This document shows, in pieces, positions 1 to 38,261 of a DNA stretch of 38,261 bases. Under the pieces are notes generated by a model. The model was not told the DNA's origin, did no database searches, and was given only the letters and a program-made list of their open reading frames with translations. How positions within the stretch are numbered: position 1 is the first letter of the stretch; every line of letters begins with the position of its first letter. The stretch is taken from the NCBI GenBank assembly GCA_011051685.1, contig DRKQ01000155.1:1-38261 (forward strand), read 5' to 3'. The translations under genes were made by a program, and so were the position numbers. This stretch comes from Gammaproteobacteria bacterium. GTDB lineage: Bacteria; Pseudomonadota; Gammaproteobacteria; SZUA-152.

Positions 1-46
1 ACGAGCCAAGGTCGAGGCCGAGTCGATAACGCATTGCGGGCAGCAT
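1..46 (-). CDS. 5' end of a leftward gene, Cas9-like RuvC-I N-terminus (partial)
   Basis: Fifteen codons are visible before the window edge: an ATG at 46 with an excellent Shine-Dalgarno (AAGGAGGGAC at 51-60, complement). The peptide reads MLPAMRYRLGLDLGS. A short basic lead followed by a hydrophobic strand ending in GLDLGS is the shape of the Cas9 RuvC-I motif, with the catalytic Asp in the LDLG context. FGGY/BadF-type sugar kinases and dehydratase activators also begin this way (LGIDLGTT), so the family cannot be fixed from 15 residues. The divergent terminator-ended RNA candidate at about 60-185 favours Cas9, because some type II loci carry tracrRNA divergent to cas9. Seen: start, RBS and 15 residues. 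Inferred: identity. Confidence 0.45.
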   Translation of the reverse strand, partial: MLPAMRYRLGLDLGS

Positions 47-59
47 ATTTGTCCCTCCT

Positions 60-185
60 TTGACAGATTTTCCCATAGCCTATATCATTTTCCCGCACAC
101 ATCATTGGGATATGTGCTCCAGCCGCTAACAAGCTGTTAGAGCACAAAATGCGAGGCCGCTATATGCGGCCTCTTTCGATTTTTC
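60..185 (+). ncRNA. candidate small structured RNA (possible tracrRNA)
   Basis: No plausible reading frame lies between the leftward start at 46 and tadA at 203, yet the rightward strand carries a stacked set of hairpins ending in an intrinsic terminator. GTGCTC (114-119) pairs with GAGCAC (140-145) and encloses TAACA-AGC-TGTTA (127-139); the terminator follows at 153-173. A terminator here, with no upstream rightward gene, implies a short transcript that starts in or near 46-110. Its position divergent to a Cas9-like start suggests tracrRNA. Neither the anti-repeat nor the promoter can be confirmed without the CRISPR repeat, which lies outside the window. It could instead be a leader of tadA. 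Confidence 0.35.
153..185 (+). terminator. intrinsic terminator upstream of tadA
   Basis: A perfect 8-bp stem (GAGGCCGC at 153-160 with GCGGCCTC at 166-173) closes a TATAT loop and is followed by TTTCGATTTTT. The T-rich tail is on the plus strand, so it ends rightward transcription that begins between 46 and 150. Confidence 0.7.
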
Positions 186-202
186 TGGATGTTTTCGAGT
201 GA

Positions 203-681
<479 letters not shown>

Positions 682-682
<1 letters not shown>

Positions 683-1689
683 TGTTTCCTTCGGCGTTTG
701 TGGATAAAAGAATGGTGTTTAACAGAATAGGCCTGTTTGCCGGAATCCTGATGACGATGTTGCTCGCCGATGTGAATGCCGGGAATATCTGGACCGATAC
801 CGCTTATGAATCCACCAGCGTTCCCATGGAGCCGGTGCAGGTAGCCGCGCACAGTTATTACGTACAGGGGCCGGCGGGAACGCCCACGGATAACGAGGGT
901 TTCATGTCCAATGCCGGTTTTGTGGTTACCGATGAAGGTGTGGTGGTGTTTGATGCCCTGGGCACGCCTTCCTTGGCCTATCTGTTATTGAGCAAGATTC
1001 GCGAGATTACCTCCAGACCGGTGGTAAAAGTGGTGGTGAGTCATTATCACGCAGATCATATTTACGGCTTGCAGGTTTTCAAGGACTTGGGCGCGGAAAT
1101 CATTGCTCCCGCAGGCGCCAGTGACTATCTGAATTCGCCGACAGCCAAAGGCCGTTTACAACAGCGGCGTGAAAGCCTGTTTCCCTGGGTGGACGAAAAA
1201 ACGCGCCTGATCATGCCTGACAGGTATATTGATGAACCTTACTATTTTCAGTTAGGCGGTGTCGACTTTCTGGTTCAACCCCTGGGCTCCACCCACTCCG
1301 AGGGCGACCAGACCCTGTTCGTCAAACAGGATCACGTTCTCTACGTGGGCGATCTGATATTCGAGGGAAGGATTCCTTTTGTGGCGGGTGCCCAACCTGA
1401 GCAATGGATGGCCCATCTGGAGAAGCTGGATGCGACCAGCATCGAGCACATTGTTCCTGGGCACGGGCCCGCATCAAACGACCCCCGAAAGGCCTTGGCA
1501 TTCACCCTGGAGTACCTGCATTTCGTACACGACAACATGGCCAATGCCGTTGAAAACCTGGTGCCCTTTGACGAGGCCTACGCCACGCTGGATTGGTCGC
1601 GTTACGAAAAAATGCCCGCTGCCCAGGCCAACAGAATGAACGCCTACTACGTTTACCTCGGCCTGGAGGCCGCTTCGGTGGGGGAATGA
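682..1689 (+). CDS. exported metallo-beta-lactamase-fold hydrolase
   Basis: The protein has an N-terminal signal peptide (basic start, hydrophobic run through about residue 30, small residues near VNAG) and a complete MBL zinc site: HYHADH at residues 121-126, His205 in STHSEGD, Asp224 in YVGDLIFEG and His261 in VPGHG. It should therefore act in the periplasm with two metal ions. The closest family by eye is the quinoprotein-associated or SoxH-like zinc metallohydrolases, but the substrate is not evident and no sox or quinoprotein genes lie nearby. The GTG at 682 overlaps the tadA stop. The ATG at 712 (residue 11) gives a cleaner signal peptide and may be the true start. No terminator is obvious directly downstream. 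Confidence 0.85.
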
Positions 1690-1781
1690 GGTTCCCAATA
1701 AGCCCAGAAGTGCGTATCCTATGCGATCTTTTGTGCGGCGCGTACAGTAATGCGTATTACGCCCAGTGAGAAAATGACCAC

Positions 1782-1895
1782 AAAGTTTGGAGAGCTGCCG
1801 GAGCTGATGCGCGCCATCCATGGCGCGCACCCTTCGGGCGCACTAAAGTGCGTCCCGTTTCGTTCCTGACGAAACGGTGGCCGAATGAGTAGATA
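1782..1895 (+). pseudogene. decayed tRNA-Ser 5' fragment interrupted by a palindromic insert
   Basis: Bases 1782-1806 match 1926-1950, the first 18 bases of the intact tRNA-Ser plus its upstream flank, with one mismatch in 25. After the D-arm start the match breaks. A string of hairpins follows: TGCGCGCCA (1808-1816) with TGGCGCGCA (1821-1829), and CCGTTTCGT with ACGAAACGG (about 1855-1877). The sequence then resumes with GGCCGAA near 1879, which corresponds to the D-arm of the intact gene. This reads as a tandem tRNA copy broken by a small palindromic repeat and then decayed. The anticodon and T arms are not recognisable. Confidence 0.5.
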
Positions 1896-1932
1896 GTTGC
1901 AGTGTGAAAGTATGAAGATGATCAGAAAGTTT

Positions 1933-2074
<142 letters not shown>

Positions 2075-2091
2075 ATTGGCACGGGGCAGAA

Positions 2092-2436
2092 TCACTCTTG
2101 TCCCTTTTGTTTGCCACCTTCCAGGCATTGCACTGCGTTTTTCTTTGCCGCGGTGGAGCATTTCAGGTGCTCCTCGGCGTTATTTTCGTGTTGCTGTGCA
2201 CAGGCTTCATAGGCGCGAATCAGCGCCCAGTTGCATTCCAGCCGGTGGCTGAGTTCTTGCTCTCGGGCGTGTTGTTGCCGGCGTTCTTGGGCTGCCTGTT
2301 CCAGCTCCCGGAGCAGGGATTGCAGGCGCTGTTTCTCCGCCTGGGCCTCGTGCCCGCTGGCCAGGCTGGGAATGCCGGGATTGGCGAGTAACAGTGCAAA
2401 GAGCAGGACAAGGGGTTTCTGTGGTGATGGGCGCAT
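2092..2436 (-). CDS. small secreted coiled-coil protein, unknown function
   Basis: From the ATG at 2436 the 114-residue product starts with a typical signal peptide (MRPSPQK, a leucine/alanine-rich core, then IPSLASG). The mature part is highly charged and glutamine/glutamate-rich, consistent with a helix or coiled coil, and carries four cysteines near the C-terminus (in LECNW, YEACAQ, LKCST, VQCLEG) that could form two periplasmic disulfides. The frame extends upstream to 2565 but that extension is low-complexity and lacks a signal. No Shine-Dalgarno is clear. I recognise no family. It converges on the tRNA-Ser inverted repeat, which may end its transcript. Confidence 0.55.
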   Translation of the reverse strand: MRPSPQKPLVLLFALLLANPGIPSLASGHEAQAEKQRLQSLLRELEQAAQERRQQHAREQELSHRLECNWALIRAYEACAQQHENNAEEHLKCSTAAKKNAVQCLEGGKQKGQE

Positions 2437-2705
2437 GACCGTAACGCGAACGCGGTGGATGGGGCTGAATTTCAGGGGCGTAGGATAGCAGGATGGCCAT
2501 TTTTTTTCAGGCGCGGGAGTACGAAGCCCGGGCCAGGATGTTATTTTGCCGCTGACACGGTTCACAGGAAGTATTGATATACTGACGACTCCCGTGTATC
2601 AAGTATCTGCCCACGTATGCCGATGAAGCACAGGGCGGATTACCATGCCGGCTCAGGTCGCTGGTGCGGCATGAATCCATACAGTCATTGGGAGTGCTTG
2701 GGTCT

Positions 2706-4769
2706 ATGGAACCCCTTCGAGTTTTACTCATTGAAGATTCTGAAGACGATGCAGAGCTGACTCTGCGCCAGCTGAAAAAGGGTGGCTACGAACCCATTGC
2801 CAAACGGGTGGACACGCCCGAGTCCATGCGCGCGGCCCTGGAGATGCGTGAGTGGGACATTATTCTTTCCGACTACACTATGCCCGAGTTTAGTGGCCCC
2901 GCGGCCCTGGCGCTGTTGCATTCCACAGGGCTGGATGTGCCTTTCATCGTGATTTCCGGCGCCATGGGCGAGGAATCGGCGGTGGCCCTGATGCGCGCCG
3001 GGGCGCACGACTACATCATGAAGGACAACCTGGCGCGCCTGATTCCCGCCATTGAACGTGAATTGCGCGAGGCCGAGGTACGACGTGCCCGGCAGCGGGC
3101 GGAGGCGGATCTGGCCCTGGCGGCCAAGGTGTTCGAGTCCAGCGTGGAGGGCGTCCTGATCGCCGATCATGAGGCTCGCATCCTGCGCATCAACAAGGCC
3201 TTTACCGAGATTACCGGGTATACGGAGGCGGATGTCGTTGGCCAGCGGCCGAGTATTCTGCAATCGGGGCGGCATGACCGGGATTTCTATCGCGCCATGT
3301 GGCAGTCCATCAACGACAACGGCTATTGGCAGGGGGAGATCTGGAACCGGCGCAAAAACGGTGAAATATTTCCGGAATGGTTGACCATCAGCGAGGTGAC
3401 AGATGCCAGCGGCCAGCGTACCCATTTGATCGGTGGTTTCACCGATATGAGCCAGCAGAAGCAGGCGGAGGATCGCATCCATCACCTGATGTACTATGAT
3501 GCCCTTACCGACCTGCCCAATCGGGCCCTGTTTCGCGAGCGCTGCAAACGAGCCATGTCACGGGCATGGCGGAGCGGAAAGCGGGTGGCCTATCTGCATT
3601 TTGACATCGACCGCTTTGTCACAATTAACGATACCCTGGGCCACCAGGTGGGTGACCAGCTGCTACAGCAGGTGAGCCAGCGCTTGGCAGGCTCGGTGCG
3701 TCAGCAGGATCTGGTGGCGCGTTTCACCGGCGACGAGTTTGGAATAGCCATGGCGGATCTGGATCGCGATACCTCGGTGGAAGATTTGCTGCATACCGTA
3801 GTGAGTGCCTTCTCCGAACCCTTTCATGCCCAGGGCCGGGAAATCTTCCTCGCGCCCAGTATTGGCGTGGCCATTTTCCCCGATGACACCAGTGATTTTA
3901 GTGAACTGGCGCGGTTCGCAGACACGGCCCTGCACGTTGCCAAGCGGGATGGCGGCGCCAACTACCATTTTTATAAGCAATCCATGAACCGCCGGGCCGA
4001 TGACAGGCTGGACATGGAAAGCGCCCTGCGTCGCGCTCTGGAGCGAGAAGAGTTTCAATTGTATTACCAGCCTCAGTGGTCGTTGGCCACGGGTGAGATA
4101 ATCGGCGTTGAGGCCTTGTTGCGCTGGCAGCGCAGGGATGAAGACATGATGCTGCCGGGGAAATTCATCCCTTTGCTGGAAGAGACCAGCCTGATCATTC
4201 CCGTGGGTGAATGGATTCTGCGTCAGGCCTGTGCGGATCACAAAGCCTGGATGACGATGGGCTTCAAGCCTACGCCGGTGGCGGTGAATCTCTCGGCCCG
4301 GCAGTTTCGTGACAAGGGCTTGGTGTCCATGCTTCGCCGGGTACTGGAGGACACCGGCATTGACACGGAAATGATCGAACTGGAGATTACCGAGAGCTGT
4401 GTCATGGAAGACCCGGAGGAGGCCTTGAAGACTTTGCAGGCCTTCCATGATATGGGGGTGCGCATTGCCATCGATGATTTTGGCACGGGCTATTCCTCGC
4501 TGAGCTATCTCAAGCGCTTCCCCCTGGACGTGCTGAAGATTGACCAGACCTTTGTGGCTGATGTGCCGGCGGACAATGACGATGCCGCCATCATCGATAC
4601 CATCATTGCCATGGGGCATCGGCTCAAACTGTCGGTAATCGCCGAGGGCGTGGAGACCCAGGAACAGGCCGATTTCCTGCGTGAACATGGCTGCGACAAT
4701 GTGCAGGGTTATTTTTATGATCGTCCCATGCCCGGTGAAGAGCTGCTCTCCCGGTTCATCAAGGTCTGA
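2706..4769 (+). CDS. response regulator with PAS, GGDEF and EAL domains (degenerate GGDEF)
   Basis: Domains in order (687-aa numbering from ATG 2706): receiver about 4-125 with acidic pair and phospho-Asp56 in LSDYTMP; PAS about 140-260; GGDEF about 262-425; EAL about 440-687. The GGDEF signature reads TGDEF (341-345), and the preceding DRFVTIND has lost the usual lysine, so diguanylate cyclase activity is doubtful although an RxxD I-site (RQQD) remains. The EAL domain keeps EALLR, NLSARQF, ELEITES, DDFGTGYSS, LKID, EGVET and QGY, so it should hydrolyse c-di-GMP. An upstream GTG at 2664 is in frame, but conservation begins at 2706, with GGGAG a little upstream. It is the first gene of the signalling block and is paralogous to the gene at 8421. 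Confidence 0.92.
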   Translation: MEPLRVLLIEDSEDDAELTLRQLKKGGYEPIAKRVDTPESMRAALEMREWDIILSDYTMPEFSGPAALALLHSTGLDVPFIVISGAMGEESAVALMRAGAHDYIMKDNLARLIPAIERELREAEVRRARQRAEADLALAAKVFESSVEGVLIADHEARILRINKAFTEITGYTEADVVGQRPSILQSGRHDRDFYRAMWQSINDNGYWQGEIWNRRKNGEIFPEWLTISEVTDASGQRTHLIGGFTDMSQQKQAEDRIHHLMYYDALTDLPNRALFRERCKRAMSRAWRSGKRVAYLHFDIDRFVTINDTLGHQVGDQLLQQVSQRLAGSVRQQDLVARFTGDEFGIAMADLDRDTSVEDLLHTVVSAFSEPFHAQGREIFLAPSIGVAIFPDDTSDFSELARFADTALHVAKRDGGANYHFYKQSMNRRADDRLDMESALRRALEREEFQLYYQPQWSLATGEIIGVEALLRWQRRDEDMMLPGKFIPLLEETSLIIPVGEWILRQACADHKAWMTMGFKPTPVAVNLSARQFRDKGLVSMLRRVLEDTGIDTEMIELEITESCVMEDPEEALKTLQAFHDMGVRIAIDDFGTGYSSLSYLKRFPLDVLKIDQTFVADVPADNDDAAIIDTIIAMGHRLKLSVIAEGVETQEQADFLREHGCDNVQGYFYDRPMPGEELLSRFIKV

Positions 4770-4780
4770 GCCACTACACC

Positions 4781-6307
4781 ATGAACTGGGGACTCTACAC
4801 ACGGGTGATTGTCAGCCTCGGCGTGGTGCTGTGTGTGTCCATGGTGTTACTGGGCTACATTTTTTTACATGACCTTAAAGAAACTGAAAAGGTAAAGGAT
4901 GTCGCCCTGACCCTTGGGGGTATCTGGTTGCTGGTGATGCTTACCATCCACCTTGTCTTGCGCAGTACCCTCAAGCCACTCACTGCCCTTACCAAACATA
5001 TTACCGGCGCATCCTTGCAAACCTCACGACAGAAAATCAGCGTGACCTTGCGCGGCCGCAAAGATGAGGTTGGCGTGTTGGCCTGCGCTTTTGACGCCAT
5101 GCTCGCCAACCTGCAGAGATCCTATGCTGATCTGGAAAAACGTGAAGAGCATTACCGGCAGTTGGTGGAAACCGCCAATGTTATTCCTTGGGAGCTGGAT
5201 CTCAATTCTCGGCGCATAAGCTATGTGGGGCCGCAGGCCAAGGCTATTCTCGGATACGAAATAGAGGACTGGTACAAGGAGAAATTCTGGCTGAATCATG
5301 TGCATGCCGACGATTTGGAGACGGCAGAAAATTTCTATCGTTCAATTGCCTCCACCGGCGAGCGGGGCGATGTCGAATACCGTATTCAACACGCCAACGG
5401 CAAGTGGGTGTGGGTGCGTGATTACGTTCACAGGTCTACCAGTGATCCCCGCTCACCCACCCTGCAGGGCCTGACCTTTGATGTGGACGAGAGGGTGAAG
5501 GCCCGCGAGGAGTTGCAGCGTTACCGCGAGCATCTGGAAAACGTGGTGGATGAACGCACCGCGGAATTACTGGCGGTGAATCAGGAGTTGCAATCCTTTG
5601 CCCATTCTCTCTCGCAGGATTTGCGGGTTCCCCTGCGCATCATCAATGGTTTCAGCGAGGCCCTGCTGGAAGATTATGCGGACGCGTTGGATGAGGAAGG
5701 CCGCAGTTACCTGCAACGCATTTGTGGCGGCACCAAAAAAATGGGCCAGATGATCGAAGACATCCTGATTCTCTCCCGCGTGACGCGCCAGGAGCTGTAC
5801 CGCAAGAATCTTGATCTGGCCCCGTTGCTTGATTCTGTAGTAAAGCGTCTCGAGGAGGAGTATCCGGATCATCGAGTGACATTTGTCGCCGATCAGCAAA
5901 TGCGGGCCAACGGAGATCCGGAACTGCTGAAAACGCTGCTCCACAATTTATTGAGCAATGCTTGGAAGTTCACTCAAAACACCGCGCAGCCACAGGTCGA
6001 ATTCACAGCTCAGACCGATAATGGCGTTACCGTGTACAGCATAAAAGACAATGGCGCCGGGTTTGACATGCAGTACGTGGAGAAGCTGTTTCTACCTTTC
6101 AGGCGCCTGCATAACACGGAAGAATTTGAGGGTGCTGGTGTGGGATTGGCGGCGGCAAAACGGATTGTTCTGCGGCATGGGGGGCTTATTTGGGGCGAGG
6201 GTAAGGTGGGCGAGGGTGCGGTATTTCGTTTTACCCTCACTGCACCTACATCGACAGAGGAAGGCCGGGACGTGAGACAGTCTGCAGATACCGAACCCGC
6301 GGTTTGA
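4781..6307 (+). CDS. membrane histidine-kinase-like protein lacking the phosphoacceptor histidine
   Basis: Two membrane helices (about residues 8-29 and 43-61) are followed by a HAMP-like segment, a PAS/PAC domain (about 123-245), a coiled coil, a dimerisation/phosphoacceptor helix and an HATPase_c domain. The ATP site looks intact: LLSNAWKFTQ (N box), DNGAGFD (G1) and GAGVGLA (G2). The H box reads SLSQDLRVPLR, where relatives have SHDLRAPLR: position 279 is Gln (CAG at 5615-5617) instead of the phosphorylated His. His275, four residues earlier, sits where relatives have an aromatic residue. It may act as a pseudokinase or partner of the next kinase. It starts 12 bases after the upstream stop. 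Confidence 0.9.
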   Translation: MNWGLYTRVIVSLGVVLCVSMVLLGYIFLHDLKETEKVKDVALTLGGIWLLVMLTIHLVLRSTLKPLTALTKHITGASLQTSRQKISVTLRGRKDEVGVLACAFDAMLANLQRSYADLEKREEHYRQLVETANVIPWELDLNSRRISYVGPQAKAILGYEIEDWYKEKFWLNHVHADDLETAENFYRSIASTGERGDVEYRIQHANGKWVWVRDYVHRSTSDPRSPTLQGLTFDVDERVKAREELQRYREHLENVVDERTAELLAVNQELQSFAHSLSQDLRVPLRIINGFSEALLEDYADALDEEGRSYLQRICGGTKKMGQMIEDILILSRVTRQELYRKNLDLAPLLDSVVKRLEEEYPDHRVTFVADQQMRANGDPELLKTLLHNLLSNAWKFTQNTAQPQVEFTAQTDNGVTVYSIKDNGAGFDMQYVEKLFLPFRRLHNTEEFEGAGVGLAAAKRIVLRHGGLIWGEGKVGEGAVFRFTLTAPTSTEEGRDVRQSADTEPAV

Positions 6308-6338
6308 TTGAGGCGCTGAGGAATGAAGACTACTATTT

Positions 6339-7781
6339 ATGGATAGACGATTCACCGACAAAATGAACGACGTGCTGTCGGTGCCCAAGACAGCCGGGCG
6401 ACGTCACCTGGTTATTGGTTTTGCAACAGTGTTGACATTGATGGTGGGGGTAACGGGATACACCCTGCTTCGTCTTTCGACAATTAATGATCAATTGTCC
6501 GCGGTAGTCAATGTGCATAATGTCAAGAACGAACTGGTGGCTGATTTACGCGATGCCATGCGTCAGCGCCAGTTGGGCTTGCGCGACATGTTGCTGGTAG
6601 ACGATCCGTTCGAACGGGATGAGGCCTGGCAGCGTCATATGTTGGCGGCAAGTCGTTTTATGACTACGAGACAAAAGTTGGCGAAGATGCCCATGTCTGA
6701 CCAGGAGCGCATCGCTTTTGACGCCATGACCAAAGGGGCCACGGATGGTGCGGTTATCCAGCGCAAATTACTCCAGCAACTTGACCTTGACCAGCAGATT
6801 CCCCGGCGTGCTCTATTGCCGGCCTTTCACACTGCGTTGAATGCACAGGATGCAGCCTTCACGGCGATGAATAATCTCTCTGTCATTCAAAAGAAAGCGG
6901 CGCGGGAGGTTGCTGAAGGCGCCCAGCAGGCCTTTCGGCAGACCATGGCCGCCACTCTGTTTCTGGTCATGGGGGCGGTTTTGATGGGGGGCCTGGTGGC
7001 TTGGTCGGTGTTGAGGCGGGATCAAAAGATGCGTTCCGCCCTGCAAGTGTATCAGAATCAATTGCAGAATCTGGTACAGGAACGCACCGCTGAGCTGCTC
7101 AATGCCAACAGTGAACTGGAATCCTATAGCTACTCGCTGGCCCACGATCTCAATGCCCCACTGCGGGCAATCACCAGTTATTCACAAATTCTGGAGGAGG
7201 ATGCCAAAGAGAAGCTCGATCCCGGCGAGCTGGACAGCCTACAACGCATCACCCGCGCCGGCCAGGTGATGAATCGCCTCATTGAGGATATTCTCAAGCT
7301 GTCGCGTATTACCCGCTCTGGTTTTCATCGTGAGCCGGTGAGCCTGAGTGAGCTGGTGAAGAGCCAGGCGACCCGCCTGTCATCCCTGTATACCGAGAGG
7401 GAGATCCGCTGGCAGATTGCAGAGAATATTCTGGTCAGTGGCGATTCACTGTTGTTGACCCTGCTGCTGGAACATTTGCTGGAAAACGCCATTCGCTTCA
7501 GCCGTGACAAGCCCCGCACAGAGATTCAGTTTGGCGTGGAGCAACAGGATGGTGCACCGGTGTATTTTGTCAAAGACAATGGCTGCGGTTTCGATATGCG
7601 CTATGCCGACCGGCTGTTTACCGCCTTCCAGCGGTTGCATGGCGAGGATTTCACCAGTGGCACCGGGGTGGGGCTGGCCATGGTGCAGCGTATTGTGCAA
7701 CGTCATGGCGGCCGGGTGTGGGCAGAGTCGGAACTGGGAGTGGGCTCGGTATTCTTTTTCACTCTGCCGGAGTCGCACTAG
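6339..7781 (+). CDS. membrane sensor histidine kinase with four-helix-type sensor
   Basis: Two membrane helices (about 24-45 and 202-225) flank a helical periplasmic region of about 155 residues, resembling four-helix-bundle sensors of chemoreceptors. A coiled coil leads to an intact H box, YSLAHDLNAPLRAI, with His269 as phosphoacceptor. HATPase_c motifs follow: LLENAIRFS, DNGCGFD and GTGVGLA. The catalytic half is closely similar to that of the upstream gene, so the two are paralogues, but only this one can autophosphorylate canonically. The receiver at 7970 is the likely partner. HAMP is not evident between the second helix and the coiled coil. Confidence 0.92.
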   Translation: MDRRFTDKMNDVLSVPKTAGRRHLVIGFATVLTLMVGVTGYTLLRLSTINDQLSAVVNVHNVKNELVADLRDAMRQRQLGLRDMLLVDDPFERDEAWQRHMLAASRFMTTRQKLAKMPMSDQERIAFDAMTKGATDGAVIQRKLLQQLDLDQQIPRRALLPAFHTALNAQDAAFTAMNNLSVIQKKAAREVAEGAQQAFRQTMAATLFLVMGAVLMGGLVAWSVLRRDQKMRSALQVYQNQLQNLVQERTAELLNANSELESYSYSLAHDLNAPLRAITSYSQILEEDAKEKLDPGELDSLQRITRAGQVMNRLIEDILKLSRITRSGFHREPVSLSELVKSQATRLSSLYTEREIRWQIAENILVSGDSLLLTLLLEHLLENAIRFSRDKPRTEIQFGVEQQDGAPVYFVKDNGCGFDMRYADRLFTAFQRLHGEDFTSGTGVGLAMVQRIVQRHGGRVWAESELGVGSVFFFTLPESH

Positions 7782-7969
7782 GGCTCTGACCATTGGTTGC
7801 CCAGGAATATATCCTATAAAAAAAGTGGTTTTCGGCAAGCCCATTGCAGGCTATGGTTATCACTCAGTAGTTTTACGGGTGCTGGACACGGATTGCTGTC
7901 AGGACAGAGGCAATCCGCAATGGACATGCAACGGGAGAACTGGCGAAAATCGAAGACAAGGGGAAATGG

Positions 7970-8419
7970 ATGTCGGATAACGTTATTTTGTTGGTTGAAG
8001 ATAACCCGGATGATGAGGCCCTCACCCTGCGGGCCTTGAAAAAAAACAACATCCTCAATGAAGTGGTGGTTGCGCGGGACGGGGAAGAGGCACTGGACTA
8101 TTTGTTTGGTACTGGCAAGTATGAGGGCCGTGACACCAGTATCCAGCCACAGGTCATTCTCCTGGATCTGCAACTGCCCAAGCTCAGTGGCCTTGAGGTG
8201 CTCAAGCGTTTGCGGGAGGATCAGCGCACCGTGTTGCAGCCGGTGGTGATACTGACCACCTCGAGCGAGGAAACGGATATCATGGACAGCTACACACACG
8301 GTGCCAACAGTTATATCCGCAAACCGGTGGACTTCAATCAGTTCATCGATGCCGTGAAACAACTGGGCCTGTACTGGTTAGTGCTGAACGAGGCGCCCGT
8401 GCGACGCAGGGAAATTTGA
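7970..8419 (+). CDS. single-domain response regulator (Rcp1-like)
   Basis: A 149-residue stand-alone receiver: acidic residues in VEDNPDD, phospho-Asp66 in LLDLQLPK, Thr in ILTTSS and Lys in IRKPVDF. The insertion after DYLFG and the PKLSGLEVL element are typical of Rcp1-type regulators that partner phytochrome-like kinases. There is no output domain, so it acts through protein contacts or phosphotransfer. An AAGGGGAA Shine-Dalgarno lies just upstream of the ATG. The stop (8417-8419) is one base from the next ATG, indicating an operon with the gene at 8421. Confidence 0.93.
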   Translation: MSDNVILLVEDNPDDEALTLRALKKNNILNEVVVARDGEEALDYLFGTGKYEGRDTSIQPQVILLDLQLPKLSGLEVLKRLREDQRTVLQPVVILTTSSEETDIMDSYTHGANSYIRKPVDFNQFIDAVKQLGLYWLVLNEAPVRRREI

Positions 8420-8420
8420 G

Positions 8421-10124
8421 ATGTCTGTAGCACTGCGAATCCTGCTGGTGGAGGATTCCGAGGATGACGCCCTGTTGCTCAAACGCGAGTTGCAGCGCGC
8501 CGCCTACGATCCTACGGTTTTGCGCGTCGAGGATGGCCCGACCATGCAACAGGCCCTGCGTCAGCAGCATTGGGACGTGGTAGTCACCGACCACAATATC
8601 CCCGGCTTCAGTTCCGAAGAGGCCATTGCCATTGCCAAGGAATGTAAACCGGATATCCCCGTGATCATCGTCTCCGGCAGCATTGGCGAAGACATCGCCG
8701 TGGCGGCCATGAAAATGGGCGCCCATGATTACATCATGAAGGACAATCTCAAGCGCCTGGTGCCCGCCATCGAGCGGGAGTTGCGCGAGGCGGAAATGCG
8801 TCGTTCACATCGGCTCGCCGAGGCCACCATTTATCACCTCGCCTATCACGACCAGCTCACCGGCCTGGTCAATCGCAATGAATTTGACCGTCACCTTAAC
8901 AATGCCCTGGCCTCCGCCAAGTGCGATGACGTGTCTCATGTGTTGCTGTACCTGGACCTGGATCAGTTCAAGGTGATCAACGATACCTGCGGTCATCAGG
9001 CTGGAGATGAACTACTCAGTCAACTGGCCCTGGTATTGCGTGAAGAGGTGCGTGGTAATGATATTCTGGCCCGCCTGGGGGGAGATGAGTTCGGCCTGTT
9101 GCTGGAGAACTGCCCTCTGGACAAGGCTCAGGAGATTGCTGAAGACCTGCGTGCCCTGATCAGTGATTTTCGTTTTGTTTGGCGTGACAAAACCTTCAGT
9201 ATCGGGGTGAGCATTGGCATGGCGAAAATTACCAAGGAGGCGCAGGGCGCCGATGAGGTGCTGGGTGCTGCCGACATCGCCTGTTATGCTGCCAAGGATC
9301 TTGGCCGGGATCGGGTGCATGTCTATCGGGATAATGACACCGAGCTGCGACGCCGGCACTCAGAGATGCAATGGGTGGCGCGCATCAAGAATGCCCTGGA
9401 AGAGGGACGCTTCGTCTTGCACCAGCAGGCAATGAAGTCATTAAGCCGTTTCAACGGCGCAGTTCAGTGCGTGGAATTTCTGGTGCGCATGGTGGATGAA
9501 GAGAACCGCTTGATCATGCCCGGTGCGTTTATACCTGCGGCGGAGCGTTATGGAATCATGCCGCTGCTGGATCGTTGGGTGGTGCGTTCGGTAATCACCC
9601 ATCTTGCCCGCAATCTTCCTCTACATGATGAAAATCACAGTGTGTTCTTCATCAACCTTTCCGGCCATTCCTTTGATGACGAGGATTTCCCGGTGTTCAT
9701 CCGCCAGCAGATCAATCACTACGGTATTGCCCCCGAGATGCTATGTTTCGAGATTACCGAAACAGCGGCCATCTCCAACCTCAGTGAGGCAGTGAATTTC
9801 ATCAACGAGATCCGCGGTTTTGGTTGCCAGTTTGCCTTGGATGATTTTGGTTCCGGCCTCAGTTCATTTTCCTACTTGAAGACTTTGCCGGTGGATTATC
9901 TGAAAATAGATGGTTCATTCGTGCGCGACCTGGATGTGGATCCCATGAATTTTGCGATCGTCCAGGCAATCAACGAAATCGGTCATGTGGCCGGCCTCAG
10001 TACTATCGCAGAATTCGTTGAGAATGAGCAAACCCTGGAAAGCCTGCGAGGCATCGGGGTGGACATGGTGCAAGGTTATTGCATTGCTCGTCCCGAGGCT
10101 TTACCGGGTCAGGCTGTGGTCTGA
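8421..10124 (+). CDS. response regulator with GGDEF and EAL domains
   Basis: Receiver about 4-125 (phospho-Asp57 in VTDHNIPG), GGDEF about 137-300 and EAL about 320-560, without the PAS domain found in its paralogue at 2706. The GGDEF motif is intact (LGGDEF, GGDEF at 220-224) with an RGND I-site at 211-214, so cyclase activity with product inhibition is expected. The EAL signature reads EFL (VEFLVRM) and EGVE reads EFVE, but the metal-binding and catalytic positions in NLS, EITET, DDFGSG, LKID and QGY remain, so phosphodiesterase activity is uncertain. Receiver-linker sequence (AHDYIMKDNL, IERELREAE) is nearly identical to the paralogue. AGGGA lies 8 bases before the ATG. Confidence 0.92.
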   Translation: MSVALRILLVEDSEDDALLLKRELQRAAYDPTVLRVEDGPTMQQALRQQHWDVVVTDHNIPGFSSEEAIAIAKECKPDIPVIIVSGSIGEDIAVAAMKMGAHDYIMKDNLKRLVPAIERELREAEMRRSHRLAEATIYHLAYHDQLTGLVNRNEFDRHLNNALASAKCDDVSHVLLYLDLDQFKVINDTCGHQAGDELLSQLALVLREEVRGNDILARLGGDEFGLLLENCPLDKAQEIAEDLRALISDFRFVWRDKTFSIGVSIGMAKITKEAQGADEVLGAADIACYAAKDLGRDRVHVYRDNDTELRRRHSEMQWVARIKNALEEGRFVLHQQAMKSLSRFNGAVQCVEFLVRMVDEENRLIMPGAFIPAAERYGIMPLLDRWVVRSVITHLARNLPLHDENHSVFFINLSGHSFDDEDFPVFIRQQINHYGIAPEMLCFEITETAAISNLSEAVNFINEIRGFGCQFALDDFGSGLSSFSYLKTLPVDYLKIDGSFVRDLDVDPMNFAIVQAINEIGHVAGLSTIAEFVENEQTLESLRGIGVDMVQGYCIARPEALPGQAVV

Positions 10125-10162
10125 TCCTGATCTGTCAATGCCATCTCGGGGAGTACTCTAAC

Positions 10163-10559
10163 TTAAGGAACCTCTGATTATTAAGGGTCTCAAAATGGGT
10201 TTAACAGACATTGGTGAGTAATAGCCACCTTGGGAAAGCCTGAAGCGGCAATGAGTGGATGCAAGCTATCCCATAGCGCACTTAAACAATGCCAAATACT
10301 GTGGGAGCGCCTTTCCAGGGGCGAATCGCGCCTGGAAAGGCGCTCCCACACGGGGAAATAACCCTGTTGCAATTATTTTGAGACGATTAATAATTCTGGG
10401 ACAGCGAGATTGTGAGATGAAATTTGTTCAGCGCAAGGCGCGGATTGCCGCCAATAGCGGGACTATTGGCAAGATTCGCAACGCCGCGATGGATGATTTC
10501 AGTCACGAGGCCGCGTTGCATGAATTAATCAGAGGTTCTTTAATTCAGAGGTTCCTTAA
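10163..10559. mobile_element. 397-bp MITE-like element, copy 1
   Basis: The element is framed by perfect 15-bp inverted ends: TTAAGGAACCTCTGA (10163-10177) and TCAGAGGTTCCTTAA (10545-10559). TTAA at both outer edges could be a target duplication of the YTAR kind made by IS5-subgroup transposases (family knowledge; assignment inferred). Inside are module A (about 10180-10392, with a long palindrome) and module B (about 10394-10540). No transposase is encoded. The right end runs into the 3' end of the leftward gene at 10545-11315 and supplies its stop codon. Confidence 0.75.
10300..10350. repeat. REP-like palindrome, copy 1
   Basis: A 20-bp perfect stem (TGTGGGAGCGCCTTTCCAGG with its complement) around an 11-base spacer. 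The outer GTGGGAGCG resembles Pseudomonas-type REP sequences. The same palindrome occurs at 18250-18300 and 27109-27153. Confidence 0.85.
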
Positions 10560-11315
10560 TAAAGCGGCCGGCCCATGGGGGGCAGCAAGGCGCGTTACTG
10601 GGGCCTCGCGTTGCAAGCGGGGTGAGAAGTGGCGTAACAACCCGCTGGCCATGCCATCAAAATCCGTGGCGATATCCGCTTCTTCCATCTCCGCTTCTTC
10701 CACATCATGCCCTTCTGACTGTTCGCTGTCCTGCAGCAGATAGCCACCGCATTCCAGCTTCAGGGAAAGCAGGGACTGGGCATTGTCGCACAAAAAGCCG
10801 AAAAAGCGTTTTGCGGTAGCCCGGGTTTTCGCTCCGAGCATGATGACGCAGACGTTGAAGTCGGTATCCAGGGAGGCCATGAAGGCCAGTTGATCATAGG
10901 CGATTCGCACGCCCCCGAGGGATGCATGCACGGCGATGATCAGGCGGTCGCTTTGCAGTGCCAGGGTGGTGGAAGGGGATGAGGCCGGAATCAGGCAATA
11001 GTCGGGCAGGCTGGCGTCTTCATGGAGATCCATTTCTCCGGCCAGTGAAGATAGTTGATTGGATACCGCCAGACGGTTTTCGATATTCAGCACCATGGAG
11101 CTGCTATTTTGCCGGTTGAAGGCGCGGTTCAGTTCGTACACCACGTAATCATCATTCTTGGTGCCCAGTAACACGGGGATGACGGTGGTGTTTTCCCAGG
11201 CTGGCAGGCGCTGATCGGGATTGCTGAGAAAGTGATGGCCGATGTCGGCAAGCCGGTGTTTGGAACGTATGGCCGGCTTGGTGGCTGGTTGGCGATCATG
11301 GATAGGGTTCGACAT
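10545..11315 (-). CDS. MinD/FlhG-like protein without a P-loop; 3' end inside a MITE
   Basis: A 256-residue protein 17 bases downstream of the ParA fusion gene, in the same direction. Residues 45-60 (VIPVLLGTKNDDYVVYEL) occupy the place where MinD/FlhG proteins have the strand and GKGGVGKT loop, but no glycine-lysine P-loop is present. The later segment (SDRLIIAVHASLGG, AYDQLAFMASL, FFGFL, LECGGYLL) follows the FlhG pattern of strands and helices. I infer a pseudo-ATPase derived from the MinD/ParA fold, possibly a partner of the ParA. The last codons (LLRNL-stop) are encoded by the MITE terminal repeat, so the original C-terminus may be lost. Fold assignment is by eye only. Confidence 0.6.
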   Translation of the reverse strand: MSNPIHDRQPATKPAIRSKHRLADIGHHFLSNPDQRLPAWENTTVIPVLLGTKNDDYVVYELNRAFNRQNSSSMVLNIENRLAVSNQLSSLAGEMDLHEDASLPDYCLIPASSPSTTLALQSDRLIIAVHASLGGVRIAYDQLAFMASLDTDFNVCVIMLGAKTRATAKRFFGFLCDNAQSLLSLKLECGGYLLQDSEQSEGHDVEEAEMEEADIATDFDGMASGLLRHFSPRLQREAPVTRLAAPHGPAALLRNL

Positions 11316-11332
11316 GTGACTGACCTGTTTGT

Positions 11333-12631
11333 TTATTGGTGAAAGGATGCTGGGCGGGTTTCTTCATTACCCACCCGTAACATGGAATTGTGTACCCCGT
11401 GGGGATTGAGTACCTGGTGCGGGTTGGTGGGGTCGTTGCGCCACTTGCCGTCGATTACCAGACGGTACTGGTATTCGCCGGCGGGCGCGAAAAATATCTT
11501 GCGTACGGAACCGTTTTCTTCAATGGTCTCGACACCTTCGTCTGGGATCCAGTCATTGAAATCCCCGGCGATTTTCAGTTCCCGCCGGGCAAAGTTTTCG
11601 TAGCAGAGTTCCACGCGATGTAGTACGTCAACAGAACCTTCGATGGTGATAATGCTGTCCCGGTCATCGACAAAGACGCTTTCATCCTGCGCCCGTTCCT
11701 GCTCATCGACGAGTACCTTATCCAGCGTTGTTTCCAGGGGGAGGGAATTCAGCTCGGTATCGGGTGAGATTGTGTGCTGGTTCGGTCTGACCGTTAGAGG
11801 GGCAAGCTCTGTTGCTTGGGGCGGGGTGATTCGATCCCTTAGCCAGGAGGTTTCGGATTCAATGACGGCCTTCTCGTCACTGGAACGCTGAATGATTTCC
11901 TTGGCCAGTAAGCGGTAATCCCTGGCGGCAAGAGAATGTGTGTCGTAGTGAATTATGGCTTGCCCCTCACACACCGCCTCCTTGAGACGTACCGTGTTGT
12001 GGATCAGGCTGGACAGTACGTTGTCCTGGTAGCGCTCCCATACCCCTAACAGGAATTTGCGACACAGGCGGGTGCGTTTATCCACCAGGGTGGGCAGCAT
12101 GTTGATCTCGATATCCAGTTGATATTTTTGCGCCACCAGGTCCACCGTCTCGCCCAGGCGTTCGATGCCGTCGATGGAAAACAGACTCATATCGATGGGC
12201 ACAATCACTCGCTGTGCGGCGCGGATGGCGTTGATGGACAACAGGCTCAGTGATGGCGGACAGTCGACGATCACAAAGTCATAAATGGATTGCAGGGGCT
12301 GGAGATGATCGGCAAGCTGGCGCTCGCGTTTGGGCATGTCGGCGAGAACATGTTCCACCGCGGCCAGGGAAATGGTGGCGGGTACCAGGTCAACACCGTG
12401 GCTCACCGCAGGAATAATGGCCTCGGCAAGGGGGAAGTCCAGGGCGAAGACCTCGTACAGCCCCGGGTCATCCTGGCGGCGCTGTCCCAGCCCCAGGGAG
12501 GCATGCCCCTGCGGGTCGGCATCCACCAACAGCGTGCGGTGGCCCAGGTCTCCCAGACAGGCGGCCAGATTGATGGCCGTGGTGGTCTTACCGCAGCCCC
12601 CCTTTTGATTGGCAATGGCAATGATCTTCAT
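11333..12631 (-). CDS. ParA-family ATPase fused to a C-terminal CBM48/AMPK-type glycogen-binding domain
   Basis: The 432-residue protein (ATG at 12631, AGGGGG Shine-Dalgarno upstream) begins with a complete ParA domain: deviant Walker A NQKGGCGKTTT (Lys10 signature, Lys15), VDADPQGH (Walker A'), and VIVDCPPSLSLL. About residues 265-345 form a polar linker. Residues about 345-420 match the AMPK glycogen-binding/CBM48 E-set fold: KIAGDFNDW, PAGEYQYRLVIDGKW, DPTNP and HGVHNSMLRV. ParA ATPases position DNA or large cargo on the nucleoid; the added domain suggests that the cargo is a glycan or glycogen granule, or that the domain is only a protein contact. It lies between the MerR-like gene and the P-loop-less partner. 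The frame continues upstream to 12847 but that part overlaps the MerR gene. Confidence 0.88.
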   Translation of the reverse strand: MKIIAIANQKGGCGKTTTAINLAACLGDLGHRTLLVDADPQGHASLGLGQRRQDDPGLYEVFALDFPLAEAIIPAVSHGVDLVPATISLAAVEHVLADMPKRERQLADHLQPLQSIYDFVIVDCPPSLSLLSINAIRAAQRVIVPIDMSLFSIDGIERLGETVDLVAQKYQLDIEINMLPTLVDKRTRLCRKFLLGVWERYQDNVLSSLIHNTVRLKEAVCEGQAIIHYDTHSLAARDYRLLAKEIIQRSSDEKAVIESETSWLRDRITPPQATELAPLTVRPNQHTISPDTELNSLPLETTLDKVLVDEQERAQDESVFVDDRDSIITIEGSVDVLHRVELCYENFARRELKIAGDFNDWIPDEGVETIEENGSVRKIFFAPAGEYQYRLVIDGKWRNDPTNPHQVLNPHGVHNSMLRVGNEETRPASFHQ

Positions 12632-12701
12632 AACACCCCCTGAGTTGATGAGACAGCCGTTTTCATCGCCGACGCCGCGCGGCTGACAGAGCGCGGCCGG
12701 C

Positions 12702-13166
12702 TCATTGCTGTACCGCCTCCTGGCGGGCAGGCAGACTCTGTTCGAACAGATCATTCTGTTCCGGCGCCATTTCACCACGGATGCTGGCCGCTTCGCGTTC
12801 CAGTTCCGCCACCGGGTAAATCCACTCCTGGCCGGACAGGGCCTCAAAGGCTGCCTCCCGGTGCAACACCAGGATCACATCCCCCGTAGCCACCAGTGAC
12901 AATTCGGTGAGTGGGGCATTGCACGAGGGCAGGAAACCGGTGAGTGAGGTGATGGACCTGCGAATGCGCTGCACCGAGACACCGGCATCAATCAGCTTGC
13001 GAGCGGTTTTCAGTGCAAGTAAATCCGCAAAGGAATAGCGGGCATGCCCGCCACGGGTATTGTCCTGGGGCACCACAAGCCCCGTCTTGCGCCAATAGCT
13101 GAGCTGGCGGCGGGTTAGGCCGGTGATGCGCATCACCTGCTGACAGGAATACCCTGTGTCGTTCAT
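12702..13166 (-). CDS. MerR-family transcriptional regulator
   Basis: The 154-residue protein has a MerR winged helix at residues about 6-75 (YSCQQVMRITGLTRRQLSYW, GGHARYSFADLLAL, AGVSVQRIRR). The effector region lacks the cysteines of metal-responsive members. ATG at 13166 follows a GGGGGG-type Shine-Dalgarno. It is 70 bases upstream of the ParA fusion and co-directional, so it probably regulates the operon; orphan ParA genes often sit beside a small DNA-binding partner, so it could also be the centromere-binding component. The 16-bp dyad at 13284-13321 is a candidate operator. Confidence 0.87.
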   Translation of the reverse strand: MNDTGYSCQQVMRITGLTRRQLSYWRKTGLVVPQDNTRGGHARYSFADLLALKTARKLIDAGVSVQRIRRSITSLTGFLPSCNAPLTELSLVATGDVILVLHREAAFEALSGQEWIYPVAELEREAASIRGEMAPEQNDLFEQSLPARQEAVQQ

Positions 13167-13283
13167 TGAGCCCCCCTTAGTTTTGCCAGCTCCCTGTGGC
13201 TGCAGCCTGTCTCATGTACGCAGCGAGTTGCTTCATATTTTCAGACTGTGTCCAGTGTGGTTATTGGTCAAAAAATGTCAAGC

Positions 13284-13321
13284 AAAAAACGGACAAAAAT
13301 AACTGTTTTTGTCCGTTTTTT
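13284..13321. promoter_or_regulatory. 16-bp perfect dyad, candidate operator
   Basis: AAAAAACGGACAAAAA (13284-13299) is the exact complement of 13306-13321 across a 6-base spacer. The GC-poor arms with a GGAC centre look more like a protein-binding dyad than a terminator, though its T-run on either strand leaves that open. It sits about 120 bases upstream of the MerR-like gene. A TTGACA box lies nearby on the minus strand (about 13272-13283), with no convincing -10. Confidence 0.5.
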
Positions 13322-13384
13322 CCTCGAGGACATTGGATTGCCCGGGGATGCCGTTTTGTAATCTCATTTCGAGAATAAAAAATC

Positions 13385-13499
13385 GTAAAATATTAGTTCT
13401 GGCAATAAGGGTGGAGTGCTATTGTGTATCTCACGTGCTACCCAACACGTACCACCCATGACCCAAAAACCGCGGCGCCCCCCTCGCCGCGGTTTTTTC
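13385..13499 (+). ncRNA. candidate small RNA ending in a strong terminator
   Basis: Rightward, no gene precedes it, yet a strong intrinsic terminator closes it at 13465-13498. An extended -10-like TGCTATTGT (about 13417-13425) stands about 40 bases before the terminator stem, but no good -35 is seen. The transcript would be about 70 nt and contain CACGTG...CACGTACC-type repeats. Function is unknown. Confidence 0.35.
13465..13498 (+). terminator. strong intrinsic terminator
   Basis: AAAAACCGCGGCG (13465-13477) pairs with CGCCGCGGTTTTT (13485-13497) over a CCCCCCT loop, and the stem runs into T6. The T-run is on the plus strand; the A-run opposite makes it possibly bidirectional. Confidence 0.85.
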
Positions 13500-13579
13500 T
13501 TGCCAGTAATGTTCTGCCAGTGTTGTCGCTGTGAGGTTATTTTGATTTGCCTGTTGCCCTGATACCCAAGTCAATGACG

Positions 13580-13697
13580 GACAGGTGTCGAAAAAAAACC
13601 TTGAACATTTCAGGGTGGCGGGTAAGATACCCCGACACCTCAAATGAGGGAGGGGGGAGAGTGCTTGCCCTGGCCAGTCCAGGGCATGCACTTTTTT
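13580..13697 (+). ncRNA. candidate structured RNA with terminator
   Basis: AGGTGTCG (13583-13590) pairs perfectly with CGACACCT (13633-13640), enclosing two smaller hairpins (CCT...AGG around 13599-13614 and GGGT...ACCC around 13619-13632). A purine-rich stretch (13645-13660) with several GGA/GGG motifs and the terminator at 13661-13697 follow. No reading frame with coding character is seen. A weak promoter (TTATTT, 17 bases, TGATAC) may lie at about 13540-13566. It could be an independent sRNA or a leader and attenuator of the GH100 gene at 13945. Confidence 0.4.
13661..13697 (+). terminator. intrinsic terminator upstream of GH100 gene
   Basis: GTGCTTGCCCTGG (13661-13673) pairs with CCAGGGCATGCAC (13679-13691) with one mismatch, followed by T6 (13692-13697). 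It lies about 250 bases before the invertase gene, in the same direction. Confidence 0.8.
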
Positions 13698-13742
13698 AAT
13701 CCGGCCCTCGTTTATCCAGCCCCTTGTTTTATCCGGCCCCTT
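13695..13742. repeat. three imperfect tandem 16-17-bp repeats
   Basis: The unit TTTATCCGGCCCCTTG occurs three times in succession with one to three changes each (about 13695-13710, 13711-13726, 13727-13742). It sits between the terminator and the GH100 gene and might be a regulator-binding array. From 13743 to 13944 I see no further feature beyond a possible promoter region. Confidence 0.45.
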
Positions 13743-13944
13743 AGCCTGCTTGTTCTCATCAGTTCCCCGTTTTTGTTGCCTGAATGGTTGCCAGAAGCTG
13801 TTGGACGTCACCAGATGCTTGCTTTGCAGCCCTTCTTATCTGCGCTACCGTATGAGCATCCGAGGTACAGTATTGGCTTGCACATGCCGATGTGAAAGCA
13901 AAGAGACCGTTGATGCACAGTGACTAGCGGACAGTAAAAAAATC

Positions 13945-15321
13945 ATGACCTCCATTTCTACACCAGAAATCCTCGATTCGGCCTACGCGCTGCTCGATGC
14001 CGCTGTGCTCACCTACAAGGGTGAACCCACGGGCACTGCAGCGGCGCTGGACGAAACGGTTGCAGCACCCAATTATGAAGAATGTTTTGTGCGCGATTTC
14101 GTCCCCAGTGCACTGGTATTTTTGTGTGATGGTAAACCTGAGATCGTGCGCAATTTTCTGAAGATGGTGGTCAGCCTGCGCAATCAGCAGTCAGTGATGG
14201 AAGGCCATGAACGTGCCCTGGGTTTGATGCCCGCCAGCTTTCGTGTACCCGCGGAAGATGATGCAGAAGGCAAACCCACCGCAGATTTTGGTGAACTGGC
14301 CATCGGTCGTGTGGCGCCTGTGGACTCCGCCATGTGGTGGGTGATTTTACTGCGCAGCTATATCTTGGTAACGGGTGATGTTGCGCTGGCGCACAGTAAG
14401 GAATTTCAGGAAAGTATGCGCTACACCCTGGATTTGTATTTGAAGGAAAGTTTCGAAACCTCCCCGGCCATGCTGGTACCGGATGCCTCGTTCATGATTG
14501 ACCGGCGCATGGGGGTGTATGGCCATCCGCTGGAAATCCAGGCATTGTTGTATGGCATGTTATGTACGGCACAGGAGTTATTGTTACCCACGCCGGAGAA
14601 CGAACGGCTGCTGTCCAACTGCAAAAAACGCATGCAGACCCTGCGCTCTTATGTGCGTATCTACTACTGGTTAGACTTGCAGCGGCTTAATGAGATTCAC
14701 AGGTTTCGCGCCGAAGAGTTCGGCAAGGACGCGGCCAATCATTTGAATATCTACCCCGAAACCATTCCCGAATGGATTGATGGCTGGCTACCACCCGAGA
14801 GTGGCTACCTGGTGGGTAATCTGGGCGTGGGGCGCATGGATTTCCGATTGTTCTCATTTGGCAATCTGCTATCCATCCTGTTTGGCCTGGCCACCGATGA
14901 ACAGGCGCAGCAGATCATGAACCTATACGAAGCACGTTGGGAAGAGCTGGTGGGCGTTATGCCGTTAAAGATTGCGTATCCAGCCGTGGATGGTGACAAA
15001 TGGCGGTATACTACGGGCAGTGATCCCAAGAACGTGCCCTGGTCATATCACAATGGTGGTAGCTGGCCCTGTTTGATATGGGCCTTCGTAGGTGCAGCAT
15101 TGCGCACTGGTCGGCACGAGCTTGCCCATAAAATGCTGAACCAGGCCATGACCAGGTTGCACCACGACAACTGGCCCGAATATTACGATGGTAAAAAAGG
15201 AAACCTCATTGGCCGTCGCTCGAACATGAAACAAACCTGGACCGCCAGCGCGGTGATTCTGGGTCATCATTTTCTTGAAAAGCCGGATGCTCTGGCGGTT
15301 TTTGAATCTATCAATTTTTAA
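13945..15321 (+). CDS. alkaline/neutral invertase (glycoside hydrolase family 100)
   Basis: The 458-residue protein matches cytosolic GH100 invertases, which hydrolyse sucrose to glucose and fructose. The expected general acid lies in APVDSAMWW (Asp127) and the nucleophile-activating glutamate in NWPEYYDG (Glu412). Other family elements are present: NYEECFVRDFVPSAL near the N-terminus, LMPASF, and GGSWPCLIWAF. There is no signal peptide, consistent with a cytosolic enzyme. The length fits the cyanobacterial/proteobacterial form. It is followed after 12 bases by an HDOD gene, so the two are probably co-transcribed. The divergent ParA-CBM48 operon raises the possibility of a shared role in carbohydrate storage; that link is inference. 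Confidence 0.92.
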   Translation: MTSISTPEILDSAYALLDAAVLTYKGEPTGTAAALDETVAAPNYEECFVRDFVPSALVFLCDGKPEIVRNFLKMVVSLRNQQSVMEGHERALGLMPASFRVPAEDDAEGKPTADFGELAIGRVAPVDSAMWWVILLRSYILVTGDVALAHSKEFQESMRYTLDLYLKESFETSPAMLVPDASFMIDRRMGVYGHPLEIQALLYGMLCTAQELLLPTPENERLLSNCKKRMQTLRSYVRIYYWLDLQRLNEIHRFRAEEFGKDAANHLNIYPETIPEWIDGWLPPESGYLVGNLGVGRMDFRLFSFGNLLSILFGLATDEQAQQIMNLYEARWEELVGVMPLKIAYPAVDGDKWRYTTGSDPKNVPWSYHNGGSWPCLIWAFVGAALRTGRHELAHKMLNQAMTRLHHDNWPEYYDGKKGNLIGRRSNMKQTWTASAVILGHHFLEKPDALAVFESINF

Positions 15322-15333
15322 AAGTTTTACCTG

Positions 15334-16158
15334 ATGCCGACAATAAATCCGGAACAGCTTACATTTCCAAAATCCTCGCCCCAGGCCAGCAAAGTGTTGA
15401 CCCTGCTGGCGGAAGAGGAACCTGATATCGAGGCGATAAACGACAATATTCTGCAGGATCCGGTGCTCGCAGGCATTCTCCTGCGTTACGCCAATTCGCC
15501 TCTTTACCGACGGGGTACCGAGATCAGTAATGTACCCACGGCGACGAAAATGATAGGCCTGAAAAACGTGCGCAGCGCCGTGGTGCTGGCGGCATTGCGC
15601 GCCACATGCCCCAAGGAAACCGAACTGACAAGGGCTGTTCTGCAGCATTCTCTGGGGATAGCCGCGTTATGCAAACTGATTGCCAGGAAGTCTTTACCAT
15701 CAGCGGCGGACGATATGGAGTTGCTGGGCCTGCTGCACGACATGGGTATGATGGTGCTGGCCAGCAATCTGGAAAAGGAGTATCAGGCCCTGTTTGACCG
15801 TGCCCATGCTGAGCACATTCCCGTGGACAAACTGGAAATGGAGATTTTTGGCTTTAACCATGATCAAATCACGGCCCGGGCCTTGCAGGAATTCCGGCTG
15901 CCCAAACATCACGAGGAATTATTGTCGCATTTTCATCAGCCGCCGGATGAAAAAAACACCGATACAGAGGACAAAAAGCAACGTGCCGTGTTGGTGCTGG
16001 CGCACCAGTTGTTATTTGAGATGCGTGGTGACGATGCCTGTGACGAAACCCTGTTCGAGTCTACGGAAGCGCTGATGACCACTCTTGGTCTCGACGAGAC
16101 GGTGCTGGAAGATATTCTCGAAAACGCCCTGGCACAGCTCTCCCATTTTGCGAGATAA
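15334..16158 (+). CDS. HDOD-domain protein
   Basis: A 274-residue single-domain HDOD protein (residues about 10-210). It shows the family pattern: an N-terminal helix bundle (VLTLLAEEEPDIEAI, QDPVLAGILLRYANSPLY), then ISNVPTATKMIGLKNVRSAVVL-type sequence, and an HD-like LLGLLHDMGMM. HDOD proteins are usually non-catalytic signalling modules linked to c-di-GMP pathways and motility. The acidic C-terminal helix (about 225-274) has no known partner. It starts 12 bases after the invertase stop. Confidence 0.88.
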   Translation: MPTINPEQLTFPKSSPQASKVLTLLAEEEPDIEAINDNILQDPVLAGILLRYANSPLYRRGTEISNVPTATKMIGLKNVRSAVVLAALRATCPKETELTRAVLQHSLGIAALCKLIARKSLPSAADDMELLGLLHDMGMMVLASNLEKEYQALFDRAHAEHIPVDKLEMEIFGFNHDQITARALQEFRLPKHHEELLSHFHQPPDEKNTDTEDKKQRAVLVLAHQLLFEMRGDDACDETLFESTEALMTTLGLDETVLEDILENALAQLSHFAR

Positions 16159-16197
16159 TAGCGCCGCCTCTTTTTTCTGTCCCGGTATTGCCTGCCC

Positions 16198-18108
16198 ATG
16201 GCCCTGATCAAGCTCGACGATGTTTCCCTGGCCTTCGGCCATGTGGCCCTGCTGGACAAGGTCAATTTCCAGATAGCACCCGGTGAACGGGTCTGCCTGG
16301 TGGGGCGTAACGGCGCCGGCAAGTCCACCTTCATGCAGGTGCTGCGGGGCGCCGTCGCCCCGGACGAGGGCAGCGTGTGGCGCCAGCAAAACCTGCGCAT
16401 CGCCTGGCTGGCCCAGGAGGTGCCCGAGGACCAGTCGCAGAGCGTGTTCGAGGTGATCGCCGCCGGCCTGGAGGGGGTGGGGGCCTTGCTGGCGGAATAT
16501 CATCAAGTGGCGTTGTCGCTGGCGGATGACGCCTCTCCCGCGGTGCTGGAACACTTCTCCCAACTGCAGAGCAAGCTGGAGGCGGAAGACGGCTGGCGTC
16601 TGGAACAGAAGGTGGAGGACGTGATCTCCCGCCTGGACCTGCCGGCGGACAAGCGGCTCGCGGAATTGTCGGGGGGTCTGAAGCGTCGGGTGATGCTGGC
16701 CCAGGCCCTGGTCACCGAGCCTGACTTGTTATTGTTAGACGAACCCACCAACCATCTTGACCTTGCCGGCATCCAGTGGCTGGAGGACTTCCTGCTGGGC
16801 TGGAACGGCAGCCTGTTGTTCATCACCCATGATCGCGCCTTCCTGCAAAGACTGGCCACACGCATCATCGAGCTGGACCGCGGCTTGCTCACCTCCTGGC
16901 CCGGTGATTACCGGAATTATCTGCAGAAGAAGGAACAGGCCCTGGCCGAGGAGGTCGAGCACAATGCCAAGTTCGACAAGCGCCTGGCCCAGGAAGAACA
17001 ATGGATACGCCAGGGCATCAAGGCGCGGCGCACGCGCAACGAGGGTCGGGTGCGCGCCCTGCAGGCCATGCGCCGCGAATATAGCGAACGTCGCCAGGTA
17101 CAGGGCACGGTGAAGCTGAAGCTGGAAAATGCCGAACGCTCCGGCAAGCTGGTGGTGGAGGTGGAGCATGCCAGCGTGGACTACGACGGCAAGCCGATCA
17201 TTCGCGATTTTTCCACGCGCATCCAGCGCGGGGATCGCATCGGCATCATCGGCCCCAATGGCGCGGGCAAGACCACCCTGCTGAAATTATTGCTGGGTGA
17301 ACTGAAACCATCAAGCGGTACGGTGCAACGGGGCACCAAACTGGAAGTAGCCTATTTCGACCAGCAGCGCGCGGTGCTGGATCCGGACAAATCCGTGATG
17401 GACAATCTCAATTCCGGCAGCGACACGGTGACCATCAACGGTCGGGAAAAACACGTCATCAGTTATCTGCAGGACTTCCTGTTTCCGCCCCAGCGGGTGC
17501 GCTCGCCGGTGTCCTCGCTGTCCGGCGGCGAACGCAATCGCCTGTTGCTGGCGCGCCTGTTTACCCAGCCCGCCAACCTGCTGGTGATGGACGAACCCAC
17601 CAACGACCTGGACGTGGAGACCCTGGAGCTGCTGGAAGAGCTGCTCGGCGAATACCAGGGCACGCTGCTGCTGGTGAGCCACGACCGCGCCTTTCTCAAC
17701 AACGTGGTGACCCGCAGCCTGGTGTTCGAGGGTGACGGCGTGGTGAACGACTACGTGGGTGGCTACGACGATTGGCTGCGCCAGCGTCCGCAGCCCGCGC
17801 TGCCGGAGGCCGCCAGGAAGACGACCGATAAAGCCCACAAGTCCACCACGGAAAAACGCGCCACGACCGGCAAGCCCAAAAAACTCAGCTACAAGGCCCA
17901 ACGGGAACTAGAGGGCCTGCCGGCGCGCCTCGAGGCCTTGGAGGAGGAACAGAACCATCTGCAGGCCCAGGTCTCCGCACCCGGGTTTTATCAACAGGAC
18001 CAGGAAACCGTCGCCGCCACCCTGGCGCAACTGGAACGGGTGGGCAATGAGCTGGAACAGTGCTTCGCCCGCTGGGAGGCGTTGGAGGCCGAGCAGGTTG
18101 GAGGATAG
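16198..18108 (+). CDS. uup: ABC-F ATPase, Uup type
   Basis: Two ABC domains without membrane helices: Walker A GRNGAGKST and GPNGAGKTT, signatures ELSGGLKRR and SLSGGERNR, Walker B LLLLDEPTNHLD and LLVMDEPTNDLD. They are joined by the ABC-F linker (about 235-310). Residues about 565-636 form the Uup-type C-terminal coiled coil (LSYKAQRELEGLPARLEALE, LERVGNELEQCF) that binds branched DNA or ribosomes. ABC-F proteins act on the ribosome; Uup loss raises precise transposon excision in E. coli. The 636-residue length is typical. The ATG at 16198 has no clear Shine-Dalgarno. Confidence 0.94.
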   Translation: MALIKLDDVSLAFGHVALLDKVNFQIAPGERVCLVGRNGAGKSTFMQVLRGAVAPDEGSVWRQQNLRIAWLAQEVPEDQSQSVFEVIAAGLEGVGALLAEYHQVALSLADDASPAVLEHFSQLQSKLEAEDGWRLEQKVEDVISRLDLPADKRLAELSGGLKRRVMLAQALVTEPDLLLLDEPTNHLDLAGIQWLEDFLLGWNGSLLFITHDRAFLQRLATRIIELDRGLLTSWPGDYRNYLQKKEQALAEEVEHNAKFDKRLAQEEQWIRQGIKARRTRNEGRVRALQAMRREYSERRQVQGTVKLKLENAERSGKLVVEVEHASVDYDGKPIIRDFSTRIQRGDRIGIIGPNGAGKTTLLKLLLGELKPSSGTVQRGTKLEVAYFDQQRAVLDPDKSVMDNLNSGSDTVTINGREKHVISYLQDFLFPPQRVRSPVSSLSGGERNRLLLARLFTQPANLLVMDEPTNDLDVETLELLEELLGEYQGTLLLVSHDRAFLNNVVTRSLVFEGDGVVNDYVGGYDDWLRQRPQPALPEAARKTTDKAHKSTTEKRATTGKPKKLSYKAQRELEGLPARLEALEEEQNHLQAQVSAPGFYQQDQETVAATLAQLERVGNELEQCFARWEALEAEQVGG

Positions 18109-18126
18109 GCGGATTATTAGGGAGAA

Positions 18127-18208
18127 TGTCGGCAAGACGACATGCCTCTGCGAGGGCCGCCGTGAAGACATCTCTGTTGCCGACAGACATGGATAGTCTT
18201 GTCGTCTT
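18127..18208. repeat. nested inverted repeats downstream of uup
   Basis: TGTCGGCAA (18127-18135) is complementary to TTGCCGACA (18177-18185), and AAGACGAC (18134-18141) to GTCGTCTT (18201-18208). The overlapping arms could form alternative hairpins. No T-run follows. The rest of the 18109-18518 gap is occupied by the repeat copy at about 18205-18405. Confidence 0.45.
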
Positions 18209-18405
18209 ATTACTCGTCTCAAAATAATTGCAACAGGGTTAGTTCCTCGTGTGGGAGCGCCTTTCCAGGTGCGAATCGCGCCTGGAAAGGCGCTCCCACA
18301 GTATTTGACATTGTTATAAGTGCGCATGGGATAACTTGCCTTGCGCTGGTGTCATTGGTGTTAACAAACCCTAATACACATCGATGGCTGATAAACCAAT
18401 TTTGA
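18205..18405 (-). repeat. module A repeat, copy 2 (inverted), with REP-like palindrome
   Basis: On the minus strand this matches module A of the MITE at 10163-10559: the same palindrome (18250-18300), the same flank with GTTGCAATTATTTTGAGACGA on one side, and ATCCCAT...CAAATACTGTGG on the other. Module B and the terminal AAGGAACCTCTGA are absent, so module A can exist alone. Confidence 0.75.
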
Positions 18406-18518
18406 GATACTCGCAAATCGTGTCATCAATGGGAATGGAGTACTCAATAATCCCCTGTACTTGCCGATAATCACTGGGTATTGCATCTACAGTCAAGATA
18501 CCCAGAGGCATCCCCAGC

Positions 18519-19751
18519 ATGTTGATCGAGCCGCCGGAAAAGGCCCCGGAAATCTCCGTCACCCGCCAGCCCGTGTATAACGAAAGCGCCGAGACCTTCG
18601 GCTATGAATTGCTGTTTCGCCACAGCGATGCGGAGTTCTCCAGCCTAGATCACAGCGACCCCGAATCCTCGCAGATTATCGCCAATGTGTTCATGGAGAT
18701 CGGTCTCAAGCTGCTGGTGGGGGACAAGCCCGCCTTCATCAATCTGCCCCATGGCTTCATCCGCGAACAGCAAAGCATTCCTTTCGCCAAAGACAAGTTT
18801 ATTCTGCAGGTGGCCGCCAGTGGCGCGATGGACGATGCGCTGATTGCCGCCATCGGCGAGCTTCACGCCCAGGGCTTCAGCATCGCTCTGGATGAGTTGG
18901 TGATGGACGCTAACAAACAGGCATTGCTGGGTTACAGCGACATGATCAAGCTGGACATCAGTGGCTACAGCGATAACGAACTGGCCGACTATTGTGTCCA
19001 ATTGCAAGAGGCCAACCGTCTCCTGTTGGCCAAGCGGGTGGATAGTCAGGATGACTTCGAGCGCTGCAAGTCGCTGGGCTTTCGCTATTTCCAGGGTAGT
19101 TTTCTCAGTGAGCCCAAGGTGGTGCGATACAAGACCTTGCCCACCAATAAACTGTTGTTGCTGGAGATCCTCGCCAGGATCCAGGATCCAGAGGTGGAGC
19201 TGGTAGAGTTGGAGGAGCTGATCAACCGGGACGTGGGTATCAGTTTCAAGTTTCTGCGCCTGATCAACTCGGCTAACTTCGGCCTGTCGAAGAAGGTGGA
19301 GTCCCTGCACCAGGCCATGCTGTTGCTGGGCCTGAAGGAGATCAAGAGCTGGGTGTCGCTGGCGGCCCTGTCCAATATCGATGCCGTGCCCCAGGAACTC
19401 ACCGACATGTCCATCATGCGCGCCCGCATGTGCAAGGCACTGGCGCAAAAGGCGGGCTGTGAGGATCCCGATGCCTTTTTCACCGTGGGTATGTTCTCCC
19501 TGATCGATGCCATCATGTCCAAGAGCATGACCAGTATCCTCAAGTCCCTGCCTTTTTCCGACGAGATCAACGAGGCCCTGTTACGCCGAAAAAGCGGTAC
19601 GGCCATGGCCGAGGCCCTGGACTGTGTCATTGCCCACGAGCAGGGGGAGTGGCACATGATCAAGTTTGCCCGGCTCACGGCGCAGGAGATCAGGCAGGTG
19701 TATATCGATTCCCTGGAATGGTGCCGGGGTGTGCGATCACAATTGGCGTAA
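18519..19751 (+). CDS. EAL-HDOD protein (YuxH/CdgJ type, degenerate EAL)
   Basis: The 410-residue protein has an N-terminal EAL-derived domain (about 12-200) and an HDOD domain (about 205-400), the architecture of YuxH and Vibrio CdgJ. The EAL motif reads ELL (GYELLFR), NLS reads NLP, DDFG is replaced by LDEL, while IKLDI and the FQGSFLS end remain. The catalytic pair of aspartates is missing, so hydrolysis of c-di-GMP is not expected; related proteins regulate motility by protein contact. The ATG at 18519 has a weak AGAGG upstream. Confidence 0.9.
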   Translation: MLIEPPEKAPEISVTRQPVYNESAETFGYELLFRHSDAEFSSLDHSDPESSQIIANVFMEIGLKLLVGDKPAFINLPHGFIREQQSIPFAKDKFILQVAASGAMDDALIAAIGELHAQGFSIALDELVMDANKQALLGYSDMIKLDISGYSDNELADYCVQLQEANRLLLAKRVDSQDDFERCKSLGFRYFQGSFLSEPKVVRYKTLPTNKLLLLEILARIQDPEVELVELEELINRDVGISFKFLRLINSANFGLSKKVESLHQAMLLLGLKEIKSWVSLAALSNIDAVPQELTDMSIMRARMCKALAQKAGCEDPDAFFTVGMFSLIDAIMSKSMTSILKSLPFSDEINEALLRRKSGTAMAEALDCVIAHEQGEWHMIKFARLTAQEIRQVYIDSLEWCRGVRSQLA

Positions 19752-19758
19752 AACGCCA

Positions 19759-20292
19759 TCAGGCCAATGAGGTGCTTTCCCTGCGCAGGTGCTCACCGCA
19801 CTTGCGGCAAACATACTCGCTCTGGCCACGGCGGATTCGATTGTGCCGTACCGTGGTCAGTGAGTGGGTCATGCACGCACAGCGATAGTCGAAGCGCCGT
19901 TGCTGCCGAACGGGCAGACCGGTCAGATCGTAGTTGCCCGTGACCCGCGGCTCCGCTCCCAGCAGGCGCATGATGTCCCGCCACTCTTCGCCATGAGGGC
20001 GAATATGGCGAAAGCCGAAGAGGATGTCCGCCACATAATGGGCCACCTCGTGGGGCACGGTGGTGGCCAGGCTGTCCTCGAAGTACTTGGCGAAGATGAA
20101 CGGGTTGAAACGCAGATAGCGTTGCCGGTTTTTTATCACGTACATACCCGAGCTGCGGCCGCGCAGGTCGAAGCGGCACTCGATGGGCTTGAAGTCATGA
20201 TCAAGCCGTTGCGCACAGTGTTGCAGCAGTTCGCCGACGCGCCGGATGACCTGCTGTTGCTGATCCGCGTTGATGGGCTCGATGGTGATCAC
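19759..20292 (-). CDS. SprT-family zinc metalloprotease-like protein
   Basis: HEVAHY at residues 81-86 is the HExxH zinc-protease motif, with GEEW downstream supplying the third-ligand region. A C-terminal zinc ribbon follows (CAC at 138-140, CRKC at 162-165). This matches bacterial SprT/YpfP-type proteins, relatives of the SPRTN DNA-protein crosslink protease; the bacterial substrate is not established. The 177 residues are typical. The start is GTG at 20292. It lies 12 bases downstream of the nitrobindin-like gene and in the same direction. Confidence 0.92.
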   Translation of the reverse strand: MITIEPINADQQQQVIRRVGELLQHCAQRLDHDFKPIECRFDLRGRSSGMYVIKNRQRYLRFNPFIFAKYFEDSLATTVPHEVAHYVADILFGFRHIRPHGEEWRDIMRLLGAEPRVTGNYDLTGLPVRQQRRFDYRCACMTHSLTTVRHNRIRRGQSEYVCRKCGEHLRRESTSLA

Positions 20293-20304
20293 TGATGGCG
20301 ACCA

Positions 20305-20865
20305 CTATTGCCGGACTAGTTCGTTCTCATCCGTATGCTCGAACGGCTTGCCATAGATATCCACCAGGGTGGTTTCCGCGTAGCTCAGCCTGCCATTGCC
20401 CACGATGATGCGGTGATTGAACGCCATGGTGCGGGCATTGTCCTGCATGAAGGGGGATTGCACGATGCCCCACTGCGCATTGTCGATGGCCGCCGCCACC
20501 CCCAGGGTCACGTTGCCGTCGGCATCGATCGAACCACCATGACGGCCGCCGGCCAGCACGCACACCGCGCGGGGGATGGTCAGGGACTGCATGAGGGTGC
20601 CGTTACCGGCATCCCACATCCAGTAACCGGTCTGGTCGTGAAAGACCTGGTCATTGGACTTGCGGCGCACTATCTGCCGGTAATGCAGGGCCACAAGGAT
20701 CTGCGACTCCGCATTGGTGACATCACCGATGGGCTCGAAGACGATGGTTTCGTAAAAGGGATTGGTTTCGCTGCCCTCTGGGTCGGGGGCGATGTCGGTG
20801 CCCTTGTCGCCCTGCCAGCTGCCGATGAGCGGAGTGAGGGGGCCGTAGTCGATGTCTTGGTTCAT
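20305..20865 (-). CDS. nitrobindin-like heme-binding beta-barrel protein
   Basis: From the ATG at 20865 (AAGGA six bases upstream) the product is 186 residues, without signal peptide. It begins with PLIGSWQGDKG, the glycine-rich first strand typical of the FABP-like/nitrobindin (THAP4-type) fold, followed by alternating strands including VALHYRQIV, HDQTGYWMWD and SLTIPRAVCVLAGG. Family members bind heme at a C-terminal histidine and react with NO or peroxynitrite. His151 or His177 could serve, but I cannot assign the ligand from sequence alone. An in-frame upstream extension to 20925 lacks conservation and overlaps the repeat region. Confidence 0.75.
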   Translation of the reverse strand: MNQDIDYGPLTPLIGSWQGDKGTDIAPDPEGSETNPFYETIVFEPIGDVTNAESQILVALHYRQIVRRKSNDQVFHDQTGYWMWDAGNGTLMQSLTIPRAVCVLAGGRHGGSIDADGNVTLGVAAAIDNAQWGIVQSPFMQDNARTMAFNHRIIVGNGRLSYAETTLVDIYGKPFEHTDENELVRQ

Positions 20866-20895
20866 GGGGAGTCCTTGCTTGTGGGTGCTGCCAGC

Positions 20896-20980
20896 AGCAT
20901 AGCGTGGTCCCCTGCGGGAGTTCAATACGAGTGGCTGCGAATGTTGTGGAGATCCGTGGAAACCGCCACAATGCCTTAAA
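20896..20980. repeat. left copy of an approximately 85-bp flanking repeat
   Basis: It resembles 21455-21540: shared blocks are AGCATAGCGTG, GCGGGAGTTCAAT versus GCGCGAGTTCAAT, TTGTGGAGAT versus TTGTAGATA, and GAAACCGCCACAATGCC at the end. The two copies lie in the same orientation on either side of the DUF4258-DUF2283 pair. Confidence 0.7.
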
Positions 20981-20987
20981 GCAGGCG

Positions 20988-21185
20988 CTAAGCCGCGATC
21001 CCTTCCACGGTTAAGTGATGCACATCCGTGCGCTGGCTGGCGTGCTCGAACGTAATGGCGCAGACATTACCTTCCGAATCCATGTCCAGGATGGTGTTTT
21101 CATCCAGATCTTTTGACGTGACAATTTCGCTGTCGCTGAATTCAATGTAAAGCGTGTCGGTATCTTCGAAGTATTTCACTTTCAC
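20988..21185 (-). CDS. DUF2283 protein, candidate antitoxin
   Basis: A 65-residue DUF2283 protein: MKVKYFEDTDTLYIEFSD is the family's N-terminal signature, followed by ILDMDSEGNVCAITFEHAS. These small beta-rich proteins are commonly found next to DUF4258 proteins and are suspected antitoxins. The start is GTG at 21185, overlapping the upstream stop by four bases (GTGA), which implies tight translational coupling. No biochemical role is established for the family. Confidence 0.9.
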   Translation of the reverse strand: MKVKYFEDTDTLYIEFSDSEIVTSKDLDENTILDMDSEGNVCAITFEHASQRTDVHHLTVEGIAA

Positions 21186-21418
21186 GATTTATACCCTCGG
21201 TCAAAAAATGCATTATGAACAGTTGTGCGGTCTGCCAGTAAAATCACTCGGAGATATTTGCCTCCCGCCTCATCAATTTTTCTCCAGCATCGAATTCGGC
21301 CATCGGTCTGAACATGTTCCCGGTCAGGCGATTCAATTGTTTGCAGAATCCATTCTTCTTTGATTGCTGCGCGGTCGGGTCTTGATTTTAACGAGTCAAA
21401 ATATGCCGTCGTTTTCAC
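21182..21418 (-). CDS. DUF4258 protein, candidate RelE-like toxin
   Basis: The 78-residue protein carries the DUF4258 pattern: SRPDRAAIKEEWILQTIESP, a central RIRCWRKIDE, GGKYLRVILLADR and a final HNAFFDRGYK. DUF4258 is related in fold to small RelE/BrnT-like proteins, so it may be the toxin of a two-gene module with DUF2283. The start is GTG at 21418, with an in-frame stop shortly upstream. It is the first gene of the pair, and both sit between two copies of a flanking sequence, suggesting insertion as a cassette. Confidence 0.85.
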   Translation of the reverse strand: MKTTAYFDSLKSRPDRAAIKEEWILQTIESPDREHVQTDGRIRCWRKIDEAGGKYLRVILLADRTTVHNAFFDRGYKS

Positions 21419-21454
21419 TGTGCACTATCCATTGTGGCAAAACAGTTGTGGTTC

Positions 21455-21540
21455 AGCATAGCGTGATCACAAGCGCGAGTTCAATCCACTATCGTCTGAA
21501 AAGTTGTAGATAACCTCCGAAACCGCCACAATGCCCCAAA
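21455..21540. repeat. right copy of the approximately 85-bp flanking repeat
   Basis: Second copy of the sequence at 20896-20980. It lies just upstream of the dppB Shine-Dalgarno, so it probably represents the original upstream region of dppB. Confidence 0.7.
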
Positions 21541-21560
21541 TCATTGTTGGAGGGTGACAT

Positions 21561-22487
21561 TTGTCGCTGTTAATTTCCCGGCTGGCCAGCGCCGTGGTGG
21601 TGATCTTCGGTGTGCTGGTGCTGGTGTTCATGCTCATTCACCTGGTGCCGGGGGATCCGGTGGAGGTGATGCTGGGTGAGTCGGCGCAGGCGGCGGACCG
21701 CGAGGCCCTGCGTCAGTCCCTGGGGCTGGACCGGCCGCTGCTCACACAATTCGGCCAGTATCTCGGCAATGTGCTGGCCTTCGACCTCGGCCACTCCCTG
21801 CACTCCAAGCGGCCCATCACCGACATCCTCCTGGAGCGCCTGCCGGCCACCATTGAGCTGACCCTGGCCGCGCTGTGGGTGGCGCTGCTGGTGGCTTTCC
21901 CCCTGGGGGTGATGGCGGCGGTGCGCAAGGATTCGGCCTGGGATCATTCGGCCATGGCGGTCTCCCTGCTGGGAGTGTCCATTCCCAATTTCCTCATGGG
22001 GCCCTTGCTGATCCTGGTGTTCGCCGTGTGGCTGGGCTGGTTCCCGGTGAGCGGGCGTGACGGGCTGGCCTCGCTGGTGCTGCCGGCGATCACCCTGGGC
22101 ACGGCCATGGCGGCCATTCTCTCGCGCATGGTGCGCGCCACCCTGCTGGAGGTGCTGGGGGAGGACTACATCCGCACCGCGCGGGCCAAGGGGCTGGGGC
22201 CGGGGGCGGTGATCTGGCGCCACGCCCTGCGCAATGCCCTGCTGCCGGTGATCACCCTGCTGGGCCTGCAACTGGGGGCCCTGCTGGCCGGCGCGGTGAT
22301 CACCGAGGCAATATTTTCCTGGCCGGGTATCGGCAGCCTGGTGATCGAGGCCATCCAGCGGCGGGATTATCCCGTGGTGCAGGCCAGCGTGCTGCTGATC
22401 AGCCTGAGTTACGTGCTGGTGAACACGTTGACCGATCTGGCCTACGGTTGGTTCGATCCGCGGGTGCGGCTGGGGGCTTCGGCATGA
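21561..22487 (+). CDS. dppB: ABC transporter permease, DppB/OppB type
   Basis: A 308-residue inner-membrane permease of dipeptide/oligopeptide/nickel importers, with six predicted helices. The N-terminus (RLASAVVVIFGVLVLVFMLIHLVPGDPV) is diagnostic of the DppB family, and the cytoplasmic EAA loop (RTARAKGLGPGAVIWRHALR) contacts the ATPase. The start is TTG at 21561, supported by GGAGGG at 21549-21554. No substrate-binding protein or ATPase gene is adjacent, so it must use components encoded elsewhere. The stop overlaps an ATGA at 22484-22487, which probably was the original start of dppC. Confidence 0.92.
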   Translation: MSLLISRLASAVVVIFGVLVLVFMLIHLVPGDPVEVMLGESAQAADREALRQSLGLDRPLLTQFGQYLGNVLAFDLGHSLHSKRPITDILLERLPATIELTLAALWVALLVAFPLGVMAAVRKDSAWDHSAMAVSLLGVSIPNFLMGPLLILVFAVWLGWFPVSGRDGLASLVLPAITLGTAMAAILSRMVRATLLEVLGEDYIRTARAKGLGPGAVIWRHALRNALLPVITLLGLQLGALLAGAVITEAIFSWPGIGSLVIEAIQRRDYPVVQASVLLISLSYVLVNTLTDLAYGWFDPRVRLGASA

Positions 22488-22520
22488 GTCGTTGTTGCCG
22501 CGGTGAACTTACTCGTCACT

Positions 22521-22594
22521 CGTCATGCCGGACTTGTTCCGGCATCCAGGATGCGATTGACCTCACTGGATTCCGGGGCAAACCTGGAATGACG
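22521..22594. repeat. NERP-like palindromic repeat between dppB and dppC
   Basis: Arms 22521-22549 (starts CGTCATGCCGGACTTG) and 22566-22594 (ends GGAATGACG) are imperfect complements with shared CGTCA/TGACG and CATCCAG/CTGGATT elements. This is the widely dispersed proteobacterial pattern of CGTCATGCCGG...CCGGAATGACG. It interrupts an operon joint that is normally overlapping. Confidence 0.8.
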
Positions 22595-22657
22595 GAAATG
22601 CGTATTTGCATTCATAATTCTAAACTTGCAAAAGTTTGCTAATCGAGGCGCAGCGGT

Positions 22658-23512
22658 GTGTTGCACATGAGCCATTCTGCCGTGTTAAAACAACATCGAT
22701 CCAGCCTCGCCAGCCTGCTGGGCCTGTGGCTGCCCCTGGTGGCCATCGCCCTCTGGGCCCTGGTGGCTCTCAGTGCTAGCTTTTTACCGTTAGCCCCCAA
22801 TGCCATTGCCCTGCAACACATCCTGCAGCCGCCGGGCAGCGAATTGTGGTTAGGCGCCGATGACCTCGGCCGCTCGCTGGCGGCGCGGGTGCTGGCCGGG
22901 TCGCAGACCTCGTTCGTGGTGGCCCTGTGGGTGGTGCTGGTCTCGGCCCTGGTGGGCACGGCCATCGGCACCTTCAGCGCTTACCTCGGTGGGCGCTGGG
23001 ATCTGCTGGTGGTGCGCGTCATCGATATCTTTCTCGCCTTTCCCGGCATCCTGCTGGCCATCGCTCTGGCGGGCATCCTCGGCCCCGGGATCGAAAATGT
23101 GGTCATCGCCCTGAGCATCGTCGGCTGGGTGGGCTATGCGCGCCTGGCGCGGGCCCAGGTGCTGAGCCTCAAGCATCGCGAGCATGTGCAGGCGGCGGTG
23201 GCCCTGGGCGCGGGCAGCGGGCGCATCGTGTTTCGGCATCTGTTGCCATTGCTCATGGCGCCCCTGATCGTCGAGGCCAGCTTTGGCATCGCCGGCATCG
23301 TCATCGCCGAGGCGGGGCTGTCCTTTCTCGGCCTGGGTGTGCAGCCGCCGGAGGCCTCCTGGGGCAGCATGATCCGCGACGGCACGCGTTACCTGCTGGT
23401 GGCCCCGCACATGGTGCTGGTGCCCGGGCTGGCCTTGATGCTGGTGGTGTTGTCTGTCAATCTGCTGGGGGATCGGTTGCGGGACAAGCTTGATGTGCGT
23501 AACCGCAATTAG
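22658..23512 (+). CDS. dppC: ABC transporter permease, DppC/OppC type
   Basis: The partner permease: an N-terminal helix, then PNAIALQHILQPPGSELWLGADDLGRS (the family's extracytoplasmic segment), five further helices and the EAA loop QAAVALGAGSGRIVFRHLLP. It ends in the usual LGDRLRDKLD. The start may be GTG at 22658 (GAGG at 22645-22648, nine bases upstream) or ATG at 22667. A sequence resembling its first codons, ATGAGTCGTTGTTGCCG, is found at the dppB stop (22484), suggesting that an older start was separated by the repeat insertion. With nagZ downstream, uptake of murein peptides is a reasonable guess. Confidence 0.92.
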   Translation: MLHMSHSAVLKQHRSSLASLLGLWLPLVAIALWALVALSASFLPLAPNAIALQHILQPPGSELWLGADDLGRSLAARVLAGSQTSFVVALWVVLVSALVGTAIGTFSAYLGGRWDLLVVRVIDIFLAFPGILLAIALAGILGPGIENVVIALSIVGWVGYARLARAQVLSLKHREHVQAAVALGAGSGRIVFRHLLPLLMAPLIVEASFGIAGIVIAEAGLSFLGLGVQPPEASWGSMIRDGTRYLLVAPHMVLVPGLALMLVVLSVNLLGDRLRDKLDVRNRN

Positions 23513-23604
23513 CCACAGAGGACACAGAGAAACACAGAGGAAAATGGACCAAATTGCTTTACATCATTATTAACCCCCTCTGTGAACTCTGTGTCCTCTG
23601 TGGC
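23512..23604. repeat. long inverted repeat after dppC
   Basis: GCCACAGAGGACACAGAG (23512-23529) is an exact complement of 23587-23604, and pairing continues imperfectly inward through CACAGAGG and CCTCTGTG. The first base lies in the dppC stop codon. It may act as a transcription end or be a dispersed repeat. Confidence 0.8.
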
Positions 23605-23612
23605 AAAAAAAC

Positions 23613-23691
23613 CGTAGGGTGGGCGCGTCTTTCGTGCCCACGCGCTAAACTCGCTATGCAACGTGGGCACGAAAAACGTGCCCACCCTACG
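23613..23691. repeat. GTAGGGTGGGC inverted repeat upstream of nagZ
   Basis: Bases 23613-23642 and 23662-23691 are complementary at 28 of 30 positions. The outer GTAGGGTGGGC...GCCCACCCTAC pattern is a dispersed repeat found in many proteobacteria. It abuts the nagZ start region. Confidence 0.82.
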
Positions 23692-23708
23692 TGAGGTTTG
23701 ATAAAAAC

Positions 23709-24755
23709 ATGTCACTCGGCCCCATCATGCTGGACCTTGCCGGCCCGGAGATCAGCGCGGAAGAGCGCGAGATGCTCCTGCACCCGCTGGTAGGTGGGGT
23801 GATCCTGTTTACGCGTAATTACGCATCGCCGGAGCAGTTGCAGCAACTGGTGGCGGATATCCACGGCCTGCGTGACCCGCATCTGCTGGTGGCGGTGGAT
23901 CACGAGGGCGGGCGGGTACAGCGCTTTCGTCATGGCTTTACCGAGCTGCCGCCGGCCCGGGTGTTCGGCGAGATCTTCGACCACGAGCCCAAGCGGGCCA
24001 AGCAACTGGCCGAGACCTGCGGCTGGCTAATGGCTGCGGAGCTGCGCGCCCTGGGTATCGATTTCAGCTTTGCCCCGGTGCTGGATCTGGATTTTGGCGT
24101 GAGCACGGTGATCGGCGACCGCGCCTTTCACCGCAATCCCGAGGCGGTGGGCGAGCTGGCCATTTCTTATATGCTGGGCATGAATCGCGCCGGCATGGTA
24201 GCCACGGGCAAGCACTTTCCCGGTCACGGCGCGGTGGTGCCGGACTCCCACGTGGACATGCCAGTGGACGAGCGGCGTTTCGAGGACATCATTGCCGAGG
24301 ACGTACAGCCCTTCGGTCGGCTGGTCCGCGGTGGACTGGGGGGCATCATGCCGGCCCACGTGATCTACGCCGCGGTGGACCACAAGCCTGCCGGTTTTTC
24401 ATCGTTCTGGTTGAATGACATTCTGCGCGGGCGGCTGGGCTTTCAGGGGGTGATCTTCAGCGACGATCTCACCATGCAGGGGGCCCACGTCATGGGTGAC
24501 ATTGTCGAACGCGGCCGGGCGGCACTGGCGGCGGGCTGTGACATGGTGTTGGTGTGCAATCATCCCGAAGAATCGGTTAACCTGCTGGATAATCTGGGAA
24601 CCCACGATGACCCCGTGGCCCATGTACGCCTGGCGCGGCTGCATGAGCGCCATAATCTTGACTGGGTCTCGCTGAGACAGGATCCGGCTTGGCAGGCGGC
24701 GGTACAAGTGGCCGACGAACTGCGGGGGCGGGGCACGGGGGAGCTGGAACTTTAG
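23709..24755 (+). CDS. nagZ: beta-N-acetylhexosaminidase NagZ
   Basis: A GH3 enzyme of cytosolic peptidoglycan recycling that removes N-acetylglucosamine from muropeptides. The 348-residue protein has DHEGGRVQRF (residues 64-73), the catalytic-loop KHFPGHG (168-174) with His181 in SDSH-like PDSHVD, and the nucleophile Asp in IFSDDLTMQGA (about 250-257). It lacks a signal peptide, as expected. ATG at 23709 follows GAGG at 23693; an in-frame GTG at 23691 lies inside the inverted repeat and is less likely. It is downstream of two peptide-type permeases. Confidence 0.95.
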   Translation: MSLGPIMLDLAGPEISAEEREMLLHPLVGGVILFTRNYASPEQLQQLVADIHGLRDPHLLVAVDHEGGRVQRFRHGFTELPPARVFGEIFDHEPKRAKQLAETCGWLMAAELRALGIDFSFAPVLDLDFGVSTVIGDRAFHRNPEAVGELAISYMLGMNRAGMVATGKHFPGHGAVVPDSHVDMPVDERRFEDIIAEDVQPFGRLVRGGLGGIMPAHVIYAAVDHKPAGFSSFWLNDILRGRLGFQGVIFSDDLTMQGAHVMGDIVERGRAALAAGCDMVLVCNHPEESVNLLDNLGTHDDPVAHVRLARLHERHNLDWVSLRQDPAWQAAVQVADELRGRGTGELEL

Positions 24756-24978
24756 ACGGTCGGGGGCGTCGTACTTTCTGCTGCCCGCCCAGTAACAATC
24801 AATGGGGATGTGCGTCGTAGGCTGTACGTACGCGGGGTGCAAGGTGATAAAGTCTGCACACCCTTGTGATAGAAACGGGATATTTTCCTGTTTTTATGGG
24901 AGTGCGTAGGGTAGTTTACGAGAATCGGATTCAGACCGTTAGTGAAAAACCGTTTTTTAAACCAAGGAGAGAAAATCC

Positions 24979-25239
24979 ATGAAAGCAATGAAAACCACCA
25001 ATATCGCCATGGCTGTAGCAGCCGCCAGCCTGTTTGCCTTTGCCCCCATGTCTGCTGTGCAGGCGGGCAGTGGCCACGATGCCAAGGTGCACTGTTATGG
25101 TGTCAATGCCTGCAAGGGTAAAAACGATTGCAAGTCAGCCAGCAATGCCTGCAAGGGCAAGAGCTCCTGCAAGGGCAAGGGCTTTGTGGCCATGAGCGAG
25201 GATGCCTGCGAGAAGATTGGCGGTAAGATCGGCGACTAA
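24979..25239 (+). CDS. bufferin-type precursor peptide (BufA2-like)
   Basis: An 86-residue peptide with a signal peptide (cleavage after VQA, about residue 29) and a lysine/glycine-rich core with six cysteines at 39, 45, 51, 58, 64 and 77 ([27 protein letters not shown]). Precursors of this type are modified on cysteines by a DUF692/MNIO enzyme and exported to bind copper in the periplasm. The CxxxxxCKG pattern with two short repeats resembles BufA2 more than the DUF2282 BufA1 form. AAGGAG (24964-24969) precedes the ATG. The bufB and bufC genes follow. From 24756 to 24978 I see only an imperfect GGGTGCA...TGCACACCC dyad (about 24836-24865) and no certain promoter. Confidence 0.88.
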
Positions 25240-25257
25240 TCTTGCTGATGTTCATGG

Positions 25258-25302
25258 AGGCCGGTGTGGCAGGGGCTTAACCTTGTGACACCGGCCTTTT
25301 TT
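25258..25302 (+). terminator. terminator/attenuator between bufA and bufB
   Basis: AGGCCGGTGT (25258-25267) pairs with ACACCGGCCT (25288-25297) and runs into T6 (25297-25302). Partial read-through would give much more precursor than enzyme mRNA, which is the usual stoichiometry for RiPP clusters. Confidence 0.85.
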
Positions 25303-25318
25303 GTGGAAGGATGCATCA

Positions 25319-26200
25319 ATGGATAGCGATTCAACTGTTGATCATGGCCAGCGGCCTTACCTGGGTTGCGGTTTGGGCCTGCGCCCCGAGTATTACGAGA
25401 CCATCGTCGAGACCCGTCCCGCGGTGGATTGGTTCGAGATCATCTCGGAAAACTACATGGTGGACGGCGGCAAGCCCCTGTATTTTCTCGACCGGGTGCG
25501 TGCAGACTATCCCATGGTCATGCACGGTGTGTCGCTGTCCATCGGCGGCACCGATCCACTGGACGAAGACTATCTGCAACGCCTCAAGCAACTGATCGAG
25601 CGCGTCGAGCCACAATGGGTCTCGGACCACATGTGCTGGACCGGCCAGGGCGGTCACAACCTGCATGACCTCATGCCCCTGCCTTTCAACCAGGAGGCCG
25701 TCGACCACGTGGTGGCGCGGGTGCAGCGGGTGCAGGACTATCTCGGCCGGCAGATTCTTCTGGAGAACGCCTCCAGTTATGTGAGCTTCAAGCAATCGGA
25801 AATGACCGAGTGGGAGTTTCACACGGAGATCATGCAGCGCGCCGACTGCCTGATGCTGTTCGATGTCAACAATATCTACGTCAGCGCGCGCAACCATGGT
25901 TTCGATCCCCTGGAATACATCCACGGTATTCCCCCCGAGCGCGTCTGGCAGTTTCATCTTGCCGGGCACAGCGATTACGGCGACTATGTCATCGACACCC
26001 ACGACCATCCCGTGGTGCAGCCGGTGTGGGAATTGTATGCCGAGGCGCTGCGGCACTTCGGCCCGGTGTCGGCGATGATAGAACGGGACGACCTTTTCCC
26101 ACCTTTCGAGGAATTGTTGGCCGAACTGGGCCAGATGCGCGCGATCACCCAGCGGGTGTTGGGCGATGAGACAAAGGAGGCGGCAACGTGCCCAGCCTGA
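25319..26200 (+). CDS. bufB: DUF692 multinuclear iron oxidative enzyme BufB
   Basis: A TIM-barrel enzyme of the DUF692/MNIO family, 293 residues from ATG 25319 (GGAAGG eight bases upstream). Iron-binding motifs are visible along the chain: MHGVSLS (His69), VSDHMCW, LLENASSY, FDVNNIYVS, HLAGH, DTHDH and IERDD. Enzymes of this family use two or three iron ions and oxygen to convert precursor cysteines into thiooxazole-type or related heterocycles. A TTG at 25301 would extend it by six residues, inside the terminator tail. It overlaps bufC by 13 bases. Confidence 0.93.
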   Translation: MDSDSTVDHGQRPYLGCGLGLRPEYYETIVETRPAVDWFEIISENYMVDGGKPLYFLDRVRADYPMVMHGVSLSIGGTDPLDEDYLQRLKQLIERVEPQWVSDHMCWTGQGGHNLHDLMPLPFNQEAVDHVVARVQRVQDYLGRQILLENASSYVSFKQSEMTEWEFHTEIMQRADCLMLFDVNNIYVSARNHGFDPLEYIHGIPPERVWQFHLAGHSDYGDYVIDTHDHPVVQPVWELYAEALRHFGPVSAMIERDDLFPPFEELLAELGQMRAITQRVLGDETKEAATCPA

Positions 26201-26970
26201 AGGAGCTGCAGACAGCCTTCAAACGCAATGTGGTGAAGGGCGACGAAGCCTTCGGTGAGTACATCATCAGCACCGAGGCCGTATCCAGCGATGTACGCCT
26301 GGACATTTATTCCAATGCCTATTTCGCCCGCCTGCAGGAGGCCCTGGAAAGCGACTACGAAATCCTCAAACAACTGCTGGGGGAAGACGTGTTCGAAGAG
26401 GCCTGCCTGGCCTACATCCACAAGTATCCCTCCCACTATTTCTCGTTGCGCTGGTTCGGTCAGGATTTCCCGGTATTTCTGGGCTATGCGCCGGACAGCG
26501 GTGAGCATCACTGGCCGGCGGAAATGGCACAACTGGAATGGTCTTTCGTGGGCGCCTTCGATGCGGCGGATGCCGAGCCCCTTGGCGAGGCCCATGCCGC
26601 GGCCATTCCTCCCGAGGCCTGGGCGTCACTGAAAATAGCCTTTCATCCCTCGGTGCGCACCATGACGGTCTGGTGGAACACCCTGTTGCGCTGGCGTACG
26701 GCGAAGCATAACGAGACCGTGCCGAAACCGGTCCGCCTGCCCCAGGCTACGCAATGTCTGTTATGGCGCAATGCACTGATCACCCAGTACCGATCCCTGG
26801 AGCCCGACGAGGCAGTGGCCTTGCAGGCGGCCCTGGAGGGAGCGGATTTCTCCGCACTGTGTGGCGCCCTGGCCGAAGAAATACAGGATCAGGAGCAGAT
26901 ACCCATGAAGGCCGCCGGCTTTTTGAAGACCTGGTTGGCGGCGGGGATGATTGTGGGGTTTGATTACTGA
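26188..26970 (+). CDS. bufC: DUF2063 partner protein BufC
   Basis: The 260-residue protein starts with the DUF2063 helical domain (SLKELQTAFKRNVV, IYSNAYFARLQEALESDYEILKQLLGEDVFEEACLAYIHKYPS) that binds the MNIO enzyme and delivers the precursor. The C-terminal half (about 150-260) is a winged-helix or RRE-like region (AALEGADFSALCGAL, AGFLKTWLAAGMI). GTG at 26188 has a near-perfect AAAGGAGG seven bases upstream, within the bufB end. It completes the three-gene cluster. No exporter or metal regulator is adjacent. Confidence 0.9.
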   Translation: MPSLKELQTAFKRNVVKGDEAFGEYIISTEAVSSDVRLDIYSNAYFARLQEALESDYEILKQLLGEDVFEEACLAYIHKYPSHYFSLRWFGQDFPVFLGYAPDSGEHHWPAEMAQLEWSFVGAFDAADAEPLGEAHAAAIPPEAWASLKIAFHPSVRTMTVWWNTLLRWRTAKHNETVPKPVRLPQATQCLLWRNALITQYRSLEPDEAVALQAALEGADFSALCGALAEEIQDQEQIPMKAAGFLKTWLAAGMIVGFDY

Positions 26971-26989
26971 GATTTTTTCTGGACATCTT

Positions 26990-27345
26990 AAGGGGCTTAA
27001 ATTGCTATAACAGTCATCGGTGAGCATTAGTCACATTGGGCGTGCCTGAAGTGTCAGTGAGTGAACACAAGTTATCCCATAGCACATTTATACAATGCCA
27101 AATCCGGTGGGAGCGCCTTTCCAGGCGCGAATCACGCCTGGAAAGGCGCTCCCGCATGGGGAAAAACCCCTGTAGAAATTATTTTAAGTCGATAAATAAT
27201 AAGGAACCTCTGATTAATTCATGGAACGCGATCTTGCGGCTGAAATCATCCATCGCGGCGGCGAATCTTGCCAATAGTCCCGCTATTGGCGGCGATCCGC
27301 GCCTTGCGCTGAATGATTTTATCTCACAATCTCGCTGTCCCATTA
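26990..27345. repeat. repeat copy 3: module A plus inverted module B
   Basis: Module A (about 26990-27195) resembles 10180-10392 in the same orientation, including the palindrome at 27109-27153. Module B (27201-27345, starting AAGGAACCTCTGATTAATTC and ending near CTGTCCCATTAA) is the reverse complement of 10394-10540. The two modules have thus joined in opposite relative orientation in the two loci. Module B has an internal hairpin (GCCAATAG/CTATTGGC). The remainder of the gap to 27495 shows no gene. Confidence 0.75.
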
Positions 27346-27495
27346 ACTTCAGATTCGTCCTCCCTGTTCCCCAATGACTTCACCAATCCCATCAAAACAA
27401 AATGGGGGTTAGTGGGACAGCAGTGATCTTCTTTCTATCCTTCATAGAAGGCCCTGAGTTTCCTTAATCTCTCATAGTTGCGCTAGACTGTTCGT

Positions 27496-28812
27496 GTGAC
27501 AGGCAAAAAAATCATCCGTTGGCTTGAACGTTTTCAACATTGGCTGTGGGATACCGACACGGCTACGGTAACGCCGGTGCGGGCCAAGGGTTTGATTGCT
27601 GCGCGTATCCTTTATCGCGTTATCCATGATCTCATGCAGGGCCAGTTGACCCTGCGTGCCATGAGTCTGGTGTATACCACCCTCCTGTCGCTGGTGCCTC
27701 TTTTGGCGTTGAGCTTTTCTCTGCTCAAGGCTTTCGGGGTGCATAACCAGTTGGAACCACTGCTGCAAAATTTTCTCGCGCCCATGGGCGAAAAGGGTGT
27801 GGAACTGTCGGCACAGATTGTACAGTTTGTCAGCAATATCAGCGTTGGGGTGCTGGGGTCCGTGGGCCTGGTGTTGTTGATTTACACGGTGGTGTCCCTG
27901 CTGCAAAAGGTGGAGGAGGCGTTCAATTTCATCTGGCATGTCTCCAATCTGCGCAACCTGCCGCAACGCCTGAGCGGTTATCTCAGTGTGGTGATGGTGG
28001 GCCCCATGCTGGTGGTCACGGCGTTGGGCATTACTGCCTCGGTGCTGAGCAGTAGCCTGGTGAGTGCCGTACTGGCCATCGAGCCTTTTGGCAGTCTGTT
28101 TTATGCCCTGAGCAAACTGCTGCCTTACCTGTTGGTTATCGGCGCGTTTACCGCCACCTATCTGATTATTCCCAACACCACGGTGCGCTGGCGCAGTGCC
28201 CTGTTGGGAGGAGTGGTGGCTGGCATACTGTGGGAAACGGTGGGCTGGGGGTTTGCTGCATTTATTGTCAGCTCGGCCAAGTACACGGCCATCTATTCCG
28301 GTTTTGCCATCGTTATTCTGTTCCTGGTGTGGTTGTATTTGAACTGGCTGGTGTTGCTGATGGGGGCCAGCATCGCCTTTTATCATCAAAACCCCGGTTA
28401 CCAAACGCGTCATGGTGGGCACACGCAATTGGGTCTGCACCGTCAACAGACATTGGCGCTGGAAATCATGCGTGTGTTGGGGGAGAGTTTTCAGCGCGGT
28501 GAGAACCGTTATTCGGCGGAGTCGTTGGCGAGTGAATTTGCTTTGCCGCGGGAAAGCGTAGATGAGGTTGTGGAAAAATTGCGCCGGGAGGGGCTGGTGG
28601 TGCAGAGCTGTGAGGATTCACCGCACCTGATGCCTGGCCGGGATTTGCAGGCTATCGGCCTCAAAGAGGTGTTGGATGTGATTGCCGATGAAACAACACA
28701 GTCTATCGAGGTGAATGTCAGTGAGGGCGTATTTGATGTTATGCACGAACTGGATGAGGCAATAGAGGAACACCTGGCAGGTAAGACCGTCAGAGACCTG
28801 CTTGAGCACTAA
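27496..28812 (+). CDS. YihY/BrkB-family membrane protein with C-terminal winged helix
   Basis: A 438-residue inner-membrane protein. Six helices cover about residues 50-290 (LRAMSLVYTTLLSLVPLLAL, VGVLGSVGLVLLIYTVVSLL, MVGPMLVVTALGITASVL and others). The family was once called RNase BN, but membrane YihY is not that nuclease; its role is unknown. Residues about 318-400 form a MarR/ScpB-like winged helix (RYSAESLASEFALPRESVDEVVEKLRREG), common in longer members. The GTG start at 27496 has no clear Shine-Dalgarno. The stop overlaps the convergent antiporter stop by four bases. Confidence 0.9.
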   Translation: MTGKKIIRWLERFQHWLWDTDTATVTPVRAKGLIAARILYRVIHDLMQGQLTLRAMSLVYTTLLSLVPLLALSFSLLKAFGVHNQLEPLLQNFLAPMGEKGVELSAQIVQFVSNISVGVLGSVGLVLLIYTVVSLLQKVEEAFNFIWHVSNLRNLPQRLSGYLSVVMVGPMLVVTALGITASVLSSSLVSAVLAIEPFGSLFYALSKLLPYLLVIGAFTATYLIIPNTTVRWRSALLGGVVAGILWETVGWGFAAFIVSSAKYTAIYSGFAIVILFLVWLYLNWLVLLMGASIAFYHQNPGYQTRHGGHTQLGLHRQQTLALEIMRVLGESFQRGENRYSAESLASEFALPRESVDEVVEKLRREGLVVQSCEDSPHLMPGRDLQAIGLKEVLDVIADETTQSIEVNVSEGVFDVMHELDEAIEEHLAGKTVRDLLEH

Positions 28813-29990
28813 TCGCGACGCAGTTTGTCGTTGAGAGCGATTGGCGTTGGATAACGTTCGACAATGAGATAGGAGGAGACAATGAAGGTCATTAGTGTGG
28901 CCAGCTGGATCATGTAGGAGGCTTCGCTGCTAATGATCCGGTGCTCCAGCGCGAGTACGGCAATCAACAGGGAAAACTCGCTTATCTGTCCCAGGCGCAG
29001 ACCGATTTCGCTGGAGCGTCCCGAGGCTTCGCCGGAACGGCGCAGTAACCAACGAAACATCCACGGCTTTCCCAGCAAGGCAATGCCTGCCAGCAGACTG
29101 GCCGGTAGCATCACGTCCCCCAGCATGCGCAGGTCAAACCCGGCGCCCAGGGAAAAAAAGAAAATAATCAGGAAAAAATCCCGCAGAGGCTTGAGGTTTT
29201 CGCCGATGAACAGGGCGATGGGGTTGCGTGCCAGGGTCACTCCGGCGATGAAGGCGCCGATTTCGGTTGACAGGCCCATGAAGGCCCCCAGCTCGGCAAA
29301 GCCCAGACACCAGGCAATGGTGAGGAGGAAAATATATTCCTGAATCTTGTCGAAGCGGGCGATGAGCCGGATGAGTACATAACGCTCCAGTAAATAAGCG
29401 CTAAGAAACAGCATGGGCAGGGCGACAATGCGCAGGGCGATTTCCAGGCCCGGCAATTCGGTCTGGCCACTGGTGTGCCCCGCGGTTTGTAACAACAACA
29501 ATACGATGATGGCGATAAGATCCTGGATCAGCAGGATGCTGATAATGATTTCACCGGTACGTTTATGATGCAGTACGGTGGTGGGTAGCAGTTTCAGGCC
29601 GATGATGGTGCTGGAAAACATCAGTGCGGCACCGATGATCAGGCTTTCCAGCAGAGCGAAGCCGAACAGGGCGCCCAGGGCCGCGCCGCTGATGGCAAAC
29701 AGCAGAGAACTGACCGTGGTGATCAAGGTGGTTTCCCGTATCAGGGGGATAAGTTTGCTCAGTGGCAGGTTCAGACCCAACAAAAACAGCAGGAACATGA
29801 TGCCTACGTGAGCGATCTCTTGTACCAGTACTGGGTCGCCCACCAGACCAAAAACCGATGGCCCGAACAGGACACCTAACAGAATATAGGCAACCGGCAA
29901 GGACTGTCGGGCATACATGGCCATGGTGGCGACCACCGCGGCGCCGGTGAAAATCAGAAAAATGGTGAAGACCAGTGGGTCTTGTTGCAT
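28809..29990 (-). CDS. CPA2-family cation:proton antiporter, KefB-like, without RCK domain
   Basis: The 393-residue protein is almost wholly membrane-embedded (about 12-13 helices). It has the CPA2 patterns GVLFGPSVFGLV, GIMFLLFLLGLNLPL, FSSTIIGLKLLP, ILLIQDLIAIIVLL (the transport aspartate in QD) and LRDFFLIIFFFSLGAGFD. It lacks the C-terminal NAD-binding RCK domain and glutathione-gating region of KefB/C, so regulation differs. The ATG at 29990 is followed by an immediate hydrophobic helix. It is transcribed toward YihY with overlapping stops and no terminator between. Confidence 0.9.
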   Translation of the reverse strand: MQQDPLVFTIFLIFTGAAVVATMAMYARQSLPVAYILLGVLFGPSVFGLVGDPVLVQEIAHVGIMFLLFLLGLNLPLSKLIPLIRETTLITTVSSLLFAISGAALGALFGFALLESLIIGAALMFSSTIIGLKLLPTTVLHHKRTGEIIISILLIQDLIAIIVLLLLQTAGHTSGQTELPGLEIALRIVALPMLFLSAYLLERYVLIRLIARFDKIQEYIFLLTIAWCLGFAELGAFMGLSTEIGAFIAGVTLARNPIALFIGENLKPLRDFFLIIFFFSLGAGFDLRMLGDVMLPASLLAGIALLGKPWMFRWLLRRSGEASGRSSEIGLRLGQISEFSLLIAVLALEHRIISSEASYMIQLATLMTFIVSSYLIVERYPTPIALNDKLRRD

Positions 29991-30087
29991 GGCATTGATA
30001 CGGCAAGAATGGGCCTTGCCTAAACATAGCCGCTATTGCACCAAAGTGGTAGCGCTGTTGAGGTGCCGGGTGTCTGTTTTTTTGGGG

Positions 30088-30137
30088 CCTGTTAACACTC
30101 ATTACATCACTGCGGCGATGCAATGAGTGTTCACAGG
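30088..30137. repeat. inverted repeat downstream of ppc
   Basis: CCTGTTAACACTCATT (30088-30103) and AATGAGTGTTCACAGG (30122-30137) are complementary at 15 of 16 positions, immediately after the ppc stop. No T-run follows on the minus strand, so a terminator role is uncertain. Confidence 0.6.
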
Positions 30138-30139
30138 TC

Positions 30140-32959
30140 CTAGCCGGTATTGCGCATTCCCGCGGCGATGGCGTTGATGGAGCGCAGCAGGGGGTTGAGC
30201 CAGTTCTGGCGTTCTTCCTCGCTGAGGTTCTCATTGCGATATCGCTTGAGTAGAGTGACCTGGATGTAATTCAAGGGGTCCAGGTAGGGGTTGCGCCGGG
30301 TTAGCGAGAGTTCCAGTACCGGGTTTTCTTCCAGCAGCTGTTGTGAGCCACTAATGTTGAGCACCTGGGTCACGGTTCGTTTGTATTCCTCACGAAAGAT
30401 ATTGTAGACCCGCTCGCCTGTGGCGGGATCCAGGCACAGCTTGGCATATTCCTTGGCAATATTCGGCTCAGCCTTGTACAGGGCCATTTGCGTATTACTG
30501 AGCAGGGCACGGAAGAAGGGCCACTGTTGATACATTTTTTGCAACTGCGCCAGGCGCGTGGGATCGTTTTGTCGCCACTGTTCCAGCGCGGTGCCGATAC
30601 CGAACCAGGCCGGCAGAGTATGGCGGGATTGCGCCCAGCCGAAGACCCAGGCAATGGCGCGCACCGATGATTTGGTGCGGTCGCCCTTTTTGCGGTGTGA
30701 GGGGCGTGAGCCGATGTTCAACAGGCCGATTTCATTTACCGGTGTGGCCTCGTAAAAATAATCCAGGAAGCCTTCGGTGTGGTCGGTGAGTTGGCGATAG
30801 GCGGTTTCTCCACTGTCTGCCAGGGCATCCATGGTGGCCAGATAGTCCTTGCGTTCCGGTGTGCTGGGTTGCACAAGGTTGGCGCTGGCCTTGATCAGCC
30901 CCGTGCAACCCATGGTGAGTTCATACACCGCGGTTTCCTGGTTGCTGTACTTGAAGGACAGCACTTCGCCCTGTTCGGTGAACTTGATCTGGCCGTGCAC
31001 GGTGCCTTGCGGCTGAGACAAAATGGCTTCATGGGTCGGGCCGCCGCCGCGACCCACGGTACCGCCGCGACCATGGAACAGGCGGCAGCGCACACCATGT
31101 GCGTTGGTCAGCCGGGTAACACGTTTTTGTGCGTCGTACAGGTTCCATACCGAGGCGAGGATGCCGCCATCCTTGCAGGAATCCGAATAGCCAAGCATGA
31201 TTTCCTGCAGGTTGCCCACCTGTTTGAGCATGGCGGCGTAGGTGGGATTGTCCAGCAACTTGCTCATCACCGGTTCGATGTGCGCCAGATCCTCGATGGT
31301 CTCGAACAGCGGCGCGATGCGAATGCTGCAACGCGGTTCACCGTTTTCATAACCGGCCAGGCCGGCGAGGCGGGCCATGAACAGGACCTCCATTACATGG
31401 CTGGCCTGGTGGGTCATGGAGATGACATAACTGCCAAAGGCTTTTTTACTGACCTCCTCACGCATCTGTACCATCACGCGGAACACCTCCAGGGTCTCCC
31501 GTGTATTTTCGCTGAGTGCGCTGGCCTGGGTGTCGATACCGGCAGGGTCCTTGATGGCCTTTTCCAGTGTCTCGAGACGGGCGTCCTCATCTAACGCCAA
31601 ATAGTCGATACCTCGTTGCTCGAACAGTTCGGCCACCGCCTCACTGTGGCGGGTGGATTCCTGGCGGACATCGAGGCGCAGGCAATAAAAGCCAAAGGTT
31701 TCCGCGAGGCGGATCAGATCCTTGAGTTTGCCGTCGGCGATGCGTTTGTCGCCATGGCCCACCAACGAGTCGTAGATGGTGCGCAGGTCTTCGAGGAATT
31801 CCTGCTCAGAAGGATAGCGGTCGGCGGTGTGCGTTTGGTCGCGGTCGGTGCGTTCCAGCAATTTGTCCTTCAACGCCACTAGATTGCGTTCCAGGCGATA
31901 GCGCATGATGCTCAGTTTGCGCCGGTAGGGTTCATGGGTGAAACGCTCCGGTTTGTCGCTAAAGGCGTGCTCGCTGTACTGTTCGTCGCGGGCCAGGCTT
32001 TCGCGCATGGCCGTGCTGGGCGTGCAGAGTTTGTCCGAATGAGTGAGTACGCCGATCAGTTCGGGAATGCGATTGAGGTATTCAAGGAGAATGGTCTGCG
32101 ACTGCATGCGCACCGCCATGGCGGTGGTTTCCGGTTTGACGTTGGGGTTACCGTCGCGGTCGCCTCCGATCCAGGAACCGAAGCGCAGGAAACTGGGGAT
32201 GGTGATCTTGGGGTTGCCCTGGGCATCTTTGCCACAGACTCTTATCGCGGATTTTTCGAAGTTTCGGTAGGTGTTGGGAACCGCCTCGAACAGACATTCG
32301 TTGAAGTAGGCAAGACCGTAGCTGATTTCGTCCTTGACCCGGGGGCGGTTGACCCGCACCTCGTCGGTTTTCCAGAGAATCTGGATCTGGCTTTCCAGTT
32401 TTTCCACCAGCTCGGCGCGTTCGGCCTTGGTGAGCCGGGTATCGCTGAGTTCCTCGTTGGTCAGGAAGATGCGCCGTTGGGCATCCATAATGGTGCGGCG
32501 TTTGGCCTCGGTGGGATGGGCGGTGATCACCGGGATATAGGCCAGTTGATCAAGCAGGGTCTGCAGTTGTTCCGGGGTGATGCCCTGGTCGCGCAGTTCA
32601 CGCAGGGTGGTGTCGAAGGAGCCCGTCCACAATCTTTCACTGCTACCTATCTGGCGTACCTGCTTGCGGCGCTGATGATGCTGGTAGGATTCCTCGGCGA
32701 GATTGATGAGGCTGAAATAGGTGCTGAAGGCGCGGACGATGTGCACCAGGGTTTCCGACGAGAGGCCCTCGATGAACTGGTTGAGGCGGCGGCGCTTGGC
32801 AGGATTTTCTTTCTTGCGCAGGCTGATATAGCCTTTGCGCAGGGTTTCCACGGCGGCCAGTACATGCTCGCCTTCCTGCTCGCGGAGGATGTTGCCCAGC
32901 AGGGCGCCCAGCAGTTTGACGCGGGTGCGAAGGGGCTTGTCGCCGGTTTCAATTTTCAT
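30140..32959 (-). CDS. ppc: phosphoenolpyruvate carboxylase
   Basis: PEPC adds bicarbonate to phosphoenolpyruvate to give oxaloacetate, refilling the TCA cycle. The 939-residue length is normal. Catalytic elements are intact: ITAHPTEAKRR (His148), GSWIGGDRDGNP, MLGYSDSCKDGG, FHGRGGTVGRGGGP (glycine-rich mobile loop) and the invariant C-terminal RNTG. The Shine-Dalgarno upstream of ATG 32959 is poor. It stands alone, between the inverted repeat at 30088 and a divergent small membrane-protein gene. Confidence 0.97.
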   Translation of the reverse strand: MKIETGDKPLRTRVKLLGALLGNILREQEGEHVLAAVETLRKGYISLRKKENPAKRRRLNQFIEGLSSETLVHIVRAFSTYFSLINLAEESYQHHQRRKQVRQIGSSERLWTGSFDTTLRELRDQGITPEQLQTLLDQLAYIPVITAHPTEAKRRTIMDAQRRIFLTNEELSDTRLTKAERAELVEKLESQIQILWKTDEVRVNRPRVKDEISYGLAYFNECLFEAVPNTYRNFEKSAIRVCGKDAQGNPKITIPSFLRFGSWIGGDRDGNPNVKPETTAMAVRMQSQTILLEYLNRIPELIGVLTHSDKLCTPSTAMRESLARDEQYSEHAFSDKPERFTHEPYRRKLSIMRYRLERNLVALKDKLLERTDRDQTHTADRYPSEQEFLEDLRTIYDSLVGHGDKRIADGKLKDLIRLAETFGFYCLRLDVRQESTRHSEAVAELFEQRGIDYLALDEDARLETLEKAIKDPAGIDTQASALSENTRETLEVFRVMVQMREEVSKKAFGSYVISMTHQASHVMEVLFMARLAGLAGYENGEPRCSIRIAPLFETIEDLAHIEPVMSKLLDNPTYAAMLKQVGNLQEIMLGYSDSCKDGGILASVWNLYDAQKRVTRLTNAHGVRCRLFHGRGGTVGRGGGPTHEAILSQPQGTVHGQIKFTEQGEVLSFKYSNQETAVYELTMGCTGLIKASANLVQPSTPERKDYLATMDALADSGETAYRQLTDHTEGFLDYFYEATPVNEIGLLNIGSRPSHRKKGDRTKSSVRAIAWVFGWAQSRHTLPAWFGIGTALEQWRQNDPTRLAQLQKMYQQWPFFRALLSNTQMALYKAEPNIAKEYAKLCLDPATGERVYNIFREEYKRTVTQVLNISGSQQLLEENPVLELSLTRRNPYLDPLNYIQVTLLKRYRNENLSEEERQNWLNPLLRSINAIAAGMRNTG

Positions 32960-33110
32960 AGATATTTGTTTCGTTAGCGGTGAATACAGGCGTCGCCGGC
33001 GATGTTATTGGTTTGACCGTGCGCACAAAGAGCCGGGCATTATACCTGATGTGAGGGCATTGCTGTGTCTTGACATGTGTTTTCGGCTACGCTAGAGGGT
33101 TTGAGGTCAC

Positions 33111-33344
33111 ATGATTACCAGGTGGTTGGCGAAGATTCCCCTCGGCCCATTGATACTGGCGGCTATTTTCATGGCCCTGGCGCCATTCCGACCCGAACCC
33201 CATTTGTGGCAAAAGTTGACCATGTTGGCCAATGGAGAGTTACATCGAGCGGTGGATATCTTCGATTTGTTCTGGCATTCGGCGTTGATTGTGTTGGTGT
33301 TACTGAAGCTGACATTGGGGAAAAGAGCATCTCTGTCTGATTGA
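33111..33344 (+). CDS. small two-helix membrane protein, unknown function
   Basis: A 77-residue protein with two membrane helices (LILAAIFMALAPF and LFWHSALIVLVLLKLTL) and a conserved-looking middle PEPHLWQKLTML...VDIFDLFWH. I recognise it as a recurrent small protein in gammaproteobacteria, sometimes labelled RND transporter without support. GAGG is five bases before the ATG. It starts about 150 bases from divergent ppc. Confidence 0.75.
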   Translation: MITRWLAKIPLGPLILAAIFMALAPFRPEPHLWQKLTMLANGELHRAVDIFDLFWHSALIVLVLLKLTLGKRASLSD

Positions 33345-33389
33345 ATCTGATTGAAACAGTGTGTTTTTTGCTGTTTTTTTTCCATGATA

Positions 33390-33429
33390 CGCATAAGGCC
33401 CCGTCTATGATGAGACGGGGCCTTATGCG
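33390..33429. terminator. 17-bp perfect hairpin between convergent genes
   Basis: Bases 33390-33406 are exactly complementary to 33413-33429 around an ATGATG loop; the core is AGGCCCCGTCT/AGACGGGGCCT. It sits between the convergent genes at 33111 and 33460. No T-run follows on either strand, so it may be a stabilising 3' hairpin or a bidirectional end. Confidence 0.6.
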
Positions 33430-33459
33430 TGCTGCTGATGGCAGGGAGGGGGAAAGGGT

Positions 33460-33765
33460 TTAGTGTGGGTCAATCATGTGAGTCAGCTGATCCGGAAGGG
33501 TGCCGCAGGTGTTATGGGCGTCGGCACCGCAGGATTTGGTATGGAACATGGCGTAGACCGGGCACCAGCCGAGAATCCCGGTCAGCAAGGCCACGATGCC
33601 CACCAGTGGAAGTAAGGCGAACCACAGATTTACGGATTCCATGGGATAAAAGAACCAGCTGCCAATCATTGCCAGGCCGACAATCACTCGCACGCTGCGG
33701 TCGATCAGTCCGACGTTTTGCAGGGCAAATTTGTGTTGCAGGGTTTTGTCGATGAGTGAAGCCAT
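33460..33765 (-). CDS. DUF2892 (YgaP-like) membrane protein
   Basis: The 101-residue protein has the DUF2892 fold: NVGLIDRSVRVIVGLAMIGSWFF as helix one, LLPLVGIVALLTGILGWCPVYAMF as helix two with the conserved WCPxY. The cysteine-containing tail (KSCGADAHNTCGTL) is unusual in length and could bind a metal or form disulfides. In YgaP this region follows a rhodanese domain, which is absent here. A GGAGGTGA Shine-Dalgarno precedes the ATG. Confidence 0.9.
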   Translation of the reverse strand: MASLIDKTLQHKFALQNVGLIDRSVRVIVGLAMIGSWFFYPMESVNLWFALLPLVGIVALLTGILGWCPVYAMFHTKSCGADAHNTCGTLPDQLTHMIDPH

Positions 33766-34229
33766 AGTGTCACCTCCATTGATGGTTCGCGGGACAGAAT
33801 AAGAATGAAACCAAGTTTATTCTGCTGGTGATATTGAGACCGGGGCCAGTTGGCGTTGATCTCGAGGTTGTACTGCGTGGCGGCCGTGGTGTGAATATCC
33901 GCAAAATTACTGAAAATATCGATGCCGTTTCGACCGCAATATCAGTCATTGGGGACTTGTTTAAGCGTAGTCGAGGCGTGGTGTCTGGCTACATTCTGGG
34001 CCTGTGAAAATTTTTGGGTGTGCAGAAGAAAAACTTATCAAAACACTTGGTTATTAGCTGATGTGTTTGAATTTATTAGTAATAACAATGGGGTATGCTT
34101 AATTTTCGGTTCTGAAACCCGTGGCTGAATGCCATTGGCATCCCATTGCATTGCCACATGATTGGCGCACCATGGAACCTGCGGGCATGGATGCCCGGTG
34201 GAATTAATGCTATTCCGGTGGCCGGGAAG

Positions 34230-34262
34230 TCAGGGATTTCAAGAAATTATTCAGGGATTTCA
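34230..34262. repeat. paired 12-bp direct repeats in the csp upstream region
   Basis: TCAGGGATTTCA occurs at 34230-34241 and 34251-34262, 21 bases apart (two helical turns). They lie just before the predicted csp promoter and could be activator sites. The remainder of 33766-34229 is AT-rich and shows no gene that I can support. Confidence 0.45.
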
Positions 34263-34278
34263 TTGCATTGCAATGGGT

Positions 34279-34313
34279 TTGACAATTGACTAGAGTTGCG
34301 AGGTTGGTATGCA
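34279..34313 (+). promoter_or_regulatory. possible csp promoter with long leader
   Basis: TTGACA (34279-34284) and TTGACT (34286-34291) are -35 candidates; TATGCA (34308-34313) is a modest -10 at 16 bases from the second. Initiation here gives a leader of about 185 nt, in the range of cold-shock mRNAs that regulate by 5' UTR refolding. No exact cold box is seen. Confidence 0.4.
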
Positions 34314-34507
34314 TCTAGTGCTACCAGTGTTTTTGGTGGGTAGCCGATCAATATTTTTTCAGGATGTAGCCGACGGCGTAATGTGTAAGGGAGGAGGACA
34401 GCGATCTGTAGCGTTGAGTGTGACGCAAGTCCCGTGTCTCCGAAAAACAGCTTTTGTGACAGACCGGCAGTATGTCTGCCTAGTAAAGGAATATAGAGGT
34501 TGAACTC

Positions 34508-34735
34508 ATGCAATCAGGAACAGTGAAGTGGTTTAATAATGCCAAGGGTTATGGATTCATCGTACCGGAGGATGGTGGTGAGGATGTATTCGTTCATTAT
34601 TCAACAATCGATGGTTCAGGTTTCAAGACCCTGAAGGAAGGACAGCCGGTGAAGTTTGAAGCGGCAAGCAGTCCGCGTGGCGTGCAGACGACGCGGGTGG
34701 TGGGTCCGGAAGGCGATCCCCAGTCTCAAAACTGA
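34508..34735 (+). CDS. csp: cold-shock domain protein (CspA family)
   Basis: A 75-residue single cold-shock domain that binds single-stranded RNA and DNA. RNP1 reads KGYGFI (13-18) and RNP2 VFVHY (27-31); [10 protein letters not shown] and the closing F-type strand are typical. The final PEGDPQSQN is a short tail. The gene follows a long leader, and a short hairpin (GGCGGT/ACCGCC at 34755-34770) without T-run follows it. Regulation by temperature or growth phase is inferred from the leader only. Confidence 0.95.
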
Positions 34736-34924
34736 GCGGTTCCCAACGTTGACCGGCGGTATCGACCGCCTGTGAATGGCTGGTTTGGCGGCGTGCCTGT
34801 CAATAAGCCATCATTGGGCGAGGGTTGCCTGTGAACCGGTGATAGCAGGGCATATCAACGGGCTGCTTGCATCATGTGCAATTGTGGCTGCGAAGTCACT
34901 TGCGCGCTCATTCGGGTTGCGTGC

Positions 34925-36232
34925 TCAGGTCGTTTCCGCGTCGGTTTGCTCTTCCTGGTTATTGTGGCCTGGGCGCCGGAAGCTGGGATTGATCAGGGCG
35001 GTTTTCACCATGTTGCCCTTGGTTTGCACGATCTCCACCGGATAGCCGGCCAGCATCAGGCTGGTGCCCGGTTCCGGAATACTCTCCATATGTTCAGTGA
35101 TCAGACCACTGAAGGTCTTTGGCCCGTCAGTGGGCAGGTCCCAGTGCATGACGCGGTTGAGTTCACGGATGGAGGCGCTGCCATCCACCAGATAGGTCCC
35201 GTCCTTCTGGCGGTGTACTTCCTTGATGTGGTTGGCAGGATCGGTAGTGAATTCGCCCACAATCTCTTCCAGAATATCTTCCAGTGTCACCAGTCCCTGA
35301 ACATCGCCGTATTCGTCCACCACCAGGCCGCTGCGGCGTTTTTCCCGTTGGAAATGCAATAGCTGTTTGTTGAGTGGTGTGCCTTCGGGGACAAAATACG
35401 CTGGGCGCACCCAGCGCAGGAGATCTTCTTTGGTGGTTTCTTTCTGGTTAAGTAACTGCAGGATGTTGCGCACATGAATCATCCCCAGTACATTGTTGAT
35501 GTCGCCGTCGTAGACCGGCATGCGGGTGTGTTGGCTGTTGGTGAGCTGCTTGAGGATGTCTTCCCAGTCGTCGCTGATATCGATACCCACCAGTTCGTTG
35601 CGGGGCACCATGATGTCGTCCACGGTGACCTTTTCCAGGTCGAGAATATTGGTGAGCATCATCTGGTGGCGGCGCGGGATCATGGCGCCGGCTTCGGTGA
35701 CCACCATGCGTAATTCTTCACTGCTCAACGACTGACTAGTGGCCTTGTTCACATCGATGCCGCCCAGCTTCAATAATCCGTTGGCCGCAATATTCACCAG
35801 CCACACCAGCGGATACAGTATCTTCAACAATGGTGCAAGGACGAGGCTGGCGGGAAAGGCGAACCGTTCGGGATGCAATACCGCCAGGGTTTTGGGCGTG
35901 ACTTCGGCAAAGATCAGGATTACCAGGGTGAGGATGCCGGCAGCAAGGGCGATGCCCGCTTCGCCGTATAGCCGCATCGCCAATACCGTGGCGATGGAGG
36001 AGGCGAGGATGTTGACGAAGTTGTTGCCCAGCAGGATCAGGCCAATGAGCCGGTCCGGCCGTTCCAGCAGCTTGGCGGCGCGTACGGCGCCGTGGTGTTT
36101 GGTCTTTGCCAGATGCCGCAGACGATAGCGGTTCAGGCTGACCAGTCCCGTTTCAGAGCCGGAAAAAAAGGCGGAAAGGATAATGAGAAAAATGAGTGCG
36201 CCAATTAAGGCGGATATGGGAATATGGTCCAA
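34925..36232 (-). CDS. CNNM/CorC-family membrane protein (DUF21-CBS-CorC)
   Basis: The 435-residue protein has a DUF21 membrane domain (about 1-190, with FFSGSETGLVSLNRYRL), a pair of CBS domains (about 205-330, including MVPRNELVGIDI and HTRMPVYDGDINNVLGMIHVR) and a C-terminal CorC_HlyC domain (about 345-425). Members are implicated in Mg2+/Co2+ efflux; E. coli YfjD/CorB is the neighbour-type equivalent. It lies 114 bases downstream of ypjD, in the same direction, the usual gammaproteobacterial pair. Confidence 0.93.
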   Translation of the reverse strand: MDHIPISALIGALIFLIILSAFFSGSETGLVSLNRYRLRHLAKTKHHGAVRAAKLLERPDRLIGLILLGNNFVNILASSIATVLAMRLYGEAGIALAAGILTLVILIFAEVTPKTLAVLHPERFAFPASLVLAPLLKILYPLVWLVNIAANGLLKLGGIDVNKATSQSLSSEELRMVVTEAGAMIPRRHQMMLTNILDLEKVTVDDIMVPRNELVGIDISDDWEDILKQLTNSQHTRMPVYDGDINNVLGMIHVRNILQLLNQKETTKEDLLRWVRPAYFVPEGTPLNKQLLHFQREKRRSGLVVDEYGDVQGLVTLEDILEEIVGEFTTDPANHIKEVHRQKDGTYLVDGSASIRELNRVMHWDLPTDGPKTFSGLITEHMESIPEPGTSLMLAGYPVEIVQTKGNMVKTALINPSFRRPGHNNQEEQTDAETT

Positions 36233-36346
36233 GCGGCGTTTTGCCTCGTCAACGTGAGAATGGGGGAATGATTAGGGCCAAGTGGCTGAGTGTCAAGGGG
36301 TTTGCTGGCCATATGAAAGCCGGTATCGGCAGAAATGGGATAGGGT

Positions 36347-37168
36347 TTAGCGGCCCAGCATGATCTCCACCACCCACTTGCTACCCACATAGGCCAGCAG
36401 CAGGACAAAAAAACCGCTCAGCGTCCAGCGAATGGCGACACGTCCCCGCCAGCCGAATTTCCAGCGTCCCCACAGCAGAATGGCAAATACTATCCAGGCG
36501 GTCATGGAGAGAATGGTTTTGTGCACAAGATGTTGCGCGAACATATCCTCCAGGTACATGGCGCCGCTGATCAGGGACAGAGTGAGTACCGCCAGTCCCA
36601 GGCCGATCAGCTGGAACAGCAGGGTTTCCATGGTCTGCATGGGCGGCAGGGCGCGGATGAAGCCGCCAGGGCGCTTATTGCGCAGGTGTTTGTCCTGGAT
36701 GGCCAGCAATACCGCTTGTACGGCAGCGATGCTCAGCAGGCTGTAGGCGAGCACGGACATCATGATGTGCAGCTTGAGTTCCAGCGCCTGTACCCCGGGT
36801 AAGGTGTGTGTACTGGGAAAGATCATCTCCAGTGAAATGGCGATACTGGCCAGCGGCAGGAGGAATACCCCCAGGCTTTCCACGGGGTTGGAGATGGCGG
36901 CCAGCAGCACCAGCAGGGCAATGAGCCAGGTGATCAACGATACGGCATTGAAAAAGCCAATATTGAGTCCACCCGCCACAAACAGGGTTTGATAGAGAGT
37001 GATGGCGTGAAACACAACGGCCACCAGACCAATGGCGATGATTTGTCCCTTGCTCAGTCCCCCGGATTTCGCCGGCTTGGTGCGGTCGTGAAACAGGCGT
37101 CGCGCCAGCAGCAGACCGGCAACGGAATAGAGGACGAGGGCGATAATCCCGGTGAGTATTTGCGTCAT
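36347..37168 (-). CDS. ypjD: CcsA-like inner membrane protein YpjD
   Basis: A 273-residue protein with about eight membrane helices, related to CcsA/CcmC heme handlers of cytochrome c assembly. The C-terminal KFGWRGRVAIRWTLSGFFVLLLAYVG is characteristic of YpjD, and histidines within or beside helices (VVFHAITLY, KLHIMMS, HLVHKT) could contact heme. The heme-handling WWD loop is not evident, so a role in cytochrome c maturation is not proven. It is followed by the CorC-type gene. The usual ffh neighbour is replaced here by the divergent MBL gene. Confidence 0.9.
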   Translation of the reverse strand: MTQILTGIIALVLYSVAGLLLARRLFHDRTKPAKSGGLSKGQIIAIGLVAVVFHAITLYQTLFVAGGLNIGFFNAVSLITWLIALLVLLAAISNPVESLGVFLLPLASIAISLEMIFPSTHTLPGVQALELKLHIMMSVLAYSLLSIAAVQAVLLAIQDKHLRNKRPGGFIRALPPMQTMETLLFQLIGLGLAVLTLSLISGAMYLEDMFAQHLVHKTILSMTAWIVFAILLWGRWKFGWRGRVAIRWTLSGFFVLLLAYVGSKWVVEIMLGR

Positions 37169-37493
37169 GAGTGGTTATGGTTATCTGTGGCAGTGGGCAA
37201 AGCGCCACCTAGAGGCCGTATTAGGTCGGTTCAGGCAGCGGTTTGTCAATATTTTCATCGTATTGTGACTTGTCACCGCGTTTAAGTCGATGATCGAGCT
37301 AAATATTCATTCTTGGCTTGCCGTTAATCTCTGCAATGAAGGTCTTCCCCCTGGCGGTATTTTCGAGCAGATGGCTTTCAACCACAATCTGCATGACAAA
37401 CAAGGCTGGCACATTGCGCTATCATCATGTAAATTCAGGGAAAAATAATATTTCCCCGTTGTTCCAACGAGCCACTGATCCATTGGGTGATCT

Positions 37494-38258
37494 ATGAAAT
37501 TGCGCGTGCTGGGGTGCAGTGGCGGTGTGGGCAATCACCTCAAGACCACGTCGCTGCTCATCGATGACGATATTCTCATCGACGCTGGCAGCGGTGTGGG
37601 TGAGTTGAGCCTGGACGAAATGCGCAAGATTCGCCACGTCTTTCTCACCCATTCCCACCTCGATCATTTCTCCTTCCTGCCCCTGCTGGTGGATAGTATT
37701 TTTCCCAGTATTCGTGAGCCCCTCGTCGTGCATGGCCAGCCGCAGACCCTGGAGGCCCTGAAAACACACGTTTTCAACTGGACCATCTGGCCGGATTTTG
37801 CCAAGTTGCCCACGGAAGAGGCGCCGGTGATGCAGTATCAAACACTTGCTCCGGGCCACGTTTTTGCGTCGGAAGACCGTAAACTGGAGATGATCGCAGT
37901 GAATCATATTGTGCCGGGCGTGGGCTACCGGGTGGAATGCTCCACTGGCGCCTTCGCCTTCAGCGGCGATACCACTACCAATGACAATTTCTGGGAGGTG
38001 CTCAACGCCCACGAACGCCTTGACCTGCTGCTGGTGGAGGCCGCCTTCGCCAATGCCGATCTCGATCTGAGCAAACGCTCCGGGCATTACACCGCCGAGT
38101 TGTTGGCCGCAGACCTGAAAAAGCTCAAGCACCAGCCCGAGGTGTACATCACACACAACAAACCCGGCCACGAATCCATCATCATGGACGAGTGCCGCCA
38201 GGCCATCACCGATCGCAAGATCACCGCCGCAGATACCGGATTGATTTTCACGTTATAA
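37494..38258 (+). CDS. MBL-fold protein similar to class II cyclic-nucleotide phosphodiesterases
   Basis: The complete 254-residue protein ends three bases before the window edge. It carries THSHLDH (His53, His55, Asp57, His58), His137 in VNHIVPG, Asp158 in FSGDTTT and a final THNKPGHE, so a two-metal site is likely. The HSHLDHFSFLPLL pattern resembles class II cAMP phosphodiesterases (PF02112), with tRNase Z-like alternatives. No signal peptide is seen. The 325-base gap from ypjD holds divergent upstream sequence only; I found no convincing promoter or gene in it. Confidence 0.88.
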   Translation: MKLRVLGCSGGVGNHLKTTSLLIDDDILIDAGSGVGELSLDEMRKIRHVFLTHSHLDHFSFLPLLVDSIFPSIREPLVVHGQPQTLEALKTHVFNWTIWPDFAKLPTEEAPVMQYQTLAPGHVFASEDRKLEMIAVNHIVPGVGYRVECSTGAFAFSGDTTTNDNFWEVLNAHERLDLLLVEAAFANADLDLSKRSGHYTAELLAADLKKLKHQPEVYITHNKPGHESIIMDECRQAITDRKITAADTGLIFTL

Positions 38259-38261
38259 TCC

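What the first reader, a model, noticed from the sequence alone, without database searches (positions are those of the whole stretch)
1..185. Possible edge of a type II CRISPR-Cas locus: Cas9-like start with divergent structured RNA
A leftward start with strong RBS encodes a GLDLGS strand like Cas9 RuvC-I. Divergent to it, a terminator-ended multi-hairpin RNA occupies the gap before tadA, matching the known tracrRNA placement in several type II systems.
Basis: partly seen in the sequence, partly recalled or inferred. Interest (0 to 1): 0.6.

Follow-up and report, generated by a model that had tools for sequence, protein, structure and literature searches.

The report
tracrRNA and truncated cas9 at contig edge

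Summary
The finding holds. The window is a whole contig (C155 of a 308-contig genome), so the leftward gene is cut after 15 codons (MLPAMRYRLGLDLGS; start 46, strand -). A degenerate DNA search for that N-terminus over 369 class genomes hit only four: this window and three cas9 loci, one of them broken. In the best match (G344, locus L121) cas9 starts MLPKMRYRLGLDIGS. It is followed by cas1, cas2 and a 36-nt repeat array, and is preceded by a divergent RNA 87% identical to window 95-184. In that locus and four others with an array in hand, the reverse complement of the array repeat matches the 5' end of this RNA, which is the definition of a tracrRNA anti-repeat. A covariance model built from seven such RNAs, window excluded, scores the window at 85 bits (E 5e-20). 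A near-perfect promoter (TTGACA-N17-TATCAT, 60-88) and a terminator (153-184) bound it. Hence: edge of a type II (by relatives, II-C) CRISPR-Cas9 locus with a complete tracrRNA gene. Not shown: the rest of cas9, cas1/cas2 and the array, none of which were found in this draft genome. This is a new member of a known kind. The locus replaces the usual guaA-tadA junction and may be island cargo.

The parts
2..46 (-). 5' end of a cas9 gene (15 codons, MLPAMRYRLGLDLGS, RuvC-I strand with the catalytic Asp), truncated by the contig edge
   Evidence: 12-13 of 15 residues identical to four intact Cas9 starts; the other genes with this N-terminal pattern in 369 genomes are two intact cas9 and one broken one
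53..60 (-). Shine-Dalgarno AAGGAGGG of cas9, abutting the -35 box of the opposite-strand promoter
   Evidence: sequence; L121 has GGGAGGG at the same place
60..88 (+). sigma-70 promoter of the tracrRNA: TTGACA (60-65), 17 nt, TATCAT (83-88)
   Evidence: 11 of 12 matches
95..184 (+). tracrRNA
   Evidence: 85.2 bits, E 5e-20, model built without the window; only strong match in the genome; 83-89% DNA identity to six relatives, 76% to the Limnohabitans plasmid copy
97..124 (+). anti-repeat; predicted core of the cognate CRISPR repeat is GAGCACATATCCCAATGATGT
   Evidence: duplex energies -35 to -45 kcal/mol with the array repeats of five close relatives, none of 300 shuffles as good; for the three repeats scanned along 38 kb, both strands, no site pairs better
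113..146 (+). stem TGTGCTC/GAGCACA enclosing the nexus-like hairpin GCTAACAAGC
153..184 (+). Rho-independent terminator GAGGCCGCTATATGCGGCCTC plus T-rich tail
   Evidence: outer pair covaries G-C/A-U
203..682 (+). tadA (tRNA adenosine deaminase), chromosomal neighbour, not part of the CRISPR locus

Best explanation
Window 1-185 is the tracrRNA end of a type II, most probably II-C, CRISPR-Cas9 locus whose cas9-cas1-cas2-array part lies beyond the contig edge. The tracrRNA is made from 60-88 rightwards and stops at 184. Its 5' part pairs with the repeats of the pre-crRNA so that RNase III can cut the duplex, and its 3' hairpins anchor the dual RNA in Cas9, which then cleaves matching invader DNA. 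Shown here: the homologous RNA gene, anti-repeat complementarity to relatives' repeats, promoter, terminator, and a Cas9-type N-terminus with its SD. Inferred: the rest of cas9, the array and activity.
For: N-terminal pattern hits in 369 class genomes are this window plus three cas9 loci, two intact and one broken. L121 has cas9, cas1, cas2 and nine repeats beside a divergent RNA 87% identical to 95-184. The same arrangement of cas9 and divergent RNA occurs in L147, L148, L149, L131, L150 and the annotated Limnohabitans plasmid locus NZ_AP027057. Repeat/anti-repeat complementarity was seen in every close relative whose array was in hand. Window-excluded covariance model: E 5e-20. Across 369 genomes every match above 38 bits other than the window lies beside cas9; one of these, G026, was not used to build the model. 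Promoter and terminator.
Against: Only 15 cas9 codons are visible, so the gene could be frameshifted further in, as in G082. No cas1, cas9 or matching repeat array was found in the rest of the genome, and no type II cas9 was found in 23 other genomes of the family. The genome is a fragmented draft, 93.65% complete, so absence is weak evidence.
Confidence: 0.96

Rival explanations
1. A decaying or orphan remnant: the tracrRNA and the start of cas9 remain, but cas9 is broken further in or the array is lost, so the locus is inactive.
For: No array or cas1 in the draft genome; a broken cas9 exists in G082.
Against: Promoter, anti-repeat, terminator, SD and start are all intact and conserved; missing contigs explain the absence equally well.
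Confidence: 0.12
2. The leftward gene is another ASKHA/RNase H-fold protein (FGGY or BadF kinase, PilM, RuvX), and the RNA is an unrelated sRNA or the tadA leader.
For: GLDLGS alone occurs in many such proteins (general knowledge).
Against: The neighbouring RNA is a tracrRNA by homology and complementarity; the N-terminus pattern found only cas9 loci elsewhere; the conserved start MLP(K/A)MRYRL and its distance to the RNA match cas9 loci.
Confidence: 0.01
3. Assembly chimera: a CRISPR fragment from another organism joined to the tadA contig of this one.
For: The guaA-tadA link of most genus members is absent here; the draft holds two guaA and two tadA copies, so it mixes strains or has duplications.
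Against: Junctions after guaA vary in several genus members, and guaA on C307 runs into an integrase, as real insertions would give. No read data to test.
Confidence: 0.05

Closest known systems
G344 contig C59 (locus L121) type II locus
   Same: divergent tracrRNA 87% identical, cas9 start 13/15 identical, same cas9-tracrRNA spacing; cas1, cas2 and nine-repeat array present
   Different: neighbouring genes; the window lacks the rest because the contig ends
Limnohabitans sp. TEGF004 plasmid pTEGF4 cas9-cas1-cas2 (NZ_AP027057.1)
   Same: annotated type II genes; divergent tracrRNA 76% identical; 18/18 nt repeat/anti-repeat match
   Different: plasmid-borne, betaproteobacterial; longer hairpin insert in its tracrRNA
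Neisseria meningitidis / Campylobacter jejuni type II-C systems (PMC3936727)
   Same: cas9-cas1-cas2 minimal gene set in the relatives; array read opposite to the cas operon
   Different: tracrRNA sequence differs; that paper reports that tracrRNA location and direction vary within type II-C
Streptococcus pyogenes type II-A tracrRNA
   Same: tracrRNA near cas9 on the other strand (own knowledge)
   Different: II-A has csn2; no csn2 in the relatives of the window system whose genes were read

Membership tests
tracrRNA (type II CRISPR) | anti-repeat complementary to the CRISPR repeat | tested here: met
   pairs with relatives' repeats at -35 to -45 kcal/mol, none of 300 shuffles as good; the organism's own repeat is not in hand
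tracrRNA (type II CRISPR) | own promoter and Rho-independent terminator, 3' hairpins | tested here: met
tracrRNA (type II CRISPR) | encoded beside cas9 | tested here: met
   15-codon Cas9-type start, same spacing as intact loci
Cas9 / type II effector | RuvC-I strand with catalytic Asp at the N-terminus | tested here: met
   MRYRLGLDLGS; homologous starts are Cas9
Cas9 / type II effector | arginine-rich helix, HNH, RuvC-II and RuvC-III | not testable with these tools
   contig ends after codon 15
type II-C CRISPR-Cas | cas1 and cas2 present, no csn2 or cas4 | tested here: inconclusive
   true of relatives L121 and L126; no type II cas1 in this draft genome
type II-C CRISPR-Cas | repeat array matching the anti-repeat | tested here: inconclusive
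   present in relatives; none found in the rest of this draft genome

The most novel reading that the evidence does not exclude
The CRISPR-Cas9 locus is cargo of an integrase-bearing genomic island at the 3' end of guaA, between guaA and tadA, in a genus whose other members searched here lack Cas9. Because the cas9 SD abuts the tracrRNA -35 box, expression of the two may be mutually coupled.
Probability: 0.3. Interest if true: 0.35.

Novelty: new member of a known kind. Interest (0 to 1): 0.22.

Why it matters
It shows that a tracrRNA gene and 15 codons are enough to recognise a Cas9 locus at a contig edge. It adds a natural tracrRNA to a branch of roughly 1,000-residue Cas9 proteins, with a predicted repeat that can be used to fetch the missing array from reads. 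Biologically it is an ordinary CRISPR-Cas9 immune system. Its site, in place of the guaA-tadA junction, hints at recent horizontal gain.

Tried and rejected
Pfam, NCBIfam and PDB searches with the 25-residue peptide gave nothing because it is too short. Rfam has no matching family at either threshold used. The first-reader refuter (FGGY/BadF kinase) was rejected once the divergent RNA proved to be a tracrRNA. The lone TIGR01865 match in the own genome (C170, 33 bits, 141-aa frame, HNH part only) is below the cut-off of 100 and is not a Cas9. An attempt to find an attachment-site duplication between the guaA 3' end and window 1-260 found nothing convincing. A scan of viral contigs for the RNA core found nothing.

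Full report
What is there. The window is the complete contig C155 of a 3.36-Mb, 308-contig draft genome, 93.65% complete. Anything left of base 1 is therefore cut off by the assembly. On the minus strand an ATG at 46-44, preceded by AAGGAGGG (complement of 53-60), opens a frame that runs off the edge: MLPAMRYRLGLDLGS. On the plus strand a promoter-like site TTGACA-N17-TATCAT lies at 60-88 (11 of 12 consensus bases), followed by a strong terminator at 153-173 with a T-rich tail. The segment between folds far better than shuffled copies (z -4.4). tadA follows at 203.

Test of the Cas9 reading. Profile searches with so short a peptide are empty. A degenerate DNA pattern for M-x-Y-R-L-G-h-D-h-G over 369 genomes of the class matched four places: this one and three others. 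All three others are cas9 loci: G344 and G235 have long intact frames, and G082 has a broken one. The G344 protein (P0001, 1021 aa) hits NCBIfam Cas9 TIGR01865 at 640 bits and Pfam HNH_4 and RuvC_III. Its start is MLPKMRYRLGLDIGS, 13 of 15 identical, with the SD at the same place.

Test of the tracrRNA reading. In G344 (L121), cas9, cas1 and cas2 run leftwards to an array of nine 36-nt repeats GTTCCGGTCACAGCGCATATCCCGATGATGTAGACT. Divergent from cas9 lies an RNA gene 87% identical to window 95-184. The same placement is seen in five more class genomes (L147, L148, L149, L131, L150) and in the annotated cas9-cas1-cas2 locus of Limnohabitans plasmid pTEGF4. Where the array was in hand, the reverse complement of the repeat matches the 5' end of the divergent RNA, e.g. 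25/25 nt in L147 and 18/18 in L126. The window RNA itself pairs with the repeats of five close relatives at -35 to -45 kcal/mol, never equalled in 300 shuffles. For three of those repeats (L121, L126, L147) the whole window was scanned on both strands, and no site paired better.

Held-out test. A covariance model built from the seven relatives, without the window, finds window 95-184 with 85.2 bits, E 5e-20. Over 369 class genomes every match above 38 bits other than the window lies beside cas9. Six of those genomes were in the training set; G026 was not. The remaining matches score 29-35 bits, and those outside cas9-bearing genomes were treated as background without inspection.

What is missing. 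No type II cas1, no Cas9 over cut-off and no array with the expected repeat (pattern hits equal the reversed-pattern control) were found elsewhere in the genome. Since the draft is incomplete and arrays assemble badly, this limits the claim but does not contradict it. No Cas9 over cut-off was seen in the other 23 genomes of the family either, which suggests the locus was gained horizontally.

Mechanism. By the established type II scheme (PMC3936727), the tracrRNA pairs with pre-crRNA repeats and the dual RNA guides Cas9; trimming of the duplex by RNase III is general knowledge. The relatives have the II-C minimal gene set, and the repeat strand that pairs with the tracrRNA runs opposite to the cas operon, as that paper describes for II-C arrays. 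For the window only the RNA gene and the Cas9 start are shown; the rest is inference from relatives.

Genomic setting. In most genus members searched tadA directly follows guaA, and further down the order tadA, GGDEF/EAL protein, histidine kinase is shared with the window. Here guaA is replaced by the CRISPR edge. One of two guaA copies of this genome (C307) is followed at its contig end by the arm-binding domain of a phage-type integrase. An insertion of a CRISPR-bearing island between guaA and tadA is therefore plausible but not shown. No attachment-site duplication was found.

Verdict. It is a new member of a known kind, of modest interest.

Noticed in passing
L159 (G000:C307) 4485-4815; L101; L104: The 3' end of guaA looks like an integration site in this genus: an Arm-DNA-bind_3 integrase starts just after guaA at the end of C307, and G006 and G009 carry other inserts after guaA.
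   Followed up: partly
G000 contigs C155/C294 (tadA) and C307/C190 (guaA): The draft genome holds two diverged copies each of tadA and guaA, suggesting strain mixing or duplication (reported contamination 4.06%).
   Followed up: no
window 1765-1806 and 1909-1950: A 42-nt near-repeat (86%) upstream of and overlapping the start of the tRNA-Ser(CGA) gene at 1933-2023, possibly a partial tRNA duplication.
   Followed up: no
window 25104-26970: Cys-rich CKGK-type repeats followed by an MbnB/TglH/ChrH (PF05114) protein and a DUF2063 protein: looks like a bufferin-type RiPP operon.
   Followed up: partly
L148 about 4763-4862 (G348:C25:27762-27861, -): A second, weak tracrRNA-model match (34.9 bits) at the end of the CRISPR array of G348, starting in a repeat and running outwards.
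   Followed up: no
L123 3814-8000 (G082:C8): A cas9 broken into several frames, with no array found in the 14 kb fetched.
   Followed up: no

Follow-up and report, generated by a model that had tools for sequence, protein, structure and literature searches.

Genes and domain architecture of the locus

The analyzed stretch of DNA (hereafter the window; 38,261 nucleotides) contains a gene on the forward strand (4781–6307) that encodes a Gln-type histidine-kinase-like protein of 508 amino acids (QHK). Its N-terminus consists of two predicted membrane helices joined by a short loop, followed by a weakly matching HAMP domain and by PAS_3, HisKA (residues 270–335, E 2.7e-12) and HATPase_c (residues 378–488, E 1.9e-19; 5912–6244) domains identified with Pfam. 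QHK thus possesses both domains that characterize a sensor histidine kinase and lacks the phosphoacceptor histidine of this enzyme class. Its 17-residue H box LQSFAHSLSQDLRVPLR (residues 270–286; 5588–5638) carries Gln at the phosphoacceptor position (Q279, 5615–5617), which agrees in both motif and position with the original prediction, and contains a second residue of interest, H275 (5603–5605), which precedes the acceptor by one turn of the helix. The N, G1, F and G2 boxes of the ATP-binding domain are kept, and seven of their residues (N393, D423, G425, G427, G451, G453 and G455) are invariant among ten orthologues, in agreement with the earlier claim of intact ATP-binding motifs. An AlphaFold model of QHK, which with a mean pLDDT of 67 supports the fold only, contains dimerization (DHp) helices and an ATPase (CA) fold that match solved histidine kinase cores, and the closest solved structures are ordinary histidine kinases.

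QHK is preceded on the same strand by PDE1 (2664–4769), a REC-PAS-GGDEF-EAL protein with an intact receiver Asp and EAL motif and a degenerate GGDEF motif (TGDEF). Three further genes follow on the forward strand: a kinase with a 4HB_MCP sensor (HHK, 6339–7781), which retains the normal phosphoacceptor His in its H box SYSLAHDLNAPLR as had been predicted, a single-domain response regulator (RR, 7970–8419) and PDE2 (8421–10124), a REC-GGDEF-EAL protein with an intact GGDEF motif and an EAL motif that reads EFL. Elsewhere in the window, a GH100 alkaline/neutral invertase (13945–15321, Pfam E 1e-189) and an HDOD protein that partially matches EAL (18519–19751), possibly another c-di-GMP-related protein, were identified.

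Conservation and origin of the acceptor glutamine

A search of 57 genomes identified QHK orthologues (63–74% identity) in nine of the eleven other genomes of the same genus; none was found in the remaining two, G001 and G008, which are 80% and 85% complete, respectively. The orthologue set therefore comprises ten sequences, the window protein and one from each of the nine genomes, with loci L038 and L039 taken as the same contigs as two of the nine orthologue loci (G002 and G009). In all ten, which the alignment places at 61–71% identity, the reading frame is open and the acceptor position is occupied by Gln encoded by CAG; a histidine codon (CAC or CAT), which would have refuted the original prediction, was found in none of the nine orthologues (0/9). 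The 17 H-box residues are identical in the ten sequences despite synonymous variation at 14 of the 17 codons, and the only codons without variation are those of F273, H275 (always CAT) and Q279. The presence of CAG in every orthologue, together with the selection measures given below, rules out a sequencing error at Q279.

The orthologues of G010 and G011 (loci L062 and L063) keep a periplasmic region of ~130–140 residues between the transmembrane helices, which is gone from the other eight, including that of the window. As both proteins combine this sensor region with Gln, loss of the periplasmic sensor did not cause the loss of His.

Selection on QHK was compared, within one set of five genomes, with that on three paralogue families that carry His. 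The DHp domain has a mean pairwise identity of 94.3% in QHK versus 93.9, 92.8 and 95.1% in the paralogues, and the CA domain one of 87.4% versus 88.2, 89.3 and 89.0%. In the same genomes, omega is 0.082 for the DHp domain of QHK (paralogues 0.056–0.099) and 0.167 for its CA domain (paralogues 0.095–0.132). Over the ten QHK sequences, omega amounts to 0.067 for DHp, 0.115 for CA and 0.040 for the 146 codons before the H box, which cover most of the PAS domain. These identity and omega values place QHK under strong constraint, with selection on its dimerization and ATPase domains about as strong as in the His-bearing paralogues. The five-genome CA omega, the highest of the four families, hints at a slight relaxation of catalysis.

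The Gln form is rare. In a class-wide search with DNA patterns covering the Gln and His forms of the H box only, the Gln form was found in 2 of 369 genomes, which are the two genomes of the same genus that had been drawn, and the His form at 65 places (table sum) in 19 of 94 genomes. Among the 68 distinct kinase cores caught by the motif pattern in the collected loci, many of them orthologous to each other, 58 carry His and ten carry Gln, the latter being the QHK orthologue group. In a tree of these cores, with bootstraps that had not fully settled, the ten Gln proteins group together (100/100) and the HHK kinase falls into another group (99/99), so a tandem duplication as the source of the two neighboring kinases is ruled out. 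The branch leading to the Gln clade is long, at 0.67 changes per site. Given a single Gln clade on a long stem, Gln most simply arose once, in one genus, in what would have been a phase of rapid change that then gave way to stability.

The substitution at the acceptor position does not stand alone. Relative to the 58 His-type cores, all ten QHK sequences carry Q instead of E at position -8 (E in 57/58), H275 instead of Y at -4 (Y in 57/58), Q instead of the invariant H at position 0 (58/58) and V instead of A, S or T (52, 3 and 3 cores, respectively) at +4. These QHK-specific changes are spaced by four and hence form one face of the helix. QHK also carries L at position -2, where V or I is found in His-type cores and L in one of the 58. 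H275 is followed by Ser, and D280 stays next to Q279. A His at -4 beside a normal acceptor His was found at one of the 65 His-form places by reading the individual rows and is also present in solved bacteriophytochromes aligned to QHK.

Gene neighborhood and c-di-GMP signaling

PDE1 lies directly before QHK at all ten loci; the two genes overlap or are at most 12 bp apart at eight of them and are separated by 198 bp in G010 and 370 bp in G011. All 19 aligned PDE1 homologues retain the Asp of the receiver active site, the EAL motif and DDFG. The first Gly of GGDEF, by contrast, is replaced by T, V, A or M in the ten PDE1 proteins from genomes with QHK and is intact in the nine others, including that of G008 from the same genus. 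Eight of these nine stem from genomes in which the search found no QHK orthologue, and the ninth is a second copy on contig C272 of the window's own assembly, probably a contaminant. The loss of the GGDEF Gly and the presence of QHK share a single event on the tree rather than ten, and their match is thus a striking coincidence of history and no statistical test. From its motifs, the PDE1 next to QHK would function as a phosphodiesterase only and not as a cyclase. PDE2 shows the reverse pattern, with EFL in place of EAL and an intact GGDEF, also in genus g3, which suggests that PDE1 and PDE2 constitute a cyclase–phosphodiesterase pair. The matching GGDEF loss in PDE1 offers a concrete handle.

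Contig C272 (locus L151) encodes a second PDE1-RR-PDE2 operon, the PDE1 of which is 93% identical to that of genus g3 genome G013 and 65% identical to the window copy; the listed contamination of the assembly is 4%. The window's regulator at 7970–8419 is likewise compared with genus g3 homologues, to which it is ~87% identical versus 65–66% for PDE1 and 68% for PDE2. Such high conservation would be in keeping with a hub that serves several partners.

At the other nine loci, PDE1 is invariably followed by QHK, the single-domain regulator comes next in eight of nine, and PDE2 was found in eight of nine; the spacing between QHK and the regulator is 195–562 bp in those of the other genomes with both genes. 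QHK persists in G005, where the regulator is decayed, and in G010, which lacks PDE2, so the regulator and PDE2 cannot be its only targets. Outside the genus, PDE1-RR-PDE2 without a kinase between them occurs in G013 and G017, and PDE1-RR likewise in G016 and G018; in G022, G020 and G015 the order could not be followed further, as PDE1 is succeeded by another gene or by the contig end. As the same operon exists without the kinase outside the genus, QHK most simply entered it between PDE1 and RR within this genus. In G015 (locus L147), a different sensor-like gene lies ~50 bp behind the PDE1 homologue and is truncated by the contig end; it may represent a separate sensor insertion at this position.

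HHK occurs next to a QHK orthologue only in the window and is absent from this place in all nine other genomes, among them the outgroup genomes G010 and G011. When nine intergenic stretches were searched for relics of HHK by local alignment and compared with shuffled sequences, the best two alignments (L056 and L057) were reached by 3 of 200 shuffles, a value to be read against nine tests, and matched different parts of the gene; the remaining alignments were reached by 17 to 180 of 200 shuffles. A gain of HHK in the window's lineage is a simpler reading than its loss elsewhere.

Proposed function and alternative explanations

Selection has kept the H box, the dimerization helices and the ATP-binding boxes of QHK, and its gene is fixed directly behind that of PDE1. 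The original prediction of a pseudokinase is supported insofar as the canonical acceptor is stably gone while purifying selection has kept the rest of the transmitter; QHK shows a conserved non-His residue at the acceptor position within a kept transmitter fold, one of the marks of an acceptor-less pseudokinase. QHK is probably a regulator with the shape of a kinase that functions without self-phosphorylation. Although we would not put it at even odds, the reading we favor over the others is a DivL-like pseudokinase without an acceptor, of separate origin among phytochrome-type kinases, that would act on the receivers of a c-di-GMP module. In this proposed mechanism, QHK would be anchored in the membrane and dimerize, and the signal would enter via the PAS domain; most orthologues have lost the periplasmic domain. 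Without making phosphohistidine, QHK would bind receiver domains by its intact dimerization surface, its main target being the receiver of PDE1 and perhaps also the single-domain regulator at 7970. The receiver of PDE1 would be phosphorylated by other kinases of the cell, and QHK could tune this c-di-GMP phosphodiesterase by reading information from the receiver, or imposing it on the receiver, without phosphotransfer, as DivL does towards DivK.

Ordinary decay, in which a dying or mis-assembled kinase gene acquired Gln by chance substitution, has next to no probability left. The long stem of the Gln clade is what a loss of constraint would leave behind, but the open frame and Gln in ten of ten orthologues, the omega values of 0.04–0.12 in the three parts measured over the ten sequences and an H box that is invariant despite many synonymous changes refute decay, unless one error is common to all ten assemblies.

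A full set of ATP-binding boxes is at least as compatible with a catalytic role as with that of a scaffold. QHK might pair via its dimerization helices with a His-bearing kinase and either trans-phosphorylate the partner's His by means of its own intact ATPase domain or hold the partner on or off, a role to which we assign a limited probability, well short of that of the receiver-directed pseudokinase. The invariant ATP-binding boxes and the purifying selection on the CA domain are in line with this role, a His-bearing HAMP-type paralogue family (C65 type) was found in seven QHK-bearing genomes, and the native histidine kinases ChrS and HrrS are described as heterodimerizing in excerpts of one report (PMC9491836). 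Nevertheless, no conserved partner kinase is linked to QHK among the ten loci, and the partner originally proposed, HHK, is missing at this place from nine of nine other genomes, shares only 43% identity with QHK in the kinase core and is no sister of it in the tree. Heterodimerization with, or modulation of, this neighbor is thus not supported as a general function of QHK, and the two kinases may still interact in the window organism.

QHK could also be a dedicated phosphatase. Acceptor mutants of some kinases retain phosphatase activity, and the loss of the acceptor might accordingly have left a one-way receiver phosphatase that switches PDE1, the 7970 regulator or PDE2 off; the receiver active sites of PDE1 and of the 7970 regulator are intact. 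The HisKA phosphatase motif, however, requires Thr or Asn at +4, where all ten QHK sequences carry Val and most relatives Ala, which makes this activity improbable for QHK. DivL is described as having no phosphatase activity on DivK~P (PMC4211667). Slightly more doubtful still is a relocated acceptor, by which QHK would autophosphorylate on H275 after a coordinated rebuilding of the helix face. The four coordinated replacements at -8, -4, 0 and +4 described above, the unvarying CAT codon of H275 and the kept catalytic boxes are what such a shift would produce, but H275 is followed by Ser rather than by an acidic residue as after the canonical His, a His at -4 also stands beside the normal His in ordinary kinases, and the ATPase domain would need to dock one turn higher. 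H275 makes this alternative directly testable. If true, QHK would represent a re-registered histidine kinase that any H-box search would score as inactive, and it would drive a c-di-GMP phosphodiesterase that lost its intact cyclase motif upon the arrival of the kinase.

Comparison with known systems

As far as tested, QHK is by descent none of the known proteins that it resembles, namely DivL, plant phytochromes, RocA and the ChrS variant. The histidine kinase-related domain (HKRD) of plant phytochromes likewise has a phytochrome-type core that lost His and kept its N, G1, F and G2 boxes, and it is described as a homo- and heterodimerization domain in the parts of the reports consulted here (PMC5712524, PMC4525182). 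QHK differs from canonical plant phytochromes in its separate origin and in its lack of a GAF/PHY photosensory module; only HAMP and PAS domains, and no N-terminal PAS-GAF-PHY, were identified before its core with Pfam. RocA of group A Streptococcus, according to excerpts of PMC7028121, is similar to QHK as interpreted here in being a membrane-bound histidine kinase homologue without kinase activity of its own, and RocA–CovS is reported there as a case of a pseudokinase holding a partner kinase on or off. In contrast to QHK, which has no His at this position, RocA keeps a predicted, dispensable His (H246), and it acts on CovS. The ChrS pseudokinase of evolved Corynebacterium glutamicum is a histidine kinase variant that promotes signaling through the phosphotransfer of another kinase; as far as the same excerpts of PMC9491836 go, it arose by a laboratory frameshift in CA, whereas QHK carries a natural acceptor substitution.

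The closest functional parallel is DivL of Caulobacter and other alphaproteobacteria, which the excerpts of PMC4211667 describe as having Tyr at the acceptor position, exhibiting no kinase or phosphatase activity, binding ATP weakly and binding DivK~P. Both proteins have the histidine kinase fold with PAS input and DHp and CA domains, in both the acceptor His is replaced and the replacement is conserved across orthologues, and DivL works with the single-domain regulator DivK, a type of protein that is also encoded in the QHK cluster (PMC4211667, in the parts available). QHK is no orthologue of DivL judging from the acceptor residue, which is Tyr in DivL (Ala in Magnetospirillum, according to the same excerpts) and Gln in QHK, and from its rank among the solved kinases matching QHK, where DivL (4q20, E 3.3e-14) scores below 8f71, other kinases and bacteriophytochromes. 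Furthermore, QHK is linked to c-di-GMP enzymes, belongs to a gammaproteobacterial genus and falls into a phytochrome-type H-box subfamily, and no link to CckA, as it exists for DivL, is known for it. In the titles and abstract openings of the literature on acceptor-less histidine kinases, c-di-GMP and heterodimers, no Gln-type bacterial kinase was found; the same portion of the literature contains few naturally acceptor-less, long-conserved histidine kinases, with DivL as the main bacterial one. Tied to a c-di-GMP phosphodiesterase, a Gln kinase of separate origin and genus-wide occurrence would be a second case besides DivL, and it bears on what dead kinases turn into, be it sensors of receivers, partners of other kinases or something different.
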